Notes under the pieces: generated by a model
What the model was told of the DNA's origin: nothing
Seen by the model: the letters and a program-made list of their open reading frames with translations, nothing else
The model's database searches: none
NCBI GenBank assembly: GCA_903837825.1
Contig: CAILVZ010000042.1
Coordinates: 25,244-89,243, forward strand
From: Akkermansiaceae bacterium
Lineage (GTDB): Bacteria > Verrucomicrobiota > Verrucomicrobiia > Verrucomicrobiales > Akkermansiaceae
Reading direction: 5' to 3'
Length of the DNA: 64,000 bases
Shown here: positions 1-64,000 of the stretch, piece by piece
Numbering within the stretch: position 1 is the stretch's first letter
Layout of the letters: each line of letters opens with the position of its first letter
Position numbers and translations under genes: made by a program

Positions 1-272
1 TCATGTTTTCCTGTTTTAAGATCAAACCCGCCGCCGCAACGATCATCACGCTCACCATTCTTTTTGTGGACATGATCTTGCAAGGGTTTCCATTCTTTAA
101 GCCTTACGAGAGTTGGTTCATTACTTGGCGCATGAGCGCGTGGGTCTTCATCATGGAGCAACAAATCTCATGGCCCAAAATCGTTGAGTCTTATGCGTTC
201 CTCTTTGGGCTCAATGTCACCTTGTTCACGCTAGGCTGGATCTCATTCCAGAGCCGAGATTTCAAAACGTGA
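1..272 (+). CDS. ABC-2-type permease, C-terminal fragment (cut by window edge)
   Basis: This reading frame is open from the left edge, so the first ATG (base 3) is probably internal. The visible part has two long hydrophobic stretches, one near the start and one near the end (residues about 10-30 and 65-82), and finishes with a short basic tail (FQSRDFKT). That tail after a last membrane helix is typical of ABC-2 permeases. The family call rests on this tail only, and another polytopic membrane protein is possible. The next gene is convergent and starts its stop codon 6 bases downstream. Confidence 0.45.
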   Translation, partial: MFSCFKIKPAAATIITLTILFVDMILQGFPFFKPYESWFITWRMSAWVFIMEQQISWPKIVESYAFLFGLNVTLFTLGWISFQSRDFKT

Positions 273-278
273 AACCGT

Positions 279-977
279 TCACCAGTCGGTGTTGAAGCCG
301 CGGGAGTCGATGTGGGTGAAATTCCAGTAACCACCGACACCTCCCTTGAAAAGCCCACGCTCGCGGAGGTTCCGTGCGACTGCGGCCACCTTGGACGGGC
401 GCGTAGGAAATTGCACATCGACCGCCACATTGGCCTGGTGCCATGAGCCGACCTTGGCGCCTTCGCAGTGCGCGTTGTAGGCAGGACAGCGGTAGGCAGA
501 AACGACTTCCACCTCTTTCACATTCATTTCCAATGCGATGCGGTCTGCGACTCGGAGGGTATAGCCCATCCGCTTCCACCATTTTTTGGGCGGCAGCGTG
601 TTCCAAATGGAGCCTTTGTTCTTGGCGTGTGCCTCGATCACCTGTTGGGCCGAGATGCTCTTCAGATTGAGGCTGGCGAGGTATCGGGCATACTCTTGCA
701 AGCCGACCCCTTGCGTCCGAGCCCAGTCGGATGGCAGGTCAGGTAAAATGATCGACGGCGCGGGCGCTTGCACTTGCGAGAGCTCAGGTCTGCGCGGCTG
801 GGTCTGGATGATCACCCGTGGGCCAGCGTCCACGGGTGCTTGAGCCGCGAAGGCCTCTGCCGAATTCGATGAAGCCAACCACCCAAGGCCCATCAGGCCA
901 AGACCGCCGATGACGCTCCGACGGTCGATCGCGGCGGCTTGATGGGGCTGTCCTGTGGGCGGTTCTTGAGAAATCAT
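279..977 (-). CDS. Tat-exported M15/DUF882-family peptidase
   Basis: Predicted peptidoglycan peptidase of the M15/DUF882 (YcbK-like) family. The N-terminus has a twin-arginine signal (DRRSVIGGLGLMGLGWL), so the protein is probably exported folded. The C-terminal half carries the zinc-site pattern of the family: SAYRCPAYN, then SWHQANVAVDVQF, then a late FTHIDSRG. A Pro/Gln-rich linker separates signal and catalytic domain. I chose the ATG at 977 (MISQEPP). The track's longer version uses a TTG at 1004. No strong Shine-Dalgarno is visible for either. Substrate inferred from family only. Confidence 0.8.
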   Translation of the reverse strand: MISQEPPTGQPHQAAAIDRRSVIGGLGLMGLGWLASSNSAEAFAAQAPVDAGPRVIIQTQPRRPELSQVQAPAPSIILPDLPSDWARTQGVGLQEYARYLASLNLKSISAQQVIEAHAKNKGSIWNTLPPKKWWKRMGYTLRVADRIALEMNVKEVEVVSAYRCPAYNAHCEGAKVGSWHQANVAVDVQFPTRPSKVAAVARNLRERGLFKGGVGGYWNFTHIDSRGFNTDW

Positions 978-1295
978 GAAACTGAAAGAGGCATCGACTG
1001 CCAACCGCAGCGAAATTCATGCCGAAACATGGAATGGGCGCTCGAAAGTTGGCGAAGTCGTGTGAAACCAAGCAGGCATGCCCGATGCGGCAAGTAAAAA
1101 AACCCCGACAGAGTCTAATTTGGTGCGAAAATCCTTACATTTTTCCCATTTTCGCAGGGAAGGCGCTTAAGTTTATTAAAATATCAAGGTTTCCAGATGG
1201 CCAGTCCTCATTGTGGCCCCCTCCGCACTTCCACAATCTGCCATTGCGGAAAATCCCGCCTGTTTTTCGGGCGCGTCCCATGCTTCAGTCCCCTC
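978..1295. other. Intergenic region between divergent genes
   Basis: About 320 bases between the divergent peptidase and U32 genes. The stretch 1090-1190 is AT-rich and probably holds the promoters, but I see no clear -35/-10 pair. ORFs here are shadows without protein-like character. Confidence 0.4.
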
Positions 1296-3764
1296 ATGCA
1301 AGCATGTGATCGTGACCTGACTCCCGAACTTTTGGCCCCAGCGGGCAACTGGGATTGTGCCCGGGCAGCGGTCGCGGCAGGAGCAGACGCGATTTACTTT
1401 GGATTGCCGAAGTTCAATGCACGATTGCGGGCGGACAATTTCATCGAGGCCGATCTCGAGGAGCTCATGGAATTCCTCCATCGGCACGGCGTCAAGGGGT
1501 TCATCGCCATGAACACGCTGATCTTCACTCAGGAGATGAAGGCCGCGGAAGATCAGCTTCGACGAATCGCAGCGGCCGGGGTGGACGCCTTGATTATCCA
1601 AGACCTGGGCCTCGCGAAGCTTGCCCGCGAAGTGGCGCCCAACGTCGAGCTTCACGCATCGACCCAGATGACCATCACCTCCCCCGATGGCCTCGCCTTC
1701 GTTGAGTCGCTCTTTCCATTAGAGCGCGCAGTGCTTGCCCGCGAACTTTCCGTCCGGGAAATTGAAAAATTTCAATCTTCCTCGGTCGGCACCCGCGCGC
1801 CGCTTGAGGTGTTCGTCCATGGTGCGCTCTGCGTCGCCTATTCGGGCCAATGCCTTACCAGTGAATCCCTTGGCCAGCGCAGTGCCAACCGTGGCGAATG
1901 CGCCCAAGCCTGCCGCATGCCTTACGAAATTGTCGTCGATGGAGAAACCCGCGACCTCGGGCCCGTGCGCTACTTGCTCAGCCCGCAAGATCTTGCCGCC
2001 GTCGATCTCATCCCCGACTTGGTCCGCGCCGGAGTGAAATCGTTCAAAATCGAAGGCCGCCTAAAATCCCCCGAGTACGTCTCCGCCGTCACCCGCGTCT
2101 ATCGCAAGGCACTCGATGCCGCCATGGCAGAAAAGGAGTCCACCATCACCGCCGCCGACCGCTACGCACTGGAAATGACATTCTCCCGCGGGCTCAGCAC
2201 CGGATGGTTTGCCGGGACGAATCACCCCTACCTCACTCATGGGAAATTCGGCAAAAAACGCGGCCCGCTGTTAGGTGAAATCATCGACTGTGGTCCCGGC
2301 TGGATTCGGCTAGGCAATCTGACAGGTGTGCCATTCACCGCTGGAGACGGCGTCGTGTTCGATGCGGGTGAAAACCGCGACCTTGAGCAAGGCGCACGGA
2401 TTTGGGTGATCGAGGGCGATCGCCTCATTTTCCACCTCACCTACAGCGGCATCAACTTTGACCGCATCAAGCCCGGCCACACGCTTTACAAGACATCCGA
2501 CCCCAAGCTCGACTCGGAACTCCGCCGGTTTTGGCAAAACACCCGACCACCCGAAAAAAAATCGGCGCTCCACCTGATCGTCTGCGGCAAGCCCGGCGAA
2601 CCGATCGAAATCCAGAGCGGCGACTGCAAGGTACGCAGTGAGATCCCCCTGCAAGAGGCGGCCAAGCACCCGCTAAACACCGAGACTCTCGTCGCTCAAC
2701 TCGGACGACTGGGTGATTCGTCCTTTGAACTCGGCTCGTTGGATAACCAACTTGAAGGCGATTGCCACATCGCCGTCTCCGCGCTGAATCAACTCCGCCG
2801 CGCCCTCGTCAAGCAGCTGGAAACCGCCGCCGCGATTCGAACGCCACTGCCAACGATCAGCACCACCTACCGCGACTTGCTTCCGGCAGTTCCAAGCACC
2901 CAGCCCCAAGCGCCCCAGCTCTCCGTCCTCTGTCGCACGCTCGAACAAGTTCGCGCGGCCATCGAGTGCGGGGTGGATTCGATCTACTGCGACTTCGAAG
3001 ACCCGCGCCGCTACAAAGAGGCCGTGGCATGTTTCCGATCGGAAAATGCAGCTACTGGATCTCAAATCCACCTCGCGACTCCACGAATCCTCAAGCCCGG
3101 CGAGACAGGATACCTAAAGCTCATCGAAAAGGCCGATCCCGACGGCCTACTCCTCCGCAACCTCGGCGCACTCCACTACTACAAGCATCGTAGCGACTTG
3201 AAAAAAATCGGCGATTTCTCTCTCAACATCGCCAATCCCATCACGGCAAAACTCTTGATGGAAAACGCTGGGCTCGACCATCTAACGGTTTCCTACGATC
3301 TCAACATCGGCCAAGTGCTCGAGCTTCTGAACAGCGCGCCGGTCGACTGGTTTGAGCTCACGCTGCACCAGCACATGCCGATGTTTCACATGGAGCACTG
3401 CGTTTTCTGCACTTTCCTTAGCAAAGGCACCACCTACAAAGACTGCGGCCGCCCTTGTGAAAGCCACGTGGTCCACCTCCGCGACCGGGTCGGCCAACTC
3501 CACCGCCTGCAAGCCGATGTCGGCTGCCGCAACACCCTCTTCAATGGCAAAGCTCAAACCGGCGCTCGCTACTTCCAGCACCTGCGCAACGCCGGATTGT
3601 CGCGGTTTCGCGTCGAGCTGTTAGACGAATCCGCCGACGCCACCAAAACCATCACCGCCTACCAAGACCTGCTCAGCGGCAAGTCGGACGCCTTCGACCT
3701 CCTCAACGAAGTTCAGGCACTTGAAAAACTCGGCGTCACCGAAGGCACACTCGCTGAGTTCTAG
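1296..3764 (+). CDS. U32 family protein with DUF3656-like middle and second C-terminal U32-like region
   Basis: Starts with the U32 signature PELLAPAGNWDCARAAV and the TIM-barrel motifs of this family (ADAIYFG, ELHASTQM, VFVHGALCVAYSG), followed by the cysteine cluster GECAQACRMPYE. Family members RlhA and TrhP use an Fe-S cluster and prephenate to hydroxylate rRNA C2501 or tRNA U34. A DUF3656-like stretch follows, then a second U32-like half ending in a further Cys set (CVFCTF, DCGRPCESH, DVGCRNTLFN). At about 822 residues it is longer than RlhA (about 650). Start at ATG 1296 puts the U32 motif near the N-terminus; the track start at 1197 adds 33 unlikely residues. It ends in TAG. rRNA hydroxylation is inference. 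Confidence 0.8.
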   Translation: MQACDRDLTPELLAPAGNWDCARAAVAAGADAIYFGLPKFNARLRADNFIEADLEELMEFLHRHGVKGFIAMNTLIFTQEMKAAEDQLRRIAAAGVDALIIQDLGLAKLAREVAPNVELHASTQMTITSPDGLAFVESLFPLERAVLARELSVREIEKFQSSSVGTRAPLEVFVHGALCVAYSGQCLTSESLGQRSANRGECAQACRMPYEIVVDGETRDLGPVRYLLSPQDLAAVDLIPDLVRAGVKSFKIEGRLKSPEYVSAVTRVYRKALDAAMAEKESTITAADRYALEMTFSRGLSTGWFAGTNHPYLTHGKFGKKRGPLLGEIIDCGPGWIRLGNLTGVPFTAGDGVVFDAGENRDLEQGARIWVIEGDRLIFHLTYSGINFDRIKPGHTLYKTSDPKLDSELRRFWQNTRPPEKKSALHLIVCGKPGEPIEIQSGDCKVRSEIPLQEAAKHPLNTETLVAQLGRLGDSSFELGSLDNQLEGDCHIAVSALNQLRRALVKQLETAAAIRTPLPTISTTYRDLLPAVPSTQPQAPQLSVLCRTLEQVRAAIECGVDSIYCDFEDPRRYKEAVACFRSENAATGSQIHLATPRILKPGETGYLKLIEKADPDGLLLRNLGALHYYKHRSDLKKIGDFSLNIANPITAKLLMENAGLDHLTVSYDLNIGQVLELLNSAPVDWFELTLHQHMPMFHMEHCVFCTFLSKGTTYKDCGRPCESHVVHLRDRVGQLHRLQADVGCRNTLFNGKAQTGARYFQHLRNAGLSRFRVELLDESADATKTITAYQDLLSGKSDAFDLLNEVQALEKLGVTEGTLAEF

Positions 3765-3954
3765 TTCTGAACATGCGGCGCATGGGAGCTTCGGCATCCG
3801 TCACGGATTCTCATCTTTTGATCATGGTTCGCCAAGAGAAACCAGATTCTAGGCTTGCCCCAGTGTGTACCGTGTGTGTTTTAAATGCGACGCTCAGTCG
3901 CCACATTATATCCAGACTCAAAGCTGAAGGCTGAGAGATTGTGAATGTTCGGGG

Positions 3955-3974
3955 AACACGCGCCCTCGCGTGTT
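3955..3974. repeat. Perfect 8-bp inverted repeat (hairpin)
   Basis: AACACGCG and CGCGTGTT are separated by CCCT. There is no T-run on either side, so it is not a typical intrinsic terminator. It may be a remnant of an extragenic repeat family. Confidence 0.55.
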
Positions 3975-4188
3975 GACTTCGGGACCCTCGCCGGAGCTAT
4001 CTCTTGATAACCTTCTTCGTCCTCCTCTTCTCCCCACTCGCCGCTGACCAACCTTGATGAATACAAATAGGCTTACATCTTGTCTGGGATTTAGAAATGC
4101 AAATTGCCCTTGGCGCATCTTTCGTGGCCCCATATGCTTCGTCCGTGACTGGAATTCCCAGAATCTTGCCTTTTTGGGCTGCCTTTGT

Positions 4189-4218
4189 CCTGAAACAACC
4201 GCGCGCGACTGTTCCAGG
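4189..4218. repeat. Imperfect hairpin upstream of the AT-rich module
   Basis: CCTGAAACA pairs with TGTTCCAGG with one mismatch around a GC-rich 12-base loop. It could be a decayed attC-like site marking the left edge of the island, but the outer R-box pattern is not clear. Confidence 0.3.
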
Positions 4219-4287
4219 TAAAATGCCGCGCGTGACTCAATAAAACTGTTCGAAAAAAGAAACACTAGAACCAAAAGTAAACTTCCT

Positions 4288-4737
4288 ATGATTATTGAAA
4301 TTGCATTAGGTATCGTGCTCGCAGCGCTAATACTGGCAGCGTTACCTTACATTCTTCAGCTTATTGCCGGAGCTGGCGCAATAGCTGCTATTGTTGTTGT
4401 TTTTATTCTCGTTGTTACTTTTGTCATCAAAGAACCAGCAGTCCTCTTTGCCATACCATTCGCCGCCGCAGTATTCGCACTACAAAAATACTACAACAAA
4501 AGCTCAAATGTTAGAATATTTTCATGGGGAGTATTTACGCTCTTTTGGCTACTATATACGACGGTGGTGTTATACGCGCTCCACGACGCACCGAATTTTG
4601 GCCTAACAAAAGCACCACTAGTAACGCTCTTTGGCATACTATTCTTCTCCACGCCAACGATTCTCTCATTACTGAAGTTTAGAAAAGTGCTAAAGAAAGA
4701 AAGGGAAGGCGCTTCCACTAGCTCATCATTCGAATGA
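4288..4737 (+). CDS. Small multi-pass membrane protein, unknown function
   Basis: I do not recognise this 149-residue protein. It has about four or five hydrophobic segments: residues 2-25, 28-48, 50-65, 78-98 and 105-125. The C-terminus is charged and serine-rich. Base composition is clearly more AT-rich than neighbouring genes (AAA, TTT, ATA codons), suggesting acquisition from elsewhere. Its end overlaps the next gene by ATGA, so the two are probably translated together. The pairing suggests a membrane partner for the downstream HEPN-like protein, but nothing in the sequence proves a role in defence or toxicity. Confidence 0.65.
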   Translation: MIIEIALGIVLAALILAALPYILQLIAGAGAIAAIVVVFILVVTFVIKEPAVLFAIPFAAAVFALQKYYNKSSNVRIFSWGVFTLFWLLYTTVVLYALHDAPNFGLTKAPLVTLFGILFFSTPTILSLLKFRKVLKKEREGASTSSSFE

Positions 4738-5198
4738 CGGAATATAGAAATAATCCCAAAATATGGGAGGCGACCTGTTATCAACTCCTCGATACACTCT
4801 TAGTCATGGAGAAGGGCATTCTATCCTCAAGCGATAGGGAAATTCACAGCGCACGCTTATCGGCAATGATGATTGCAGGCTTCGCATTCGAGAACGCTTT
4901 CAAGTCTTGGTATCTAAAAGAACAAAAAGGAATCCTATACGACGAAGAAGGAAAGCAAAAAGGTTTTAGCTCACATGCCTTCACCACTTGGGTTGCACAA
5001 CACCGAATAGAACTCCTAGGTTGGGAGTCTGAAGCCCTCGACAAATCCGAGTTCATCTGTGTCGCTTGGGGCAGATATCCAGCACACAATAGAAACGAAA
5101 AAGAAAGAAAACATGAAACTTGGGGGATGGGTGATGTCGACCAGTTAAGAAATCTAATTGGTCGCCTTCTTGATAGAACCGTAACCTATAAAAAATGA
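4734..5198 (+). CDS. HEPN-like helical protein
   Basis: 154 residues, mostly helical and charged. The pattern resembles HEPN-like proteins: a helix SAMMIAGFAFENAFKSWYLK, then a SSHAFTTWVAQHRIELL segment and a W-G-RYP motif (VAWGRYPAHNRNE). A strict RNase-type R-x4-6-H motif is not obvious, though R and H residues cluster around RYPAHNRNEKERKH. It overlaps the upstream membrane gene by 4 bases (ATGA), implying translational coupling. AT-rich like its partner. The stop is about 17 bases before an attC-like site, the usual position for a cassette gene. HEPN assignment is by eye and tentative. Confidence 0.55.
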   Translation: MTEYRNNPKIWEATCYQLLDTLLVMEKGILSSSDREIHSARLSAMMIAGFAFENAFKSWYLKEQKGILYDEEGKQKGFSSHAFTTWVAQHRIELLGWESEALDKSEFICVAWGRYPAHNRNEKERKHETWGMGDVDQLRNLIGRLLDRTVTYKK

Positions 5199-5214
5199 TT
5201 CGAACCAGTCGTGA

Positions 5215-5264
5215 TAGCCAACGCCCAGGCTCCGCCTAGCCGTCGGCTACACTCTACGTTCGCC
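5215..5264 (+). other. Integron attC-like recombination site A
   Basis: The outer boxes AGCCAACG and CGTTCGCC share a pairable AACG/CGTT core, as R'' and R' do in attC sites. The interior folds into a hairpin, TAGCC-GTC-GGCTA. The right box would be cut between G5258 and T5259. The site lies directly after the HEPN-like gene. The right box departs from the GTTRRRY consensus at two positions, so this is a degenerate or lineage-specific candidate. Confidence 0.4.
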
Positions 5265-5794
5265 AGAAAATATCTCAAACCATCTAAACCAACTCACATC
5301 CTATGCTAATTTGGAGCGGTTACGGAATACTAGTAGCACCAATCGTTTTCATAACGGTGGTAGCGTCGATCATTACTACCGGAATGTTCACTGATGACGA
5401 GTATCTCACCAATAATCCGTGGCCCGGAGGTGTTGCACTGCTGTTTTCTGGCGTTGCTTGTTGGCATCTTGGTGGTTGGTTGCGCAACCGCCACAATCGA
5501 GTCCTTTTTGATCGCTCAACAGGTGAAGACGTGGTCCTGCGACCCGGAACATCATTTTTCTTTATTCCCATGCGTGCATGGGGTCCGATACTCGGACTCG
5601 TGGGAGTCTTTCTGATCTGCGGCAACGTCATCGAACGCATGTCCTCCCCTACAGCGCCCCCACAACAGAAGACTGAATCTACCGAGCCTAGCCCACGTGA
5701 CATCAAGAAGACAGCCGGACGAGACGCTCCATCCAACGGCGGATAACGTCCTTCTTTGAACTGGCTTTCATCCCCGCCGTGGATGAGCTAGGCG
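5259..5794 (+). mobile_element. Candidate integron gene cassette
   Basis: The segment between the predicted cut points of the two attC-like sites is 536 bases. It holds one gene in the orientation expected of cassettes, with a short leader (about 44 bases) before the ATG. The gene's stop codon is embedded in the left box of the downstream site. No integron integrase is present in the window, so it would be an integrase-less attC cluster. Confidence 0.35.
5303..5746 (+). CDS. Cassette-borne membrane protein, unknown function
   Basis: 147 residues with three predicted membrane segments: residues 2-24 (LIWSGYGILVAPIVFITVVA), about 43-58 (GGVALLFSGVACWHLGGWL) and about 92-112 (GPILGLVGVFLICGNVI). 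A soluble Pro/Lys-rich tail of about 35 residues follows. No family recognised. The stop TAA lies inside the GGATAACG box of the following attC-like site, and another attC-like site lies just upstream. This is the classical geometry of an integron cassette gene. Overlapping ORFs on both strands are shadows. Confidence 0.6.
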   Translation: MLIWSGYGILVAPIVFITVVASIITTGMFTDDEYLTNNPWPGGVALLFSGVACWHLGGWLRNRHNRVLFDRSTGEDVVLRPGTSFFFIPMRAWGPILGLVGVFLICGNVIERMSSPTAPPQQKTESTEPSPRDIKKTAGRDAPSNGG

Positions 5795-5800
5795 TTGGGC
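5741..5800 (+). other. Integron attC-like recombination site B
   Basis: The better of the two candidates. The left box GGATAACG contains the stop codon of the upstream gene. The right box GCGTTGGGC matches GTTRRRY exactly. Between them CTGGCTTTCATCC pairs with GGATGAGCTAG around a 7-base loop, with two unpaired T residues resembling the extrahelical bases of folded attC. An unpaired spacer (TCCTTCTTTGAA) separates this stem from the outer AACG/CGTT pairing. Confidence 0.5.
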
Positions 5801-5812
5801 AAGAAAATTCAA

Positions 5813-6184
5813 ATGAAACCTCATCGCCGACAAGTCCCCGTCCTCCTGGGTGTGGCGGCTATCTCTGCATCACTATTCTTCGGGATCGTTCATGTTTACA
5901 GAACCAAGATCGTGACAATCGAGCTCGATGCTAGAATCGATATCGACGAGATCTTGCGGTAGATCGAATCACTTTCCAACGCGAAGGTCGTATCAGCATT
6001 TCGGAACATATCCTCCGTCTTCAGTTCGGACAAGATCGACCAGATCAATCAATTTCCCGGACAACAAGCAGACATCCTCGCAGTGATCAGGTTTAGCGAG
6101 TTGGAACAGGGGGCGATGAAGAAGCCCATCGCAGCACATTCGCTACCCCGCGAAACTCCTTGCGTAGGCCATTGGGAAAACTAG
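5813..6184 (+). pseudogene. Small membrane-anchored gene broken by one in-frame TAG
   Basis: Too short for the ORF track because of an internal stop. An ATG at 5813 begins MKPHRRQVPVLLGVAAISAS, a signal-anchor, and runs 49 codons to TAG at 5960. The same frame then stays open for 73 more codons to TAG at 6182, with protein-like content (IESLSNAKVVSAFRNISSVF). Reading the internal TAG as a mutated CAG gives DEILR-Q-IESL, a smooth helical join. The gene starts 13 bases after attC-like site B, so it is probably the next cassette. Options are a nonsense mutation, a sequencing error, or a real 49-residue peptide. Confidence 0.55.
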
Positions 6185-6288
6185 GGTTATTGAAAATCAT
6201 CTGATCCTTCATGCCGATGCCACCACTCAACAGCGTTATCCACCGGGCATTTGAGAACCAGGCGCCAAAAGCATGCACCGATCCCCTC

Positions 6289-7512
6289 ATGGGAGGACTC
6301 GGGAAATCACGGCTTGGCATCATGCTCCTCGTTTTCGCCTGCTGGAGTGGCAGGGCTCATGGCTTGGATGTCCGGGTGTGGAATGATTCCCAAGGCCGCG
6401 CCATCCATGCCACGATGATCCGTGCGGACACCGGAAATGTCACACTCAAGCTCAACGACGGTCGTGAGGTACCCTACCCACTGGCCAAGTTGTCGGAGGC
6501 GGACAGGAGCTACGTCGAGACCGCTCGTGGGCAGTCGACCGATCGTGCCAGTTCCACCCAAGCAAAATCCGACGATCCATCCGGCGTGGCGACTTTTGAA
6601 TCCGAGTGGCCGGGGTTGGTTCGATTCGCTGAAGATCCTGAAATTGCGACCCTCGAGGAGGATGCGGGCAAAAAACGTTTCGTGTATGAAAGCGCGAACT
6701 ATCGGTATCTCTGCGATGTGAGGCTTTCTCAGTCGGTGGTCAAAGGCTTTGCCGTGATGTTTGAGGCCACGCGTCTTTATTGTCGTAGCCTGCCGCTCTG
6801 CTTGAATGGTGGGGACAAAACGGATGGCAAGCTGCAGATCTTGCTCTTCGAAAAACAAGAAGACTACGCAAGTGCGGGCGGCCCTGACGGAACTGCTGGC
6901 GTTTTCATCTCGCAGAAGCATGCCGTGCTGGTTCCTCTCACGAGTCTTGGCGTCCGCCCCGTTGGCAATGGCTACATGCTTGATCGCGACAAGAGCAGTA
7001 AGACCCTCCCCCACGAACTCGCCCACCAACTCACTCCCATTCCCTATTTCAAATCTGGCGGCTGGTTCACCGAGGGTCTAGCAGAATACATCGGCAACAC
7101 CCCGTATCGCGCTGGAACCTATACCGTGCGCAATAACCAACGCGCCCTCGTCGAGTACGTCACCGGATACGGCTCAAAGCAAATGGGTGGCAGAGCGCTG
7201 GGCAAAAAGATTTCGTTGATGGATCTCAAGTCGTTTATGTTGCAGGAATACTCGAGCTTCACCTCAGATCCTCAACGCAGCTATGGATGTGGCTTGTTGC
7301 TCACCATCTACTTCTTGCACATGGATGGCGAGGGTGATGGGGCAAGGATCAAGAAGTTCCTCAAATCTCTAGCAGCCGGCAAGCCCACGGAAGAATCGTT
7401 TGCCCTTCTCTTAGACGGGCGGACTTATGAGCAACTGGAAAAAGAAATCACCAAGGCCTGGAGCAAAAATGGAGTGGATCTGAGCTTCGGCAAAGCCCCC
7501 AGCAAGTCATAA
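6289..7512 (+). CDS. Exported SHD1-domain metallopeptidase-like protein
   Basis: From ATG 6289 the N-terminus is a signal peptide (MGGLGKSRLGIMLLVFACW...AHG). The track start at 6211 adds 26 residues without signal character. Next comes an SHD1-like domain (VRVWNDSQGRAIHATMIRAD), common in Verrucomicrobia and Planctomycetes, then a linker. The C-terminal catalytic-like region has HELAHQLT, a zinc HExxH motif, followed 19 residues later by TEGLAEYIG, which supplies the third ligand in gluzincin-like peptidases. About 407 residues. Substrate unknown. The gene stands alone. Confidence 0.75.
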   Translation: MGGLGKSRLGIMLLVFACWSGRAHGLDVRVWNDSQGRAIHATMIRADTGNVTLKLNDGREVPYPLAKLSEADRSYVETARGQSTDRASSTQAKSDDPSGVATFESEWPGLVRFAEDPEIATLEEDAGKKRFVYESANYRYLCDVRLSQSVVKGFAVMFEATRLYCRSLPLCLNGGDKTDGKLQILLFEKQEDYASAGGPDGTAGVFISQKHAVLVPLTSLGVRPVGNGYMLDRDKSSKTLPHELAHQLTPIPYFKSGGWFTEGLAEYIGNTPYRAGTYTVRNNQRALVEYVTGYGSKQMGGRALGKKISLMDLKSFMLQEYSSFTSDPQRSYGCGLLLTIYFLHMDGEGDGARIKKFLKSLAAGKPTEESFALLLDGRTYEQLEKEITKAWSKNGVDLSFGKAPSKS

Positions 7513-7523
7513 GTTCTCCACCT

Positions 7524-8285
7524 TCACCACTGAAAGATCAGTGGTGGAATGATGATTCTTGATTTCGCTGCTTGATGGTCCTCGCTTTCTTCAACCGCAG
7601 TGACCACATCGTTCTCAAACTCAACAAACGATTTGCTTTTCTCCACTCGCGTGACGCTTACCAAGCGGCGGTAGGTATTGCCCGTCGCGCGATCGACCTC
7701 AGTGACGTAGTTTTTGACATCTTCGTATTCGATGAAGTCCCAGCGCCCCGACTCACCCGTGGCGGTTTTCCGCGTGGTCGTTTTGGTCGGCTTGCCTTTT
7801 GATAACGTGACCTCATCGAGTGTCATCCCGATGGCGACCTGATTTCTCGCGATGAGGTTTTGAATTTGGATTTGGCGATCGTAGAGCGATTTTAAATGCG
7901 AGACGAATTCGGGATCGGTGGAGGAAAACGCCCAAGGAGCCGCCCAACCCGCAATCCCGTCGCGAGTTCCTTGGCCACGGACGCGGTAAATTTTATCAGT
8001 GATGGCTTCCAAGCGGACTGTTTGATTTCCTTTCAGAGTCCCGAGGCGTTGCTTGCCTTCTTTATCAGAAAAAACCGGAGCATCTTTTGCCACTTGGAGG
8101 TCGATGGGTTTTTTCAAGGTTTGGTCGAGATAGACCACCGTCGGATCCGAGTCTAACAACGACTTGCGCTCGACGCGTTTGATTTCACCCTGCAGCGGAA
8201 CCACAAGCACGGCGGCAATCATGGTGAGGCGTCCTAGCTGCATGAGCACCAACGTAGCGTGTTTTTTCAAAAGTGAAATCCTCAT
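7524..8285 (-). CDS. Exported SH3-like hypothetical protein
   Basis: 253 residues with an N-terminal signal or anchor (LTMIAAVLVVPLQG). Residues about 60-125 (APVFSDKEGKQRLGTLKGNQTVRLEAI...GIAGWAAPW) have the rhythm of a bacterial SH3-like domain. The middle has a short helix-rich part (LKSLYDRQIQIQNLIARNQ) and a motif IGMTLDEVTLSKGKPTKTTTR, resembling SmpA/OmlA-type lipid-binding folds in which GMT-x-EV is common. No catalytic residues are recognised. Convergent with the metallopeptidase gene. Function unknown. Confidence 0.65.
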   Translation of the reverse strand: MRISLLKKHATLVLMQLGRLTMIAAVLVVPLQGEIKRVERKSLLDSDPTVVYLDQTLKKPIDLQVAKDAPVFSDKEGKQRLGTLKGNQTVRLEAITDKIYRVRGQGTRDGIAGWAAPWAFSSTDPEFVSHLKSLYDRQIQIQNLIARNQVAIGMTLDEVTLSKGKPTKTTTRKTATGESGRWDFIEYEDVKNYVTEVDRATGNTYRRLVSVTRVEKSKSFVEFENDVVTAVEESEDHQAAKSRIIIPPLIFQW

Positions 8286-8336
8286 TTTTGGACGTTGGCG
8301 TCCCGGATTTCAGCGTGCCGATCTCATGACTGGATT

Positions 8337-9182
8337 TTATCCCTCGTGAGGCGCGGGTGCTTCACCCTTTGGCTTCCGATTCGATTTCGCATGGGGGCTT
8401 GCGAGCGCTTCGAGATGCTTTTTCGCCGATTCCCTTGCCTTGGCGATCTCCTCCGGCGTCAATAGATAACCTTGCTTGGCTCCGCCCATCAGGCGCCCTT
8501 TCGGCAGGTCGGTTTTGGCCGGATGAGTCAGCGTAAGGCTATGGCCAAGTTCGTGAGATAACGTGCGACTAAGGGATCCGATATTCATCGGCTCTGGTTC
8601 GGTGAGGAGCGTTTTCTTGGGCGGCTCTTGCCCATGGCTGAACTTGTTCGTCCAAACTCCTAGCAGAACGCGATTTCCTCCTAGGGCCGCCACCCCTTGC
8701 AACGTCTCACCAACATAGGGGAAGAAATAAACATTGATCGCCGCAGGATGCACTTCTAACGGATTGAAAAGGCTTCGGGTGAGTTCAAACGGTGAGCCAT
8801 GAGCTTGATCCGCATCGGCGCGCTTGAAGTCTGCAATTTGCTGGAGGAGGCGTGCGCGGTTCGGCGATTCGGGGATCGGTTCTTCGGCGATCCTCTCGAT
8901 TTCAAAGCGAATGTCTGCCTGTTTCCAGATCCGATTGACCTCGGGCAGTACGATGGTTTTCACCTCATCGGGTGTGACCCAAACTTCGAGGTTGAGCCCA
9001 CGGACCGCGAGCGTCGCGCCTTGGGTGAGATGAAGGCGCAATGGCAAGACCAGTTCCTCATCGGCACGGACATGGCCAAACAGACCCACGAGCGCAATGA
9101 AAACGAGATGCCAGCGCGTGCTGCCGTGACGGGTGTTGCGGATCGGATTGGGGGAAACGGGCGGTTGGTTCGATAGATTCAT
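8337..9182 (-). CDS. Exported metzincin-like zinc protease
   Basis: 281 residues. A membrane-spanning signal (WHLVFIALVGLFGHVRA) follows a 24-residue polar leader. The catalytic motif HELGHSLTLTH supplies three histidines and the Glu in HExxHxxxxxH spacing, as in metzincins, but the usual Gly at position 8 is Thr. A downstream RLMGG may provide the Met-turn. The C-terminus is lysine- and proline-rich. No processing partner adjacent. Together with the SHD1 gene it makes two exported zinc proteases within 3 kb. Confidence 0.7.
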   Translation of the reverse strand: MNLSNQPPVSPNPIRNTRHGSTRWHLVFIALVGLFGHVRADEELVLPLRLHLTQGATLAVRGLNLEVWVTPDEVKTIVLPEVNRIWKQADIRFEIERIAEEPIPESPNRARLLQQIADFKRADADQAHGSPFELTRSLFNPLEVHPAAINVYFFPYVGETLQGVAALGGNRVLLGVWTNKFSHGQEPPKKTLLTEPEPMNIGSLSRTLSHELGHSLTLTHPAKTDLPKGRLMGGAKQGYLLTPEEIAKARESAKKHLEALASPHAKSNRKPKGEAPAPHEG

Positions 9183-9272
9183 GGCTCAAGTTGAACGAGG
9201 GTTCATCATTACCCAACGCTTCATTTTGTAAAGCCGCCAGGTAGGGTTCCTCGGTTAGACAGGCCGATCGTC

Positions 9273-9974
9273 ATGGCTGAGGCATGCGACATCAACCCTT
9301 GCGCCAAACGTCAGAAACCTCTAAAACCAAGTGACGTGTCCAACGATCATTCCAATCTCCAGCGCAACCCATCAGGCCTGCGTACCCTCGTGCGTGCGGC
9401 ACTCATTTGCGCAGGCGCAGTGGCCATTCTATTGCCTGCATGGCTTCCAGAGCGTCCTTCGGTGCCGATCAAGACGGGAGCCGTCGAGCTACTGCAGGCA
9501 ATCCTCCTCGCGGCTGCGGCCGCAGTGATGCTCGGAGCCGCACCTCATGCGGGGGTCAATCGGCCCGTATGCCGAGTGATCGCTCTCACATTGATCGCTG
9601 CCTTTGTGGGCGAGATGGAAGATTTCATCTCCGGCATCCTTGGCATCAAATTTCCTGAGGCGATTGCGTTAGGGCTCATTTTGCTGATGGCGCTGGTGAT
9701 CGCACTGCGGAATCGGCGCGTGATGCTCAGCTTCATCTCGGCCATGGGAAATCATGCTGGATCGGGGCTCATTGGGGCGGCGCTGTTGATCAACTATGTG
9801 TTTAACCGAGTGATTGGCAGCCCGAAGTTTTGGAAGGCCACACTCGGATCCGCATTTGCCCCAGAGATTCCTAAAACCTGCAAGGGCTACTTGGAGCTGC
9901 TGGCATGCTACTTGATTTTCATCGGCGTGCTTGGGATCTCCATGACGCTCGCAAGACGCAAGGAGCCCTTCTAA
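9273..9974 (+). CDS. Polytopic membrane protein, unknown function
   Basis: 233 residues with a polar N-terminal region of about 38 residues, then about six hydrophobic helices (LVRAALICAGAVAILLPAW, LLQAILLAAAAAVMLGAA, VIALTLIAAFVGEMEDFI, ALGLILLMALVIALR, a weaker pair in the middle, and LLACYLIFIGVLGISM). An acidic GEMEDF lies in the third helix. No family recognised. Ends 8 bases before trmL on the same strand, so the two may be co-transcribed. Confidence 0.6.
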   Translation: MAEACDINPCAKRQKPLKPSDVSNDHSNLQRNPSGLRTLVRAALICAGAVAILLPAWLPERPSVPIKTGAVELLQAILLAAAAAVMLGAAPHAGVNRPVCRVIALTLIAAFVGEMEDFISGILGIKFPEAIALGLILLMALVIALRNRRVMLSFISAMGNHAGSGLIGAALLINYVFNRVIGSPKFWKATLGSAFAPEIPKTCKGYLELLACYLIFIGVLGISMTLARRKEPF

Positions 9975-9982
9975 CTGATTTC

Positions 9983-10444
9983 ATGTTTCACATCGTTCTC
10001 ATCGAGCCGGAGATCCCTCACAATGCGGGGGCTGCGGGTCGGCTTGCCTTGGCAACAGGCTCGACCTTGCATCTTGTGGAGCCGCTCGGGTTTTCGCTAG
10101 AAGACAAATACGTCCGGCGGACAGGTCTGGATTATTGGCAAGACGTGAAGTTGTGTGTTTGGAAATCCTTCGATGAACTGCGTGCGAGCGCGGCGGAGGG
10201 TGCAAGCTTTTGGTTTCTAAGTACCAAAGCGAGTTGCTCGCCATGGCAGGCGGATTTCACGGCTGGGGATTATTTGGTCTTCGGCCGCGAGACCAAGGGC
10301 CTTCCCGAGGAATTGATCGACGCGGCGGGCGAGCAGGCACTCCGCATCCCGATGGCGCCCGGCGGCACCCGCAGCCTGAATCTTTCGACCGCAGTGGCCA
10401 TCGTGCTCTATGAAGCGGTGCGCCAACAAGATCCGCCGTGGTGA
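9983..10444 (+). CDS. trmL: tRNA (cytidine/uridine-34 2'-O)-methyltransferase TrmL
   Basis: SPOUT-class SAM-dependent methyltransferase of about 153 residues, the normal TrmL length. Motifs: HIVLIEPEIPHNAGAAGRLA at the N-terminus, LVFGRETKGLPEE in the knot region and RSLNLSTAVAIVLYEA at the C-terminus. In E. coli TrmL methylates the ribose of the wobble base in tRNA-Leu isoacceptors. The ATG at 9983 is preferred because the family starts at MFHIVLIEPE; the track start at 9905 lies inside the upstream gene. Confidence 0.92.
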   Translation: MFHIVLIEPEIPHNAGAAGRLALATGSTLHLVEPLGFSLEDKYVRRTGLDYWQDVKLCVWKSFDELRASAAEGASFWFLSTKASCSPWQADFTAGDYLVFGRETKGLPEELIDAAGEQALRIPMAPGGTRSLNLSTAVAIVLYEAVRQQDPPW

Positions 10445-10510
10445 GGTCCAACACGCGCACCGCTCGAATTGGCGCTTGTCGGATCGCTCCAGACAAGGCA
10501 TCCGGTGTGC

Positions 10511-11152
10511 ATGGGATTTGCTGCAGTGTTGTTTGATTTTGACGGGGTGCTGGTCGACACCGAGTGGGCGATCTATCAGGCGTGGCGAAATACCTTTGTC
10601 GACCATGGTCACGATCTGCCCTTGGAAGTTTATACGCGGTGCATCGGATCCGACTTCGCCACGTGGTCGCCGAAGACCCACCTTGAGGAACTCTCAGGCC
10701 TGAACTTCGATTGGCACGATTTGGACGCACGCCGACAAGAAATCATCATGAGGGATTTGACTCATGAGAGAACCATGCCAGGAGCGATCGATCTGTTAGA
10801 CCGCCTCGCGCATGCTGGACGACGCCGAGCGGTGGTCTCGAGTTCGTCTCATCAGTGGGTGGACGGTTGGTTAGAAAAATTGGAATTTGCTGGGCATTTC
10901 GAGACGGTGGTTTGTCGGGGTGATGCACCGCAAATCAAACCAGCCCCGGATTTATACATCGAGGCCGCAAAGCGCTTGGCACTCGAGCCGGCCGAGTGTT
11001 TAGTCATCGAGGACTCACTGAACGGCGTCAAGGCCGCGAAAGCTGCAGGAATGAGCGTGTGGGCGGTGCCGAACCGGGTCACCAGCGGGTTAGACTTTTC
11101 CGCTGCTGACCGGATTTTTTCATCGCTGATGGAATGCCTCGCGGAATTCTAA
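10511..11152 (+). CDS. HAD-superfamily phosphatase/phosphomutase
   Basis: 213 residues. HAD motif I is FDFDGVLVDTE, a helical cap follows, motif II is VVSSSSHQW, motif III is around IKPAPDLY, and motif IV is CLVIEDSLNGVKAAKAAGM. The layout matches beta-phosphoglucomutase-like and phosphoglycolate-phosphatase-like enzymes. The substrate cannot be assigned. The ATG at 10511 gives the normal short leader; the track begins at a TTG upstream. Follows trmL by 66 bases. Confidence 0.85.
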   Translation: MGFAAVLFDFDGVLVDTEWAIYQAWRNTFVDHGHDLPLEVYTRCIGSDFATWSPKTHLEELSGLNFDWHDLDARRQEIIMRDLTHERTMPGAIDLLDRLAHAGRRRAVVSSSSHQWVDGWLEKLEFAGHFETVVCRGDAPQIKPAPDLYIEAAKRLALEPAECLVIEDSLNGVKAAKAAGMSVWAVPNRVTSGLDFSAADRIFSSLMECLAEF

Positions 11153-11178
11153 CAGACTAATTTATCTCGCACATCGAT

Positions 11179-11712
11179 TCAATAGCCGACGGGATGGCGC
11201 ATAAAATGTCCGATGCTTTGGCGGGTTTCGGGTTTCCATCGTGGTCCGGATTCGCCACCTGGCCCGCCGGTGTCGAGGCGCAATCCAGCAATGGTCATGA
11301 AGACGTGACCATCTCGCATGTAGAGCGTGATCCAATTTCCCTCACCCTTTTTGCCGTAGCCTAGGTATTGTTTAGACGTGATGCTGCCACGGAGCAGCCC
11401 CGCCTCGCGCAAGACGTAGGAAACCGTGCCCGAGCAGTCGTAGCCGCTGTCGGATTTCTTCGAGTGGCCGCCGCCCCACTTGTAGGGCTTGCCTTGCAAG
11501 CGATTGGCCGCACCGATGGCGCGCTTGACGGCTGCGGGCGCTTGTTTGGGCGCATACGCGAGACCATTCTTCAACAAGGCCGTGCGGCCGCTTTTGAAGT
11601 GATATGAAACTGGTTGCCTCGCCTTGACCTGACTCGAGCAGGACATCATCCCACCCGAAATCGGCAACAAAACGACCAGCAGCAGGAACCACCTTTTCAC
11701 GGCATCCAGCAT
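11179..11712 (-). CDS. NlpC/P60-family cell-wall hydrolase, putative lipoprotein
   Basis: 177 residues. The N-terminus has a hydrophobic signal ending in GGMMSC, a weak lipobox, so it may be lipid-anchored or simply secreted. The catalytic region carries the cysteine motif YDCSGTVSYVLREAG and the histidine motif RDGHVFMTIAGLRLDTG of NlpC/P60 peptidases, which cut peptide bonds in peptidoglycan stems. The usual GKPYKWGG motif precedes the Cys. Convergent with the HAD gene, with 26 bases between stops. Confidence 0.82.
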   Translation of the reverse strand: MLDAVKRWFLLLVVLLPISGGMMSCSSQVKARQPVSYHFKSGRTALLKNGLAYAPKQAPAAVKRAIGAANRLQGKPYKWGGGHSKKSDSGYDCSGTVSYVLREAGLLRGSITSKQYLGYGKKGEGNWITLYMRDGHVFMTIAGLRLDTGGPGGESGPRWKPETRQSIGHFMRHPVGY

Positions 11713-11736
11713 TCCGAAGCATCCATCGGATGTAAA

Positions 11737-12336
11737 TCAGCGATTTCCGTCTTCCGAGAGGAATGCGACCACTTGGGCCAATGCACGCGCACGGTGGCTC
11801 AATGTGTTTTTGATGGAGTCTCCGAGTTCCGCGAACGTTTGTTCATGACCTAAAGGAACGAACAACGGATCGTAACCAAACCCACCATTGCCATTCAGTG
11901 AATCCACAATCCGGCCATCGACCGTACCTGAAAAATGCGCCACCTCACTTCCGCCTCGTGCGAGGACCATCGTGCAACGAAACCGGGCACCGCGCTCGGA
12001 TCGCCCCGCCATCTCGACGAGTAGCCTGGCGTTGTTTTTTGCATGATTTCCTTCCTCGCCACCAAAGCTCGACGACCAAACCCCCGGCGCTCCCTCCAAC
12101 GCATCCACCTCAAGGCCCGAATCGTCGGACAGCACCCAACCATCGATCAAGCGGCTGATCCCTTCCGCCTTGAGGCGCGCATTTTCCAAAAACGTCGTGC
12201 CGGTCTCCTCGATCTGTGGGAAGGCAGGAAATGCAGACGCATCAACCACCTCGAAGCGCTTACCGATCATCGCCCGAATCTCGGCGGTTTTGTGGGCGTT
12301 GCGGGTGGCGACGATCAGACGTGGCAGTGCTTGCAT
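11737..12336 (-). CDS. rdgB: Non-canonical purine NTP pyrophosphatase RdgB/HAM1
   Basis: 199 residues, normal for the family. It removes ITP, dITP and XTP from nucleotide pools by hydrolysis to the monophosphate. Visible motifs: LIVATRNAHKTAEIRAM, ETGTTFLENARLKAE, VLSDDSGLEVDAL with metal-binding aspartates, GGFGYDPLFVP, and the late SHRARAL. Only 24 bases separate it from the downstream NlpC/P60 gene, so the two may be co-transcribed. Confidence 0.93.
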   Translation of the reverse strand: MQALPRLIVATRNAHKTAEIRAMIGKRFEVVDASAFPAFPQIEETGTTFLENARLKAEGISRLIDGWVLSDDSGLEVDALEGAPGVWSSSFGGEEGNHAKNNARLLVEMAGRSERGARFRCTMVLARGGSEVAHFSGTVDGRIVDSLNGNGGFGYDPLFVPLGHEQTFAELGDSIKNTLSHRARALAQVVAFLSEDGNR

Positions 12337-12414
12337 GCGCCCTCGCTAAAGATAATTTGGTGCCATGGCGATTTTTTTTGAATAATCCGGCGCTTGGCGG
12401 CACTATAAGTGTGT

Positions 12415-12873
12415 ATGAAAGCAATTACATGGCTCGCTTCCGTGACCGTTAGTGTCGCGGCCCTCACCGCAACCGCCTTCGCCACCACGCCGGAAGGCTG
12501 GACGACCGATCTCGATAAGGCCCTTGAAAAGGCCAAAGCCGAAAAGAAGTCCGTACTCGTCGAGTTCACCGGATCCGACTGGTGCCCGCCATGCATTGCC
12601 ATGCGGAAAAATGTATTTTCCAAAAAGGAATTCGTCGATGCGGCCGCGAAAAAATACATCTTGGTCGAACTCGACTTCCCAAAGGGCGATCAAGCCGTGG
12701 CCGATAAAAACGAGCCGATGGCGAAGAAATACAACATCGAGGGGTTTCCTACGGTGATTTTGATGACCTCTGAAGGCAAGGAGTTCAATCGCTTCTACGC
12801 CTCTGAATTCCCGCAGATCGATACGTTCCTTGAACACATCAACAAGGCACTCGAGAAAAAAGGCCTCGATTGA
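12415..12873 (+). CDS. Exported thioredoxin-fold protein (CPPC)
   Basis: 152 residues with an N-terminal signal peptide (KAITWLASVTVSVAALTATAFA), then a thioredoxin fold. The redox motif WCPPC (GSDWCPPCIAMR) replaces thioredoxin's WCGPC. EGFPTVILM supplies the cis-proline. Related to thioredoxin_7/DUF255-type periplasmic proteins. It probably acts as a periplasmic thiol-disulfide oxidoreductase. The ATG at 12415 is preferred over the track's GTG at 12409. A strong intrinsic terminator follows. Confidence 0.85.
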   Translation: MKAITWLASVTVSVAALTATAFATTPEGWTTDLDKALEKAKAEKKSVLVEFTGSDWCPPCIAMRKNVFSKKEFVDAAAKKYILVELDFPKGDQAVADKNEPMAKKYNIEGFPTVILMTSEGKEFNRFYASEFPQIDTFLEHINKALEKKGLD

Positions 12874-12896
12874 CACCGACTGCATCCACTTCAACA

Positions 12897-12929
12897 CCCC
12901 GCCCGGCGCAACGTCGAGGCGGGGTTTTT
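12897..12929 (+). terminator. Intrinsic terminator after thioredoxin-like gene
   Basis: A perfect 7-bp GC stem, CCCCGCC / GGCGGGG, with a 14-base loop is followed by TTTTT. It lies 23 bases past the stop codon and ends exactly at the stop codon of the convergent DUF455-like gene. Confidence 0.85.
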
Positions 12930-14887
12930 CATGCCTCGGGCTCCCAGTAGGCAAGAAACGTCGTGGCCGTTATGGGATCGTTGAGGAAAATCCCTGGGCC
13001 AGCGCCTAGGTCGGCGATGGCCGCATCGGACATCGCCTGGCGCCGGAGCAATCTCAGGTAACCCCCACGGCTTCCCGGCACACGCTTCATCCACTCCCAT
13101 GCGATGCGACCCATCGTGAGACGCACGTTCAACTCCACCACCGGTTTGAGTGCGAGCGAACCATCGAGCCGCCGATGCACCATCGCATCGACACCCAGTG
13201 GACCCACGTAACCGGCAAGCAAGGTCCTGAGCTTAGCAGGAATTTTTTTCTGATAGATTTCCATCGCCCGTGCCTCCCGGAAAAGGAAGACGGCCAGATC
13301 CGGATCTAACATGGCACCCCACTTGGGGCTCACGCGGATGCCGAGAAATCGGCCGGCCGCATCATTTTCCATCCGAGTAAGTCCAACGAGTGAAACCTCG
13401 CCACTAGGCTTCATTTCGTAGAGTGCTGAGAAATCAAGCACGCGATCTAACCACGGCTCGACCACGACCGAACCGTGGCTTGTCAGAGTGTTCGCAACCC
13501 AGCCGCGGGTTTTCAGCGGGACACTTTCGGCGTTGATTCGCAGATGACCCCGACCCGCGTATGACATCGGCGCCTTGAGTAGCGCCTGGCTGGTGACCAG
13601 ACACGCGTCGATCGCTGCGAGCGTGGCTTCGGCGTCGTGAGCAAGGATGCCCGTTTCTGGCACGGGCCCCAAGGCGTGTTCGAGGCGCAGACCGATTTCC
13701 TTGGAAAACCAAGTCGCTGGCAGTGCCTCGCGCCAGGGCTGGTCGATCTGAGGCGAAATGTCGTTTGCATAGGGCCGGAGTTGCTCGACGGCATCGGGCG
13801 ACCAAGCCCACGGCCGGAGCCCACCCAGCTTGCGGCCTGCCGGACTGCCAACGGTTAGAATTTCAGGCAGCTCGTAGCCTGCACTTTTTAGGCGCGTGAG
13901 ATGATCGAGCGTGGGCGCTCGCCGCATGAGCACGGCATCGTCACGATGGCAACAACCTAACAGAAGTGACTCGAGATCGAATTCCAACGCGAGTGCGGTC
14001 TTGTCGGGTTGCCATGGTTTGCCGACCATCGCCGCGCGTGCGTGCGACTCCGCATTTGGGTTGAACCAATGCACCACCGGTGTGCGACCGCGCGAGTGCT
14101 GGCAAACTTCGAGGTGGCGGATGAAATCATCGTCCAGTCCTGCGAGTCGGCGGCTGTCGGCATTGAATGGCGCAAGCCCCTTCGCCCGTGCAGGCGTGAG
14201 CGGGAAATGCAGACAACGTCGGTAGCCATCCCAGTCGCTTTCACCACGTTCTTTCCAACGGCGAAACCATTTGAGGCCGTGGCCGACATGGCCGATTTCA
14301 TCAAGATGGATTTTTTCTAACACCGCTGCCGTAGCAGTGTCTCCCACCTGCCGGAACAACCCGGCGTAGTGTTTTGAGAAATCCAGATTCGCTTGCTCGA
14401 ACGTTAGATTGAGACGAGTGACAAAATCCAATGGGGTCTCCATCGGTGCGATGAGCCGCCAGAAGTGATCGTTTACCGGCAGATCACCAAATGCGATGCC
14501 GCACTCACGCATCCGGCGGACATACATCAACGCGTGTGCCTGCTCCTCACGCATCGCCTCATACACCCCCGCCCGATATTCCTTCGGTGCATCCGGAAAT
14601 CTCAACAACACCAGCGCCATCAACTCCGCCGCTAACAACTCGTGATTCGCGAGGAAATGCAGCATCACCCCGCGCTCCCGATCATCGTCCAGCCGGTGGA
14701 TCCCAGGGAAATCCACCCGCACTCCATCGCCCCGCACCCGCAACTCTCGCGGCCGCCCCGGTGCATCCGGCAATGCGATCGCCCGTCCACGCGCCATGTC
14801 AGCCGCCTGAAGGGGTCCAAGCCGGAGCTTTTCCTCAAGAATGTCCGCAAACAACACCCGCTCCGCGATCTCACGCATCTCCGTCAC
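12929..14887 (-). CDS. DUF455 ferritin-like domain fused to ATP-grasp-like region
   Basis: 652 residues in two parts. Residues about 60-250 look like DUF455 (COG2833), a ferritin-like four-helix fold related to MiaE-type diiron enzymes. Glu and His residues recur as carboxylate ligands: ANHELLAAELMALVLL, AMREEQAHALMYVRR and KIHLDEIGHVGHGLKWF. The C-terminal 400 residues have ATP-grasp-like features: RRAPTLDHLTRLKSAGYELPE, LKAPMSYAGRGHLRI (a Lys plus glycine loop), VVVEPWLDRVLDF and VELNVRLTMGRIAWE, with an ExNxR metal site. Possibly a diiron oxidase coupled to an ATP-dependent ligase. The start is a GTG at 14887; ATG at 14878 is an alternative. Confidence 0.65.
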   Translation of the reverse strand: MTEMREIAERVLFADILEEKLRLGPLQAADMARGRAIALPDAPGRPRELRVRGDGVRVDFPGIHRLDDDRERGVMLHFLANHELLAAELMALVLLRFPDAPKEYRAGVYEAMREEQAHALMYVRRMRECGIAFGDLPVNDHFWRLIAPMETPLDFVTRLNLTFEQANLDFSKHYAGLFRQVGDTATAAVLEKIHLDEIGHVGHGLKWFRRWKERGESDWDGYRRCLHFPLTPARAKGLAPFNADSRRLAGLDDDFIRHLEVCQHSRGRTPVVHWFNPNAESHARAAMVGKPWQPDKTALALEFDLESLLLGCCHRDDAVLMRRAPTLDHLTRLKSAGYELPEILTVGSPAGRKLGGLRPWAWSPDAVEQLRPYANDISPQIDQPWREALPATWFSKEIGLRLEHALGPVPETGILAHDAEATLAAIDACLVTSQALLKAPMSYAGRGHLRINAESVPLKTRGWVANTLTSHGSVVVEPWLDRVLDFSALYEMKPSGEVSLVGLTRMENDAAGRFLGIRVSPKWGAMLDPDLAVFLFREARAMEIYQKKIPAKLRTLLAGYVGPLGVDAMVHRRLDGSLALKPVVELNVRLTMGRIAWEWMKRVPGSRGGYLRLLRRQAMSDAAIADLGAGPGIFLNDPITATTFLAYWEPEA

Positions 14888-15094
14888 GCCGACAGCATGG
14901 CGCGATTCATGGGTTTCGCACGCCCCGATTTTTCAGGAATTCCAACCGCGTGGCCCACTCGGTTGGCGACTTCGGACGCGGGGGACACGAAGTCGTCGGA
15001 AAATAACGTGATTCACCCGCCCCGCTCGTGGAGCGCTTGAGTTTTGCTTTTCAATCCGCCCGTTGGGTTGCAGAGTCCGTGGCCCTACACGATC

Positions 15095-17644
15095 ATGTCT
15101 GAAGCCCGCAAGCCATTCCCTTTCCACGAATTTGAACCCAAATGGCAAGCCCGTTGGGACGCTGAAAAAACCTTCCGCACCCCGGGTCCTGGCGATGCTG
15201 GGTTCGATGGGACCAAGCCGAAATACTACGTGTTGGACATGTTTCCCTATCCCAGCGGCGCTGGACTGCATGTCGGACATCCCGAGGGATACACCGCCAC
15301 CGACATCATTGGGCGCTTCAAGCGGATGACAGGCCACAATGTCTTGCACCCGATGGGCTATGATTCGTTCGGCCTTCCCGCCGAGCAATACGCGATCAAG
15401 ACCGGCCAGCACCCGGCGATCACCACCGCTGCCAACATCGAGAACTTTCGCCGTCAGCTGAAATCGCTCGGTTTTGCTTACGATTGGGATCGTGAGATCG
15501 CCACCACCGACCCCGAATACGTGCGTTGGACGCAGTGGATTTTTCTCCAACTCTATGGATCGTATTTCTGCGAGGAAACGAACCAGGCCAAACCGGTCGC
15601 CGAACTCGAAGCCAAAGGCTGGACCCGCGATCAGATCGACGAGGTCCGCCTCGCCTTCGTGGCAAACACGCCCGTCTGGTGGTCGCCCGATCTCGGAACA
15701 GTTCTTGCGAACGAGGAAGTCGAAGAGTGGAAATCCAAAGGCCACACGGTCGAGCGCCGCCCACTGCGCCAATGGATGCTCCGGATCACCAAGTATTCTC
15801 AACGCCTCATCGAGGAGCTCGACACCCTCGACTGGCCAGATGGCATCAAGATGCTGCAAAAAAATTGGATCGGCCGCAGCGAGGGCGCTGAGGTCGATTT
15901 CACGATCGGTGGAAAATCCGTCACGGTCTTCACGACCCGCCCCGACACGCTTTTTGGTGCCACCTACATGGTCCTCGCGCCGGAACATCCGTTTGTTCCC
16001 GAAATCACTACCGATGATTTCAAGCCAAGCGTCGAGGCCTATCAGAAAGCCTGTGCCTCCAAATCCGACATGGATCGCGGCGATCTCAACAAAGACAAAT
16101 CCGGCGTCTTCACTGGGGCGTTTGCGACGAATCCAGTGAGCGGCGAGCAGATCCCCGTGTGGATCGCAGACTACGTGATGATGGGCTACGGAACCGGCGC
16201 GATCATGGCCGTCCCAGCCCATGACGAACGGGACCATGAGTTCGCCCAGCGGTTTAACTTGCCGATTCGGCAGGTCGTCCAACCGTCCGACGACTCGGAC
16301 TGGCAAGGCTACACCGCCTACGGCACCGCCATTCACTCGGGATTTCTCGATGGCCTTCCAACCGCCGATGCGAAGGCGAAGATGATCGAGTGGTTAGAAT
16401 CTAATGGAAAAGGCAAACGTCGCATTCAGTTCAAGCTCCGCGACTGGTTGTTTTCCCGTCAACGGTATTGGGGTGAGCCATTCCCGATCATCTGGAAGGA
16501 CGGGCGCCACTACGCGATTTCGGAGAGCGAGCTTCCGCTCCTAGCGCCACCGCTGGAAGACTACAAACCCAGTGGTTCGCCCGAACCGATTCTCACCAAA
16601 GCCACCGCATGGGTCGAGTTGCCCGACGGCAGCATCCGCGAAACCAACACGATGCCGCAATGGGCGGGTTCTTGCTGGTACTACCTCCGCTACTGCGATC
16701 CTCGTAACAACAACCGCTTCATCTCGCACGAGGCAGAAGCCTATTGGTCAGATGAGAAACCCGGAATGGTCGACCTCTATGTCGGCGGCACGGAGCATGC
16801 CGTGCTCCACCTCCTATACGCCCGCTTCTGGCACAAGGTCTTGTTTGACCTCGGCCATGTCCGCACGCCCGAGCCATTTCAAAAACTCGTCAATCAAGGC
16901 CTGATCCTCGGCGAAGATGGACAGAAAATGTCGAAATCGCGCGGTAACGTGGTGAACCCAGACGATGTCGTCCAAGAATACGGCGCGGATGCCTTGCGAC
17001 TCTACGAAATGTTCATGGGGCCACTCGAACAAGTGAAACCATGGCAAATGAAGGGCGTCGAGGGCGTTTCACGATTCCTAGCCCGTGTTTGGCGCGTCGC
17101 CTTCGAAGAACAGGACGGCGAATTCAAGGTTTCCCCGAAAATCCAAGATGTCCCGTGCACCGACAAGGAATTGCTTCGCGTGGTCCACGAGACCATCAAG
17201 AAGGTGGGCGAGGACATCGAGAAACTCAGCTTCAACACCGCCATCTCGCAGATGATGATCTGCACCAATGCCTTCACCCAAGCCGAGGTGGTCCCGCTGC
17301 AAGAGTTCATCACCCTCCTCACCGTTCTCAATCCGTTCGCGCCGCATCTCTCGGAGGAAATCAACGCGCGGATCTCAGCGGTGTTCGGAAGCGCTCAGTC
17401 CCTTCTATCAGAAATGAAGTGGCCAGCTTATGATCCTGAGGCACTCGTCCGCAATGAGGTGGAACTCGTCATTCAGGTGAATGGCAAGCTCCGCGACCGC
17501 TTGATGATCTCAAAGGACGCCGACGAAGAAGCAGCCAAAGCCATGGCCTTTGGCAGTGCCAAGGTGAACGAACACCTCGAAGGCAAGACGATCCGCAAGA
17601 TCATCTTCATTCCGGGCAAGATCTTCAACATCGTCGCGAATTGA
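15095..17644 (+). CDS. leuS: Leucyl-tRNA synthetase
   Basis: 849 residues, normal bacterial length. Class Ia motifs are intact: [20 protein letters not shown] (HIGH) and [16 protein letters not shown] (KMSKS). The CP1 editing domain is present, with [20 protein letters not shown] and [18 protein letters not shown]. The C-terminal LeuS-specific domain ends in [15 protein letters not shown]. The ATG at 15095 ([18 protein letters not shown]) matches family starts; the track start at 15044 adds 17 residues. The 467-residue antisense ORF is a GC-driven shadow. Confidence 0.97.
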
Positions 17645-17672
17645 TGAGCGCTCGGACGGACTTCGGAATAAA

Positions 17673-17703
17673 TTCGTTAGATTCTATTAGACTTCGTTAG
17701 ATT
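17673..17703. repeat. Two direct copies of TTCGTTAGATT
   Basis: Two 11-base copies 20 bases apart, with a third partial copy (TATTAGAC) between, in the short gap after leuS and overlapping the 3' end of the DUF5069 gene. Not a terminator hairpin. They contain the GTTAGA hexamer that is frequent across the window. Confidence 0.6.
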
Positions 17704-18116
17704 TTTCGACCTTCGTCATACTCGAAGTATTCGAGCATCGTCTGGATTTCATCACGCCCATCGAGGCCGCTTTCTTTTTTGCGGCGGGCGAGGATCTCGC
17801 TGACTCCGTCGTTCCAACCGACCTTTTTGAGGTAGAGGTTCCAGATGAAAATGTCGCCCTCATCGAGCGCACGGCCAGCTTGGAAGCACCATTGCAAGAT
17901 TTCCTCATCGCTGCCGCCCTCAAGGACCTTGGCCACGAGTTCATCGTATTTCACCCGGAGGAATCCAGTGCAGCGGCTATCGAATCCAGAGCCAAGGTTA
18001 TCGCAGAAGTCCTCGCGCAGCGATCCAGCAGCATGGCGGCGGATCTTGTCGAGCATGCGTGCGAAGTAGATCATGCCAAGGGTTTCCTGATAGGCAGAGA
18101 TAGGTGGTGTTTTCAT
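17697..18116 (-). CDS. DUF5069-family protein
   Basis: 139 residues from MKTPPISAYQETLGMIYFARMLDKIR. The family is frequent in Verrucomicrobia and has no known function. Recognisable pieces are the RMLDKIRRHAAGSL opening, FCDNLGSGFDSRCTGFLRV and the tail LARRKKESGLDGRDEIQTMLEYFEYDEGR. Soluble, no signal peptide. The ATG at 18116 overlaps the stop of the upstream LamG-like gene as ATGA, so translation is probably coupled. The track's 168-residue version starts inside the upstream gene. Confidence 0.72.
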   Translation of the reverse strand: MKTPPISAYQETLGMIYFARMLDKIRRHAAGSLREDFCDNLGSGFDSRCTGFLRVKYDELVAKVLEGGSDEEILQWCFQAGRALDEGDIFIWNLYLKKVGWNDGVSEILARRKKESGLDGRDEIQTMLEYFEYDEGRKI

Positions 18117-18979
18117 GGGTGGTTTGCAGCGTTGGGAAAGTAAATCGCACGGAGGCGGCGCAGGGTCAAATCCAACTCGGCATCGGTCAGCGGCCGATCC
18201 CAAATCAGCAGCCGGGCGATTTCGCCATCGAATGATTCCACCCCAGGGTGCTGGATGGCATCCCGCTCTTGGCCTACCGCCAGGCGCGATGGATTGGCGG
18301 CGGGGTTCACCTTGATTTCCGTGCGGACAAATGGACTCGCAGCGTCAACAAAGAGCTCTAGCGCCACCGTGCCAGCTCCCGCAGCCATCCGTCCCGCAAC
18401 CAACCGGAAAACTCCCGCCACAAACACGGGCCCACCCAGCTTCGGATTGTTCTCATCAAAGCGCCCGAAGGTGACCCCATTGCGAGCACCCCACCAAACG
18501 GAGTTGTCGTCATCGAAGCAGGCCCAAAGCCCTTCATAATTTTCGCCGTTCCGGAGATTGCCGAAAAACGAATTCACATCCTTCAGGCCGACGCTTTGGG
18601 GGTGAGGCGCGACGATGGCGACCCACGTGTTGCCGCTGCCGGTGGTGAGACGATCGAACCGATCTCCATCAAGGCAGACCAATTCCTGCTGGCAGAAGAC
18701 CAATGCGGGCTGGCCGTTGAGCGCGCCGATGTCCTTGCGCAAGGTCGGCCGCCCCGAACCCGCTTGATCACGGCCTTGGTCTCGTTTGATGAAATCCGCA
18801 GGGTCCTCCGTGGGTGCCTGACTCCGCCACCTCGCGACTCGGTCGCCATCTTCCAATGTCAAACCGCTCTTGGCATCCAAGTCCACGACCAAGCCGGAAA
18901 CCGGAATGTCGATGCCACCCCCACGACCGATTCCGGCTAGCAGGCCGAAAAGTGCTAGGTGAAAAATCGAAAATTTCAT
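18113..18979 (-). CDS. Exported LamG/concanavalin-like domain protein
   Basis: 288 residues. A signal peptide (MKFSIFHLALFGLLAGIGRGG) precedes one jelly-roll domain of the LamG/concanavalin A-like superfamily: SGLVVDLDAKSGLTLEDGDRVARW, then GQPALVF, and near the end FDGEIARLLIWDRPLTDAE, a typical LamG closing segment. Such domains bind glycans or proteins outside the cell. No catalytic residues visible. It overlaps the downstream DUF5069 gene by 4 bases, although an exported binder and a cytoplasmic DUF5069 protein have no obvious common role. Confidence 0.72.
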   Translation of the reverse strand: MKFSIFHLALFGLLAGIGRGGGIDIPVSGLVVDLDAKSGLTLEDGDRVARWRSQAPTEDPADFIKRDQGRDQAGSGRPTLRKDIGALNGQPALVFCQQELVCLDGDRFDRLTTGSGNTWVAIVAPHPQSVGLKDVNSFFGNLRNGENYEGLWACFDDDNSVWWGARNGVTFGRFDENNPKLGGPVFVAGVFRLVAGRMAAGAGTVALELFVDAASPFVRTEIKVNPAANPSRLAVGQERDAIQHPGVESFDGEIARLLIWDRPLTDAELDLTLRRLRAIYFPNAANHP

Positions 18980-19057
18980 TCGACCGATGAGTATTCAGAA
19001 AACACACAGGAACCGATCGGCCCGGAAATCAAGGCGGCTGCCCGTGGGCAGGGTTCA

Positions 19058-19429
19058 TCACGATTTCCAATTCAACGCGCCTTTCTTAAGGGCGTAAATG
19101 TAGGCGAAAACCAAGATCCCCGCAAACCCGGCCATGCTGGTGAGGGCGGTCGCCCCTTCGGTGGCCAAGTCACGGAATTGAACGGCCCATGGATACATGA
19201 AAACGACCTCGATGTCGAAAATCACAAACAACATCGCGACCAAATAAAACTTCACCGAGAACCGAGGGGCGCCCTCACCGATCGGCAACATGCCGCACTC
19301 GTAGGCGGTGTCTTTCATCGCAGTCCGCTTCGCCGAACGCCCAAAGACGATGCTCAACGAGAGCGTCGAAACAGCAAAACCAAGAGCGATTAAGACTTGG
19401 AACAGGACGGGAAGGAAATCTTCTGGCAT
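19058..19429 (-). CDS. nuoA: NADH-quinone oxidoreductase subunit A, isolated copy
   Basis: 123 residues with three membrane helices. Conserved family motifs: YECGMLPIGEGAPRFSVKFYLVAMLFVIFDIEVVFMYPWAV. In complex I, NuoA sits in the membrane arm next to the quinone channel, and the Cys in YECG lies in its mobile loop. nuoA normally heads a nuoA-N operon. Here no nuoB or other nuo gene follows; the next gene downstream is the LamG protein. It may be a second copy, or the operon may be dispersed in this genome. Confidence 0.93.
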   Translation of the reverse strand: MPEDFLPVLFQVLIALGFAVSTLSLSIVFGRSAKRTAMKDTAYECGMLPIGEGAPRFSVKFYLVAMLFVIFDIEVVFMYPWAVQFRDLATEGATALTSMAGFAGILVFAYIYALKKGALNWKS

Positions 19430-19482
19430 AAAATCAGCGTGCTTACGCAGGGGTTGTAAGGGCGGAGCTGGAAAATGGGTAG

Positions 19483-19515
19483 AAAAAAATCCGCACCATT
19501 GCGGGTGCGGATTTT
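19483..19515 (-). terminator. Intrinsic terminator after minus-strand gene at 19550
   Basis: A perfect 11-bp stem, AAAATCCGCAC / GTGCGGATTTT, with an 8-base loop. Read on the minus strand it ends in a run of seven T. It lies 34 bases beyond the stop of the 107-residue hypothetical gene. Confidence 0.85.
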
Positions 19516-19549
19516 CAGAAATGCGACAGGTTGTCAGTCGCGGGGAGCC

Positions 19550-19873
19550 TCAAGCGTCGTCTTGAGCCGCTGCGTCTTGAGCGGCAGCAAATGCGCTGGA
19601 TGCTTCATGAACGCGGGAAGTTCCCTTGTATTCCTTGCCGATCTTCTCCACGAGGCCGCGGGTCACGAGGTTTTGCAGCTTTTCATAGGCACGGAGGCGG
19701 AGCATCTCTTCGCCACCACTCACCGCATTGCGAACCTTCAAATTCGCGAAAACTCGCTCAAATAAGTCATTGAAACCAAAAACCTTCTTCTCGGAAAGGA
19801 CGGTGCAAAGCTCGTCGGTCACATGATCTGGAAGGCGGCGGGAGAATCGGGTGCGTTTCGTGGAAATTGCCAT
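19550..19873 (-). CDS. Small hypothetical protein, possibly winged-helix-like
   Basis: 107 residues from MAISTKRTRFSRRLPDHVTDEL. Helical, with a basic N-terminus and an Ala/Gln/Asp-rich tail (AFAAAQDAAAQDDA). The core LRAYEKLQNLVTRGLVEKIGKEYKGT looks like the recognition helix and wing of a winged-helix DNA-binding fold, but no family is assigned. The ATG at 19873 is preferred; the track's start at 19927 lies in the AT-rich promoter zone. Its own terminator lies downstream. Divergent from L31. Confidence 0.6.
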   Translation of the reverse strand: MAISTKRTRFSRRLPDHVTDELCTVLSEKKVFGFNDLFERVFANLKVRNAVSGGEEMLRLRAYEKLQNLVTRGLVEKIGKEYKGTSRVHEASSAFAAAQDAAAQDDA

Positions 19874-20010
19874 AACGAGATGACTATACACAGCCCCAAG
19901 ATAAAAGCGAACTAAAAAAATCATCACTGATACCCCAATTTCACCTACGCATCAACAAATTATTGGCAGATTTTTTAAAAAATTTCCGCAAAATCCCTAT
20001 CGATGACAGC

Positions 20011-20038
20011 TTGACAGACTGAAAATTTCGTCCAATCT
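20011..20038 (+). promoter_or_regulatory. Possible promoter for L31 gene
   Basis: A perfect -35 box TTGACA at 20011 lies 16 bases before CAATCT, which is a poor -10. The surrounding 200 bases are AT-rich, with an ATTTTTTAAAAAAT palindrome upstream. Weak evidence. Confidence 0.25.
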
Positions 20039-20081
20039 CACCCCCCCGTCGCGTCGGTAACGTGGCTGGAACTTGATTCTC

Positions 20082-20351
20082 ATGAAAAAGGACCTTCATC
20101 CCAACTACAATCCGGTCGTCTTCGTTGACATGACCACCGGGAAGCGCTTCATCAGCCGCTCGACCAAGAGCTCCGAAAAAAAGGAAATGATCGATGGCGT
20201 TGAGCACAGCTTGATCTCGATCGGTATCACCTCAGACTCGCATCCGTTCTTCACTGGACTTGCTCAGTTTGTGGACACCGAAGGCCGGATCGACAAATTC
20301 CAAAAGCGTTTCGGTGCCGTGCGCCGCGTGGGCAAGCCAAAGCTCGACTGA
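20082..20351 (+). CDS. rpmE2: Ribosomal protein L31, type B (zinc-free)
   Basis: 89 residues. Family motifs: MKKDLHPNYNPVVFVDMTTGKRF, then SHPFFTGLAQFVDTEGRIDKFQKRFG. The CxxC zinc ribbon of ordinary L31 is absent, which makes this the type B (YkgM) form. In other bacteria type B copies replace zinc-binding L31 when zinc is scarce and are often under Zur. No clear Zur box is seen. Start at ATG 20082 rather than the TTG at 20073. Confidence 0.92.
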   Translation: MKKDLHPNYNPVVFVDMTTGKRFISRSTKSSEKKEMIDGVEHSLISIGITSDSHPFFTGLAQFVDTEGRIDKFQKRFGAVRRVGKPKLD

Positions 20352-20371
20352 GCCGGCCAGCCCGTTGGGAA

Positions 20372-22273
20372 TCACGCCGCTTCGGCAATCGCAAGGACCT
20401 CCGCAAACGGGAGGTCTGCGAGCATGCCGAACGCGGAGTTTCTTGTCAGCCTCGCACGAGTCGCTGCGGGGCTCGCCATGCCACAAAGAAAACGGGCCAG
20501 TTGACGCGGTGTCGCTAAGGCGGCGTGTCGCTCGTCGGTTAGAACCCGGACCAAGGCGATTTCTTCGTCCGAGACCCGGCGGACTTTGGGACGTTTGATC
20601 GATTTGGCGGGAACACCCCGGCAACGGTCACAGTGTCCGCATGGGGCATCGAGCGTCTCGCCAAAGTGCTTGGTGAGATAGCCCGTCAGGCAACCACGGT
20701 GCGCCGAAAGCCCGACGACCTGACTGAGACGCGCGAGGTCAGCGTGCTCACGGGCCTGGAATTTCTCCACGAGTTGCGCAACGAGTAGGTTAAGGTCGCC
20801 TGGGTCTTTTTTCTGCCGGTAGCATTGCCGAACCCCTGAAACACTCAGAATCGCGTCGCCTGCGGCTTGCAGGTGGTTGATGGCCGCAACGATTTTTTCC
20901 CTCGGCTGCTTGAGATCGGCCGCAAGCGAGGATGGGTCGAGATGGAGCCACCAGCGCTTGAGCTCGCCCGACTCGAGGATTTTACGAACCAACTTTTGTT
21001 CGGCGGGCAGGCGACCTGCTAGAATTTTTTCCTGAGGCTGGAGGAGTTTCACGCGATACGTCGCGTAGAAGGACCCGGTGGCTTCGATGATGCCCTCGAT
21101 CTCCAAATAGGTGATGATCGTGGAGATCACGTTGCTGCGGATGTCACAGACAGTGGAAAGCTCGTAAGGAGAAACGTCAAACACAGGCCCGAGGCGGAGC
21201 AGGCGCTGGATAAGATTTCCGAGGGCCTGGGTCGATGGGGCGTCGGCATGGATGAAATTTTCGAGCACGTTGAGGTCGTCGCCGCAGGCAAGCATCTCGC
21301 AAAGTGCCGGTTGATCATCGCGGCCCGCCCGGCCAATTTCTTGGGTGTGGTTTTCGAGACTCTTCGGCAAGTTGTAGTGGAAGACCGCACGGATGTTGGA
21401 TTTGTCGATCCCCATGCCGAAGGCGATCGTTGCTACGATGATGCGAGCCTCACCTGTCATGAAGGCATTCTGGGCATCGGCCCGGAAATCCGCTGGCAGG
21501 CCGGCGTGATAAGCCCGCGCGGGCAGCCCGCTGCGAGCCAGAAAAGTCGCAACCTCCTCGGCGGTTTCCTGCCGAGTCACGTAAACCACCACCGAACCAT
21601 CCACGGCATTGATCTTGTCGAGGAGAAGGCCCTTCCGCTCGACCGCTGTGCAGGGTGTCACGCGGAGGTCCAGATTCGGCCGATGAAAACTCAGCTGCAC
21701 GTGGTCATCCGCAGCAATACGAAACGACTTGCGGATTTCGCGCGCGACCTTGGGCGTGGCGGTCGCGGTGAGCGCGAGCACACGCGGAACCTTCAATCGC
21801 CGGCAAATCTTTGCCAGCATCAGGTAGTCGGGCCGGAAATTGTGTCCCCATTCCGAGATACAATGCGCCTCATCGATCGCGACGAGTTGGATCGGCAGTT
21901 TTTTCAGCCGCTGGCGAAACACCTCGTTCGCAAATCGCTCCGGGGCGACATAAAGCAGCTTGAGCGTGCCCGCCTCAAGCCGCTCATAAACCTCTCGGAG
22001 CGCATCCGCATCAAGCGTCGAATCCAGCCGCGCTGCGGGAATGCCCTTGGCATTCAGAGCGTCGACTTGGTCACGCATCAATGCGATGAGCGGAGATACC
22101 ACCAAGGTCAGGCCATCTAACAGAATTGCTGGAAGTTGGTAGCAAAGCGATTTCCCTCCGCCGGTAGGAAAAATCGCCAACGCCGAGCGGCCATCTAACA
22201 GCGCGGTGATGACCGCTTCTTGGCCACCGCGAAACGCATCGAAGCCGAAATGAGTGCGGAGAGTGGCAAGCAC
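20372..22273 (-). CDS. recQ: ATP-dependent DNA helicase RecQ
   Basis: 633 residues with full RecQ layout. SF2 helicase core: PTGGGKSLCYQLPA (Walker A), IDEAHCISEWGHNFRPDY (DEAH plus aromatic loop), LALTATATP and QEIGRAGRDD. RecQ-C zinc-binding cysteines in GCLTGYLTKHFGETLDAPCGHCDRCRG. A C-terminal helical tail (LARFLCGMASPAATRARL) may be a degenerate HRDC domain. RecQ unwinds 3'-5' in recombination and fork repair. The 290-residue plus-strand ORF inside it is a shadow. Divergent from the alcohol dehydrogenase. Confidence 0.95.
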   Translation of the reverse strand: MLATLRTHFGFDAFRGGQEAVITALLDGRSALAIFPTGGGKSLCYQLPAILLDGLTLVVSPLIALMRDQVDALNAKGIPAARLDSTLDADALREVYERLEAGTLKLLYVAPERFANEVFRQRLKKLPIQLVAIDEAHCISEWGHNFRPDYLMLAKICRRLKVPRVLALTATATPKVAREIRKSFRIAADDHVQLSFHRPNLDLRVTPCTAVERKGLLLDKINAVDGSVVVYVTRQETAEEVATFLARSGLPARAYHAGLPADFRADAQNAFMTGEARIIVATIAFGMGIDKSNIRAVFHYNLPKSLENHTQEIGRAGRDDQPALCEMLACGDDLNVLENFIHADAPSTQALGNLIQRLLRLGPVFDVSPYELSTVCDIRSNVISTIITYLEIEGIIEATGSFYATYRVKLLQPQEKILAGRLPAEQKLVRKILESGELKRWWLHLDPSSLAADLKQPREKIVAAINHLQAAGDAILSVSGVRQCYRQKKDPGDLNLLVAQLVEKFQAREHADLARLSQVVGLSAHRGCLTGYLTKHFGETLDAPCGHCDRCRGVPAKSIKRPKVRRVSDEEIALVRVLTDERHAALATPRQLARFLCGMASPAATRARLTRNSAFGMLADLPFAEVLAIAEAA

Positions 22274-22392
22274 GGGTGAAGCTTGTCATCCACCACGCCC
22301 GAGGCAAGGGCGAAGCAACCGCATCGTGCCGTCAACCAATTGAGCGACGATTGGATTGGATCAATGCCCAACGAACGGCTATGATGATACCC

Positions 22393-23403
22393 ATGACAGA
22401 CATTTTCCACGGATGGGCCGCCACGGGTGCCGGACAAGCGCTCAAAGCGATCGAGTTCAACCCAGGCGAAATGCTCGCCGATCAAGTCCAACTGAAGGTC
22501 GAATCCTGCGGGATTTGTCACTCGGATCTTTCGATGCTCGACAACGATTGGGGGCAATCGACGTTCCCTCTGGTGCCTGGCCATGAGGTGATTGGCACGA
22601 TCGAGAAAATCGGCACTCACACGAAAGGGCTCGTCGTGGGCGACCGCGTCGGGCTGGGTTGGTTTGCGGGGAGCTGTCTCTCATGCCAACCATGCCTCTC
22701 GGGCAAGCACCAACTTTGCTCCAGCGCCGAGCAGACGATCGTCGGCCGTCACGGTGGCTTTGCCGACCGCGTTCGCGCGAATTGGGAATGGGCGATCAAG
22801 CTCCCCCAGGCGCTCGATCCCGCCAGCGCAGGCCCGCTGTTTTGTGGCGGCATCACGGTTTTCGCGCCGATCATCGACTGCGGCGTGAAACCGACCCACC
22901 GCGTGGGCGTCATCGGGATCGGCGGACTGGGGCATCTTGCGCTCCAATTTTTGAACAAATGGGGCTGCGAAGTCACGGCCTTCACCTCGAGTGAATCGAA
23001 GGCCGAAGACGCACGCATGCTGGGTGCCCATCACGTGGTCGGGACTCGCGACAAGGCTGCGCTCGCAAAACTCGCAGGAAGCTTCGACTTTATCCTGGTC
23101 ACCGCCAACGTCGCGCTCGACTGGGACGCTTACCTCGCGGCGCTCGCACCGGATGGCCGACTCCATTTTGTCGGCGCGGTGTTAGAACCCGTGCCCGTCG
23201 CGGCATTCTCACTGATCGGTGGACGAAAATCGATCTCGGGCTCGCCCCTCGGTTCGCCCGCGACGATCGCGACGATGCTCGAATTCTGCGCACGCCACCA
23301 GATCGCGCCAGTCACCGAATCCTTCGCCATGCACGATGTGAATGCCGCACTCGACCACTTGCGCGCAGGCAAGGCACGCCACCGGATTGTCCTAAAAAAC
23401 TAG
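22393..23403 (+). CDS. Zinc-dependent alcohol dehydrogenase, YahK/CAD-like
   Basis: 336 residues of the medium-chain dehydrogenase superfamily. Catalytic zinc ligands: CGICHSD, and GHEVIG. Structural zinc cysteines in GSCLSCQPCLSGKHQLC. Rossmann loop GVIGIGGLGHLALQF. The sequence resembles NADPH-dependent aldehyde reductases such as YahK. Several in-frame ATGs (22381, 22384, 22393) make the exact start uncertain. The track start at 22276 adds a stretch unlike the family. Substrate unknown; probably aldehyde reduction. Confidence 0.88.
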   Translation: MTDIFHGWAATGAGQALKAIEFNPGEMLADQVQLKVESCGICHSDLSMLDNDWGQSTFPLVPGHEVIGTIEKIGTHTKGLVVGDRVGLGWFAGSCLSCQPCLSGKHQLCSSAEQTIVGRHGGFADRVRANWEWAIKLPQALDPASAGPLFCGGITVFAPIIDCGVKPTHRVGVIGIGGLGHLALQFLNKWGCEVTAFTSSESKAEDARMLGAHHVVGTRDKAALAKLAGSFDFILVTANVALDWDAYLAALAPDGRLHFVGAVLEPVPVAAFSLIGGRKSISGSPLGSPATIATMLEFCARHQIAPVTESFAMHDVNAALDHLRAGKARHRIVLKN

Positions 23404-23428
23404 GAAATTCAGAGGCGGCGCGTACATT

Positions 23429-23782
23429 CTAACCGATCGCTTTTTTCCAGACGTCGGGTTTGAAACCATTGAGGGTGACCCCATCGCCCATGAGAAACGG
23501 ACGCTTCACCAAGTTGCCGTTTTGGGAGAGTAGCACCAAAACTTCGGCTTCTGACATACTGGGCAACTTGTCCTTCAAGCCCAGTGCGCGGTAGTCATTG
23601 CCAGAAGTGTTGATGAGCCGCTTCAACTCGCCGCCAGAAGCGTCCAAGGCAACTCGAAGCTCGTCTACCGTGGGCGGCGTCTCGCGAATCGCACGAATCT
23701 CGTGCTTGATGCCCTGTGCATCCAACCACTTGAGCGCGTCACGGCAGGTGCTGCATTTTTGATAAACGTAAACGATCTTCAT
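23429..23782 (-). CDS. ArsC/Spx-family thioredoxin-fold protein
   Basis: 117 residues from MKIVYVYQKCSTCRDALKWLD. The N-terminal CSTC motif and the tail LVKRPFLMGDGVTLNGFK are diagnostic of the ArsC/Spx family. Members are either glutaredoxin-coupled arsenate reductases or, like Spx and YffB, proteins of other or unclear function. No arsenic genes are nearby, so an Spx/YffB-like role is more likely. Ends in TAG. The ATG at 23782 is preferred over the track's 23860. Confidence 0.83.
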   Translation of the reverse strand: MKIVYVYQKCSTCRDALKWLDAQGIKHEIRAIRETPPTVDELRVALDASGGELKRLINTSGNDYRALGLKDKLPSMSEAEVLVLLSQNGNLVKRPFLMGDGVTLNGFKPDVWKKAIG

Positions 23783-23906
23783 GGGCACCAGCATGCTTGA
23801 TCGCCGACGACGCGCAAGGCTGCGATTTCTCGCTGATTCCGCCTCCTTGCGGCGGGACACTCCTTCGCGCTCGACTCCATGGCCGATGTTGCCTCACATT
23901 TCGTGC

Positions 23907-24509
23907 ATGAAACCTCGTTTTTCGCCACCGCATGGCGCGCAGAACAAGCAAGCACGCGAGAACCGTCACGTCCAAGCCGTGGAGACGATCACCCCAGCGC
24001 TGGATGAAGACGACCTCATGGCGATTGTTGCGCAGCAAGCGGTGCCCTTCGTGCTGATCTTGGACTGCGTGCAAGATCCGCACAACCTCGGCGCCATTTT
24101 ACGCTCGGCAGATGCTGCTGGAGTTCACGCCGTGGTCGCTCCCAAGGACAAAGCGGTGGGCATCACCGAAACCGTGCGCCGAATCTCGGTGGGCGCTGCC
24201 GACTACGTTCCATTCGCCCAAGTGACGAATCTCGCTCGAACCATGGAGAAGCTCAAGGCCGCTGGATTGTGGATTGTCGGCACCTCAGATCACGCGACGT
24301 CGAAGTCGATTTACGATCTCGATCTCCGAGGCCCACTTGCCTTGGTCTTGGGTGCCGAGGAAAAAGGCATGCGCCGCCTAACGGAAGAAAATTGTGACTT
24401 TCTCGCCGCCATTCCGATGGCCGGTAAAGTTGAGTGCCTAAACGTCTCAGTCGCCACCGGTGTCTGTTTATTTGAGGCGGTGCGTCAACGCCGAATCCCC
24501 AGTGAATGA
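23907..24509 (+). CDS. rlmB: TrmH/SpoU-family RNA 2'-O-methyltransferase (RlmB-like)
   Basis: 200 residues from MKPRFSPPHGAQNKQ; ATG 23886 is an alternative. SPOUT motifs: LILDCVQDPHNLGAILRSADAAG, LVLGAEEKGMRRLTEENCD and LNVSVATGVCLFEAVRQR. RlmB methylates G2251 of 23S rRNA. The N-terminal substrate-binding domain of E. coli RlmB is reduced here to about 45 residues (ARENRHVQAVETITPALDED), so another rRNA or tRNA target is possible. The stop overlaps the start of the phosphoesterase gene. Confidence 0.78.
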   Translation: MKPRFSPPHGAQNKQARENRHVQAVETITPALDEDDLMAIVAQQAVPFVLILDCVQDPHNLGAILRSADAAGVHAVVAPKDKAVGITETVRRISVGAADYVPFAQVTNLARTMEKLKAAGLWIVGTSDHATSKSIYDLDLRGPLALVLGAEEKGMRRLTEENCDFLAAIPMAGKVECLNVSVATGVCLFEAVRQRRIPSE

Positions 24510-25302
24510 ACCCGTTCGAGTCTTGTCCGACCTGCATCTCGGACACAAGGTCTCGCGGATCGGAAACGTTTCCGCACTGCGCCCGCTGATCGCGGGAGCT
24601 AGGACGATCATCTTCAATGGCGACGTCTGGCAGGAACTCGCACTTCCATTTTTCGAACGCTCGTCCGAGATGCTCGCGGATCTGAAGGCGCTTTGTCACG
24701 ACGAGGGCGCAGAAGCGGTTTTTCTGGCAGGAAATCATGACCCTGGCTGGCCAGGCCTTGGCTGGGTCGAGCTGGCCGAGGGCCGCATCGTCATCACCCA
24801 CGGCGACGCTTTGTTTTTTGATGGCTCTCCTTGGAAACGTGAAGTCCTGATCCGGAGTGGCCATGTCATGGATCTCTGGAAACAACACCCGCGCGCGCAC
24901 CACGATGTCGAAGAGCGGCTACGCCTCGCCCGCACGATCGCCCGCGAGCTTTGTTCGGTCGAGCACCCGACGGGCCGAAGACTGGTCGAACGAGCATGGG
25001 ATGCCATCATGCCGCCGCAGCGAGCTTTTAAGATGTTAGAAAGCTGGTTGACCCAAGGCTCCAAGGGCGCGGAATTTTGCGAACGTTATTTTCCAACGGC
25101 GGAAGTGCTCATCGTCGGCCACTTCCACCATGCCGGAACTTGGCTCCGCAAGGGCCGCCGCATCATCAACACCGGTTCCTTTGTCACTCCAGGGCGCGCC
25201 CACTGGATCGAATGGAACAACGGATGGCTGCATCGCGGCCTCATCGATGAGTCGTCAAACGTCTATCGCAAGGGCACCACCCTCGATGTCTGGCGGTTTT
25301 GA
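24502..25302 (+). CDS. Calcineurin-like metallophosphoesterase
   Basis: 266 residues from a GTG start that overlaps the end of the upstream methyltransferase. Metal-binding motifs in order: LSDLHLGH, IIFNGDVWQE, LAGNHDPGW, VITHGDAL and VGHFHHAGTW. This is the complete dinuclear-site set of calcineurin-like phosphoesterases. It resembles UDP-2,3-diacylglucosamine hydrolase-type proteins in having H-rich motifs but lacks clear lipid-A context. Probably cytoplasmic. Substrate unknown. Confidence 0.82.
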   Translation: MNEPVRVLSDLHLGHKVSRIGNVSALRPLIAGARTIIFNGDVWQELALPFFERSSEMLADLKALCHDEGAEAVFLAGNHDPGWPGLGWVELAEGRIVITHGDALFFDGSPWKREVLIRSGHVMDLWKQHPRAHHDVEERLRLARTIARELCSVEHPTGRRLVERAWDAIMPPQRAFKMLESWLTQGSKGAEFCERYFPTAEVLIVGHFHHAGTWLRKGRRIINTGSFVTPGRAHWIEWNNGWLHRGLIDESSNVYRKGTTLDVWRF

Positions 25303-25406
25303 CGGATGATGGGTGGGATCGCCTCTTCCCAAGGTGAGTTCGGGGATGGTTAGGATCAGAGATCCGTTCAGACTTCCAAACAGGACGGTCACCTGCGGAA
25401 AAAAGG

Positions 25407-25481
25407 TGGTACACGAGGACGGGATCGAACCGCCGACCAATCCGGTGTAAGCGGACCGCTCTACCGCTGAGCTACTCGTGC
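25407..25481 (-). tRNA. tRNA-Val (TAC)
   Basis: Minus-strand cloverleaf: acceptor GCACGAG pairs with CTCGTGT, D arm GCTC/GAGC, anticodon stem GTCCG/CGGAT around loop CTTACAC with anticodon TAC, T arm with GGTTCGATCC. The 3' ACCA is encoded. A T-run follows directly. It reads GTA (and GTG by wobble). Confidence 0.93.
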
Positions 25482-25632
25482 TGGTGCGGGGACGGAAACC
25501 TGCAGGAAGAATTCGAGAAGATCAAGCCCTGAGTGTTGGATGCTAGCGCATCATCACATTTTGCCTGGGATTTTGGATAGCTGTGATCCGCTCGGGCCCG
25601 GGATGAATGCGACTCAAAAAACGGGATACACT

Positions 25633-26388
25633 TTACGCGGACTTCCTTCTCCACATCGTCAGCATCCCGATGGCTCCCATCCCGAAGAGAGCGTAGGTGG
25701 AGGGTTCAGGGATTGCGTTGCTGAATGTAGCCGACATGATGTTGTAACTGCCGATGTTTCTACCCCCGTAATTCCCAGCTTGAGTGAACCAAGACGAGCC
25801 GAATGTACTTGAGTAGGAGGGAGTCCAACTCCAGATCGCCTGACCGCTACCGTTAGAAAGCGAAGTATTTGTCCACTGAAGGCGTAAGTCAAAATTCCCA
25901 CTCGTGTTGTTGTATGCCACACTCGTCGGATCCGTAGTCGTATAAATGACAGCGTACGTCGTTCCAGAATTCAGGCTCACGGCACCCGCATTGATCTCCA
26001 ATAAGGTGGGGGTGTTTGGCTGAATGGTTTCAACGTAGTTCTGCGAAAACAGCGGCGAACCGATGGTTTTTCCATTCGTGTCGTCCCACTGATAGATCGA
26101 TCCCTGGTAAGCAAATGTTTGAGATCCCCAGTTGTATTTGAAATAGAGACCAATGGAATTTAGAACATTATCCCCGTTAGATGGTGCTTGAAACACAGAT
26201 CCTATCGTAAGGGTACTGCCTCTACCCCATCCGTCTTGCTACCAACTGCTTGCGCCGGTATTCGTCAGCACGGTAGAAGCATTCGCGGATCCTGCCAAGA
26301 AGGTGAGCCCTGTAGCGACGCCAAGAGCGAGAATGGTTTTTTGAAAAATCGGGCGATGACTCGTGATCATAGGGAGTGCTCTTTCCAT
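25633..26388 (-). pseudogene. PEP-CTERM exported protein split by one in-frame TAG
   Basis: Two ORFs of the track in one frame (26239-26469 and 25633-26196) form one gene with a single TAG at 26239-26241. The first part has a signal peptide (TILALGVATGLTFLAGSANA). The second continues from the codon after TAG (QDGWGRGSTLTIGSVFQ) into a beta-rich domain and ends in a complete PEP-CTERM anchor, AIPEPSTYALFGMGAIGMLTMWRRKSA. Restoring CAG gives SSW-Q-QDGWG. PEP-CTERM proteins are sorted by exosortase, which is not in this window. Start is ATG 26388 (26370 is possible). Confidence 0.75.
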
Positions 26389-26693
26389 GACTGGCTTACA
26401 GAAATTCCTAATGGGTACAGAAACTTTTTTGAATCGGAGAAGGCTGACGACAAGAAAAATGTGACGCATCGGACAAATTTGGGAGCTAAAAGCTTATTTG
26501 GAGGGCTTTGAAACGCATCGGCTCGCATGCCTTCGTCCCGCTCGGCTCCCCCTCGTAAAGGCGCGATCGACGGACAACCCGAAATTCTCAACCTAGACCC
26601 CCTCGGTCCCGTTCAATTTTGAACCCTCTCGTGAAAGCCCGTGGTGTTGCAGGCTTGCGGAGGGGGCGGGGTGATGGTTGAATTCGAAGACGA
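26389..26693. other. Intergenic region
   Basis: About 305 bases between the PEP-CTERM gene start and the next gene, which are divergent. The part next to the PEP-CTERM gene is AT-rich. I see no tRNA, terminator or convincing sigma-54 site. Confidence 0.4.
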
Positions 26694-27158
26694 ATGCATC
26701 TGCGCTTCACCGAACAGGAACTCGCCACGTTGGTGGAAATGGTTAGCCTCGCCGCCAATGTTGCGTCGTGGAACCAGAAGGAGTCTGCGAACGAGCAGGT
26801 TGCGGCATTTGAGAACTTGGAGAGCAAGATTTTAGAAAAAGCTGGGCACTCGGGGATGGCGGATTGGATCGAGTTCGACGAGGAGACCCAGCGGTTCCGG
26901 GTGAGGGCGGAGAAGGAAGAACGTCTGTTCTATCACGAGTGCTACGAGGAATTTCGCAACGAGAGTTTCTGGGATGAATTGGCAGTTCGCTTAGCCGACC
27001 GTGACCTCGCGCGGGCGATCGGCTTCAAAGAGTGGGAAAAACTCAGCGAGGAGGACCGCCGAGCCCGCACGGTGGCTTGGGAAAAACGCTACTGGGAGGA
27101 ATTCACCAAGCGCGGGATTGAACGCGTGGTCGTCATGACCCCGCCGCAGGAAGGTTGA
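26694..27158 (+). CDS. Acidic hypothetical protein
   Basis: 154 residues, strongly charged and helical, with many Glu and Trp/Tyr (FYHECYEEFRNESFWDELAVRLADRDLARAIG). No signal peptide or membrane segment. No family recognised. Probably a soluble cytoplasmic protein. An AAGACGA stretch just before the ATG could act as a weak ribosome-binding site. Confidence 0.6.
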   Translation: MHLRFTEQELATLVEMVSLAANVASWNQKESANEQVAAFENLESKILEKAGHSGMADWIEFDEETQRFRVRAEKEERLFYHECYEEFRNESFWDELAVRLADRDLARAIGFKEWEKLSEEDRRARTVAWEKRYWEEFTKRGIERVVVMTPPQEG

Positions 27159-27186
27159 GCGGAATCGTGCAGCGCACGGTGCCAAG

Positions 27187-28017
27187 TCACTTCGGCATCA
27201 TGAACCCGAGAAGCGTGCCCAGCTGCTCACGCATTTTTGCACGCGGGACGATCGCATCGACCAATCCGTGGGCGAGCATGAACTCAGCGGTTTGAAATCC
27301 GGGCGGCAGGTTCTGGTGAGTGGTTTCCTTGACCACACGAGGTCCAGCGAAGCCGATCATGCACTTGGGCTCGGCCAGGTTGATGTCGCCGATGGTGGCA
27401 AACGACGCAGTGACACCGCCGGTGGTGGGGTGGGTCATCAGCGAAATGTATGGCAGCTTGGCCTCTGAGAGTCGAGCGAGAGCGCCGCAGGTTTTGGCCA
27501 TTTGCATGAGCGAAAGCATGCCCTCCTGCATCCGTGCACCCGATGAGGCGGAAACGATGATGACCCCACGCTTTTCAGCGATCGCGGTCTCGATGGCGCG
27601 CGTGATTTTTTCACCCACCACCGAGCCCATGGAGCCGGCAAAGAACTTGAAATCCATCACCGCGATCATCGCGCGATGGCCATGGATCGAGAGGCGACCA
27701 GAGACCACTGCGTCGTTCAACCCAGTTTTTTCGCGGAGCGCTGCGGCTTTCTCGACATAACCGGAGAAACCAAGCGGATTGGCGGAAATGAGATCCGCGT
27801 TGGTTTCCTCAAACGAATCGGGGTCGGCCAACATTTCAATGCGCTCGCGGGAATCGATCAGGAAATGATGCCCGCACTGTTGGCAGACGTGGAGGTTTTG
27901 CTTGAGCTCAAAGACGTGGACCAGCGCGTCGCAATCCGTGCATTTGACCCACAAGCCTTCTGGCATGTCGTCACGGCGATCATGGCTGCGCAGCCGAGGT
28001 TTGTTGAAGATGCCCAT
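27187..28017 (-). CDS. accD: Acetyl-CoA carboxylase carboxyltransferase subunit beta
   Basis: 276 residues. The N-terminal zinc ribbon is intact (CTDCDALVHVFELKQNLHVCQQCGHHF). The carboxyltransferase core shows GRLSIHGHRAMIAVMDFKFFAGSMGSVVGEKI, SASSGARMQEGMLSLMQM and THPTTGGVTASFA. With AccA it transfers CO2 from carboxybiotin to acetyl-CoA to start fatty-acid synthesis. The start MGIFNKPRLRS at 28017 matches the family; the track's 28131 start adds 38 residues. accA is not adjacent. Confidence 0.95.
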   Translation of the reverse strand: MGIFNKPRLRSHDRRDDMPEGLWVKCTDCDALVHVFELKQNLHVCQQCGHHFLIDSRERIEMLADPDSFEETNADLISANPLGFSGYVEKAAALREKTGLNDAVVSGRLSIHGHRAMIAVMDFKFFAGSMGSVVGEKITRAIETAIAEKRGVIIVSASSGARMQEGMLSLMQMAKTCGALARLSEAKLPYISLMTHPTTGGVTASFATIGDINLAEPKCMIGFAGPRVVKETTHQNLPPGFQTAEFMLAHGLVDAIVPRAKMREQLGTLLGFMMPK

Positions 28018-28160
28018 GGAATAGGAAAGTTTCGGTGTTGGATGCGTCTGCTGGAGCAGGCCTTGCTTGGGGCGAAGGCTAGCGGCCAGATTGGATCCCG
28101 ACAACCCCCTTTTGACGAGATCGGTGGGCAATCTGCAAGTGGCCCCGCGAGAGGCTGATT

Positions 28161-29309
28161 TCAGCTTTCCGCACGCATTCGCAACTCTTGGATACAGTCG
28201 GCCAGCAAATTTTCGTCCAGCTCGTGAACATCGATCCCTTGCCCGAGGTCTTTGAGAAGTAGAATTGTCAACTCACCACCGAGGTGTTCGCGGAATTCAT
28301 CCAAGCCGCCAAGCACCTGCCTCCGCGAGGTTTCATCGGCCCAATCGAGTGCCGGATGGTAGATCCCGAGCCCCAATCCGCGAATCACCCGTAAGACTTG
28401 CTCCGCGACCGAGAGGTCCAAGAGCCCGATGCGGGCGGAATAGAGCGTGTCGAGCGCCAGACCGACGCTGACCGCTGGGGCGTGGGAAAGTTGGTAGGAC
28501 GTCATGGCCTCCAGCTTGTGAGCGGCCCAATGGCCGAAATCCAGCGGACGGCTGGATCCGGTTTCGAATGGATCTCCACCAGTGGCGATGTGTTGGGCGT
28601 GGAGTAATGCGGATCGCTCGACGCAGGTCTCCAGCGTGGTGGGATCCAGCACCGCGAGCTTTTCGAGGTTTTCCTCGATCCATTCAAAAAAACCACGATC
28701 CCTCACCAGGGCCACCTTGACCGCTTCGATGAGGCCGCCTCGCCGAGTTTCCTCATCTTGGCTGTGGAGAAAATCAAAGTCATTGACCACCGCATAGGGC
28801 ACCGCGAACGAGCCCAACCAATTTTTTTTGCCGAAGGCATTGATCGCGCACTTCACCCCCACCCCGCTGTCATCTTGAGAGAGCGTGGTGGTCGGAAATC
28901 GGATCAAGCGAATCCCGCGATGGGCCGTGGCAGCAGCGTAGCCGACCGCATCGAGGAATGCCCCACCCCCAATCGCAAGCACATAGGAATGGCGGTCGAT
29001 GTGACGCTCATCGATGGCCTCCCAAACCTTGCGGACCAGGTGGTCGTCTGCCTTTGCCGCCTCACCGCCCTCAAAAACCATAACCCCGCAGAACTCGAAA
29101 TCTAACCCCGCAAAGTAGGTACCTACCTCGTCGAGCAACTTCGGCCATGCGTTCATCACCGCGTGTTCAAGGAACACTAGGACCTTACGGCCACCACGTT
29201 CTTCTTCCAAGACTGCAGCCAGCGCTAGGTTCTCACCCGAAAACGCATTCCGCGTGAAAATCACACGGTGCTTGAATGTGAGGGGAATCTGGAAATCGTA
29301 GCGTGACAT
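28161..29309 (-). CDS. Sugar-phosphate cyclase of the 3-dehydroquinate-synthase family, EboD-like
   Basis: 382 residues. The family core is clear: YVLAIGGGAFLDAVGYAAATAHRG, RFPTTTLSQDDSGVGVKCAINAFGKKNWLGSF, RRGGLIEAVKVALVRD, and metal-ligand histidines around FGHWAAHKLE and SHAPAVSVGL. The NDSGVGVK-NAFGKKN pattern matches EboD and related cyclases (EEVS/DDGS type) more than AroB, whose motif is DSSVGGKTGIN. So this is probably not the shikimate enzyme. No ebo neighbours are present. The product is unknown; the substrate would be a phosphorylated sugar. Confidence 0.8.
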   Translation of the reverse strand: MSRYDFQIPLTFKHRVIFTRNAFSGENLALAAVLEEERGGRKVLVFLEHAVMNAWPKLLDEVGTYFAGLDFEFCGVMVFEGGEAAKADDHLVRKVWEAIDERHIDRHSYVLAIGGGAFLDAVGYAAATAHRGIRLIRFPTTTLSQDDSGVGVKCAINAFGKKNWLGSFAVPYAVVNDFDFLHSQDEETRRGGLIEAVKVALVRDRGFFEWIEENLEKLAVLDPTTLETCVERSALLHAQHIATGGDPFETGSSRPLDFGHWAAHKLEAMTSYQLSHAPAVSVGLALDTLYSARIGLLDLSVAEQVLRVIRGLGLGIYHPALDWADETSRRQVLGGLDEFREHLGGELTILLLKDLGQGIDVHELDENLLADCIQELRMRAES

Positions 29310-29373
29310 CAGCGCAGGTTGCGTATGCTAGTTTACGCCGACGCACCAATGTTTCTTAACCAAATTTTACCTC

Positions 29374-29898
29374 ATGCCCACCACGGAGACCCTTTTTGAA
29401 ACTCGCTGGCTCGGACTTTACCGGATTGGTCACTGGGACTTTGTCCGGCGTCCCCACGCAGATGCATGCGTCGGGATTCTGGCGATCACCCCAGACGACG
29501 AGATCATCCTCGTGGAGCAATTTCGCGTGCCGGTGCAGCAACACGTTATCGAAATCCCAGCCGGACTGGTGGGCGACGAGCCGGAATTCATCGGTGAGGC
29601 ACTCGCGGACACCGCACGCCGAGAGTTGTTAGAAGAAACCGGCTACCGCGCAGGGACCATCATCCCGCTGATTTCCAGTCCGACCTCTGCTGGCATGAGC
29701 TCGGAGTTTAGCCACCTTTTTCATGCCACCGATCTCGTCCGCGAGACGGCGGGTGGAGGCGTGGCGGGCGAGGAGATCGTCGTCCACCATGTGCCACTTG
29801 CGGGGCTGCGGCCATGGCTTGCCGCGCAGGAGGCCGCTGGAAAAGTGATCGATTTTAAGATCCACTCGGCGCTCTGGCTGGCTGGGATCCGTGGCTGA
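29374..29898 (+). CDS. Nudix hydrolase, ADP-sugar-pyrophosphatase-like
   Basis: 174 residues. A complete Nudix box runs from GLVGDEPE to ARRELLEETGY. Before it stands LVEQFRVPVQQHVIEIPAGL, and after it SSPTSAGMSSEFSHLFHATDL, both typical of ADP-ribose pyrophosphatases (NudF-type) that cleave ADP-ribose to AMP and ribose-5-phosphate. Divergent from the EboD-like gene; followed by tcdA on the same strand. Confidence 0.87.
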   Translation: MPTTETLFETRWLGLYRIGHWDFVRRPHADACVGILAITPDDEIILVEQFRVPVQQHVIEIPAGLVGDEPEFIGEALADTARRELLEETGYRAGTIIPLISSPTSAGMSSEFSHLFHATDLVRETAGGGVAGEEIVVHHVPLAGLRPWLAAQEAAGKVIDFKIHSALWLAGIRG

Positions 29899-29978
29899 GC
29901 CCGCCGCCGTTGGGATTTACTCAGAGATGCCCTCAATCAAGTCGTGACTCGGAGCGGCGCAGTTTGCATCTTCCGCGC

Positions 29979-30770
29979 GTGAGCGACTCAACCCACCATC
30001 GATTCGGCGGCATCGCGCGACTCTACGGCCAAGCGGCATTGGATCGCTTTCTCACTTCGCGTGTCGCGGTCATCGGCATCGGCGGCGTTGGCTCGTGGGC
30101 GGTCGAATCGCTCGCGCGCTCGGGCATCGGCCACCTCACCTTGGTCGACCTCGATGAAATCTGCGTCACCAACGTCAACCGCCAGCTTCATGCAATGGAT
30201 GGTCAGATCGGCCGCCAAAAAACCGAGGCCATGGCCGACCGCGCTCGTGCGATCCACCCGGACGGCGACGTGCAAATCGTCCCCAAATTTTTCAATGAAA
30301 AGTCCGCAGCGGAAATCCTCGACGCTGGGTTCGACGCGGTCATCGATGCGATTGACTACGCGCGGCACAAGTCGTTGCTCGTCGCAGAGTGTCACCGGCG
30401 GAAAATCTATGCGGTCACCTGTGGAGGCGCGGGTGGGCGGCGGGATCCGACGCGGATTCGGGTAACCGATCTTGCTTACAGCGGGATGGACCCCTTGTTG
30501 TTGCAGTTGCGTCGTGGGCTTCGCAACGATTTTGGTTTCCCCAAAAACACCCGTGGGCAGGAGCCGATTCTCTTTGGGATCGATGCCGTTTATTCCGACG
30601 AGCCGCCGTATTATTCCAACTGCGACGGCACGGTTTCAAAAGACAAGCCAGAGGAAATCTCGCTCCGGCTCAATTGCGCGTCTGGCTTTGGATCCGCCAC
30701 CCACCTGATCGCCAGTTTCGGCCTGATCGCAGCCGGCAAGGTCCTCGATCGGCTTGCCTCGCGGGCATGA
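29979..30770 (+). CDS. tcdA: tRNA threonylcarbamoyladenosine dehydratase TcdA
   Basis: 263 residues of the ThiF/E1-like superfamily. Nucleotide loop VAVIGIGGVGSWAVESLARSGIGHLTLVDLDEICVTNVNRQ, and the family-specific VIDAIDYARHKSLLVAECHRR. TcdA (CsdL) uses ATP to convert t6A at tRNA position 37 into its cyclic form. The GTG at 29979 puts the family start RFGGIARLYG close to the N-terminus. A bidirectional terminator follows directly. Confidence 0.9.
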   Translation: MSDSTHHRFGGIARLYGQAALDRFLTSRVAVIGIGGVGSWAVESLARSGIGHLTLVDLDEICVTNVNRQLHAMDGQIGRQKTEAMADRARAIHPDGDVQIVPKFFNEKSAAEILDAGFDAVIDAIDYARHKSLLVAECHRRKIYAVTCGGAGGRRDPTRIRVTDLAYSGMDPLLLQLRRGLRNDFGFPKNTRGQEPILFGIDAVYSDEPPYYSNCDGTVSKDKPEEISLRLNCASGFGSATHLIASFGLIAAGKVLDRLASRA

Positions 30771-30796
30771 AAAAAGCGACTCACTGGTCGCTTTTT
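30771..30796. terminator. Bidirectional intrinsic terminator between tcdA and L36
   Basis: A perfect 10-bp stem, AAAAAGCGAC / GTCGCTTTTT, with loop TCACTG. T-runs on both strands serve the convergent tcdA and L36 genes. Confidence 0.88.
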
Positions 30797-30843
30797 CCAA
30801 AACTTGATCGTCCGACTGATGCCGGACTCCATCCACGAAACGC

Positions 30844-31005
30844 TTACAGGCCCTTCTTTGAGAGTCGGGTTCCGACGGTTGCGCCTTGGCGAGCCTTGAA
30901 CTTCGGGTTCGACTTGCAGATCACATACAAGGTTCCTTTGCGTTTCACGACTTGGCAATCTGCGTGACGGCGCTTGGCGGATGCGAGAGATGAGAGAACT
31001 TTCAT
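30844..31005 (-). CDS. rpmJ: Ribosomal protein L36 (type B-like)
   Basis: Missing from the ORF track because it is short: 53 residues, [20 protein letters not shown] then [20 protein letters not shown], with a tail [13 protein letters not shown]. The sequence matches the YkgO-type L36, which has lost part of the CxxC...C...H zinc site. It is a few residues longer than typical (46). Together with L31 type B at 20082 it suggests ribosomes that spare zinc. It ends 48 bases from the shared terminator. Confidence 0.9.
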
Positions 31006-31221
31006 GACTTGAAATTGGTTAAAAACGGTGACCCACGGGAAACGTCGGGGGGCGAAACCTACTCGGTGAGCCTGCCTTGTAAAGCCATTTTTTGACTAAA
31101 TCTTCAATTTTGCGGTCATTGACTGCTGCGAATCCGGTGGCAGCTCGATCCAGATCTTCAGAAATCATGAGCTAGAAGTCCAAACCGGCACCCTCCCAAG
31201 GATTGCTGCAGAGAGCTAGGA

Positions 31222-34200
31222 TCAAGGCTGGCTCACCTTGAGATGCATGAACTTCCGAGTCTCGCCGAAGGCCTTGCTGACGGTCGCGGTTTTTTCCTCA
31301 TCGCTACCGAAGTCCACCGAGCTCTCGGTGATGCCAGTGCTGCTCCAAGTCGATAGATCCGTGCTCCACTCGACCGTCCCAATGACGCCCGAGGTGCCCT
31401 TGGCCTTGCGATAGGTCAAGGAGCAAGAACCGTCGCTGGAGCTGTAGGTCGCTTGCGGTACGGCATTGGCCACCGCTGGACTCAGACCCATGAAATACTC
31501 GACGAGATTCGGGAGTCCATCTCCATCAGGGTCTCCGGATGGTGTCGAATTTGACAATCCAGCGTAGCTCGAAATCCACGTGGCAAACGTTGCGTCTGCA
31601 ACCGTCAGCGTTCCATCGACATAATTGAGATCATAGTTGCTCGCGTTGAACGTTCCTCCCGTCGCAGCGCTTGGAGTGATCGAATAAATCCCCGCGGGCG
31701 CATCGGCTGCGGTGCCTCCACTAGCCGTGAGCGTCACGCTGCCAATGGTCTCACTGCCCACGAGCCCGCTCGAGGTGAAGGCCAAACTGCCCGCGCCGAG
31801 TGACAGCACGCTGCCAAGCGACTTGATCTGATTGTTAGCCGTTATGGTCAGAAGCTTGAGGCGCACCTCGCTGATGGCTGTGGGAACGCCGACCGAAGCC
31901 GCACCGGAGCTGGAGCAAATGACATTGCCGGAATACGAGCCTGCCGTGGTTCCCGCAGCGAGCCGGAGATAGACCGGCGTGGCCGCGATTGTCCCAGTGC
32001 CAGCGATCGTTTGAGTCGCAGCGTAATTGGTGGTGGCTGAGGTTTGCGATACTTCAAAGCCCGGCGGCGGCGTCACAAGGATGCCTGCAGTGAGATTTCC
32101 ACCCGAGACCGAAAAACTTGTGGCGGTCGGTGATGCGGTGCCGTAGGTCGTACTGACCGCGCCGAGTGTGCCCAATGTGGCGATGAGAGGGCTGCCAGAG
32201 GATGTGGTGGAGGTGACAACGACATCGTCCAAGAACGCGCGCTTTGCCGTGGTCGCGAACGTGATGGTTGAGTTTGCGGTGCCACCGCTGAAGTTGAGGG
32301 TCTTGGCTTCAAAGTTACCTGACATGTTGCTGGTGTAAGCGACCGACTGAGGAGCCAATCCCGTCGCGGTGATGGTGAGGTTGCCCTCCACCGTCGTCCA
32401 ACCCTTGACTTTGAAGTTTACCGTGAATTTGCCGCCGTTGCCGCTGAGATCCAGAGTCTTGCTGGTGATGGAGCCTCTTGCGCTGTCAGTACCGAGTTTC
32501 ACTGCACCCCCCGCTGAGTAGGCTTTTGCAGAGGCCGTGAAATTGCCATTTGCACTCCATTCGGTCGAAGAAGGGCCGGTTTGTGAGATGCTATTACCGG
32601 CAGTCAGGGAGGAGAAATTCTCGTTCAAGAGGGTGGTCACGCCGCCACCTGAGGGGCTGATGGTAATCGACAGGGCTGCGGTGCCAGTGCCCGCCGAATT
32701 GGTTGCAGAAATCGTAACGCTGCTGGACCCGGCCGCAGTGGGTGTTCCAGAGATCACCCCGTTGGTCGTATTCACGGCCAATCCGCTCGGCAAGCCAGTG
32801 GCTGCGTAGGAGGTTGGCGTGTTGCTCGCGACGATCTGATAGCTGAATGCGGAGCCGGCTATTCCAGTGGCGCTGGTGGCACTGGTGATGGCTGGAGCCT
32901 GAGGGGGACCCGAGAGCGAGTTGCGCGGGTTCGGAGTGGCTGTAGCAAAATCAGCAGCGTTGTTTGCCGTATCGGTCGCACCGCCTCCTAGCCGGAAGAT
33001 CGCGGTGGAAGTGGATGGCGCAGGGGCTGGCGCTCCCTCGTATGCATTTGCGGATCCATAGCCGACAAAATCTTGCATCCCCGCAGTGGCGATCGGCGAA
33101 GAACCCGTAAGCGCTGTGCTCGAGTTTACCAGCGCGACTTTTCCCGTCGTCGCGCTGATCTTGATCGTCCCGCTCACATCAACAGTCGGCAAGGCGATCC
33201 CAGAAGTGCCTGTCGCTAAGCCAACCAAGCAATACTTGCCCGGTGCAATCGATCCGGAAAGTGCGCAAACCGCCCATGTGCTGCCGGCATAGGACGCATA
33301 CTGAACCGACCATCCCGTTAGACTCACGGACGATCCGCTCCGATTGTAGAGTTCGACATAATCACGATTGTAGAGTGCGCCCGTGTTCTCGCCGCCTCCG
33401 AAGATTTGACTGATCAACACTGGGGATTGCAGCACGGTGAAGGGGCTGGTGCTGGTTCCCGTGCCATAGGAGGTAACGACCGAGATCGCACCCGACGTCG
33501 CGGATGCAGGGACCGTTGCGGTGATTTGACCTGCGGAATCCACGAGGAAAGTCGCATCGACCCCATTGAAGCGAACGGACGAGACCTTGACAAAATTGGA
33601 TCCTGTTAGAATCACGAGGGAACCAGTTGCGCCACTCGTCGGGGTGAATGATGAAATCACGGGATCTCCATTTCCCGTGAGAACCGTGATCGTCGCCGAG
33701 CTTGAGGTGGCCGTGGCCGATTCAGTGTCGGTTGCTTGAGCGGTGATGGTGTAAGTGCCGCTGGAGGATGGCGTCCAACTCAGCGAATAAGGCGCAGTGG
33801 TGGCTACTCCGAGCGAAGTGGATCCATTGAAAAACTCGACCTTGCTGATGGTGCCCGGTCCGCCGCCGAGTGCGAGATCGGTTGCCGTTGCAGTTAGGGT
33901 TACTGGATCATTTGGCTTGAAGACATCCCCAGCACTTGGCGATGTCAAAGCGATGGTGGGGGGTGGGTTGCTCTCGACCGAAGTGCCGCCGGTGAGGATC
34001 AACGAATACGTTTGGTTGGCGGTGGTCAAAGTTCCGTCGAGCGAGACCGTGACCGTGTAGGTTCCCGCTTGAGATGGAGCCGCGACATAGACCTGCTCCA
34101 CATTGTCGACGTTGTTTTTTCCCGTGGTCGCTGGGGATGCCATGGCTGCGGTCGTCCAGCTACCCACGAACGGCATGACGTAGGGCTGGTAGAGGGTCGA

Positions 34201-35919
34201 ATTGTTAGGCGCGGTGATTTTTGCGTCGAGATTGTGCTTGAGGTTGGCGGTCCGGCTGTCGGCGGCTGTTTGGGCGGTGCCCGCAGGATCGGTCCAGCAG
34301 ACGGTGGCACGGATCGGGCTGACACCATCCCACGTGAAGGTGTGGGTGTTGGTTTTACTCGCATTGGTGATGGTGCCTTCAATCATTTTAGGCGCAGTCA
34401 AACTGGCCTTGTGCGCGAGGATGAGGTCGCTTGCGGCCTTCACGTTGATGAGGCCCCACCCGTATTTGTAATCTGGGCCAGTCGTGCCGATGTCATCCGC
34501 GGTGTGGATGAGTAGCGCTTTCAAGGTGCTGGCTCGCATCCGCTGTCCCGAAAACTCACGCGCGTAGAGCTGAACCAGAAGGGCGGATGAGCCGAGGGCG
34601 TTCGGCGTGGCCATGCTGGTGCCACTGTAGGTATCATACGTCGTGTTGCTGGTCGCAATGGAAGAGTAGAGGTTGACGCCATTTGCCACGAGATCCGGCT
34701 TGATTCTGCCGTCATCGCACGGTCCGAGACTTGAAAAATTAGCGATCAAGCCGACGGCTGGAGATCGCACTCCACTGGCCACGGCATCATCCACAGCGCC
34801 GATGGTCATGATGTTTTTTGCGAGGCCATCGAACGTGATCGACTGGTAGCCACCTTTCGCGGTGAGCGTGTCCTGTTCATTTCCGGCTGCCCAAAAGGGC
34901 AAATAATAAGGCAAGCTCACCGCTACGGCATCAAGACTGCTCGCCTCCGTCTCATAGCGGCCCATGTCAGTAGTGACGGCGCCCAACCCATAGGAATGAT
35001 TCGAAAGTGGGAGACGCGTGGTGTCGCCTGCGCTGACCGTCCCAGCTGCGGTCATCTCAGCGTAGTCGTTGGTCCACTCGTAGGAGTCGATCGAAATCTT
35101 AGGAGACATGCCCTTGGCAGCCGCCTGAACCCCAGACGCGCCGATCGTCCCAGCCACGTGCGTCGCATGGTCATCGCCGGTCGCGGTGCTGTCCTTCTTG
35201 GTGACGCGGCCCGTAAGCTCTTGGTGGGTACTACGAACCGGCCCGCCATCCCAGATGCCGATTCTCACCCCAGTTCCATTCAAAGTGTAGGGCGCCACGG
35301 CAACGAGATTGGCCCCAGTGGAAATCGCGGCATTCGCATTCAGCGTCGAGCGGTAGAGAGGCTCATCGCCACGGAAATCATAGAGGGTCGAAACCGTGTG
35401 CCCAGGACCATCCTTGCGTAACGGAACACCCAGTTGCCGGGCTTTTTCCATCACCGCATTTTCCTGACGCTCCCCCAACAGACGCATCTCCGCGACCGCT
35501 CTTGCTCGTGCCTCGGGATCAGTCATGTCGACATCCTTGAGGATATTTGGAATAGTTTCACCATTCGCGGCTTGGGCTCGTGTCGACGGCTCGAGCGCAG
35601 GATCACGATCGGTGAGGGTCGCGGACGCGGGTGTCAGCGGGAGAACGGGCCCTGTGGAATTGGCAACTGGTGAATTCGGGTCTGACGCTGAAGCCGTTGG
35701 CGAGCCAGCGGAATCTCCTGGGGTCTTGCCTTTCTCAGACTCCTCCTGCTCCGAGATTTTTGGCGACGAATCAGATGGTGACGCTACCGATTCCGTCTGC
35801 TTGGCCGATGCCGATGCATCCTTTTCACGCACTCCGAGCCAACCAAGCCCCACGATCAGCATGATAAAAAGCAACGCGGCCACGCCACGACGGGCGCGTA
35901 GAGAAAATAAGTGAGCCAT
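31222..35919 (-). CDS. Large secreted multidomain subtilisin-like (S8) serine protease
   Basis: 1565 residues. Membrane signal at 11-29, then a Ser/Asp/Pro-rich linker to about 120. S8 catalytic domain about 200-510: Asp in RIGIWDGGPVRS (about 224), His in DDHATHVAGTIG (about 251), Ser in YSGTSMATPNALG. A jelly-roll P-domain-like part follows (ATVCWTDPAG). Then Ig-like (NPPPTIALTSPSAGDVF), an IPT/TIG-like segment (ISSFTPTSGATGSLVILTG), a lamin-tail domain (RDYVELYNRSGSSVSLTGW), a putative Ig repeat (SGTPTAAGSSSVTISATN), MBG-like repeats and a C-terminal SGDPDGDGLPNLVEYFMG calcium-binding motif. Likely surface or secreted. Confidence 0.88.
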   Translation of the reverse strand: MAHLFSLRARRGVAALLFIMLIVGLGWLGVREKDASASAKQTESVASPSDSSPKISEQEESEKGKTPGDSAGSPTASASDPNSPVANSTGPVLPLTPASATLTDRDPALEPSTRAQAANGETIPNILKDVDMTDPEARARAVAEMRLLGERQENAVMEKARQLGVPLRKDGPGHTVSTLYDFRGDEPLYRSTLNANAAISTGANLVAVAPYTLNGTGVRIGIWDGGPVRSTHQELTGRVTKKDSTATGDDHATHVAGTIGASGVQAAAKGMSPKISIDSYEWTNDYAEMTAAGTVSAGDTTRLPLSNHSYGLGAVTTDMGRYETEASSLDAVAVSLPYYLPFWAAGNEQDTLTAKGGYQSITFDGLAKNIMTIGAVDDAVASGVRSPAVGLIANFSSLGPCDDGRIKPDLVANGVNLYSSIATSNTTYDTYSGTSMATPNALGSSALLVQLYAREFSGQRMRASTLKALLIHTADDIGTTGPDYKYGWGLINVKAASDLILAHKASLTAPKMIEGTITNASKTNTHTFTWDGVSPIRATVCWTDPAGTAQTAADSRTANLKHNLDAKITAPNNSTLYQPYVMPFVGSWTTAAMASPATTGKNNVDNVEQVYVAAPSQAGTYTVTVSLDGTLTTANQTYSLILTGGTSVESNPPPTIALTSPSAGDVFKPNDPVTLTATATDLALGGGPGTISKVEFFNGSTSLGVATTAPYSLSWTPSSSGTYTITAQATDTESATATSSSATITVLTGNGDPVISSFTPTSGATGSLVILTGSNFVKVSSVRFNGVDATFLVDSAGQITATVPASATSGAISVVTSYGTGTSTSPFTVLQSPVLISQIFGGGENTGALYNRDYVELYNRSGSSVSLTGWSVQYASYAGSTWAVCALSGSIAPGKYCLVGLATGTSGIALPTVDVSGTIKISATTGKVALVNSSTALTGSSPIATAGMQDFVGYGSANAYEGAPAPAPSTSTAIFRLGGGATDTANNAADFATATPNPRNSLSGPPQAPAITSATSATGIAGSAFSYQIVASNTPTSYAATGLPSGLAVNTTNGVISGTPTAAGSSSVTISATNSAGTGTAALSITISPSGGGVTTLLNENFSSLTAGNSISQTGPSSTEWSANGNFTASAKAYSAGGAVKLGTDSARGSITSKTLDLSGNGGKFTVNFKVKGWTTVEGNLTITATGLAPQSVAYTSNMSGNFEAKTLNFSGGTANSTITFATTAKRAFLDDVVVTSTTSSGSPLIATLGTLGAVSTTYGTASPTATSFSVSGGNLTAGILVTPPPGFEVSQTSATTNYAATQTIAGTGTIAATPVYLRLAAGTTAGSYSGNVICSSSGAASVGVPTAISEVRLKLLTITANNQIKSLGSVLSLGAGSLAFTSSGLVGSETIGSVTLTASGGTAADAPAGIYSITPSAATGGTFNASNYDLNYVDGTLTVADATFATWISSYAGLSNSTPSGDPDGDGLPNLVEYFMGLSPAVANAVPQATYSSSDGSCSLTYRKAKGTSGVIGTVEWSTDLSTWSSTGITESSVDFGSDEEKTATVSKAFGETRKFMHLKVSQP

Positions 35920-36098
35920 AGTGTTGGTAAGTCAGAAAAGAGGCTGGTTACTGACCCACTCATTGCAAGGAACAAATGGTGCCAATTCGGTGACGGAAGG
36001 GGATTCAAAGCGGATTTCATGCCGAAATTTCAAAGATGTACCTTTTTGGACACTGGCATCGGTTGACAGGAGCGGGCGCGCAACGTTTGCTTCAAGTG

Positions 36099-37094
36099 AT
36101 GTCACCCGATTCCAAGCAGGACTTTGCCCTCGCATTCCTGAGTATCCTATTTGAAGGGGCGCCATTCATCGTGCTGGGAACGTTGATTAGCGGGTTCATC
36201 GACGCCTACTTGCCCGCAGGGATGATGGATCGATTCCTGCCAAAAAACAAGTTTCTGGCAGTGCTAACGGCTGGACTGCTTGGCGCGATATTTCCGGTCT
36301 GTGAATGCGCGGTGGTCCCGGTAATCCGCCGCTTGGTCAAAAAAGGACTGCCAATGTCCTGTGCGCTCACCTACATGCTGGCCGCCCCAATCGTCAATCC
36401 AATCACGGCGCTCAGCACGTGGAAGGCGTTTCAAGGCCAAGGCGCGGCCACCATGACCTGCTCACGACTTCTGTTAGGATTTCTGATGGCGACGGTGGTT
36501 GGTCTGATCGTTTCAAAACTTCCTCTCCATACCGTGCTGAAGGCAAACCTCGTTGCCAGCCTCGAACATGATGAAAAGCCAACCACGGAGCCCAGTTGCT
36601 GCGATTCTGCCGGACCATCATGCTGCGGTCACCACCATCATGATCCGATCCACCCGACTCCTAAACCCCAACAGGTTAGCCGACTCGTCATTGCATTTCG
36701 TGCAGCCCTCAAGGATTTCACCGACGTCGCCGTTTATTTTGTCATCGGCGTGTCGATCACCGCGCTGTTCAACACGGGCATCGCACCCGGTGCCCAATGG
36801 CTTGACCACCTCGCTTCCAACCCTGCCGGCGCACCCGCGGCATTGATGGGACTCGCCTTCATTCTCAGCCTGTGTAGCACATCAGACGCATTCATCGCAG
36901 CCACCTTGGATAAGTTTTCCTGGGGCGCGAAACTCACGTTCCTGACCTTCGGACCCATGGTAGATCTGAAACTGATTTTCCTCTATCAAACGGTGATGCG
37001 TAAAAAATTCATCGCCGCATTGTGTATCGGGCTGTTTCTCGCAATCGGTGGGATTTCAATTTTCTGGCAACATCTCATCTTCGAGGCAAAATGA
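36099..37094 (+). CDS. YraQ/DUF318-family permease with Cys/His-rich loop
   Basis: 331 residues and about eight to nine membrane helices. The family (SO_0444-type efflux permeases) is thought to move metal or metalloid ions. Motifs: APFIVLGTLISGFIDAYLP, IFPVCECAVVPVIRRLVKKG, AAPIVNPITALSTW and FILSLCSTSDAFIAATL. A soluble loop at about residues 165-182 reads PSCCDSAGPSCCGHHHHD, a likely metal-binding sensor or chelator. ATG 36099 chosen; the track start is 63 bases upstream. It overlaps the next gene by ATGA. Confidence 0.83.
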   Translation: MSPDSKQDFALAFLSILFEGAPFIVLGTLISGFIDAYLPAGMMDRFLPKNKFLAVLTAGLLGAIFPVCECAVVPVIRRLVKKGLPMSCALTYMLAAPIVNPITALSTWKAFQGQGAATMTCSRLLLGFLMATVVGLIVSKLPLHTVLKANLVASLEHDEKPTTEPSCCDSAGPSCCGHHHHDPIHPTPKPQQVSRLVIAFRAALKDFTDVAVYFVIGVSITALFNTGIAPGAQWLDHLASNPAGAPAALMGLAFILSLCSTSDAFIAATLDKFSWGAKLTFLTFGPMVDLKLIFLYQTVMRKKFIAALCIGLFLAIGGISIFWQHLIFEAK

Positions 37095-37912
37095 ACCCAC
37101 GGATTTCACGTCTCCTGTTTTCCTGCGCCGTCCTCGGTTGGAGCGGAGTTTTGCTTTATTTCTACGGCAGCGGCCGGATCGAACACTATCTTGCCCCAGA
37201 CTTCCGCATCTTCACCTTGGCGGGTGGTCTTGGACTCGCGGTGCTGGGAGGGTTCAATCTCCTCACGGCGGGTCAAGCATCCGCTTGCTGCCACTCGCAT
37301 GAGGGAGATGGACATTCACCTCATGAACCGACCGACGACATGCATCCGATCACGATGGTGTTGATGATGCTCATCCCAGTCGCATTCGCGGTTTCGTGGA
37401 CGAAGGATGAATACTCGAGCGCAGCCCTCGCACGCAAAGGACTCTACGACGCGCCATCCGGCTTGAACGCGTCTTTCCTTGGCGCAAACCTACCCGCATT
37501 GACTCTCAACGAGATCGAAACCACTCATCAAAAGACCCAAGATGGATTCTTGGAATTTAGTCTGATGGAATTATTTTTCGCCAGCAGAGATCCCGAGATG
37601 AAAAATCTGCTAGATGGTCTCAAGGTCGAAACTTCGGGCCGCTGGGCCGAAGAAAAAGTTTACAATTCCAAGGGCACCCGCAAGCGGCTCTACCGGATGT
37701 TCATCAATTGCTGTGCGGCCGACAGCAAAGCGATCCCGATCATCGTGGAATTCGGCAAGGCTCCTCCTGAATTGTCCGAAAACTGCTGGGTGAAGGTTGC
37801 AGGAACCATCCGATTTTTGTTAGAAGATGGCGCGATCCAACCGGTCCTCGTCGCCGAACGCGCAGCCGCCACCGAATCACCCGATGAAGAAAATCTAATG
37901 AGAAACCCATGA
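37091..37912 (+). CDS. YcgQ/DUF1980-family membrane protein
   Basis: 273 residues. Two helices near the N-terminus (LLFSCAVLGWSGVLLYFYG, TLAGGLGLAVLGGFNLL), a His-rich loop (CCHSHEGDGHSPHEPTDDMH), a third helix, then a soluble domain ending in MFINCCAADSKAIPIIVE and ENCWVKVAGTIRF, which are DUF1980 hallmarks. In Bacillus, YcgQ and the YcgR permease form a pair repressed by zinc, so both genes together point to divalent-metal handling. Translationally coupled to the upstream permease (ATGA). Confidence 0.82.
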   Translation: MNPRISRLLFSCAVLGWSGVLLYFYGSGRIEHYLAPDFRIFTLAGGLGLAVLGGFNLLTAGQASACCHSHEGDGHSPHEPTDDMHPITMVLMMLIPVAFAVSWTKDEYSSAALARKGLYDAPSGLNASFLGANLPALTLNEIETTHQKTQDGFLEFSLMELFFASRDPEMKNLLDGLKVETSGRWAEEKVYNSKGTRKRLYRMFINCCAADSKAIPIIVEFGKAPPELSENCWVKVAGTIRFLLEDGAIQPVLVAERAAATESPDEENLMRNP

Positions 37913-37915
37913 ACC

Positions 37916-38365
37916 ATGGATAGTCCAACCCGCACCATGCCACCTGGCCATGTCATCGCTCCCGCGATCACGATTTCCGCACTGTCGATCCTCCTCGCGG
38001 CCGGCCTCCATTTCCTTGGCTTGTTAGAGAAAGCAAACACAGCACTGGCCGATGCTTTGTCGAAGCAACTTCATGCTGGGTTCCCGAAAGCACTGCCACC
38101 GCTTGGGATCTGGCTGGCAACGCTCGCCCTCGCGTTTGGACTCACATCTGCTCTGCTCCGCGTGCCTCGAGCCTGGCAGCGCACGATCCTTTGGATCACC
38201 TCGCTGGTCATCATCGCTGGATGGGCACCCGTGCTTGGGCTCGCCGCACACAAACCGGATATCGCTGCACCATGGATCACTGCCCTTTGGTCTGGCATAT
38301 GCGCCATGACCTACGCAGGAAATCACCGGATGCCATGCGAAGATTCACCGCAATCCGCAGCCTAA
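37916..38365 (+). CDS. Small membrane protein in the permease operon
   Basis: 149 residues with about three or four helices (ITISALSILLAAGLHFLGL, LGIWLATLALAFGLTSALL, ILWITSLVIIAGWAPVLGLAA, AAPWITALWSGICAMTYAG). It starts 3 bases after the DUF1980 gene, so it shares the transcript. No family recognised. It may be an accessory subunit of the putative metal permease. Confidence 0.6.
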   Translation: MDSPTRTMPPGHVIAPAITISALSILLAAGLHFLGLLEKANTALADALSKQLHAGFPKALPPLGIWLATLALAFGLTSALLRVPRAWQRTILWITSLVIIAGWAPVLGLAAHKPDIAAPWITALWSGICAMTYAGNHRMPCEDSPQSAA

Positions 38366-38384
38366 GCCTCTCGCGCCTCACCTC

Positions 38385-38993
38385 ATGAAACGCATCGACT
38401 TCCCAGAACCCGTCAAGGCTCTTGTCGCCCAACTCAAGCGCTTGCCAGGCGTTGGCCCACGCAGCGCGGAGCGCATCGCCGTTTGGCTATTGCAGGCACC
38501 CCATGCGGATCCTGCGTCATTGGCAGGATCTTTGTTAGAGGCCAAAGAAATGGTGCATCCCTGCCCGACCTGCGGATTCTTTGCCACAGCCGAGAGTTGT
38601 GGCGTTTGCAACGATCCAACCCGTGACGACCACGCGCTCTGCGTGGTGGAACAAGCGACCGACGTCCTCCCGCTTGAGCGGTCGGGTGCCTTCCGCGGAC
38701 GCTACCACTGCCTCGGGGGCAAGCTGTCGCCACTCGATCGCGTCTCGCCGGATGATTTGCGCATCCCATCATTGATCCGGCGAATCGAATCGGCCAGCAC
38801 GGAGCTCGAGGTCATCCTCGCGCTCGGATCGGATGTCGAAGGCGAGGCAACCGCAAACTACCTAACAGAAATTTTAAGAGGTCGAAATTGCCGCCTCACG
38901 CGCATCGCTCAAGGTTTGCCTGCGGGTGGCGGGCTAGAGTATGCCGATGACTTAACTTTGATGCGTGCGATGCAGGGCCGTCGAAACATTTAA
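38385..38993 (+). CDS. recR: Recombination protein RecR
   Basis: 202 residues, normal length. HhH motif LKRLPGVGPRSAERIAVWLL, zinc-finger cysteines in HPCPTCGFFATAESCGVCNDP, and a Toprim domain with ALCVVEQATDVLPLERSG, YHCLGG and LALGSDVEGEATANYL. RecR with RecO loads RecA at ssDNA gaps. It starts 19 bases after the small membrane gene, so it may be read from the same transcript. Confidence 0.95.
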   Translation: MKRIDFPEPVKALVAQLKRLPGVGPRSAERIAVWLLQAPHADPASLAGSLLEAKEMVHPCPTCGFFATAESCGVCNDPTRDDHALCVVEQATDVLPLERSGAFRGRYHCLGGKLSPLDRVSPDDLRIPSLIRRIESASTELEVILALGSDVEGEATANYLTEILRGRNCRLTRIAQGLPAGGGLEYADDLTLMRAMQGRRNI

Positions 38994-39106
38994 GGCGCTT
39001 TGATGGCTGTGTTCCTTGTTTTTAAGAGGTGCTGACCTTCTGCATGATCCTCGCACCATAAGCGCGGACAATTTGCCAAGCGCTCAATTGCGGTTATCTT
39101 GCGCCA

Positions 39107-40483
39107 ATGATTTCTGGCGCCTCATCTGCTGAGCTTGTCATTGCCGAGCCCAACTCGCATGAAGCCGAGCTACTGGTTCTGTTGTCAGCACAGCGCGGAA
39201 TCCGCGCCGTAGCGGCTGAGGATGGCAAAAGCGCATTGGACCTCATCGACCATTCCACAAAGGCATTTCTATTAGAAATTGAATTGCCAGGTTGGGATGG
39301 CTTTCGCTGCCTTGAATTTCTTACCGCACACCACCCCTCCATTCCTACAATTGTTCTATCTCACACGGATCAAGCGGCTGCAGCCGTAAAAGCCCTGCAG
39401 CTCGGCGCAAGCCACTACCTCACCAAGCCCTTCGATCCCGAGGAACTTTTCTTTGAGGTCTACAGAGCCTTCAAACAGCGCAGTCTGGGGGCACAGGGCA
39501 TGCAGCCAACACCACCTCAAGTGACTGGTGAATCCGATGGCCCTACCATGGTCGCCACATCACCGGCGATGTCTGACCTCATGGAAAAAGCGGAGAAAAT
39601 CGCACCCTTGGATGCTGGGGTCCTTCTGACTGGCGAGAGCGGCGTCGGAAAGGGAATTCTTGCTAGGAAAATCCACGCATTGAGCCCCCGTGCTGACCGA
39701 CCGTTCGTCGTCGTAAGCTGTCCAGCACTGCCCCGAGATCTGCTAGAGAGTGAGTTGTTCGGACATGAGAAAGGCGCTTTCACGGGCGCCATCAAACGGC
39801 GCATCGGCAAGATCGAGTCTGCAGCGGGTGGCACGTTGTTTCTTGATGAGATTGGAGAGCTTCCGATTGATCTGCAGCCCAAGTTGCTCAGCGTGCTGCA
39901 GGACCGCCAATTCCATCGTGTTGGTGGGGAGAAAATCATACATTCTAACATCCGGTTGATTGCAGCGACTAACATCGATTTTTCTGGAAGAATTCGTGAC
40001 GGTTCATTTCGCAAAGACCTCTACTATCGAATTAGTGCTATTCCGTTAGATATTCCACCACTTCGTGACCGCCCAGAAGAGATCGCACCATTGATCCGCC
40101 AAATCCTTGCCGATATCGCTGACCGTCGTAGCACACCTTTGCTCGAACTTTCCCCAGATGCCATGGTGCTCGCAGAGCGCTACCACTGGCCCGGCAACAT
40201 CCGAGAGATGGAGAATATCCTCGAACGAAGCTCAGCGTTTTGCGGCGGCCACACCATCACTGCTGTTGATTTACCCGCCGAGTTTCATTCGCTCCCCAAT
40301 GGCGAGCACCATCAGTCCATCGCCGACCTTGGCAATCGGCCACTGAAGGAGATCGAACGTGCAGCGATCATGCAAAGCTTGAAGTTGTGCAATGGAAATA
40401 AGGCCGAGACCGCGAGGCGGTTGGGCATCAGCGAGAAGAGCATCTATAACAAAATCCGATCCTATCAAGCGATGCCCTCGTGA
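39107..40483 (+). CDS. Sigma-54-dependent regulator, NtrC type, with D-to-E receiver
   Basis: 458 residues. The receiver (1-120) has lost its phospho-acceptor: the usual LLDxxLPGMDG reads FLLEIELPGWDG, with Glu at about 57. The conserved Lys remains in YLTKPFDPEE. AAA+ domain about 145-375: Walker A GESGVGKG, sigma-54 loop GAFTGA, Walker B GGTLFLDEIGEL. Fis-type HTH at the end (NKAETARRLGISEKSIYNKI). No histidine kinase adjacent. It precedes the glycan/export locus; in PEP-CTERM/exopolysaccharide bacteria related regulators (PrsR) control such genes. Probably always active or controlled by amount. Confidence 0.88.
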   Translation: MISGASSAELVIAEPNSHEAELLVLLSAQRGIRAVAAEDGKSALDLIDHSTKAFLLEIELPGWDGFRCLEFLTAHHPSIPTIVLSHTDQAAAAVKALQLGASHYLTKPFDPEELFFEVYRAFKQRSLGAQGMQPTPPQVTGESDGPTMVATSPAMSDLMEKAEKIAPLDAGVLLTGESGVGKGILARKIHALSPRADRPFVVVSCPALPRDLLESELFGHEKGAFTGAIKRRIGKIESAAGGTLFLDEIGELPIDLQPKLLSVLQDRQFHRVGGEKIIHSNIRLIAATNIDFSGRIRDGSFRKDLYYRISAIPLDIPPLRDRPEEIAPLIRQILADIADRRSTPLLELSPDAMVLAERYHWPGNIREMENILERSSAFCGGHTITAVDLPAEFHSLPNGEHHQSIADLGNRPLKEIERAAIMQSLKLCNGNKAETARRLGISEKSIYNKIRSYQAMPS

Positions 40484-40573
40484 GGGACGTGGTCCATCCA
40501 GCTTCACATTGCCTTTAGAAGGTATAATCGATTGAGTCAATTTCAAATCGAATCATGCATTTGTATGGTCTCG

Positions 40574-41989
40574 TCATTCTAAAATACCACCGCCAAGAGA
40601 TTTGAAAAGTCTCACAGATTGGGCGGCCAAACGGCCCCGAGTTGCCGCCACTTCCGATTCTGCGTCCAGCGCGTCCTGCTTCACCACAATCAGATGGTGG
40701 AGATCTAGCAAGCCTGAACGATACGACTCAGCCACTAGGTCTGCAGTGATCTGATAGTCCTTGGACGCATCAGTCAGCTTTTCCAAGCGCTTTCTTTCGA
40801 GTTGGATGGCTGCGAGTGACTGCTCAACCTCGGATACCGATTTTAGGACGACTTCTTCGTACGTGGCGAGATCTGCCTCCAGCCCTGCCTCCTGCTCCTT
40901 AATCCGCGCGACGTCTGCACTTGAGTGAAACAACCTAAGGCGCAGCGCTGGTCCCAGTCCAAGGTCATTGCGTAGCCCTTGGCTTACGCCACCTGTGACG
41001 TCCGCTTCATAAGTTACCGCGCCTAGAAGTGACAAGCTCGGATAGAGGTTCGCTGTTGCGATGCCGATCCGCGCGCACTGCACTTGGAGCATGCGCTCCG
41101 CCCGGCGGATATCGGGCCTCGACCGCAGTAAATCTGCAGGTACTCCAAGGTCCAAACGTGCAGGGGGATTCGGAATCAATCCTCCTAACAACACGAGCGT
41201 CTCAACCTGCTTTGGATAAATGCCAAGCAAAAGCGAAAGCTGGTGGATGAGTGCAACCCGCTCCATTTCAATCCCGGGCACCTTGGACTCCTGAACCCTA
41301 AGTCGGGCAGATGCCTCTGATCCATCCATCTTAGATGCTAGACCGAGATCTTGCTGCACCTTGGCCAGTCGAGCGATCTCATCATAGGACCTCACGCCCT
41401 CCTTGGCGAGCTTGAGCCGCTCTTCCACCGATCGGAGCGCGATGTATTGCAGCGCAACTTCAGCACTGATGATCACATGAGCATCCCTCCACGCCTCGAT
41501 GGTCGCCTGATCATTTGCGGTAGCTGCTTCCTCTTGGCGATGGATGCCACCAAAAAAATCTAACTCCCAGCCGACATCAAGCTGTCCAAGTTGACTTTGC
41601 GATGTCCCCTTTCCCCACTGAATTCCTCGCTCATCGAAGGTGCCTAGCCCATAGCGGTTTTTGCCAAATAAATCAGCATGGGGAAACAAGGTCGCGTGGA
41701 TCATCTGGTGTTGTTGCCACGCTTGTTGGATGCGAGCCCTTGCTCGTTTCAGGTCCGCATTGTTGCGTTTTGCAGTGGCAATCAACCGACTCAAACACGG
41801 ATCTTTGAATGCGGCCCACCACTCCTCTGCTGCGGTGTGCGCTGCGCTCCGCTCATGCTCCATCACCCGTGTCCATGCATCAGGCACAACCATTTGCGGT
41901 GGTTGATAGTCTGGACCCACTGCCCTACATCCCAGCAACATCATCGGAACGATGAGGAGCCAGCTGAGGGTAGAATCTGACCACTGCAT
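40574..41989 (-). CDS. TolC/OprM-family outer-membrane channel lipoprotein
   Basis: 471 residues. Signal peptide with lipobox LLGC followed by the NodT/OprM start RAVGPDYQPPQMVVPDAW. Two outer-membrane-efflux repeats with long coiled coils, for example DLKRARARIQQAWQQHQ and ADLATYEEVVLKSVSEVEQSLAA, and the internal RPDIRRAERMLQ motif typical of the family. It forms a trimeric channel across outer membrane and periplasm. The HlyD-like adaptor it would need is encoded in the divergent operon at 45488. Confidence 0.88.
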   Translation of the reverse strand: MQWSDSTLSWLLIVPMMLLGCRAVGPDYQPPQMVVPDAWTRVMEHERSAAHTAAEEWWAAFKDPCLSRLIATAKRNNADLKRARARIQQAWQQHQMIHATLFPHADLFGKNRYGLGTFDERGIQWGKGTSQSQLGQLDVGWELDFFGGIHRQEEAATANDQATIEAWRDAHVIISAEVALQYIALRSVEERLKLAKEGVRSYDEIARLAKVQQDLGLASKMDGSEASARLRVQESKVPGIEMERVALIHQLSLLLGIYPKQVETLVLLGGLIPNPPARLDLGVPADLLRSRPDIRRAERMLQVQCARIGIATANLYPSLSLLGAVTYEADVTGGVSQGLRNDLGLGPALRLRLFHSSADVARIKEQEAGLEADLATYEEVVLKSVSEVEQSLAAIQLERKRLEKLTDASKDYQITADLVAESYRSGLLDLHHLIVVKQDALDAESEVAATRGRLAAQSVRLFKSLGGGILE

Positions 41990-42214
41990 GATTGCTTCGA
42001 TTATTACTCCATTCGCTCCGTCATGGCGAGACCGAATGCCGATTCACCCACCCAGTAAATTTTACAGTTAGCTTCCCCATCGCTGAAAAATTTTCTGGAT
42101 TTTCAGCCACACAAATCGGAGGAGATCCGAAAAGAAAATTTTTAACATACTCACAATCAATACATTACAGTATTATTTTGAACGTGGCACGCCACCAGCG
42201 GTTACCCGTTCACC
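41990..42214. promoter_or_regulatory. Divergent promoter region of the channel and glycosyltransferase genes
   Basis: 225 bases, AT-rich from 42070 to 42185, lying between divergent starts. A TGGCAC at 42185 resembles a sigma-54 -24 box, but the -12 GC is not at the right distance. I cannot place a confident promoter. Confidence 0.35.
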
Positions 42215-43237
42215 ATGAACACCGCCAGCCCCCAAGACGTTCCCATACGACCCACCGTTAGTTTCATCGTCCCTGCGATGAACGAGGAATCAACTTTGCT
42301 TGAGCTATACCATGGGATCAAAACCAATATCACCGGCCACGCTCGCGAGTGGGAGATTATCTTCATCGATGATGGCTCGACCGACAATACATGGTTAGAA
42401 ATGACCCGAATTGCGGAGATGTATCCAGCGGAAGTGCGCGCCCTACGGTTCCGGCGGAATCGTGGCAAGGCGGATGCCCTTGCGCTTGGATATGAATCTG
42501 CAACCGGTGAAATCGTCTTCACGATGGATGCAGACCTTCAGGATGACCCTACAGAAATTCCACGATTCATCGAAAAAATCCAGCAAGGCAACGACATTGT
42601 GTCTGGCTGGAAGCGTTGTCGCTACGACCCGTGGCACAAGGTTTTACCCAGTCGGCTGTTCAATGCCGTCTTGAGCCGCTGGGTTAAGGTGCCATTGCAC
42701 GACCACAACTGTGGATTTAAGGCCTATCGCCACGAAGTGGTGAAATCATTGCCGATGTATGGTGACATGCATCGCATGGTGCCGTCGCTCGCTTCCTATG
42801 AGGGCTTCCAAACGGTAGAGATCCCAGTCAAACACCACCGCCGCGCCCACGGCGTCAGCAAATATGGATGGTCACGGCTATTCACTGGCTTCTTCGACAC
42901 CGCGACGGTTGGGTTAATGCTGCGATGGAGGGAGAAGCCAATGCAGCTTGTTGGCATGTTCGCAATGACGTTCGGATTGTTCGGCATCGGCCTCCTTCTG
43001 CTCGGTGGGTGGATGTGGCTCGTCGACTCAAGTGTCTCCGGTTGGCTATTCAACAGCTCCTGCATCTTCCTGTGTTCCGCAGCGCTAGGAATCCTCCAGG
43101 GATTCGCAATGGAACACCGCGTTTACTACGGAAAACTTGCAGATCGTGCGCCGGTACCTTGCGAACAAGCCGGCGGAGTCGATTTGGAAATCTCGGCAAT
43201 CGGCAACGAAGAATCCCATTCAATTCGAAAGGTCTAA
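42215..43237 (+). CDS. Glycosyltransferase family 2, membrane-anchored (DPM/ArnC-like)
   Basis: 340 residues. GT2 motifs: SFIVPAMNEESTLLELY, IIFIDDGSTDNTW and FTMDADLQDDPTEIP (DxD metal site). The acceptor region has NCGFKAYRHEVV and MHRMVPSLA. Two C-terminal helices (LVGMFAMTFGLFGIGLLLLGG, SSCIFLCSAALGILQGF) anchor it, as in ArnC/DPM-type enzymes that transfer sugar from a nucleotide donor to polyprenyl phosphate. First gene of a same-strand run of six; its lipid-linked product could feed the GT39-like protein at the end. Confidence 0.88.
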   Translation: MNTASPQDVPIRPTVSFIVPAMNEESTLLELYHGIKTNITGHAREWEIIFIDDGSTDNTWLEMTRIAEMYPAEVRALRFRRNRGKADALALGYESATGEIVFTMDADLQDDPTEIPRFIEKIQQGNDIVSGWKRCRYDPWHKVLPSRLFNAVLSRWVKVPLHDHNCGFKAYRHEVVKSLPMYGDMHRMVPSLASYEGFQTVEIPVKHHRRAHGVSKYGWSRLFTGFFDTATVGLMLRWREKPMQLVGMFAMTFGLFGIGLLLLGGWMWLVDSSVSGWLFNSSCIFLCSAALGILQGFAMEHRVYYGKLADRAPVPCEQAGGVDLEISAIGNEESHSIRKV

Positions 43238-43258
43238 TGGCGAACACCCCTGAAATCC

Positions 43259-44497
43259 ATGAAATCAACAACCACACAGGCATCGAAAAAAATCCTCCGT
43301 ATCGGCGTTCTCACCTCAACCTATGCACGCACGCACGAAGACACCCAAGTTCCTTGGATGCGCGAACTTAATAACCGACTCGTCGATCAGGTTGAGCAAC
43401 TTGTCGTCATGGCGCCCTCCTATCGATGCCTACGAAGCCACGAAATTGACGGCCTCAAAGTCGAGCGATTTCGATACGCCCCTTCCCGAGTGGAAGCGCT
43501 CACCCATGATGAGGGAGCACCGAATAAAACCCGACGGCTCGGCCCAAAGCTCCTCGCCGTGCCTTACCTGTTCTGTGGCATGGTTGCCGTCTTCTTCTGG
43601 TGCATCAAGCATCGCATCAATGTCTTGCATGTCCACTGGCCGTTCCCACATGGACTCTGGGCAGTCTTGCCTCAACGGTTGTTAGGGGTTCGCGTGGTCT
43701 CGTTTAGCCATGGGGCAGAGCTTGCAATGGCGAGAAGATGCCCACGGGTCCATCGAGTCCTTGGTTGGCTTCTCCGGGCATCGGACGAACGTCTAGCGAA
43801 TAGCTCTCACACCGCAACCGAAGTTGAGTTGGTTTCCGGATTGTCAGCGAAGGTGATTCCATACGGTGCAAGCATCGAGGTGAAAGAGACTGTGGCGGCA
43901 CCCAATAAACTAGGAGAACCTGAGTTGTTGTTGTTCTGCGGCAGACTCATTCAGCGCAAGGGGATTGATGTATTGCTACGCGCCATGCCTGCGATTTTGC
44001 GCAAGCGGGATGTACGACTTGTCATCACCGGTGAGGGCGATCGCAAGAATGAGTGGATGCAACTCGCCTCCGAGCTTGACCTTGGTTCCGTGGTTGAATT
44101 TGCGGGATTTGTGAGCAACGAAGAACTTGCATCACTCTATCAACAATGTTCAGCGTACGTTCACCCCGCGATCTTCGACGATCAAGGTGACACCGAAGGT
44201 CTCGGCGTGGTTCTAGTCGAGGCACTCTCCTATGGGTGTCCCGTTGTCGCATCTGCTGTTGGTGGGATCATCGATGTCATCTCCCATGAGAAGACAGGCT
44301 TGCTAGTTCCGGAAAAAGACTGCGAGGCGCTCGCAGATGCGGTGGTTCGCGTCCTCGAAGACAAGAAGTTAGCAATTAAGCTGGGAGCTCAAGGGTTGAT
44401 GCACGTTCAAGAGTTTTTCCATTGGGACAATATCGCGGCCAACACCCGTGAGGTGTGGCATTCAGTCCTCAACCTGCCAGAGCCCAAGGCCGCCTAA
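43259..44497 (+). CDS. Glycosyltransferase family 4
   Basis: 412 residues, GT-B fold. N-terminal acceptor half begins RIGVLTSTYARTHEDTQVP and includes HVHWPFPHGLWAVL. The C-terminal donor half has LLLFCGRLIQRKGIDVLLRAMP and the EGLGVVLVEALSYGCPVVASAVGGIIDVI segment that binds the nucleotide sugar. Retaining transfer is typical of GT4. It begins 21 bases after the GT2 gene. Sugar and acceptor unknown. Confidence 0.88.
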   Translation: MKSTTTQASKKILRIGVLTSTYARTHEDTQVPWMRELNNRLVDQVEQLVVMAPSYRCLRSHEIDGLKVERFRYAPSRVEALTHDEGAPNKTRRLGPKLLAVPYLFCGMVAVFFWCIKHRINVLHVHWPFPHGLWAVLPQRLLGVRVVSFSHGAELAMARRCPRVHRVLGWLLRASDERLANSSHTATEVELVSGLSAKVIPYGASIEVKETVAAPNKLGEPELLLFCGRLIQRKGIDVLLRAMPAILRKRDVRLVITGEGDRKNEWMQLASELDLGSVVEFAGFVSNEELASLYQQCSAYVHPAIFDDQGDTEGLGVVLVEALSYGCPVVASAVGGIIDVISHEKTGLLVPEKDCEALADAVVRVLEDKKLAIKLGAQGLMHVQEFFHWDNIAANTREVWHSVLNLPEPKAA

Positions 44498-44520
44498 TCT
44501 CTAACATTTCAAATTGATCC

Positions 44521-45483
44521 ATGAAAAAGCGCTTTAAACAATTCATCTTCGGAATTGCCATTGCAACTGCCTGCATTGCTCTCGGAAAAATGTGCAATCA
44601 AGTCGTCAGTGTGCTCCGCACCGTGACTTGGACATGGGTCGTGTTCGCAGTGACAGGACTCACGCTCTATCAGTTACTCAACGCTAGCATTTGGAGAGAT
44701 GTCATTGCCGGCATTGGCGCGGAAGTACCACGCGGTCATGCGATGCGCGTCTGGATTGAGAGCGAATCGATGAAATGGCTCCCTGGCGGCATTTGGGGCT
44801 ACGGCTCACGAGTCGTCAATGCGCGCAAGCTTGGGATCAGACCCGAGCTTGCATCAGCCTCGCTCGCCATCGAGCTATTGCTCACGATTGTGGCATGGTG
44901 CACGGCTGCCTTGTGGATTCTGCCGACCGACAGAGGAAAATATCTGATCGATTATCTATCGGATCGATTTTTACAGTTTCGCGTTTTCCCATGGTCACTC
45001 GCAGGCGGTGCTCTTCTCGTGCTCATTCTATTGCGAGCCGTGAAGATGGACTTTACGAAGCTAACATGGGCTCGCCGTTTTCTGGGATCGTTTCATACGC
45101 TGGATTGGAAGCCGCAGTGGCTGCTCCGCTCGGCGGTCTCTTATTGGGGACTCTGTCTGTTGAATGGCACCCTGCTATGGCTTGTTACATGGGCGATACC
45201 TGGGCTAACCGTGCCATGGCCAGCCATCATCGGAGCAGGAGGAATCGCGTGGTTGGCAGGCTTCTTCGCGATTGGGGTTCCAGGCGGGATTGGCGTCCGC
45301 GAAGCTGCACTTGTGGGAATGCTGCACCCATACGGACCAGTGGAAGCCGCGGTAGCCGCTGCCATGGTTTTCCGAGCCGCACAGATGGTCGCAGAACTAC
45401 TCGCCCTTGGAGGATCCTTATTCTATGGGTGGAGGAAAAACCAAAACGCTCTCGCTATCAGTGATGCATCTGTGATAAGCTGA
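44521..45483 (+). CDS. LPG-synthase-TM/UPF0104-like membrane protein
   Basis: 320 residues with about seven or eight helices. The middle carries WIESESMKWLPGGIWGYGSRV and the later part GIPGG-type AIGVPGGIGVREAALVGML, both hallmarks of the lysylphosphatidylglycerol-synthase transmembrane superfamily (UPF0104). Members in glycan operons are often thought to flip or modify lipid-linked sugars. It starts 23 bases after the GT4 gene. Confidence 0.78.
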   Translation: MKKRFKQFIFGIAIATACIALGKMCNQVVSVLRTVTWTWVVFAVTGLTLYQLLNASIWRDVIAGIGAEVPRGHAMRVWIESESMKWLPGGIWGYGSRVVNARKLGIRPELASASLAIELLLTIVAWCTAALWILPTDRGKYLIDYLSDRFLQFRVFPWSLAGGALLVLILLRAVKMDFTKLTWARRFLGSFHTLDWKPQWLLRSAVSYWGLCLLNGTLLWLVTWAIPGLTVPWPAIIGAGGIAWLAGFFAIGVPGGIGVREAALVGMLHPYGPVEAAVAAAMVFRAAQMVAELLALGGSLFYGWRKNQNALAISDASVIS

Positions 45484-45487
45484 AGGA

Positions 45488-46945
45488 ATGATGTTCGGAA
45501 AGTTTCGTATACTTTCAAGGTCCCTTGACGGGTCATTCTCGTATTTAGTCCAACTTGCCAGAGAGAACCGCGGCTTGCTTCTCGGAGTGGTCGCATCTGG
45601 CGTGTTTTGTCTCATTCTGATCGCCTCAGTGATCCTGCCTGCATGGCGAAACCCCCGTTCGAAGTTTTATGGCTCAGGCCTCGGTTTCCCAGCGGTCATG
45701 CGGAAGCTAGGTAAGCCACTGCCAGCCGATGTCGCCGTCGTAAAACGCGCGCCATTTAGCCGTTGGATTATGGGCGAGGGCACCTATGCGAGCCTGCCAT
45801 TGCTTGCCCCCGTCATCCCGATGGCGACGGTCAAAGAAGTTCTAACAAAACCCGGTGATCGCGTCACCACGGGTCAGGTTCTTGCGCGCCTCGATACAAC
45901 CCTTGCCACTACCAAACTGGAATCGGCAATTCTTGCCATGGAGACGGCCAAGGCCGAACTCGCTCGGGTACGTGTGGGGTCAGCTTATGTACTCGCTCAG
46001 GAACGTCCGGCAATGGAGAAAGTAAATCTAACTGCAGAAGAACAACTCCTTTCTCAAAAAGGGGAAAAAGTCACTAAATTCCGTGAGGCATTTGGCCGTG
46101 GCGCAGTGTCGCGCACAGCCCTCCTCGTGGTTGAGGGAGAATTCACCGAGGCCACCCGCATGATGGAGAAGGCACGATTGCAAGTGGCGATGTCGGAGAA
46201 GGGTGTCGTGGAAAGCATCCAAATTGCAGAAAATGCAGTGAAGGACGCCGAGGAGTTGGTCTCACATCGCCGTCATGAGTTAGATGACTACGACGTGCGA
46301 TCGCCAGGGAATGGCATCGTTGAGCGCATCCTCATCAATGCGGGAGAGTACAATCAAGATGGTGGCAAGCCTGGGTTTGTGATTGCATCGGGTAGTTGGT
46401 TTGAGGCCTATTTTGATCAGGCCGATTTCGGAGATATCCAACAGAATCTAATGGCAGAAGTCCATTTGGAGGCTTTTCCTGGCAAGTCATTCAATGGAAA
46501 AATCAATCTAATCGTCCCAGTCGTATCGTTCAACCAAGGTGGTCCGGAGATCTCACGCCCGCTTCGTCCGCGTGGCAGCGGTGCCGCTGAATGGGCCGCG
46601 ACCTTTCGGACACAGATCCACTTTGAGTCAGATCCAAGTCAGGTCGCGCTTGGGATGACTGGATTCGCGCGGGTGCATATTGAACGCGAGAGCCTCGCGA
46701 TTCCTCGGGGCGCCCTTGTGTCTGTCTCCGCTGGCAGCGGCTTTGTCTACATTGTCGGTCACGATGGCCGATGGGCAACACGCATCGTCGGAGTGGGAAT
46801 GATCGAGGACAACAAAGCAGAGATCCTCTCCGGACTCAGTGAGGGTGACCATGTGATCGTGCGCGGTCACTGGTCGCTCAAGGCAGGTGACGACATCCAT
46901 GTCGACCGAGTTTGGGATTCATTCACCGCTCCGGAGAAATTGTAA
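45488..46945 (+). CDS. HlyD/RND-type periplasmic adaptor protein
   Basis: 485 residues. One N-terminal anchor (LLLGVVASGVFCLILIASVI). Lipoyl-like halves PVIPMATVKEVLTKPGDRVTTGQVLARLDT and YDVRSPGNGIVERILINAGEY flank a long coiled coil (LESAILAMETAKAELARV to MSEKGVVESIQIAENAVKDAEELVSHRR). A beta-barrel follows (FEAYFDQADFGDI). It would dock on a TolC-like channel, supplied by the gene at 40574. No ABC, MFS or RND pump is adjacent. An AAGGA ribosome-binding site precedes the ATG, 4 bases after the upstream stop. Confidence 0.87.
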   Translation: MMFGKFRILSRSLDGSFSYLVQLARENRGLLLGVVASGVFCLILIASVILPAWRNPRSKFYGSGLGFPAVMRKLGKPLPADVAVVKRAPFSRWIMGEGTYASLPLLAPVIPMATVKEVLTKPGDRVTTGQVLARLDTTLATTKLESAILAMETAKAELARVRVGSAYVLAQERPAMEKVNLTAEEQLLSQKGEKVTKFREAFGRGAVSRTALLVVEGEFTEATRMMEKARLQVAMSEKGVVESIQIAENAVKDAEELVSHRRHELDDYDVRSPGNGIVERILINAGEYNQDGGKPGFVIASGSWFEAYFDQADFGDIQQNLMAEVHLEAFPGKSFNGKINLIVPVVSFNQGGPEISRPLRPRGSGAAEWAATFRTQIHFESDPSQVALGMTGFARVHIERESLAIPRGALVSVSAGSGFVYIVGHDGRWATRIVGVGMIEDNKAEILSGLSEGDHVIVRGHWSLKAGDDIHVDRVWDSFTAPEKL

Positions 46946-46948
46946 TCG

Positions 46949-48289
46949 ATGCGAGTGTTTTGCTCCATACTCAGCATATTAGGTGGGCTTGCACTCATGG
47001 CAATTGGCCTACTCAAACCGTGGTATGCTTTTCCATTAGATTTTGATTCTAACCAAACGCTCGTCCTGCGAGATGCGTCCATAACGATTTGGTGGAAGGG
47101 CGGCTGTTTGTTGATCGCTGGAGTCTCGATGAGCTGGGCCAAAATAAAAAATAGCACATTAGGGCTCCGCGGCATCCTTACGGTTGGATTCGCCGTGATG
47201 TTGCCCCTTGCCTTATGGTATCCACAGGCGGTGATAATGCGCGATGTGGCATTGTCAGGAGATGCAGCGTGGCTACAGCAACAATTTGACACACTCACAT
47301 GGCTGGGTGGAGATATTCCTCGGGGTCACTCTGAACGTCCGGTACCCAACGGATTCGGCATATGGGCGCAAGAGCCACCCCACCGGCTCGCGGCATTTCG
47401 TCCGCCATTGTTCGGATCATTTTCGTTAGGCATCGCCGAGGTGCCTGACTTGATCTGGTGGCTTGGGTATAACCCTCCATTCAGCCAGTTTGTCACGCGA
47501 GGATGGATCTTCTTTGTGTTAGGGATTTTGCTCACACTCGTAGGCTGCTTCGGCTGGGACCAATATCATCAGAGGAACGGCCAGCGCCGATCCTTGTTGC
47601 ATCGCACGGCGCTTGCACTAACGGGCTCCGCCGCAATCGTGCTGGCACTCGCGATTTTGCCGGTGATTCTCGGTGGGCGGGCACTGCGGCGCGCGAGGGA
47701 TCTGACTCAGTCATGGCAATCGCAGCCTGCGTTGGAAAGCTTAGATGCTGCGGGAAGATGGATGCCTGCGTTGCGCTTTGACACGGGTGTGGTCCTTCAA
47801 CGTGGTGCGTTGCAACGGCAACTTGGAAATTCCAACCTACCCGCCGCAAGACTCCACGAGGCGTGGCTTCTCTCGGATCAAGGATACAGTGCGCGTGCAA
47901 CGGCAATTATTGATGATCTCTTGGTGCATCCGCAATCTCTCGATTCGAATGAGCGCCGCGAGGCCTTGCGAGCATTGCTTAGGAGCGCGATTGATGAGCT
48001 GAATTCATCTCATCTCGCCGATGCGCGCCGACATCTGGATATTCTGTTAGACCAGCAACCAGTGTGTCTCCAAGGTTGGTTTCACTCACAGCTAGTCGCC
48101 CTTGAGAGTGGGGATCTAGGGGCGAATCGGCAGGCCGCGCAGCGCGTTGAGGCGTTGTCAAAAGCCTATTTACGGATGGAATCCCGAGGAATTGTGGCCG
48201 CAAGCCAATGGATGCTTGCACAGGGAGAGCTACAATCAGGGAATCCCGAATCGACGGTCACCGCACGGCAAAGGGCACAAGGACGATGA
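46949..48289 (+). CDS. Membrane protein with soluble helical C-terminal domain
   Basis: 446 residues. About five helices in the first 260 residues (SILSILGGLALMAIGLL, GCLLIAGVSMSW, ILTVGFAVMLPLALWY, WIFFVLGILLTLVGCFGW, TGSAAIVLALAILPVILGG). The C-terminal 180 residues look like tetratricopeptide-type helix pairs (AARLHEAWLLSDQGYSARATAIIDDLL, LADARRHLDILLDQ). No family recognised. Starts 3 bases after the adaptor gene and overlaps the GT39-like gene by ATGA. A scaffold role in the glycan/export machinery is a guess. Confidence 0.62.
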   Translation: MRVFCSILSILGGLALMAIGLLKPWYAFPLDFDSNQTLVLRDASITIWWKGGCLLIAGVSMSWAKIKNSTLGLRGILTVGFAVMLPLALWYPQAVIMRDVALSGDAAWLQQQFDTLTWLGGDIPRGHSERPVPNGFGIWAQEPPHRLAAFRPPLFGSFSLGIAEVPDLIWWLGYNPPFSQFVTRGWIFFVLGILLTLVGCFGWDQYHQRNGQRRSLLHRTALALTGSAAIVLALAILPVILGGRALRRARDLTQSWQSQPALESLDAAGRWMPALRFDTGVVLQRGALQRQLGNSNLPAARLHEAWLLSDQGYSARATAIIDDLLVHPQSLDSNERREALRALLRSAIDELNSSHLADARRHLDILLDQQPVCLQGWFHSQLVALESGDLGANRQAAQRVEALSKAYLRMESRGIVAASQWMLAQGELQSGNPESTVTARQRAQGR

Positions 48290-51200
48290 CGCATCGAATC
48301 CATATTCGCTATCGGTTTTGGCCAGCCATCTGGGTGGGTCTGGCAGTTGCGTTGGCTGCTCTTCTAGCAGGTGAATGGTGGCAGGGATCCGATCCACCGC
48401 TGCGGAATGCCAAGTGGCCTGCCAATGCGCGCTGGATTCGTACTGACGATGATCTACAATCGACGGCTTGCTTCCGACATGATTTCGAACTGACTGAATC
48501 TAGCAGTCATGCATGGGTGAGGGTCGCGGCACAAGGTGGCTTTGAGCTCACGGTAAATGGCGATCCGGTGGGTGGATGGACATTTTGGCGTCCGACCCGA
48601 CCATTTCAAAATGGCCTTACCGCATCAGGGCAGCGGATTTCAAACTCCGATCCGGCAGTGGCATTGAATTTTCCGCGAGAATATCAATGGGAGAGCCATG
48701 CCAATGCAAAGACCCCAGTCTTTTTTGACATACGCCCCTATCTTCGAGTTGGCCGTAATGCAATCTGCATCGAGACCGAAGCTCGCAGGCCAATGCCGGC
48801 AATCATACTCGCTGGGGAGATTCATCTCGTGAGTGGGAAGATCGTGCCTCTGGCGACCAACCTCGCATGGCTCGCAGAACCCGTGCCCATCGGCTGCACC
48901 CAAGAGGAGTGGGTGCGCCCAGAGGCTTGGATGAGCGGATGGCGCACCGCTAAGGAATGGAACCGTGGCCCGCGAATGGGTGCGCAGATCGTACCCATGG
49001 GCACATTTGAAGAACCTTTTGCTGGTAAATGGATCGGACTTTCACCACGGGCAGAGCAATGCGCTGGTTTTGAGGACCTCGTGCTGCGATGGCATCAAGA
49101 GACGTTTCCCTACGATGCCTTTCTGCGAGTCGGTTCTTCAACTCCTTACGCGATTTTTCTCAACGGGCATGCGGTGAGCTCCTCTGGACGTGCTAGGAAT
49201 CGAATGAATGACGGTGGCTGGCTTGTCACTTGGGATGCACGCCGCCCATTAGCAACATTGCCAGTTCTGTTAGATCCTGATGAGACGGATGATCCATTTG
49301 CAGGACATCGGTTTGAGTCACCACGCCACGGTAATCCGACGGCCAATGATTTTAAGCGCCATGAGAACAGCTTGAATCGCACAAAGGATAAGCCGAGGGC
49401 AACAGGGGCAAGTGATTCATCCGCTGAAACTGAAGTAATGGGCAGAACGCCAGATCCCTACGGATATGATGAAGAGGCCAATCTAACACCACCTTTGGAG
49501 GTCGCAAGAAGTCGGAATCAAGAGTCATTTCTGGGTTACGGAATCACTGGGCTCATTCTGCGCGGAGAGAATGAGCTTCGCATCCGCTTGGTCCCAGAGC
49601 CAGATACCGGCTACCATCGAAACGAGACAAGAAGGGTCGCTGCTGACCTCGCTGTTAGTAAAATTGTTGGGTCCAAGACAGTGTTTGCGACCGGCGCGAC
49701 GGCGTGGCGAGTCGAGGATGATCAGCATGTATCGAGTGCCTGTGCCATCGACGCGGGAGGGAATTCTAACAAACTTCCACCATTGATTTTTGTTGGCCAT
49801 GGTTGGCCGAGTCAGCCATGGAAATTGCTCGCAGCATGCATCGGATTCGCAGTCGGACTGATCATGGTACACCTTCGTGTTCCTGGCCGATGGGTCGTCC
49901 ATTGCACGTGGTTTTGTGGCTCGGTGCTGGCGGCATTCGCACTGCGTGCCTCATTTCTTGAGCGTTCTGAATCACTTTGGGTCCGCAGCGACCACTGGAC
50001 AGGCTGGGTGCTTGGTGGAGCGTGCCTTGTGGCAGCCGCAGCCCCCGTGAGCCTTCGGCAAATCGTAAAAGTCCGCAGTCACGGAGGTGGCAAGCGGATG
50101 CTGGTGCTGATCGTCCTGCTGACCATCACCTTCTTTGTTAGAGCATGGCAGGTCGATGCCCAACCGATCGATGATGACGAATTCGCATCGATCCAAGGGA
50201 CCTTTGGAATTGTGCACACCTGGGTGCCTGTGATTGGCAAGGGCATTTGGTACACTCGCAGCCCGCTCTATCACTATGCCGCAGCGGCTGCTGCTTGGAT
50301 CGGGGGAACCAATCTCTGGACTCTTCGTTTGTTCTCTGTCTTCACCGCAGTGGCAACCGGCGCAACTCTCTGGGCTCTTGCCCGCTCCTGTTTTCGTAAC
50401 CACTGGATCTCGGTGGGGGCCCTCGCATTGTTTGGATTGCACCCCTATCTTATTTTCACGGCACACATTGCAAGATTCTATCAACAGCAGCAATTGCTGG
50501 TGATTCTCACCTACCTTTGTTTTATCCGCGGATTCGTTCAAACGGGTGGTCCACGTTGGATCGTCGCAACGGTGTTTGTCTTTGGTGCCGCCCTACTCAG
50601 CCAAGAAATCAGTATTAGCCTAGCACCAGGTTTATTCATAACCTATCTGCTATTTGGTCGCGATTTGCCCTGGCGGTGGGAAGTGAAGGCCGGATTGGCG
50701 GGGATCATCGTTGCGGCTCTGTTCGTCATTGATATCGCCGCGTTCCAAATGAAATGCCTCACATGGACCGCAGGGGTGTCGCCGAATGTTGAGGCTACCA
50801 TTGCTCCTAACTTTTGGGAGCTTGGAAATCTAACAGCGATGTTTATTGGTTACTCGCGCCTTCACTTGCTTGCCAGTGCATTTTTGCCATTCAGTCTACT
50901 TGCCGCAGTTCGGCGTGGCGATCGGGCCGTCCTAGCTCTTCATTCGTTGCTCTTTACAGGAATCCTTTCCATCAACTTGTTGATCACCTCGGTGAGTTTT
51001 CGCTATCAATTCGCACTCATTCCATTGTGGATTTTGCTGTGTGTGCACGGAATCCATGAAGGGTCACGGGTGGTTGCACTTACGCTGAAATCATCGGGCG
51101 CCCTACGGCGAACGGCGCCAGCACTTGCTGCGGTAGCGGGCATCGCGGTGATTTGCAGTTGGAGTCCGTGGCGGATTTTAGGATCATACCATGAGACGCT

Positions 51201-51654
51201 GTTGGGTGACCCCAACACACCTTTGCGCTACGTCCATGCGAGCCTGCGGCCTAACGACAAGGTGATGATCACGGAGCCACATCCCCATGCGGCTCGGATG
51301 GAATTGGGCAAGGTGGATTACGACCTAGCGCTACCGATTCTCTATGACTTTGCCTACTGGGATGATGGCGTCTTACGTGACCGGAATGGTGACGCGAAGG
51401 TGATCAACCGATTGGCTCAGCTTCAGGATCTCTTTTCGGCGGACGAGCGGATCTGGATCGTCATTAATCGGGAGAAGCTTCGGTCCCGCACCCGCAACCT
51501 GCGGTGGGAATATCCTGGCGCACGGGAGGAATATTTTATCCGCCGGAACTGCCAGCTCGTATTCCGCAGTTATTTATGGCACGTTTATCTTTGGGATCGC
51601 AACGCCCAGCGCTACCACGCCTTTCGGAGTGAGCCCGACGAGTGGTCCGAGTGA
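48286..51654 (+). CDS. GT39-like membrane glycosyltransferase with large extracytoplasmic N-terminal region
   Basis: About 1122 residues from ATG 48286. First an anchor (FWPAIWVGLAVALAALLAG), then about 480 residues of soluble beta-rich sequence with two jelly-roll-like, glycosidase-associated patterns (WVRVAAQGGFELTVNGDPVGGW and DAFLRVGSSTPYAIFLNGHAV). After two further helices comes a GT39/PMT-like core with the acidic QPIDDDEFASIQ loop, RSPLYHYAAAAAAWIGG, and about ten helices. A soluble C-terminal part closes the protein. GT39 enzymes use polyprenyl-phosphate sugars, which the GT2 gene could make. The combination is unusual. Confidence 0.72.
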   Translation: MTHRIHIRYRFWPAIWVGLAVALAALLAGEWWQGSDPPLRNAKWPANARWIRTDDDLQSTACFRHDFELTESSSHAWVRVAAQGGFELTVNGDPVGGWTFWRPTRPFQNGLTASGQRISNSDPAVALNFPREYQWESHANAKTPVFFDIRPYLRVGRNAICIETEARRPMPAIILAGEIHLVSGKIVPLATNLAWLAEPVPIGCTQEEWVRPEAWMSGWRTAKEWNRGPRMGAQIVPMGTFEEPFAGKWIGLSPRAEQCAGFEDLVLRWHQETFPYDAFLRVGSSTPYAIFLNGHAVSSSGRARNRMNDGGWLVTWDARRPLATLPVLLDPDETDDPFAGHRFESPRHGNPTANDFKRHENSLNRTKDKPRATGASDSSAETEVMGRTPDPYGYDEEANLTPPLEVARSRNQESFLGYGITGLILRGENELRIRLVPEPDTGYHRNETRRVAADLAVSKIVGSKTVFATGATAWRVEDDQHVSSACAIDAGGNSNKLPPLIFVGHGWPSQPWKLLAACIGFAVGLIMVHLRVPGRWVVHCTWFCGSVLAAFALRASFLERSESLWVRSDHWTGWVLGGACLVAAAAPVSLRQIVKVRSHGGGKRMLVLIVLLTITFFVRAWQVDAQPIDDDEFASIQGTFGIVHTWVPVIGKGIWYTRSPLYHYAAAAAAWIGGTNLWTLRLFSVFTAVATGATLWALARSCFRNHWISVGALALFGLHPYLIFTAHIARFYQQQQLLVILTYLCFIRGFVQTGGPRWIVATVFVFGAALLSQEISISLAPGLFITYLLFGRDLPWRWEVKAGLAGIIVAALFVIDIAAFQMKCLTWTAGVSPNVEATIAPNFWELGNLTAMFIGYSRLHLLASAFLPFSLLAAVRRGDRAVLALHSLLFTGILSINLLITSVSFRYQFALIPLWILLCVHGIHEGSRVVALTLKSSGALRRTAPALAAVAGIAVICSWSPWRILGSYHETLLGDPNTPLRYVHASLRPNDKVMITEPHPHAARMELGKVDYDLALPILYDFAYWDDGVLRDRNGDAKVINRLAQLQDLFSADERIWIVINREKLRSRTRNLRWEYPGAREEYFIRRNCQLVFRSYLWHVYLWDRNAQRYHAFRSEPDEWSE

Positions 51655-51655
51655 T

Positions 51656-51802
51656 TCAATGCTTATGAATCGGGTTTTGGACGCGGTAGCCTTCCTTGTG
51701 AGCAATGTAGCCAGCGGTGGCACCTGCAGCGAGAGGAAGGCAGGAGGAAAGAAGCGAAATTCCAAGTGCGACTGACAAAAGTTTGACGATTGAAGTTTTC
51801 AT
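51656..51802 (-). CDS. Small lipoprotein
   Basis: 48 residues, MKTSIVKLLSVALGISLLSS then CLPLAAGATAGYIAHKEGYR. A signal peptide ends in a lipobox LSSC, giving a mature lipoprotein of 28 residues with a glycine-rich helix and basic tail. Similar small osmotic-inducible-type lipoproteins are widespread in Verrucomicrobia-like genomes. The ATG at 51802 is chosen; the track's 51928 start overlaps mutS. Its stop is 1 base from the GT39 stop, convergent. Confidence 0.65.
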   Translation of the reverse strand: MKTSIVKLLSVALGISLLSSCLPLAAGATAGYIAHKEGYRVQNPIHKH

Positions 51803-51924
51803 AGCAGGTAGGGGTTCGCTACAATCTTTACCTGTTAGATTCGCAATGCAAATTGTTAGTGTTAAAATCAATTTTGCTTTGACGCCCTTAAAGATAAGCG
51901 ATTCAAGGGAATCGTGAGGTTCCC

Positions 51925-54420
51925 TCAAAAATCCGCGAAGAGGTCCAATTGGGGCGGGTTGGGCTTTGGGAATGCGTCTTGCACGGTATTTTTTGCCTTA
52001 GGCCCTTGGGATTTGGCCTCGGGCTTCACCGAGTGAAGCTCAAGGTGCGAGAGGATCGACTTGGCGCGTTCGACCACCGGCTTGGGCAATCCCGCGAGTC
52101 GTGCAACTTGGATTCCGTAGGATTTGTCGGCGGCACCTGGGAGGATCTTATGGAGGAAAATGATTTCCTCGTTCCACTCGCGAACCGCAACATTGTAATT
52201 GGCGACTGCTTGTTTGGTGTTAGAAAGATCGGTGAGCTCGTGATAGTGCGTTGCAAAAAGCGTCCGACAGCCGATTTCGTCATGAAGGTGCTCGGCGACC
52301 GCCCACGCAATGGAGAGGCCGTCGAATGTGGCCGTGCCACGGCCAATCTCATCGAGGATCACGAGTGAGCGGTCGGTGGCATGATTGAGAATGAGGGCAG
52401 TTTCGCTCATTTCGACCATGAACGTCGATTGGCCACGCGAGAGGTCGTCTGATGCACCAACGCGACAAAAAATGCGATCCACGAGGCCGATCGTCGCCGA
52501 CTCAGCCGGGACATAGGCGCCGATTTGAGCCATGACCGCAATCAGTGCGATCTGGCGGATGTAGGTCGATTTGCCCGCCATGTTAGGACCTGTTAGAATC
52601 TGGAGGCGGGCGGTTTCTGGATCAAGCGCGGTGTCATTCGGCACGAATTTGACATCGGTGAGCGTTTGTTCGAGCACCGGATGGCGGCCATTGGTGACAA
52701 AAAATCCATTCGAGTGGTCAAGGGTTGGCCTGCAGTGACGGTGATATTGAGCGACCTCAGAGAGTGCGCAAAGGACATCAATTTCAGCGATTGCGGCAGC
52801 CGTTTCTTGGAGTTTCGGGAGGTGGCTGACGACGCGACTGCGAAGTTCGAGAAAGAGCTCGTTCTCTAACTGCTTCGAGCGTTCCTCCGCACCGAGCACC
52901 TTGTTTTCCATTTCCTTGAGTGCAGGAGTGATGTAGCGCTCCGCATTCGAAAGGGTCTGCTTGCGCGTATAGTCATCAGGAACCTTGGCGAGGTGGCTAG
53001 TCGTAATTTCGATGAAATACCCGAAAACATTGTTGAATTTGATCTTCAGCGAATCGATTCCAGTCCGCTTGCGTTCATCTTCTTGGAGGCGGGCGATCCA
53101 GTCTTTGCCGCCGCGTGAGGCATTGCGCAGTTCGTCCAATTCAGGGGACCAACCATCACGGATCACCCCACCATCCCGAAGGTGCGCGGGCGGCTCATCG
53201 GTTAGAGCAAGCGCGAGTGTCTGCGTGAGCTCGTGAAACTCATGGAGACGCGGAAGGATGGTCGAATGAAGTCTGCCGCTTGAGGTGGGTGAAAGACTTG
53301 TTAGGTCCTCTTTGAGTGGAGGGATGTGAGTGAGTGACAGCGACAACGACTGCAGGTCGCGGGCATTTCCTGAGCCTTGAGAAAGCCGTGAAGTGGTGCG
53401 CTCAATATCACGAATGCCCTTGAGAGCGTCGCGACATTTCGAGAGCAGGAAAGGTTCTGCTAGAAATGATGAAATCGCATCCTGCCGAGCGGTGAGTGAG
53501 GCAAGATCCCGTAGCGGGTGAAGGATCCAGTCGCGGAGAAGACGGGCACCCATCGGCGTGGTGGTGCGGTCGAGCACGCCTAACAGCGTGTGGGTTTTGC
53601 CGGCACGCGAGTCGACGAGGTCGAGGTTGCGCTGGGATGCGGCATCGATGAGGACGTGGTCTGCACTCTCACGAACATGAGGTGGGTGCAAATGCGCGCA
53701 CGGTCTGCGAAGCTGGTGAATGAGATAGTGGAGGATCGCCCCACCCGCGCCACTGGCGGCGGGGAGGTTTGCGCAGCCGAATCCATCGAGTGAGTGGACG
53801 TTGAAGTGGTCCTTGAGGAGCTGATTCGCATGTTCGGCGAGGAACGTGTAGCCCTCGTAAACCAGCCCGTTGCTAAATTTGGCAAACTCCGCCGATTGGT
53901 GGTCGGGGATCAACATCTCCGATGGAGCGATGCGGGCGATCTCGTCCTCTAGCTGGCCAATTTCGGCAAACTCCGCGATCGTGAACTCCCCCGTCGTGTG
54001 GTCAACGCAGGCCAAGCCCAACGACTTTCCGCTTCGGCAGATCGCTGCTAGATAGTTCGGTCGTTGATCGTCGAGCAAGGCAGCATCGTCAATCGAGCCG
54101 GGTGTGAGGATGCGGGCGATTTCACGCGAAACCAATTTTCCAGCGACGGGCTCAGATGTTTGCTCGGCGATGGCAACGCGCTTTCCGGCCTTCAAAAGCC
54201 GAGCGATGTACGCTTGTGCCGAATGAAACGGCACTCCACACATGGGCGTGCCACCACGCTTGGTGAGGGCGACGTTCATGATCGGCGAGGCAGCCTTGGC
54301 GTCCTCAAAAAACATTTCGTAAAAATCGCCGAGCCGATAAAACAAAATGATATCGGCGGGTAGCGAACGCCGCATGGCCTGGTATTGGGCCATCATTGGA
54401 GTCAGCGCGGGTTCGGACAT
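51925..54420 (-). CDS. mutS: DNA mismatch repair protein MutS
   Basis: 831 residues, full length. N-terminal mismatch-binding motif FYRLGDFYEMFFEDA (the Phe-x-Glu of domain I reads FYEMF). ATPase domain: ILTGPNMAGKSTYIRQIALI (Walker A), LVILDEIGRGTATFDGLSIAWA (Walker B and signature) and LFATHYHELTDL. The C-terminus has a helix-turn-helix and a short tail (PKPNPPQLDLFADF) carrying a likely beta-clamp-binding QLDLF motif. The ATG at 54420 (MSEPALTPMMAQYQAMR) matches family starts. Confidence 0.97.
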   Translation of the reverse strand: MSEPALTPMMAQYQAMRRSLPADIILFYRLGDFYEMFFEDAKAASPIMNVALTKRGGTPMCGVPFHSAQAYIARLLKAGKRVAIAEQTSEPVAGKLVSREIARILTPGSIDDAALLDDQRPNYLAAICRSGKSLGLACVDHTTGEFTIAEFAEIGQLEDEIARIAPSEMLIPDHQSAEFAKFSNGLVYEGYTFLAEHANQLLKDHFNVHSLDGFGCANLPAASGAGGAILHYLIHQLRRPCAHLHPPHVRESADHVLIDAASQRNLDLVDSRAGKTHTLLGVLDRTTTPMGARLLRDWILHPLRDLASLTARQDAISSFLAEPFLLSKCRDALKGIRDIERTTSRLSQGSGNARDLQSLSLSLTHIPPLKEDLTSLSPTSSGRLHSTILPRLHEFHELTQTLALALTDEPPAHLRDGGVIRDGWSPELDELRNASRGGKDWIARLQEDERKRTGIDSLKIKFNNVFGYFIEITTSHLAKVPDDYTRKQTLSNAERYITPALKEMENKVLGAEERSKQLENELFLELRSRVVSHLPKLQETAAAIAEIDVLCALSEVAQYHRHCRPTLDHSNGFFVTNGRHPVLEQTLTDVKFVPNDTALDPETARLQILTGPNMAGKSTYIRQIALIAVMAQIGAYVPAESATIGLVDRIFCRVGASDDLSRGQSTFMVEMSETALILNHATDRSLVILDEIGRGTATFDGLSIAWAVAEHLHDEIGCRTLFATHYHELTDLSNTKQAVANYNVAVREWNEEIIFLHKILPGAADKSYGIQVARLAGLPKPVVERAKSILSHLELHSVKPEAKSQGPKAKNTVQDAFPKPNPPQLDLFADF

Positions 54421-54510
54421 GGCTGGAGCCTGATGAATCGCCTCAGAATAATCAAGAAGCGAGGCACGTCCTTCCTGCTCCAATTCCTACCGCGCCACGC
54501 CGAAGCCGGA

Positions 54511-56052
54511 TCAGTGTTTGAAGTGGCGGTGACCAGTGAAGATCATTGCCATTCCAGCCGCATCGGCTGCGGCGATGACTTCCTCGTCGCGCACCGAGCC
54601 GCCAGGCTGGATGCAAGCGGTCGCACCGGCATCGATCGCGGATTGGAGGCCATCGGCGAATGGGAACATCGCGTCGGAGGCAACAATACTCCCCTTGAGG
54701 CTCAATCCAGCTTCCTTTGCCTTCCAAATTGCAATCCGTGAGGAATCCACGCGGCTCATTTGTCCCGCCCCGATGCCCAAGGTGCGATCCGCTTGCGAAT
54801 AGACGATCGCATTGGATTTCACGTGTTTCACGATCCGCCAGCCAAATCGCATGGCACGCATTTCCTCTTCGGTCGGTGGGCGCTTGGTGACAACCTTGGA
54901 CTCAAGATTTTCGAGGCCGAGCGCGGTGTGGTCGCGATCCATGACCATGAGTCCTCCCGGGCAGGAACGAATCACGGGCGACATCTTTTCGGCAAGGTAT
55001 GCGTCGTTGATTTTCATCAATCGCAGGTTCTTTTTCTTCTGCAGCAGCGCGCGAGCGTCGCTCTCGAATTCCGGTGCGATGATGACGTCGGTGAAAATTT
55101 CAGAAATCACCCGGGCAAGCTCAAGGGTGAGCGGTCGGTTGCAAACGATCACCCCGCCAAATGGCGCCTGACGATCGGTTTCGAAGGCTTTCTGCCAAGC
55201 AACTCGGAGGTCCTCATCGTCTTGGCCAACTCCGCAAGGATTGGTGTGCTTCAAGATCGCCACCGTCGGCCGAGCGAAATCAAGGATGAGGTCTGAGGCA
55301 GCCTCAATGTCCAAGATGTTCGTGTAGCTGAGTTCCTTGCCCTGAACTTGGGTGAAAAAATCACGAAAATTTCCGTAGAGCGAGCACTTCTGGTGTGGAT
55401 TGTCGCCGTAGCGCAGCTCTTGCTCAAGCGGCAGGCTCAAGGTGAAGTTGGACCCCGTGCCCGTTCGGCATTGACCGAGGAAATTGGTGATCGCCGCATC
55501 GTATTGTGAGGTCCGAAGGAATACCTTCACCGCCAGCTGCTCACGGAATCCCTTGGTCGTGTCGCCCTTGTGGCTCTTCATCTCTTCGATCACCCGCGGA
55601 TAATCCGCAGGATCCACCACGACCGTCACGCTCGCATGGTTTTTCGCCGCACTGCGGAGCATCGATGGCCCGCCGATATCAATTTTCTCGATGGCCTCTT
55701 CCAAGGTCACATTCGGCTTGGCCACGGTCTCCTCAAATGGGTAAAGATTGACGACCACGAGGTCGATCGTAGGAATGTCATTCGCTTGGGCTTGCGCCTG
55801 GTGCTGGGGATCGTCGCGACGCTGCAACAAGCCGCCATGAACCTTCGGGTGCAGCGTCTTCAAACGACCATCAAACAACTCAGGCGCGCCCGTGAACTCC
55901 GACACGTCAATGACCGGCAGTCCAGCCTCGCGCAGGGTCACCGAGGTACCGCCGGTCGATAGCAGCTCGACTCCCATCGCGTGGAGCTCTTTGGCGAAGT
56001 CGGCCAAACCAGTTTTGTCAGAAACAGAAAGAAGAGCGCGGAGAATCGGCAT
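54511..56052 (-). CDS. purH: Bifunctional AICAR formyltransferase/IMP cyclohydrolase
   Basis: 513 residues from [16 protein letters not shown]. The IMP cyclohydrolase domain (about 1-195) has [24 protein letters not shown] and [15 protein letters not shown]. The formyltransferase domain has [39 protein letters not shown] and the ending [35 protein letters not shown]. It carries out the last two steps of IMP synthesis. mutS lies 90 bases downstream on the same strand. Confidence 0.97.
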
Positions 56053-56289
56053 GGGTGGTGTTTTAACGGTTAATCGCCAGTCAGACAACCTCCAACCAAC
56101 GGGGAATCCCGTAACGCTCAGGCCAGCGAAGGGCAAGCCCAATAGGGGAGGAAAAACGGCGAAATCGTGGCCCTTGTTCGCGACCGACCCCTAGAAAACC
56201 GCTAGACAGAAAGATTTCCGGTTGACCCACCGTTATCTCTCCTTTATTGATGTTGCGACTCATTCGCAACAAAGAGCATAATATTGAAC
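56053..56289. promoter_or_regulatory. Divergent promoter region of purH and the OMP/cytochrome pair
   Basis: About 240 bases between divergent starts. The AT-rich end next to 56290 (TTATCTCTCCTTTATTGATG...AATATTGAAC) probably holds the plus-strand promoter. No PurR-like operator or riboswitch recognised. Confidence 0.3.
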
Positions 56290-57072
56290 ATGAAAATAAC
56301 GAAAGGACCACAACTGACCCACGGATTTTTGAAATTGGCATCCTGCTTTTGGATAATTTCACTGGTTGCAACGCCAGCGAGCGCGAGCAGTCGGCGGTTT
56401 TGTTACAGCACCGAGACCACCACGATGCCCGCAGGCGCGATGGAATTGGAAACGTTCGTTACTTGGAAGACGAACCAAGCGGTCGAACCGGCTGATGAGC
56501 ATTTTGACATCCGCCATGAGTTCGAGTACGGGCTCACGGACCGATTGCAGCTGGCATTGTATTTTGCCAACTGGCAGATTGAAAATTCATCGGCAGGGGG
56601 GCGTAACACCGATTTCAAAAGCGTCGCTGCCGAGGTGATCTACAATCTTAGCGATCCCGGCACAGCCCCATTCGGGTCGGCGATCTATGGCGAGGTGAAG
56701 GGTGCTGAGGATTTCATCGAGATCGAGGCAAAGTTCCTGCTCCAGAAAAATCGCGGTGCTTGGAGTTTTGTATACAATGTTGGGGGTGAGGTGGAGTGGG
56801 AGGATGACGAGCAGGATCCGCAGGCTGAACTCATGCAGAGCGCAGGGGCGCTCTATCAGATTTCCCCATCTTGGTCTCTTGGTGCAGAGATCCTTCACGA
56901 GATCGCCATGCCAGATGCCAAGTCCGTTGGTGATAGCGGGGTCTATCTTGGTCCCAATGTGGCGTGGAGGAGCCGCGAGTTCGGGATCACGTTAGCGGGG
57001 CTCTGGCAAGCCACCTCCCTGGCAGATGCGCCAGACTTCCAACTGCGCACGATTTTCTCAATTGATTTCTAA
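56290..57072 (+). CDS. Outer-membrane beta-barrel protein
   Basis: 260 residues. The N-terminal signal peptide ends near TPASAS. The rest alternates polar and hydrophobic residues with aromatic girdles, as in porin-like barrels: FEYGLTDRLQLALYFANWQ, AIYGEVKGAEDFIEIEAKFLLQKN, ISPSWSLGAEILHEIA, and the terminal LRTIFSIDF ending in aromatic Phe, the outer-membrane sorting signature. Precedes a c-type cytochrome by 11 bases, so the two form one operon. May serve an extracellular or periplasmic redox process. Confidence 0.75.
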   Translation: MKITKGPQLTHGFLKLASCFWIISLVATPASASSRRFCYSTETTTMPAGAMELETFVTWKTNQAVEPADEHFDIRHEFEYGLTDRLQLALYFANWQIENSSAGGRNTDFKSVAAEVIYNLSDPGTAPFGSAIYGEVKGAEDFIEIEAKFLLQKNRGAWSFVYNVGGEVEWEDDEQDPQAELMQSAGALYQISPSWSLGAEILHEIAMPDAKSVGDSGVYLGPNVAWRSREFGITLAGLWQATSLADAPDFQLRTIFSIDF

Positions 57073-57083
57073 GCGTGAGCCTT

Positions 57084-57434
57084 ATGCCAAATTCATCGAT
57101 AGAAAAATCGGTTCGATGGGCGATACTTCTGGGCGCTTTTGTCCCAGCCTCATGCGGAGTCAGTTACCTTTCGCCACCAGTCAACCCACGGATGATCGAG
57201 CGATCACCTCATCCAAAGGGCGTGTTGGAGCGCGGATATGTGGTGCATCAGCAAAAGTGTGCCAAGTGTCATGGCCACGAGGATCCTGCAAACCATGATG
57301 TCGAGGAACTTACGGAAGATATCCTGCCGGCGATGGCGAGAAAATCGAAGCTCACCCTAGCAGATGAGCAAGCCGTGACGGCCTATCTACTCGCCGCACG
57401 TCAGGTACCGCGGCAAGATCAAGGCTCCCGATGA
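57084..57434 (+). CDS. Small monohaem c-type cytochrome lipoprotein
   Basis: 116 residues. Signal with likely lipobox (LLGAFVPASCG). One haem-binding CAKCH motif in YVVHQQKCAKCHGHEDPA, with Met in ILPAMARKS as possible axial ligand. The layout fits a one-haem class I cytochrome, anchored by lipid in the periplasm. Start at ATG 57084; the GTG at 57075 is an alternative. Co-transcribed with the beta-barrel gene. Confidence 0.8.
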   Translation: MPNSSIEKSVRWAILLGAFVPASCGVSYLSPPVNPRMIERSPHPKGVLERGYVVHQQKCAKCHGHEDPANHDVEELTEDILPAMARKSKLTLADEQAVTAYLLAARQVPRQDQGSR

Positions 57435-57537
57435 AAACGAGATCAGCGACATCGCCGCCCCTGAGCGAATGCCGGCCGCCCGATGGTTCTGAGCGGTTTA
57501 CGATTGCAGGGATGGCGGACTGAGGCAAGCCTCTGCC

Positions 57538-58515
57538 ATGCCGAGCCCGCTTCTCTGCCCAGAACCCAAAAGCCTCCTTGTGATCAAGCCCTCGTCACTT
57601 GGCGACATCGTCCATGGATTGCAAGTGATCCAGAAGGTCGCCCAGCATTTCCCGAATTGCCGGATCACGTGGGTGGCCCGGGACCGTTTCGCGCCGCTAG
57701 TGGAAGCCGCGCCGTTTGTCCACGAGGTGATCCATTTCAGACGCAAGGCGGGCATTCGTGGGATTTTGGAAGTGATGAAAACGCTGCGGGCAAAGCGCTT
57801 TGACGCCGTGTGGGACATGCAGGGCTTGCTCCGGTCCGGGCTGATGGCGGCGGCCGCGCGCTCATCCGTCAAATGGGGCCGCCACGACAGCCGCGAGGGT
57901 GCCAGACTTTTCTCACGCAAGGTTCAAATACCGCCGGGAAATGCCCCGCACCACGCCATCCCGCTGCTCTTGGAGTTCTCCCGCACCCTCGGCCTGAGTG
58001 GGGATGTTACCATTCCCTTGAAGCTCGATGCGGGGCCGACTTTCGGTTGGAAATCATTTTTTGACGGAGACCCCCTGAAGCGATTTGTGATTTTCACCGA
58101 TAGCCGTGGGGCAGAGAAAGAGTGGCCGAAGTTTGACCCACTTACCCGCCTCATTCTTGAGATGATCCCCGACAGTCGCGTCGCGTGGTGTGCAGGCAGC
58201 CCCACTGCCCCCGATTTCTCCGTGCCCGATGGCCGGTTCCTCAATCTCACCGGCTGCCCCTTTGGAGAAATGATCGAACTCGCCCGTCAACCGTCTGTCT
58301 TCATCGGCAATGACAGCGGCCCGATGCATCTCTCAGCGGCAGTTGGAAATCGAGTGCTCGCCATCTTCGGCCCCACCTCGCCTGACCGCTTCGGGCCATG
58401 GCCAACCGATTCTCCGAGAACCTCAGCGGTCGTGGCACCGGGAGGAGTGCTCGCCGATCTAACACCCGAAGTCGTCTTCCATGCGCTCCAAGGGTTGATC
58501 GCAAGACCATCCTGA
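57538..58515 (+). CDS. Glycosyltransferase family 9 (heptosyltransferase-like)
   Basis: 325 residues, GT-B fold. N-terminal motif LLVIKPSSLGDIVHGLQVIQKV and ITWVARDRFAPLVEAAPFVHEV are typical of ADP-heptose:LPS heptosyltransferases. The donor-binding half has the SVFIGNDSGPMHLSAAVGNRVLAIFGPTSPDRFGPW block. It probably adds heptose to the LPS core. No waa neighbours, so which heptosyl step (WaaC, WaaF, WaaQ) cannot be said. Confidence 0.87.
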   Translation: MPSPLLCPEPKSLLVIKPSSLGDIVHGLQVIQKVAQHFPNCRITWVARDRFAPLVEAAPFVHEVIHFRRKAGIRGILEVMKTLRAKRFDAVWDMQGLLRSGLMAAAARSSVKWGRHDSREGARLFSRKVQIPPGNAPHHAIPLLLEFSRTLGLSGDVTIPLKLDAGPTFGWKSFFDGDPLKRFVIFTDSRGAEKEWPKFDPLTRLILEMIPDSRVAWCAGSPTAPDFSVPDGRFLNLTGCPFGEMIELARQPSVFIGNDSGPMHLSAAVGNRVLAIFGPTSPDRFGPWPTDSPRTSAVVAPGGVLADLTPEVVFHALQGLIARPS

Positions 58516-58590
58516 TTTCTAACAAAATTTATGCGCGCATCGTTTACGCATACTCAAACAAAGGAATGAACCGATGAACCCGCAGCGGTG

Positions 58591-59094
58591 TTAGGGGTTC
58601 TGCTGGGGGAGCTTGGAAGGGCTCATGACATGATCTAACAGAAGGCATTGGATCGCGCAGTAAAATTTCGATCGCATGAAGGCGGTCCGCTTCACGGGAT
58701 CAACCCCCTCGAGGCTGATCGTTTCAGCCGGGCCAAAATGATACCTTTCTTCCAATGCGAGTCGTGCCTGATTGAGCGCGCTGTACCATGGAAACACATC
58801 ATCGCGGTTGATCCAAATCGGGCCAGGTCCACCGTCGGCAATGTGGATTGCCGACTCGATGGCCGCGCCGACTTGGGCGAGCTCGTCGTGAAAACCCTCG
58901 CGCAGATCGGGAACAATGTATTCCTCCCAGTCCTCGCCACCGACCTCTTCGCTGATGAGCGCACCCATCCGGCTGGCAAGGTCGTGGGTCGTGGCGTCAT
59001 TGGCATCGACAATGATCGAGCGGAGGACCCCCCAATCGTTGAAATTTTCCGTATCGATCCGAAGTCCACCTTCGAGTGTAGGCATGGCTTTCAT
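58591..59094 (-). CDS. DUF2017-family protein adjacent to ClpS
   Basis: 167 residues from MKAMPTLEGGLRIDTENFND (the next ATG at 59085 is an alternative). Helical, acidic, with RMGALISEEVGGEDWEEYIVPDLREGFHDELAQV and an ALNQARLALEERYHF segment. DUF2017 genes sit next to clpS in actinobacteria too, which suggests a role in ClpS-dependent N-end-rule degradation. Overlaps clpS by ATGA, so the two are translated together. Confidence 0.68.
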   Translation of the reverse strand: MKAMPTLEGGLRIDTENFNDWGVLRSIIVDANDATTHDLASRMGALISEEVGGEDWEEYIVPDLREGFHDELAQVGAAIESAIHIADGGPGPIWINRDDVFPWYSALNQARLALEERYHFGPAETISLEGVDPVKRTAFMRSKFYCAIQCLLLDHVMSPSKLPQQNP

Positions 59095-59372
59095 TGGGAT
59101 TTTTCGAGGTTGGTTTTCAACTGATGTCCTTGGAGCTGCTGGACGTAGAACTCGGCCTTCTCGCGCTCGCCGGTCCAAACGATCGAACGACCTTGGCGGT
59201 GCACTTGAATCATGAGGATGGAGGCCTTTTTTTCGTCATAGCCGAAAACTTTGGTTAGAACAAACGTGACATAGCCCATGAGATTGACGGGGTCGTCATT
59301 GACCACGACGTTCCATGGAACATCGAGCGAGGTGACTTCTTCAGTCCGGATGAGGGTGTCGGTATCAGACAT
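59091..59372 (-). CDS. clpS: ATP-dependent Clp protease adaptor ClpS
   Basis: 93 residues from MSDTDTLIRTEEV. Family motifs: WNVVVNDDPVNLMGYVTFVLTKVFGYDEKKASILM and VHRQGRSIVWTGEREKAEFYVQQLQ. ClpS brings N-degron substrates to ClpAP. The track's start at 59429 overlaps ispG; ATG 59372 is the usual start. Followed directly by the DUF2017 gene; ispG lies 10 bases upstream on the same strand, so the three may form one transcript. Confidence 0.95.
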   Translation of the reverse strand: MSDTDTLIRTEEVTSLDVPWNVVVNDDPVNLMGYVTFVLTKVFGYDEKKASILMIQVHRQGRSIVWTGEREKAEFYVQQLQGHQLKTNLEKSQ

Positions 59373-59382
59373 GGAGTTTGGT

Positions 59383-61194
<1,812 letters not shown>

Positions 61195-61295
61195 TTCTAC
61201 GGTCGGTATAACCGAGAATCCCGTGCGCCGCAACGATTGCGTTTCACCCGAGATTTCGCTCGCCCGCCGTGTGGCGGCGGGTGAAGACTTCGCGC

Positions 61296-61829
61296 ATGGT
61301 TCCGCGGGGTTCATCCAAGACTTCAGTGCAAGAACGGATTCACTTTGGCATTGGGAAATGCTCGCTCGGATGGGTGCTCGCGGCTTCGTCCGAAATCGGG
61401 GTCTGCGCGATTTTTTTCCATGACCGACCCAACCTGCTCGTCGCCGAATTGCAGAAAAAATTCCCCCACGCTCGGCTCGTCGCCGATGGCGAGGATCACT
61501 TGAGCCCGCTGACCGAGGTCACCCAATTTCTTGAATTGGGGACGGAGCGGCTCGACCTACCGCTTGACCTTGGGGGCACCGCCTTCCAGCAACGCGTCTG
61601 GCTGACACTCCGTGACATCCCTGCTGGATCCACCGCGAGCTACACGGATGTCGCGAAACGAATCGATTCTCCCCGTGCGATCCGCGCGGTCGCTGCAGCC
61701 TGCGCGGCGAACGCCATCGCGGTCGCGATTCCGTGCCATCGGGTGGTGGGTCGCGACGGCCGGCTTTCCGGATATCGCTGGGGGTTGGATCGCAAACGGT
61801 TTTTGTTAGAGCGCGAGGCTTCCGTCTGA
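61296..61829 (+). CDS. Methylated-DNA-protein cysteine methyltransferase
   Basis: About 177 residues. The alkyl-acceptor motif AIPCHRVVGRDGRLSGYRWGLDRKRFLLERE is intact, with the DNA-binding helix in FQQRVWLTLRDIPAGSTASYTDVAKRI. It transfers the methyl group from O6-methylguanine to its own cysteine. The start is uncertain: the region before IHFGIGKCSLGW lacks family character, and MVP at 61296 is a guess. In longer Ada proteins a regulator half precedes this domain; no such half is visible here. Confidence 0.87.
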   Translation: MVPRGSSKTSVQERIHFGIGKCSLGWVLAASSEIGVCAIFFHDRPNLLVAELQKKFPHARLVADGEDHLSPLTEVTQFLELGTERLDLPLDLGGTAFQQRVWLTLRDIPAGSTASYTDVAKRIDSPRAIRAVAAACAANAIAVAIPCHRVVGRDGRLSGYRWGLDRKRFLLEREASV

Positions 61830-61838
61830 TCCGCTTTT

Positions 61839-64000
61839 CTAACAGGACTCTGGCAAGACCGTCACGATGGTAGGAGCCACCGAAAAAACGCGTGATGCGG
61901 TTTTTCTCACCTGATCAGGCGTGAGGGCTTGATAGGCATCTGCCAAGCGCCGGAACTCGTCGGCTGGGTGACCGAACAAAAGATCCAGTGCCACGTGACG
62001 AGCGGTGGCTGCGATCGATTGTTGTTGGATCGCAAGTCCGCTGAGAACCGTGGAGCGCACGCGGTCAAATGCTTCATCTGGGATTCCGGCCTCGGCGATT
62101 TTCCCGATTTCCGCAAGCAGCTCGCGGCGAGCTAGATCCACCTGTTCTGGTGAGGTGGCCATGTAAAAGGTGAAAAGCCCGCTATCATAGCCGAGAAACT
62201 GCGTGGCTCCAACCTGATAGGCCAGACCGAGCTCCTCACGGATGCGGGTGAAAAGTGGGCCCGCCATGTCTGAGGCGTATTCTTGAATCATTGCCAACGC
62301 GTGGCGTTCCGCCCCACTCACCGTAGTGCCCGGAAATCCAATGGTAAGGACCGCCTGATTTTTTGGTAAATGATGCGTCACGGTTTGGCCGGTCGTTACG
62401 TGGCTCGCGGGGATGATCCATGGCCGACCTGCGGGAAGCTCCGAGAATTTTTCACGGATCGAGTCGAGGATCATCGCAGGATCAAAATCACCGGCGATGG
62501 CGAGCGTGATGTCTGCTGCATTGAAATGGTTCGAGTGATGGACGCTGAGTATCTCCTGGTCCAAAGCGGCCAAACTTTCTGGCGAACCTAGTGCATCGAG
62601 ACCGTACCCACCGCCGCCAAACACCGCTTGGCGCAAGGCACGGAACCCAGTGTGAAGGGGGTCCTGCAAGGCTTCTTCCAGTGCCGCAAGTTGGCTTGCT
62701 TTCTCGCGATGGATCGCCTCATTTGACAGCAAGGGCGACAAAATCACCTCCGCAAACACATCGAGGATCGGTGCGAAATCCGGCGCAAGTCCGCCTGCCT
62801 GGACCAGAAGCGCATTGTTCCCCGTGCTGGCGCTGATTGACGCGCCAAGCGACTCGAGGGTCACCGCGATCTCCTGCGCGGTGCGCGTGCGTGTGCCTTT
62901 GGACAAGGTCGAAGCGAGGAGCTGATTGAGTCCATTCGTTTCGAGAACCTCCGAGGGAAGCCCACCACGAACGGCGACTTGGAGATGCACCAGCGGCACC
63001 CTCTGGTCCGGGATGAGCGCGAGAATCAACCCGTTCGGTAGCCGATGGACCTGAATCTCTTCCCGAGCTCGCGCCGATTTGCCGACACGCGTAGGTGCAG
63101 CAGAATCTAATGGATCCAGAATGATCAGGCTGAGGCGCTCATCCGCAAGCGTGGCAGCAACGCGTCGGATATCCTCGACGGTGACGGCCTGGATCGCAGC
63201 GAGGTAACGACGTGTGAAATCGAGATCTCGTGCTTCGTGCCAATTCGACGCAAGGTCTGCCGCACGACCCGAGGCGGTGGTTAGACTGCGGAATTGGCTG
63301 GCAAAAACCTGCCGCTTTGCCTTGGCGAGGTCATCGCCCAACTCGCTAGCTGCCACGGCGGCGACCTCTGTTAGAATTGCGGCGATCAAGGCGTCGCGCT
63401 TCGCTGGATCCGCATCGGCCGAAGCCGCGAGAAGGCCTTCACGCCCTGGGCCCATCCACGAAAATGCCGAGATTTCGAGCGCCAGCTCCTGCTCCTCGCG
63501 CAGCCGACGGTGAAGCCGCGAGGCACGACCGCGGCCTAATATCCCAGCAAGCAAATCGAAGGCTGGAGCATCGGGATGATCGAGCGCCGGGGCCTTCCAG
63601 GCGACGGAGATCTTGCTGGTCGGGATGGCAAATGTCGCACTCGAACGCCGAGGGCCAATTTGCGGCGGATCTCTCAAAACCAGCGGCTCCCGACCGCCAC
63701 CGCGCAAGCAACACGCGGTCAACTCCTCGACCATCCCTCTGGCATCCTCAAGAGAAAAATCCCCAGAAATCACCATGTGGCAGCGATCAGGCGTGTACCT
63801 GTTCCGGTGATATTCGGTGAGATCTTCATGGCGGATCGCATCAAAAAGATGGCGATGTCCGATCACCGGATGGCGGCGCGGATCGTCCGTGAAAACCGTG
63901 GAAAATAACAGGCGAGACGCGACGTTGTCAGGGTCGTCGAGGCCCATGTCGATTTCCCGGCGGATGACGTCCTTTTCCTTTTCAAATTCAGATTCTGGGA
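61839..64000 (-). CDS. M16-family zinc protease (pitrilysin-like), 5' end beyond window
   Basis: More than 700 residues. The frame runs off the right edge, so the track's ATG at 63947 is internal. The edge sequence EKDVIRREIDMGLDDPDNVASRL contains the downstream glutamate ligand of the M16 active site; the HxxEH motif would lie outside the window. Repeated M16 halves are present, as in paired proteases: VRGGLPSEVLETNGLNQLLAST in the second half and RSTVLSGLAIQQQSIAATARHVALDLLFG near the C-terminus. Periplasmic peptide degradation is likely by family. Confidence 0.88.
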   Translation of the reverse strand, partial: PESEFEKEKDVIRREIDMGLDDPDNVASRLLFSTVFTDDPRRHPVIGHRHLFDAIRHEDLTEYHRNRYTPDRCHMVISGDFSLEDARGMVEELTACCLRGGGREPLVLRDPPQIGPRRSSATFAIPTSKISVAWKAPALDHPDAPAFDLLAGILGRGRASRLHRRLREEQELALEISAFSWMGPGREGLLAASADADPAKRDALIAAILTEVAAVAASELGDDLAKAKRQVFASQFRSLTTASGRAADLASNWHEARDLDFTRRYLAAIQAVTVEDIRRVAATLADERLSLIILDPLDSAAPTRVGKSARAREEIQVHRLPNGLILALIPDQRVPLVHLQVAVRGGLPSEVLETNGLNQLLASTLSKGTRTRTAQEIAVTLESLGASISASTGNNALLVQAGGLAPDFAPILDVFAEVILSPLLSNEAIHREKASQLAALEEALQDPLHTGFRALRQAVFGGGGYGLDALGSPESLAALDQEILSVHHSNHFNAADITLAIAGDFDPAMILDSIREKFSELPAGRPWIIPASHVTTGQTVTHHLPKNQAVLTIGFPGTTVSGAERHALAMIQEYASDMAGPLFTRIREELGLAYQVGATQFLGYDSGLFTFYMATSPEQVDLARRELLAEIGKIAEAGIPDEAFDRVRSTVLSGLAIQQQSIAATARHVALDLLFGHPADEFRRLADAYQALTPDQVRKTASRVFSVAPTIVTVLPESC

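Follow-up and report, generated by a model that had tools for sequence, protein, structure and literature searches.

The window, that is the whole 64 kb stretch of DNA analyzed (G000:C42:25244-89243), belongs to a draft genome assembly of 399 contigs and 3.26 Mb (94% complete, 5% contamination). A gene for a U32-family peptidase, with its stop at 3764, precedes an integron array that lacks an integrase gene and consists of attI followed by three gene cassettes, of which two are complete and the third is broken. By its protein matches, the U32 gene assigns the window to Akkermansiaceae, Verrucomicrobiota. The GC content is 0.41-0.46 at about 4250-5250, vs. about 0.55-0.60 in the flanks. An Rfam scan detected a single tRNA and nothing else. 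The components of the locus are listed below; R1 and R2 denote the lineage-trained attC and attI models described further on.

4118-4175, plus strand: spacer that in intact platforms separates attI from the 3' end of intI (homology to contigs C196 and C8)
4176-4252, plus strand: attI (R2 44.4 bits, E 4.7e-12), crossover G4248^T4249
4249-5258, plus strand: gene cassette 1, two ORFs, from the attI crossover to the G^TT of attC1
4288-4737, plus strand: cassette 1 ORF a, 149 aa, hydrophobic
4734-5198, plus strand: cassette 1 ORF b, 154 aa, overlapping ORF a by 4 nt
5199-5264, plus strand: attC1, R'' TTCGAAC at 5199-5205, R' GTTCGCC at 5258-5264 (R1 29.1 bits, E 3.1e-5 in the window)
5259-5794, plus strand: gene cassette 2, from the G^TT of attC1 to that of attC2
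5303-5746, plus strand: cassette 2 ORF, 147 aa, with hydrophobic stretches, its last codons extending into attC2
5714-5800, plus strand: attC2, R'' GCCGGAC at 5714-5720, R' GTTGGGC at 5794-5800 (R1 37.8 bits, E 2.4e-7)
5795-6184, plus strand: remnant of cassette 3, ORF 5813-6184 with an in-frame TAG at 5960-5962, no terminal attC

Taken on its own, the locus is of a known kind, belonging with the intI-less attC clusters (CALINs) that carry small orphan genes. Like them it has at least two attC sites (5199-5264 and 5714-5800) and no integron integrase nearby, the contig being devoid of intI over 29 kb in the 5' and 58 kb in the 3' direction. Complete integrons feature intI beside attI; no intI homology was found between 3764 and 4175, and a tblastn search for intI remnants at 3600-6300 returned chance matches only. 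The attI with a G^TT crossover, which complete integrons also feature, is present. Unlike CALINs, the locus has a recognizable, lineage-specific attI with an exact cassette junction, and is a true, attI-anchored array. The surveys consulted sought attI of known classes only (classes 1-3 in PMC7923331).

attC sites were identified by a covariance model (R1) built on 27 attC from intI-bearing arrays of G000 and related genomes, namely those behind the C372 intI gene, the intI fragments of C393 and C8, and the intI genes of relatives; the window sequence was excluded from training. Compensatory changes occur in 11 of the 12 predicted stem pairs of the alignment. R1 has exactly two matches in the window, both well above background in the covariance-model check that the first-pass annotation had proposed, the next-best score being 9.7 bits; no third attC was detected by R1 in the window. 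Over the whole assembly R1 found 17 sites, which lie on nine contigs and include the two of the window. In 17 other genomes, the surroundings of the same flank gene (about 204 kb in all) yielded no site below E 0.1. Both attC feature pairing R''/R' and L''/L' boxes, an extrahelical base and a bottom-strand fold, according to the R1 alignment and to folding, the R'' box of attC2 being mutated (AAC to GAC). The R' box of attC2 fits GTTRRRY perfectly, as noticed earlier; that of attC1 deviates, but is close to the lineage consensus, GTTCGGC. The first-cassette attC behind a complete intI in G013 shares 81.5% identity with attC2 over 92 nt, and homologous sites in L023 and L048 are 81-82% identical. 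Since homology to intI-linked attC in relatives fixes the register, the left border of attC2 falls at 5714. The two folded attC proposed by the first-pass annotation are thus real, being far above chance as the only R1 matches in the window, but both had misdrawn borders. The start assigned to site 1, 5215, falls inside the stem, the true start being 5199. The AACG near 5746 taken as left box of site 2 lies in the central loop, the true left box being GCCGGAC at 5714-5720; in the corrected register the TAA of the upstream ORF (5744-5746), also assigned to the left box, is in the attC2 loop.

The bottom strand of attC1 folds into an attC hairpin with a z-score of -5.1 (0 of 200 shuffles as good). 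The z-score of attC2 is weak (-1.5), but known attC of the same genome can score weakly too (-1.4, -0.3), and in this lineage the fold z-score failed to tell true attC from background. The low z-score of site 2, and a terminator-like match overlapping it, might suggest that the hairpins arose by chance or are other repeats, such as terminators or REP-like sequences. This reading deserves practically no credit, as R1 scores, homology to intI-linked attC, the presence of attI and the self-match of the cassettes are all concordant; terminators and REP-like repeats are ruled out by the R1 matches and the self-match.

It is established that an integrated cassette starts, just past the crossover, with bases that pair with the R'' box of the attC belonging to that cassette. 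In three control arrays, 7/7 matches were found in 25 of 27 same-cassette pairs, vs. 30 of 320 different-cassette pairs. The 5' end of cassette 1, GTTCGAA, is the exact reverse complement (7/7) of its own R'', a non-consensus box. The 5' end of cassette 2, GTTCGCC, matches at 5 of 7 positions the reverse complement of its own R'', GTCCGGC.

The genes of the array are small and orphan, as described in the first-pass annotation, though there are four ORFs rather than three unknown genes, two residing in cassette 1 and one being interrupted by a stop. No cassette protein matched Pfam, NCBIfam or PADLOC above cut-off. The product of ORF a is probably a membrane protein. The product of ORF b is predicted, at low confidence, to be mostly helical (single-sequence structure prediction, mean pLDDT 55; too weak for a fold search), and has no homologues in 190 genomes of the order nor in 72,556 plasmids. 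The cassette 2 protein has homologues, 27-38% identical, in 8 other genomes of the order; no attC was found close to them in the loci searched. The cassette 3 ORF (5813-6184) reads as a pseudogene within the array.

The attI site was defined by aligning the sequences from the intI stop to the first cassette at eight loci having intI or an intI fragment. As a rule, the conserved region ends in CAATAANACTG^TT. The profile R2 was derived from these eight attI, the window being excluded, and matches the window at 4176-4252. The stretch singled out by the first-pass annotation begins within this site (4189), which had gone unnamed. The window attI is 85% identical over 40 nt to the attI behind complete intI in G024 and G002. 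Similarity extends upstream, as 4118-4252 is 77.8% identical over 135 bp to C196, an orphan platform of the same genome, and spacer and attI are 77.4% identical over 115 bp to the intI-fragment platform C8. In the window the spacer follows non-integron DNA. No promoter stood out at attI.

The insertion of cassettes off-target, at a chance chromosomal site, is listed among CALIN origins (PMC8618304), and would make the locus an ordinary CALIN lacking attI. This is most improbable here, because 77 bp of lineage-type attI precede cassette 1 and the junction is exact. The exact junction at attI marks the locus, therefore, as an intI-less integron platform, not as a set of cassettes inserted at a random site; off-target insertion without attI is ruled out by the R2 match.

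In C196 (L071 near 4600-4655) and C8 (L070 near 1225-1270) attI contains a near-perfect inverted repeat, with arms of about 20-24 bp (TTTGTCCTGGAACAACCGCG/CGCGGTTGTTCCAGGACAAA), upstream of the core. The repeat may possibly be a regulatory or accessory integrase site. It is degraded in the window attI, imperfect compared with C196.

The cluster lacks an integrase, as first annotated; the genome does not. A whole-genome search detected one complete intI gene, in C372 (TIGR02249, 386.7 bits, above cut-off), and two intI fragments; in C393 nothing beyond the final ~100 IntI residues is left, and C8 likewise retains no more than a fragment. These fragments, found before attI, show stages of integrase loss. 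The order intI, attI, cassettes, in a single direction, is seen in C372. A second platform that has attI and cassettes while lacking intI is found in C196, directly behind an ACT-domain-like gene.

The locus is most probably a decayed platform behind the U32 gene, whose cassettes would have been placed by an integrase and whose intI would have been deleted up to the spacer. Past linkage to intI is suggested because the window attI and spacer are homologous to those of platforms keeping intI or fragments of it. An integron integrase would have inserted the cassettes by recombining folded bottom-strand attC with double-stranded attI at G^TT. The integrase gene would then have been deleted up to the spacer, which starts about 60 nt before attI; a deletion from the upstream side would leave just what the window shows. 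Since no intI fragment remains at the window locus, we infer the deletion from the other platforms. The array could be mobile today only via an integrase encoded elsewhere and acting in trans, and is presumably close to inactive. Decay is proposed because the attC2 R'' is mutated, the cassette 3 ORF is stopped, and the attI inverted repeat is imperfect compared with C196.

The search for relatives weighs against the deletion. No relative with intI at this position, and none with the same genes in the same place, was found in the loci searched via flank and cassette genes. No syntenic empty site was found either, via the U32 gene (80 loci) or a SHD1-domain gene, neighbourhoods not being conserved. 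Moreover, the complete intI of the genome adjoins an attI of a different type, 47% identical to that of the window.

R2 detected seven attI in the genome, in C372, C67, C393, C33, C196, C8 and C42 (the window). Behind each of the seven there is same-strand attC (weak in C33); a rough estimate of this happening by chance is of the order of 1e-18. Two types can be distinguished, one formed by window, C196, C8 and C393 (66-90% mutual identity), the other by C372, C67 and C33 (91-100%); identity between types is 42-49%. C372 (L009 2784) and C67 (L072 6107) share an identical 118 bp sequence that reaches the attI crossover (the end of contig C67); past it they are wholly different. Either this is a second recent platform, or the two are population variants with different first cassettes, a trace of recent insertion.

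In 59 genomes searched with R2 at 34 bits or more, 67 attI were found. Within 600 bp of fifteen of them lies intI or part of it; the remaining 52 lack such a neighbour and are spread over 18 genomes, contig ends explaining some of them. The surroundings of 30 attI lacking a complete intI were read, and 24 have a same-strand attC within 1.3 kb, a few of these attC being weak. The one-contig genome G004 has two intI-less attI, both followed by attC, and contig breaks are no explanation for these, because the genome is one contig. Genomes outside the genus have hardly any attI-like sites (2 of 22).

Genome G030 has eight or more attI copies; in the 110 nt leading up to the crossover they are 88-100% identical (most 96-100%), and just past it only 12-35%, similarity stopping exactly at the crossover. 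In six copies the final intI codons are fused in the same way to ~27 bp of foreign DNA, in at least three different flanks, and the intI-deleted segment is common from about -232 to the crossover. It begins at AATACAACTTCCCAGACAAAAAGAAG, and is repeated in different flanks in L186, L187, L189, L191 and L192; in L186 and L187 its left end joins an apparent truncated attC. The pattern fits the multiplication of an intI-deleted attI segment, different cassettes having later been inserted in trans at each copy, though copies sharing a flank may be strain variants.

These data bear on whether the locus may be a live satellite, an intI-less attI that is kept and supplied with cassettes in trans by an integrase elsewhere in the genome. 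Such a role is conceivable, given the seven attI followed by attC in a genome with one complete intI, the 52 of 67 attI lacking intI within 600 bp, the two in G004 with attC, and the G030 copies turning to unrelated sequence exactly at the crossover. It is nonetheless rather unlikely for this locus, as the window attI differs in type from that beside the only complete intI, and shows decay. In addition, draft assemblies inflate the counts of intI-less platforms (noted in PMC9024848), and those copies in G030 that have a flank in common may represent strain variants.

Just as the intI-deleted attI segment of G030 seems to have spread, the platform in the window may have reached its site devoid of intI. 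The segment would then have moved, as a mobile unit with or without cassettes, already lacking the integrase gene. G030 provides the precedent, with several copies having the same intI deletion junction in different flanks. For the window this origin is improbable, since the left ends of the G000 copies are not shared and copies of the same type as the window attI are 66-90% identical, so that G000 shows no recent burst of this type, and since no terminal repeats or transposase were recognized at the locus.

In a broader reading, the genus would have a distributed integron, in which many intI-less attI scattered over the chromosome are maintained and filled in trans by one or a few integrases, some having multiplied as intI-deleted segments, and of which the window locus would be a satellite. 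This is put forward tentatively, as a possibility short of an even chance.

CALINs, their proposed origins and their mobilization in trans are already known (PMC8618304, PMC9668308, PMC12444791), and Verrucomicrobiota are among the phyla with integrons (PMC8618304). No description of genomes with many orphan attI was found in the literature searched, from which subscription journals and preprints were left out, and the many-platform arrangement is a variant not found described there. The decayed platform proposed for the window has parallels elsewhere. In the Treponema chromosomal integron (PMC3607928) intI is likewise transcribed towards attI, in the cassette direction, and the loss of intI with retention of attC is documented in T. 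phagedenis (PMC3607928). Here, in contrast, the host belongs to Verrucomicrobiota, and genomes have several attI platforms, vs. the one integron of Treponema. Similarly, in the inactivated integrons of Xanthomonas (PMC12444791) cassette arrays are kept after intI is lost or inactivated; there, however, one ancestral platform site is involved, whereas the seven attI of G000 reside at unrelated places.

Three routes have been proposed for the origin of CALINs, off-target insertion, intI loss and rearrangement (PMC8618304), and the orphan attI of this lineage bear on the question. The attI of the lineage are conserved enough for profiling, and intI-less platforms can therefore be told apart from off-target insertions; many "CALINs" of this lineage prove to be attI-anchored. 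In genomes with 7-11 attI matches and few complete integrases, it can be tested directly whether integrases act in trans on orphan attI.

The complete integron in C372 shares with the window the attC family and the layout, intI, attI and cassettes lying in one direction. It differs in its attI, which is of the other type, and in having a complete intI. The encoded IntI (L009 2944-4452, minus strand) is extended at the N-terminus by roughly 180 aa, which precede the usual start of integrases and match no Pfam family; intI ORFs of 460-545 codons were also observed in several relatives. In two platforms of the genome, intI or its remnant lies directly behind what seems, by eye, to be a tRNA-Ser gene (L009 4670-4780, L011 11538-11625).

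Follow-up and report, generated by a model that had tools for sequence, protein, structure and literature searches.

A predicted GT-C glycosyltransferase with two N-terminal GH78/CBM67-type sandwiches in a conserved gene cluster of Verrucomicrobiota and Planctomycetota

Introduction

The mycobacterial enzymes EmbA, EmbB, EmbC and AftD are GT-C glycosyltransferases with extracytoplasmic jelly rolls, and in EmbB the jelly roll lies between TM1 and TM2 (PMC7305291). The CBMs of EmbC, AftD and the GT136 enzyme bind acceptor polysaccharide, and that of GT136 binds substrate yet is dispensable for activity (PMC11127046). The GT136 system (ORF12 of Citrobacter youngae) combines a polyprenyl-phosphate sugar synthase and a MATE-type flippase with a GT-C enzyme whose C-terminal, immunoglobulin-like CBM binds the unmodified polysaccharide; no membrane-fusion or TPR partner has been described for it. 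ArnT (PDB 5f15/5ezm), which modifies lipid A, has a GT-C core without N-terminal sandwiches. In the alginate synthase complex, a glycosyltransferase is combined with a membrane-fusion-protein domain (Alg44) and a periplasmic TPR protein, AlgK (PMC3815931).

Here we describe a conserved GT-C architecture within a defined gene cluster, found in a 64,000-nucleotide stretch of DNA from an Akkermansiaceae bacterium (the window). The architecture is real and apparently undescribed: a literature search, whose coverage leaves out most subscription journals, found no description of it. Two findings go beyond an earlier note on this DNA, namely that the protein belongs to a conserved gene cluster and that a loop in its first sandwich is conserved like the catalytic loop. 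To our knowledge, the surface polysaccharides of Planctomycetota and Verrucomicrobiota are largely uncharted genetically, and we offer this conserved, sharply bounded gene set as a candidate for them.

Domain organization of the GT-C protein

The GT-C gene is one intact open frame that encodes 1122 residues with no internal stop, and it begins at an ATG that shares bases with the stop codon of the preceding gene (ATGA at 48286-48289). It comprises the following features:

48286..51654 (+), whole gene: N-terminal anchor, two GH78/CBM67-type sandwiches, GT-C core and C-terminal alpha/beta domain, 1122 aa (PMT_2 profile, AlphaFold2, full-length relatives)
48319..48384 (+), signal-anchor helix, aa 12-33 (predicted helix, hydropathy)
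48403..48885 (+), sandwich 1, aa 40-200, Bac_rhamnosid_N/CBM67-like (profile and predicted structure)
48586..48696 (+), sandwich 1 loop, aa 101-137, motif WRPTRPFQNGL..GQR..FPREYQW (conservation; low model confidence)
49021..49800 (+), sandwich 2, aa 246-505, of which aa 299-411 are a large insert modelled with low confidence (AlphaFold2, Foldseek)
49816..50064 (+), extra helices before the core, aa 511-593, with a near-invariant ERSE (E559 and E562 invariant; alignment, model)
50077..51171 (+), GT-C (PMT_2/ArnT-like) membrane core, aa 598-962 (profile, fold match)
50170..50190 (+), presumed catalytic loop (first outer loop), aa 629-635: an invariant DDDE and then a conserved (Y/F)AS (alignment; ArnT parallel)
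51172..51651 (+), C-terminal alpha/beta domain, aa 963-1122 (AlphaFold2, conservation)

The AlphaFold2 model of the whole protein, built from a 17-member alignment (mean pLDDT 70.8, pTM 0.72), resolves into two sandwiches, a core of helices and an alpha/beta domain at the C terminus. The sandwich folds for which the earlier note had proposed a structure prediction are thus present. About 475 residues separate the anchor helix from the next predicted helix, which bears out the unusually large N-terminal region of about 480 residues that the note had described. The two patterns it named, FELTVNGDPVGGW (about aa 86-98) and YAIFLNGHAV (about aa 288-297), each contain one asparagine, N91 and N293 respectively, that is invariant among 34 sequences. 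Both of its jelly-roll-like segments are modelled as sandwiches, except that about 113 residues of the second (aa 299-411) form a low-confidence insert rather than sandwich. Modelling of the N-terminal region with 33 sequences likewise gave confident sandwich cores and two low-confidence inserts; across the two models the sandwich cores are mostly at pLDDT 70-97.

PMT_2 is the sole Pfam match of the window protein, and a single-sequence search against solved structures returned no match; the N-terminal assignment is therefore drawn from relatives and from structure. Sandwich 1 is recognized by the Bac_rhamnosid_N profile: of the 17 full-length relatives 8 match (best E 5.8e-8), and of the 33 N-terminal regions 20 do (best E 1.5e-10), the window copy alone remaining sub-threshold (E 0.024). 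When a profile of the N-terminal region was searched against PDB sequences it found SaRha78A (E 1.8e-10). In a Foldseek search of the PDB with the whole protein, SaRha78A is the top match, followed by ArnT; for the N-terminal region the top matches are SaRha78A (E 5.7e-17), the Pleurotus ostreatus lectin (E 2.2e-13), which also has two such domains, and other GH78 enzymes. TM-scores of the N-terminal matches, taken over the full query, are low, since two domains and long inserts enter a single comparison. The sequence profile independently agrees with the fold search on SaRha78A-type sandwiches. Of the two families suggested for comparison, GH78 fits far better; GH2 enzymes reach just about E 1e-3 to 1e-2 in the fold search, and GH2, weaker in both profile and fold searches, was rejected as the nearest sandwich. 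The proposal that GH78-type sandwiches precede an ArnT/PMT-like core is accordingly backed by independent profile and structure searches. Unlike SaRha78A, with its catalytic (alpha/alpha)6 barrel, the protein contains no GH78 or GH2 hydrolase barrel: the sandwiches are followed by the membrane core.

Fold and profile similarity to the CBM67 module of SaRha78A is present, and the ligand site has diverged. Residues D179, N180 and W203 of SaRha78A, which we take to be the calcium and aromatic ligand residues of CBM67, are aligned with Q83, G84 and A141 in the window protein, which has therefore lost them. Among the 34 sequences, D83, N84 and W141 are kept together in one deep relative only (L067), D83 with W141 also in two others (L062 and L080), and W141 in 11. 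An adjacent acidic pair in a CBM67-type fold also appears in PMC11512411. The loop at aa 101-137 has a mean conservation of 0.74, with 9 of its 37 positions invariant; this equals the value for the catalytic loop (0.74), whereas the surrounding sandwich strands reach 0.51-0.54. Such conservation exceeds what is expected of a passive binding module.

The membrane core of the window protein matches PMT_2 (PF13231) at E 7.5e-10 and 39.7 bits, against a curated cut-off of 26.1, and this profile matches all 17 relatives. By comparison, PF02366 (PMT, GT39) matches just 2 of the 17 relatives and gives no match to the window protein. In the fold search the core comes closest to ArnT (5f15, E 5.1e-9, target TM 0.58), and structures of PglB, OST and Pmt4 are also found. 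Residues D629, D630, D631, E632 and R658 are invariant in 34/34 sequences; D629-E632 and R658 parallel the acidic pair D55/E56 and the phosphate-binding K85 of ArnT (PMC7801869), the positions being matched by motif and fold. No alignment of the sequence to ArnT was significant, and a profile of the core finds no match among sequences of solved structures even to E 10; the link to ArnT is therefore drawn from PMT_2, the loop motif and the fold. By profile, acidic loop residues and fold the protein is a PMT_2/ArnT-like GT-C enzyme, and the label "GT39-like" used earlier is too specific. The C-terminal domain is the best conserved of all domains, with 67% mean column identity.

The N-terminal arm occupies the same place as the jelly roll of EmbB. 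The protein differs from the Emb and AftD enzymes in having two tandem GH78/CBM67-type sandwiches and an alpha/beta C-terminal domain free of jelly rolls, and in its gene cluster and phyla; no sequence match to Emb or AftD was found.

Distribution of relatives

Matches to the protein were found in 24 of 387 genomes of the same order, 22 of them strong and most over the full length, and these fall in 14 of 50 genera. In this sample the window genome is the only member of its genus with a clear copy. When one genome for each of 84,980 species was scanned for the pattern, 37 loci were recovered; they belong to Verrucomicrobiota and Planctomycetota, apart from one in a MAG labelled Cloacimonadota and one in a MAG without a label. 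The search for the same architecture in other phyla, which the earlier note had recommended, thus shows a full-length fusion conserved in two phyla; the three alignments (A1-A3) span the whole length of the protein. In a midpoint-rooted tree the Verrucomicrobiota copies split from the rest with a support of 0.97, and the fusion is therefore old. Searched by profile, 388 genomes of the phylum yielded full-length copies in this order alone; elsewhere in the phylum each half is found without the other, the GT-C part in proteins of about 500-600 aa and the sandwich part in large frames. The protein had no match in a plasmid collection.

A conserved gene cluster

The GT-C gene is the last of a compact run of six genes: the five before it are spaced by 3 to 23 bases, and the fifth overlaps the GT-C gene itself. 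The run and its immediate neighbours, in window order, are:

39107..40483 (+), NtrC-type response regulator, recurrent neighbour (profile, locus survey)
40574..41989 (-), TolC/NodT-type outer-membrane channel protein, divergent (profile)
42215..43237 (+), GT2, closest to ArnC/PgfS (polyprenyl-phosphate sugar transferases), with two C-terminal hydrophobic helices (profile, hydropathy)
43259..44497 (+), GT4 glycosyltransferase (profile)
44521..45483 (+), LPG_synthase_TM membrane protein, possibly a flippase (profile, locus survey)
45488..46945 (+), membrane-fusion protein of the HlyD/RND adaptor type, in every locus (profile, locus survey)
46949..48289 (+), obligate neighbour with about five TM helices and a TPR-like C-terminal part (profile, hydropathy, co-occurrence)

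The membrane-fusion, TPR and GT-C genes occur together in all 32 loci with at least 3 kb upstream, across two phyla. The remaining genes of the run are more variable (LPG_synthase_TM in 24/32 loci, GT2 in 18/32, GT4 in 16/32); gene calls were made by a longest-frame script, for which small genes are uncertain. On the Verrucomicrobiota side, 13 of the 15 loci with long flanks have the TolC-type gene; on the Planctomycetota side, all 10 loci whose flanks suffice lack it. The NtrC-type regulator shows the reverse bias (4/15 and 9/10, respectively); the Verrucomicrobiota-side counts include the Cloacimonadota-labelled and unlabelled MAGs where flanks suffice. Linkage of the TPR and GT-C genes is also evident among the 387 genomes, where both are strong in the same 21; in the two genomes with one gene alone (G271 and G356), that gene is at a contig end. 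The TPR match of the window protein is weak (E 0.0031, below cut-off) and clearer in relatives. The GT2 matches ArnC at E 3.7e-42, but its 144.5 bits compare with an equivalog cut-off of 529.

The recurrent membrane partner is the LPG_synthase_TM protein rather than a GtrA/SMR or MATE flippase. Alginate-type secretion has a GT2 membrane synthase as polymerase, whereas the membrane enzyme always linked to the membrane-fusion protein here is the GT-C enzyme. When the unmatched neighbours were clustered, no recurrent ABC or RND transporter that might be a missing pump was found, only regulators and one secreted family. The locus resembles the alginate complex (Alg8, Alg44, AlgK, AlgE) in its membrane-fusion and TPR components, the latter weak in the window copy. 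It differs in having a GT-C core where Alg8 is a GT2 synthase and a TolC-type protein in the place of AlgE, and no PilZ domain was detected in the partner proteins scanned.

Each of the two obligate partners carries a conserved segment of its own. In the membrane-fusion protein, about aa 348-373 contain a nearly invariant GGPEI.RP.RPRG.G..EW.ATF, here unlinked to known adaptors. The TPR protein has, at about aa 108-122, a conserved WLQQQ(H/F)D.LTWLGGD between helices, which could serve for contacts or ligand binding.

Proposed function and alternatives

The constant linkage of the GT-C gene to two export-type genes suggests a so far undescribed apparatus for building, and probably exporting, a sugar polymer of the cell surface. 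In the working model that we favour, and hold to be about as likely as not, a GT-C enzyme on the outer face builds or decorates a surface glycan held by the sandwiches, and this activity is coupled to an export frame. Family knowledge suggests the individual steps. The ArnC-like GT2 of the cluster would load polyprenyl phosphate with sugar to give the presumed donor. A presumed donor of this kind and a nearby ArnC-like GT2 recall ArnT, and a putative synthase, a possible flippase and a GT-C enzyme with CBM-like modules recall the GT136 system. The LPG_synthase_TM protein, or another flippase, would turn the charged lipid over. On the outer face of the cytoplasmic membrane, the sugar would be passed by the core's DDDE loop to a glycan that the two CBM67-like sandwiches hold; the sandwiches may bind this acceptor as the CBMs of comparable GT-C enzymes do. 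The TPR membrane protein and the membrane-fusion protein would form a frame that receives the product and couples sugar transfer to passage through the periplasm, joined, where present, by the TolC-type channel. The product may have an exopolysaccharide or biofilm role. The model thus joins the logic of CBM-bearing GT-C enzymes (Emb, AftD, GT136) to that of the periplasmic frame of alginate export. Several points weigh against it: the CBM67 residues are lost in the window copy, both conserved inserts are of low model confidence, the TolC-type gene is missing from the Planctomycetota-side loci with enough flank, the TPR match of the window copy is weak, the window's own genome yielded no H-NOX, and a sigma-54 promoter scan did no better than chance.

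A more ambitious version, which we put forward only tentatively, is a new type of surface-glycan assembly machine of Planctomycetota and Verrucomicrobiota in which the lectin-armed GT-C enzyme replaces a pump or synthase as the inner-membrane partner of the membrane-fusion protein, so that transfer and export occur in one complex. If the GT-C enzyme truly is that partner, this would be one more means by which lipid-linked sugar transfer is tied to envelope export. The architecture is, in addition, a clean test case for the function of CBM-like arms in GT-C enzymes, a question posed by GT136 (PMC11127046).

It is possible, if rather doubtful, that the sandwiches bind no sugar and instead hold the TPR and membrane-fusion proteins, loop 101-137 being a protein-protein contact. 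Such docking would fit the disappearance of the CBM67 residues from most members while the loop stays conserved like an active site, the low confidence of the loop when modelled alone, as expected of a segment that folds on a partner, and the strict co-occurrence with the TPR protein. However, the conservation of the loop fits substrate binding equally, the full ligand triad of L067 and the W141 of 11 sequences imply that a ligand site existed in part of the family, and the CBMs of comparable GT-C enzymes bind acceptors (PMC11127046).

The enzyme could also be a protein O-glycosyltransferase that modifies secreted or surface proteins, its sandwiches gripping the growing protein-linked glycan. 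The PMT_2 core, the Pmt and OST structures among the fold matches, and the presence in four loci of a large secreted protein next to the cluster are in keeping with this reading, which we nevertheless consider unlikely: no target protein is common to most loci, the GT4, membrane-fusion and TolC-type genes are not expected for protein O-mannosylation, and PF02366 is rare among the relatives.

Still less probable is an ArnT-like modifier of lipid A or a glycolipid, with the membrane-fusion and TolC-type genes belonging to an unrelated efflux system that is nearby by chance. Although the core most resembles ArnT in fold and ArnC is the nearest match of the GT2, chance proximity does not explain fusion-protein and TPR genes in every locus of two phyla, no pump gene recurs in the loci, and ArnT lacks the sandwiches. 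Finally, the fusion of two genes by an assembly error, a possibility raised in the earlier note, has nothing in its favour except the unusual length of the frame and is refuted by the same full-length frame in about 30 other assemblies, including isolates of Haloferula rosea, Rubritalea profundi, Roseibacillus persicicus and R. ishigakijimensis.

Regulators and other neighbours

Among the unmatched neighbours of the cluster, those that recur encode an H-NOX protein, kinases of the hybrid or PAS type, and Hpt proteins. H-NOX (haem-NO-binding) genes were located at L032:3798-4337, L036:677-1207, L040:5604-6137 and L044:3847-4386, near genes for a PAS/hybrid kinase, an NtrC-type regulator and Hpt proteins beside the cluster, and similar frames occur in both phyla. 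In Vibrio fischeri the syp biofilm polysaccharide is under H-NOX/nitric-oxide control (PMC12369376), and the H-NOX, hybrid kinase, Hpt and response-regulator genes seen here resemble that arrangement. By analogy, this suggests that the cluster may be controlled by nitric oxide; H-NOX was not found in the window's own genome. Sigma-54 control through the adjacent NtrC-type regulator was also considered and is unsupported: the window contains 21 matches where 20.2 are expected, no better than chance, and the relatives show just two scattered upstream matches.

The large secreted protein beside the cluster in four loci (L055:11388-13811, with similar frames in L075, L077 and L081) carries DUF6923/DUF4114 in L055, whose genome was scanned as L038, and could be a surface partner or acceptor. 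In the window itself, a 1565-residue frame upstream of the cluster (31222-35919, - strand) has a signal-like start and, by eye, a subtilisin-like region.
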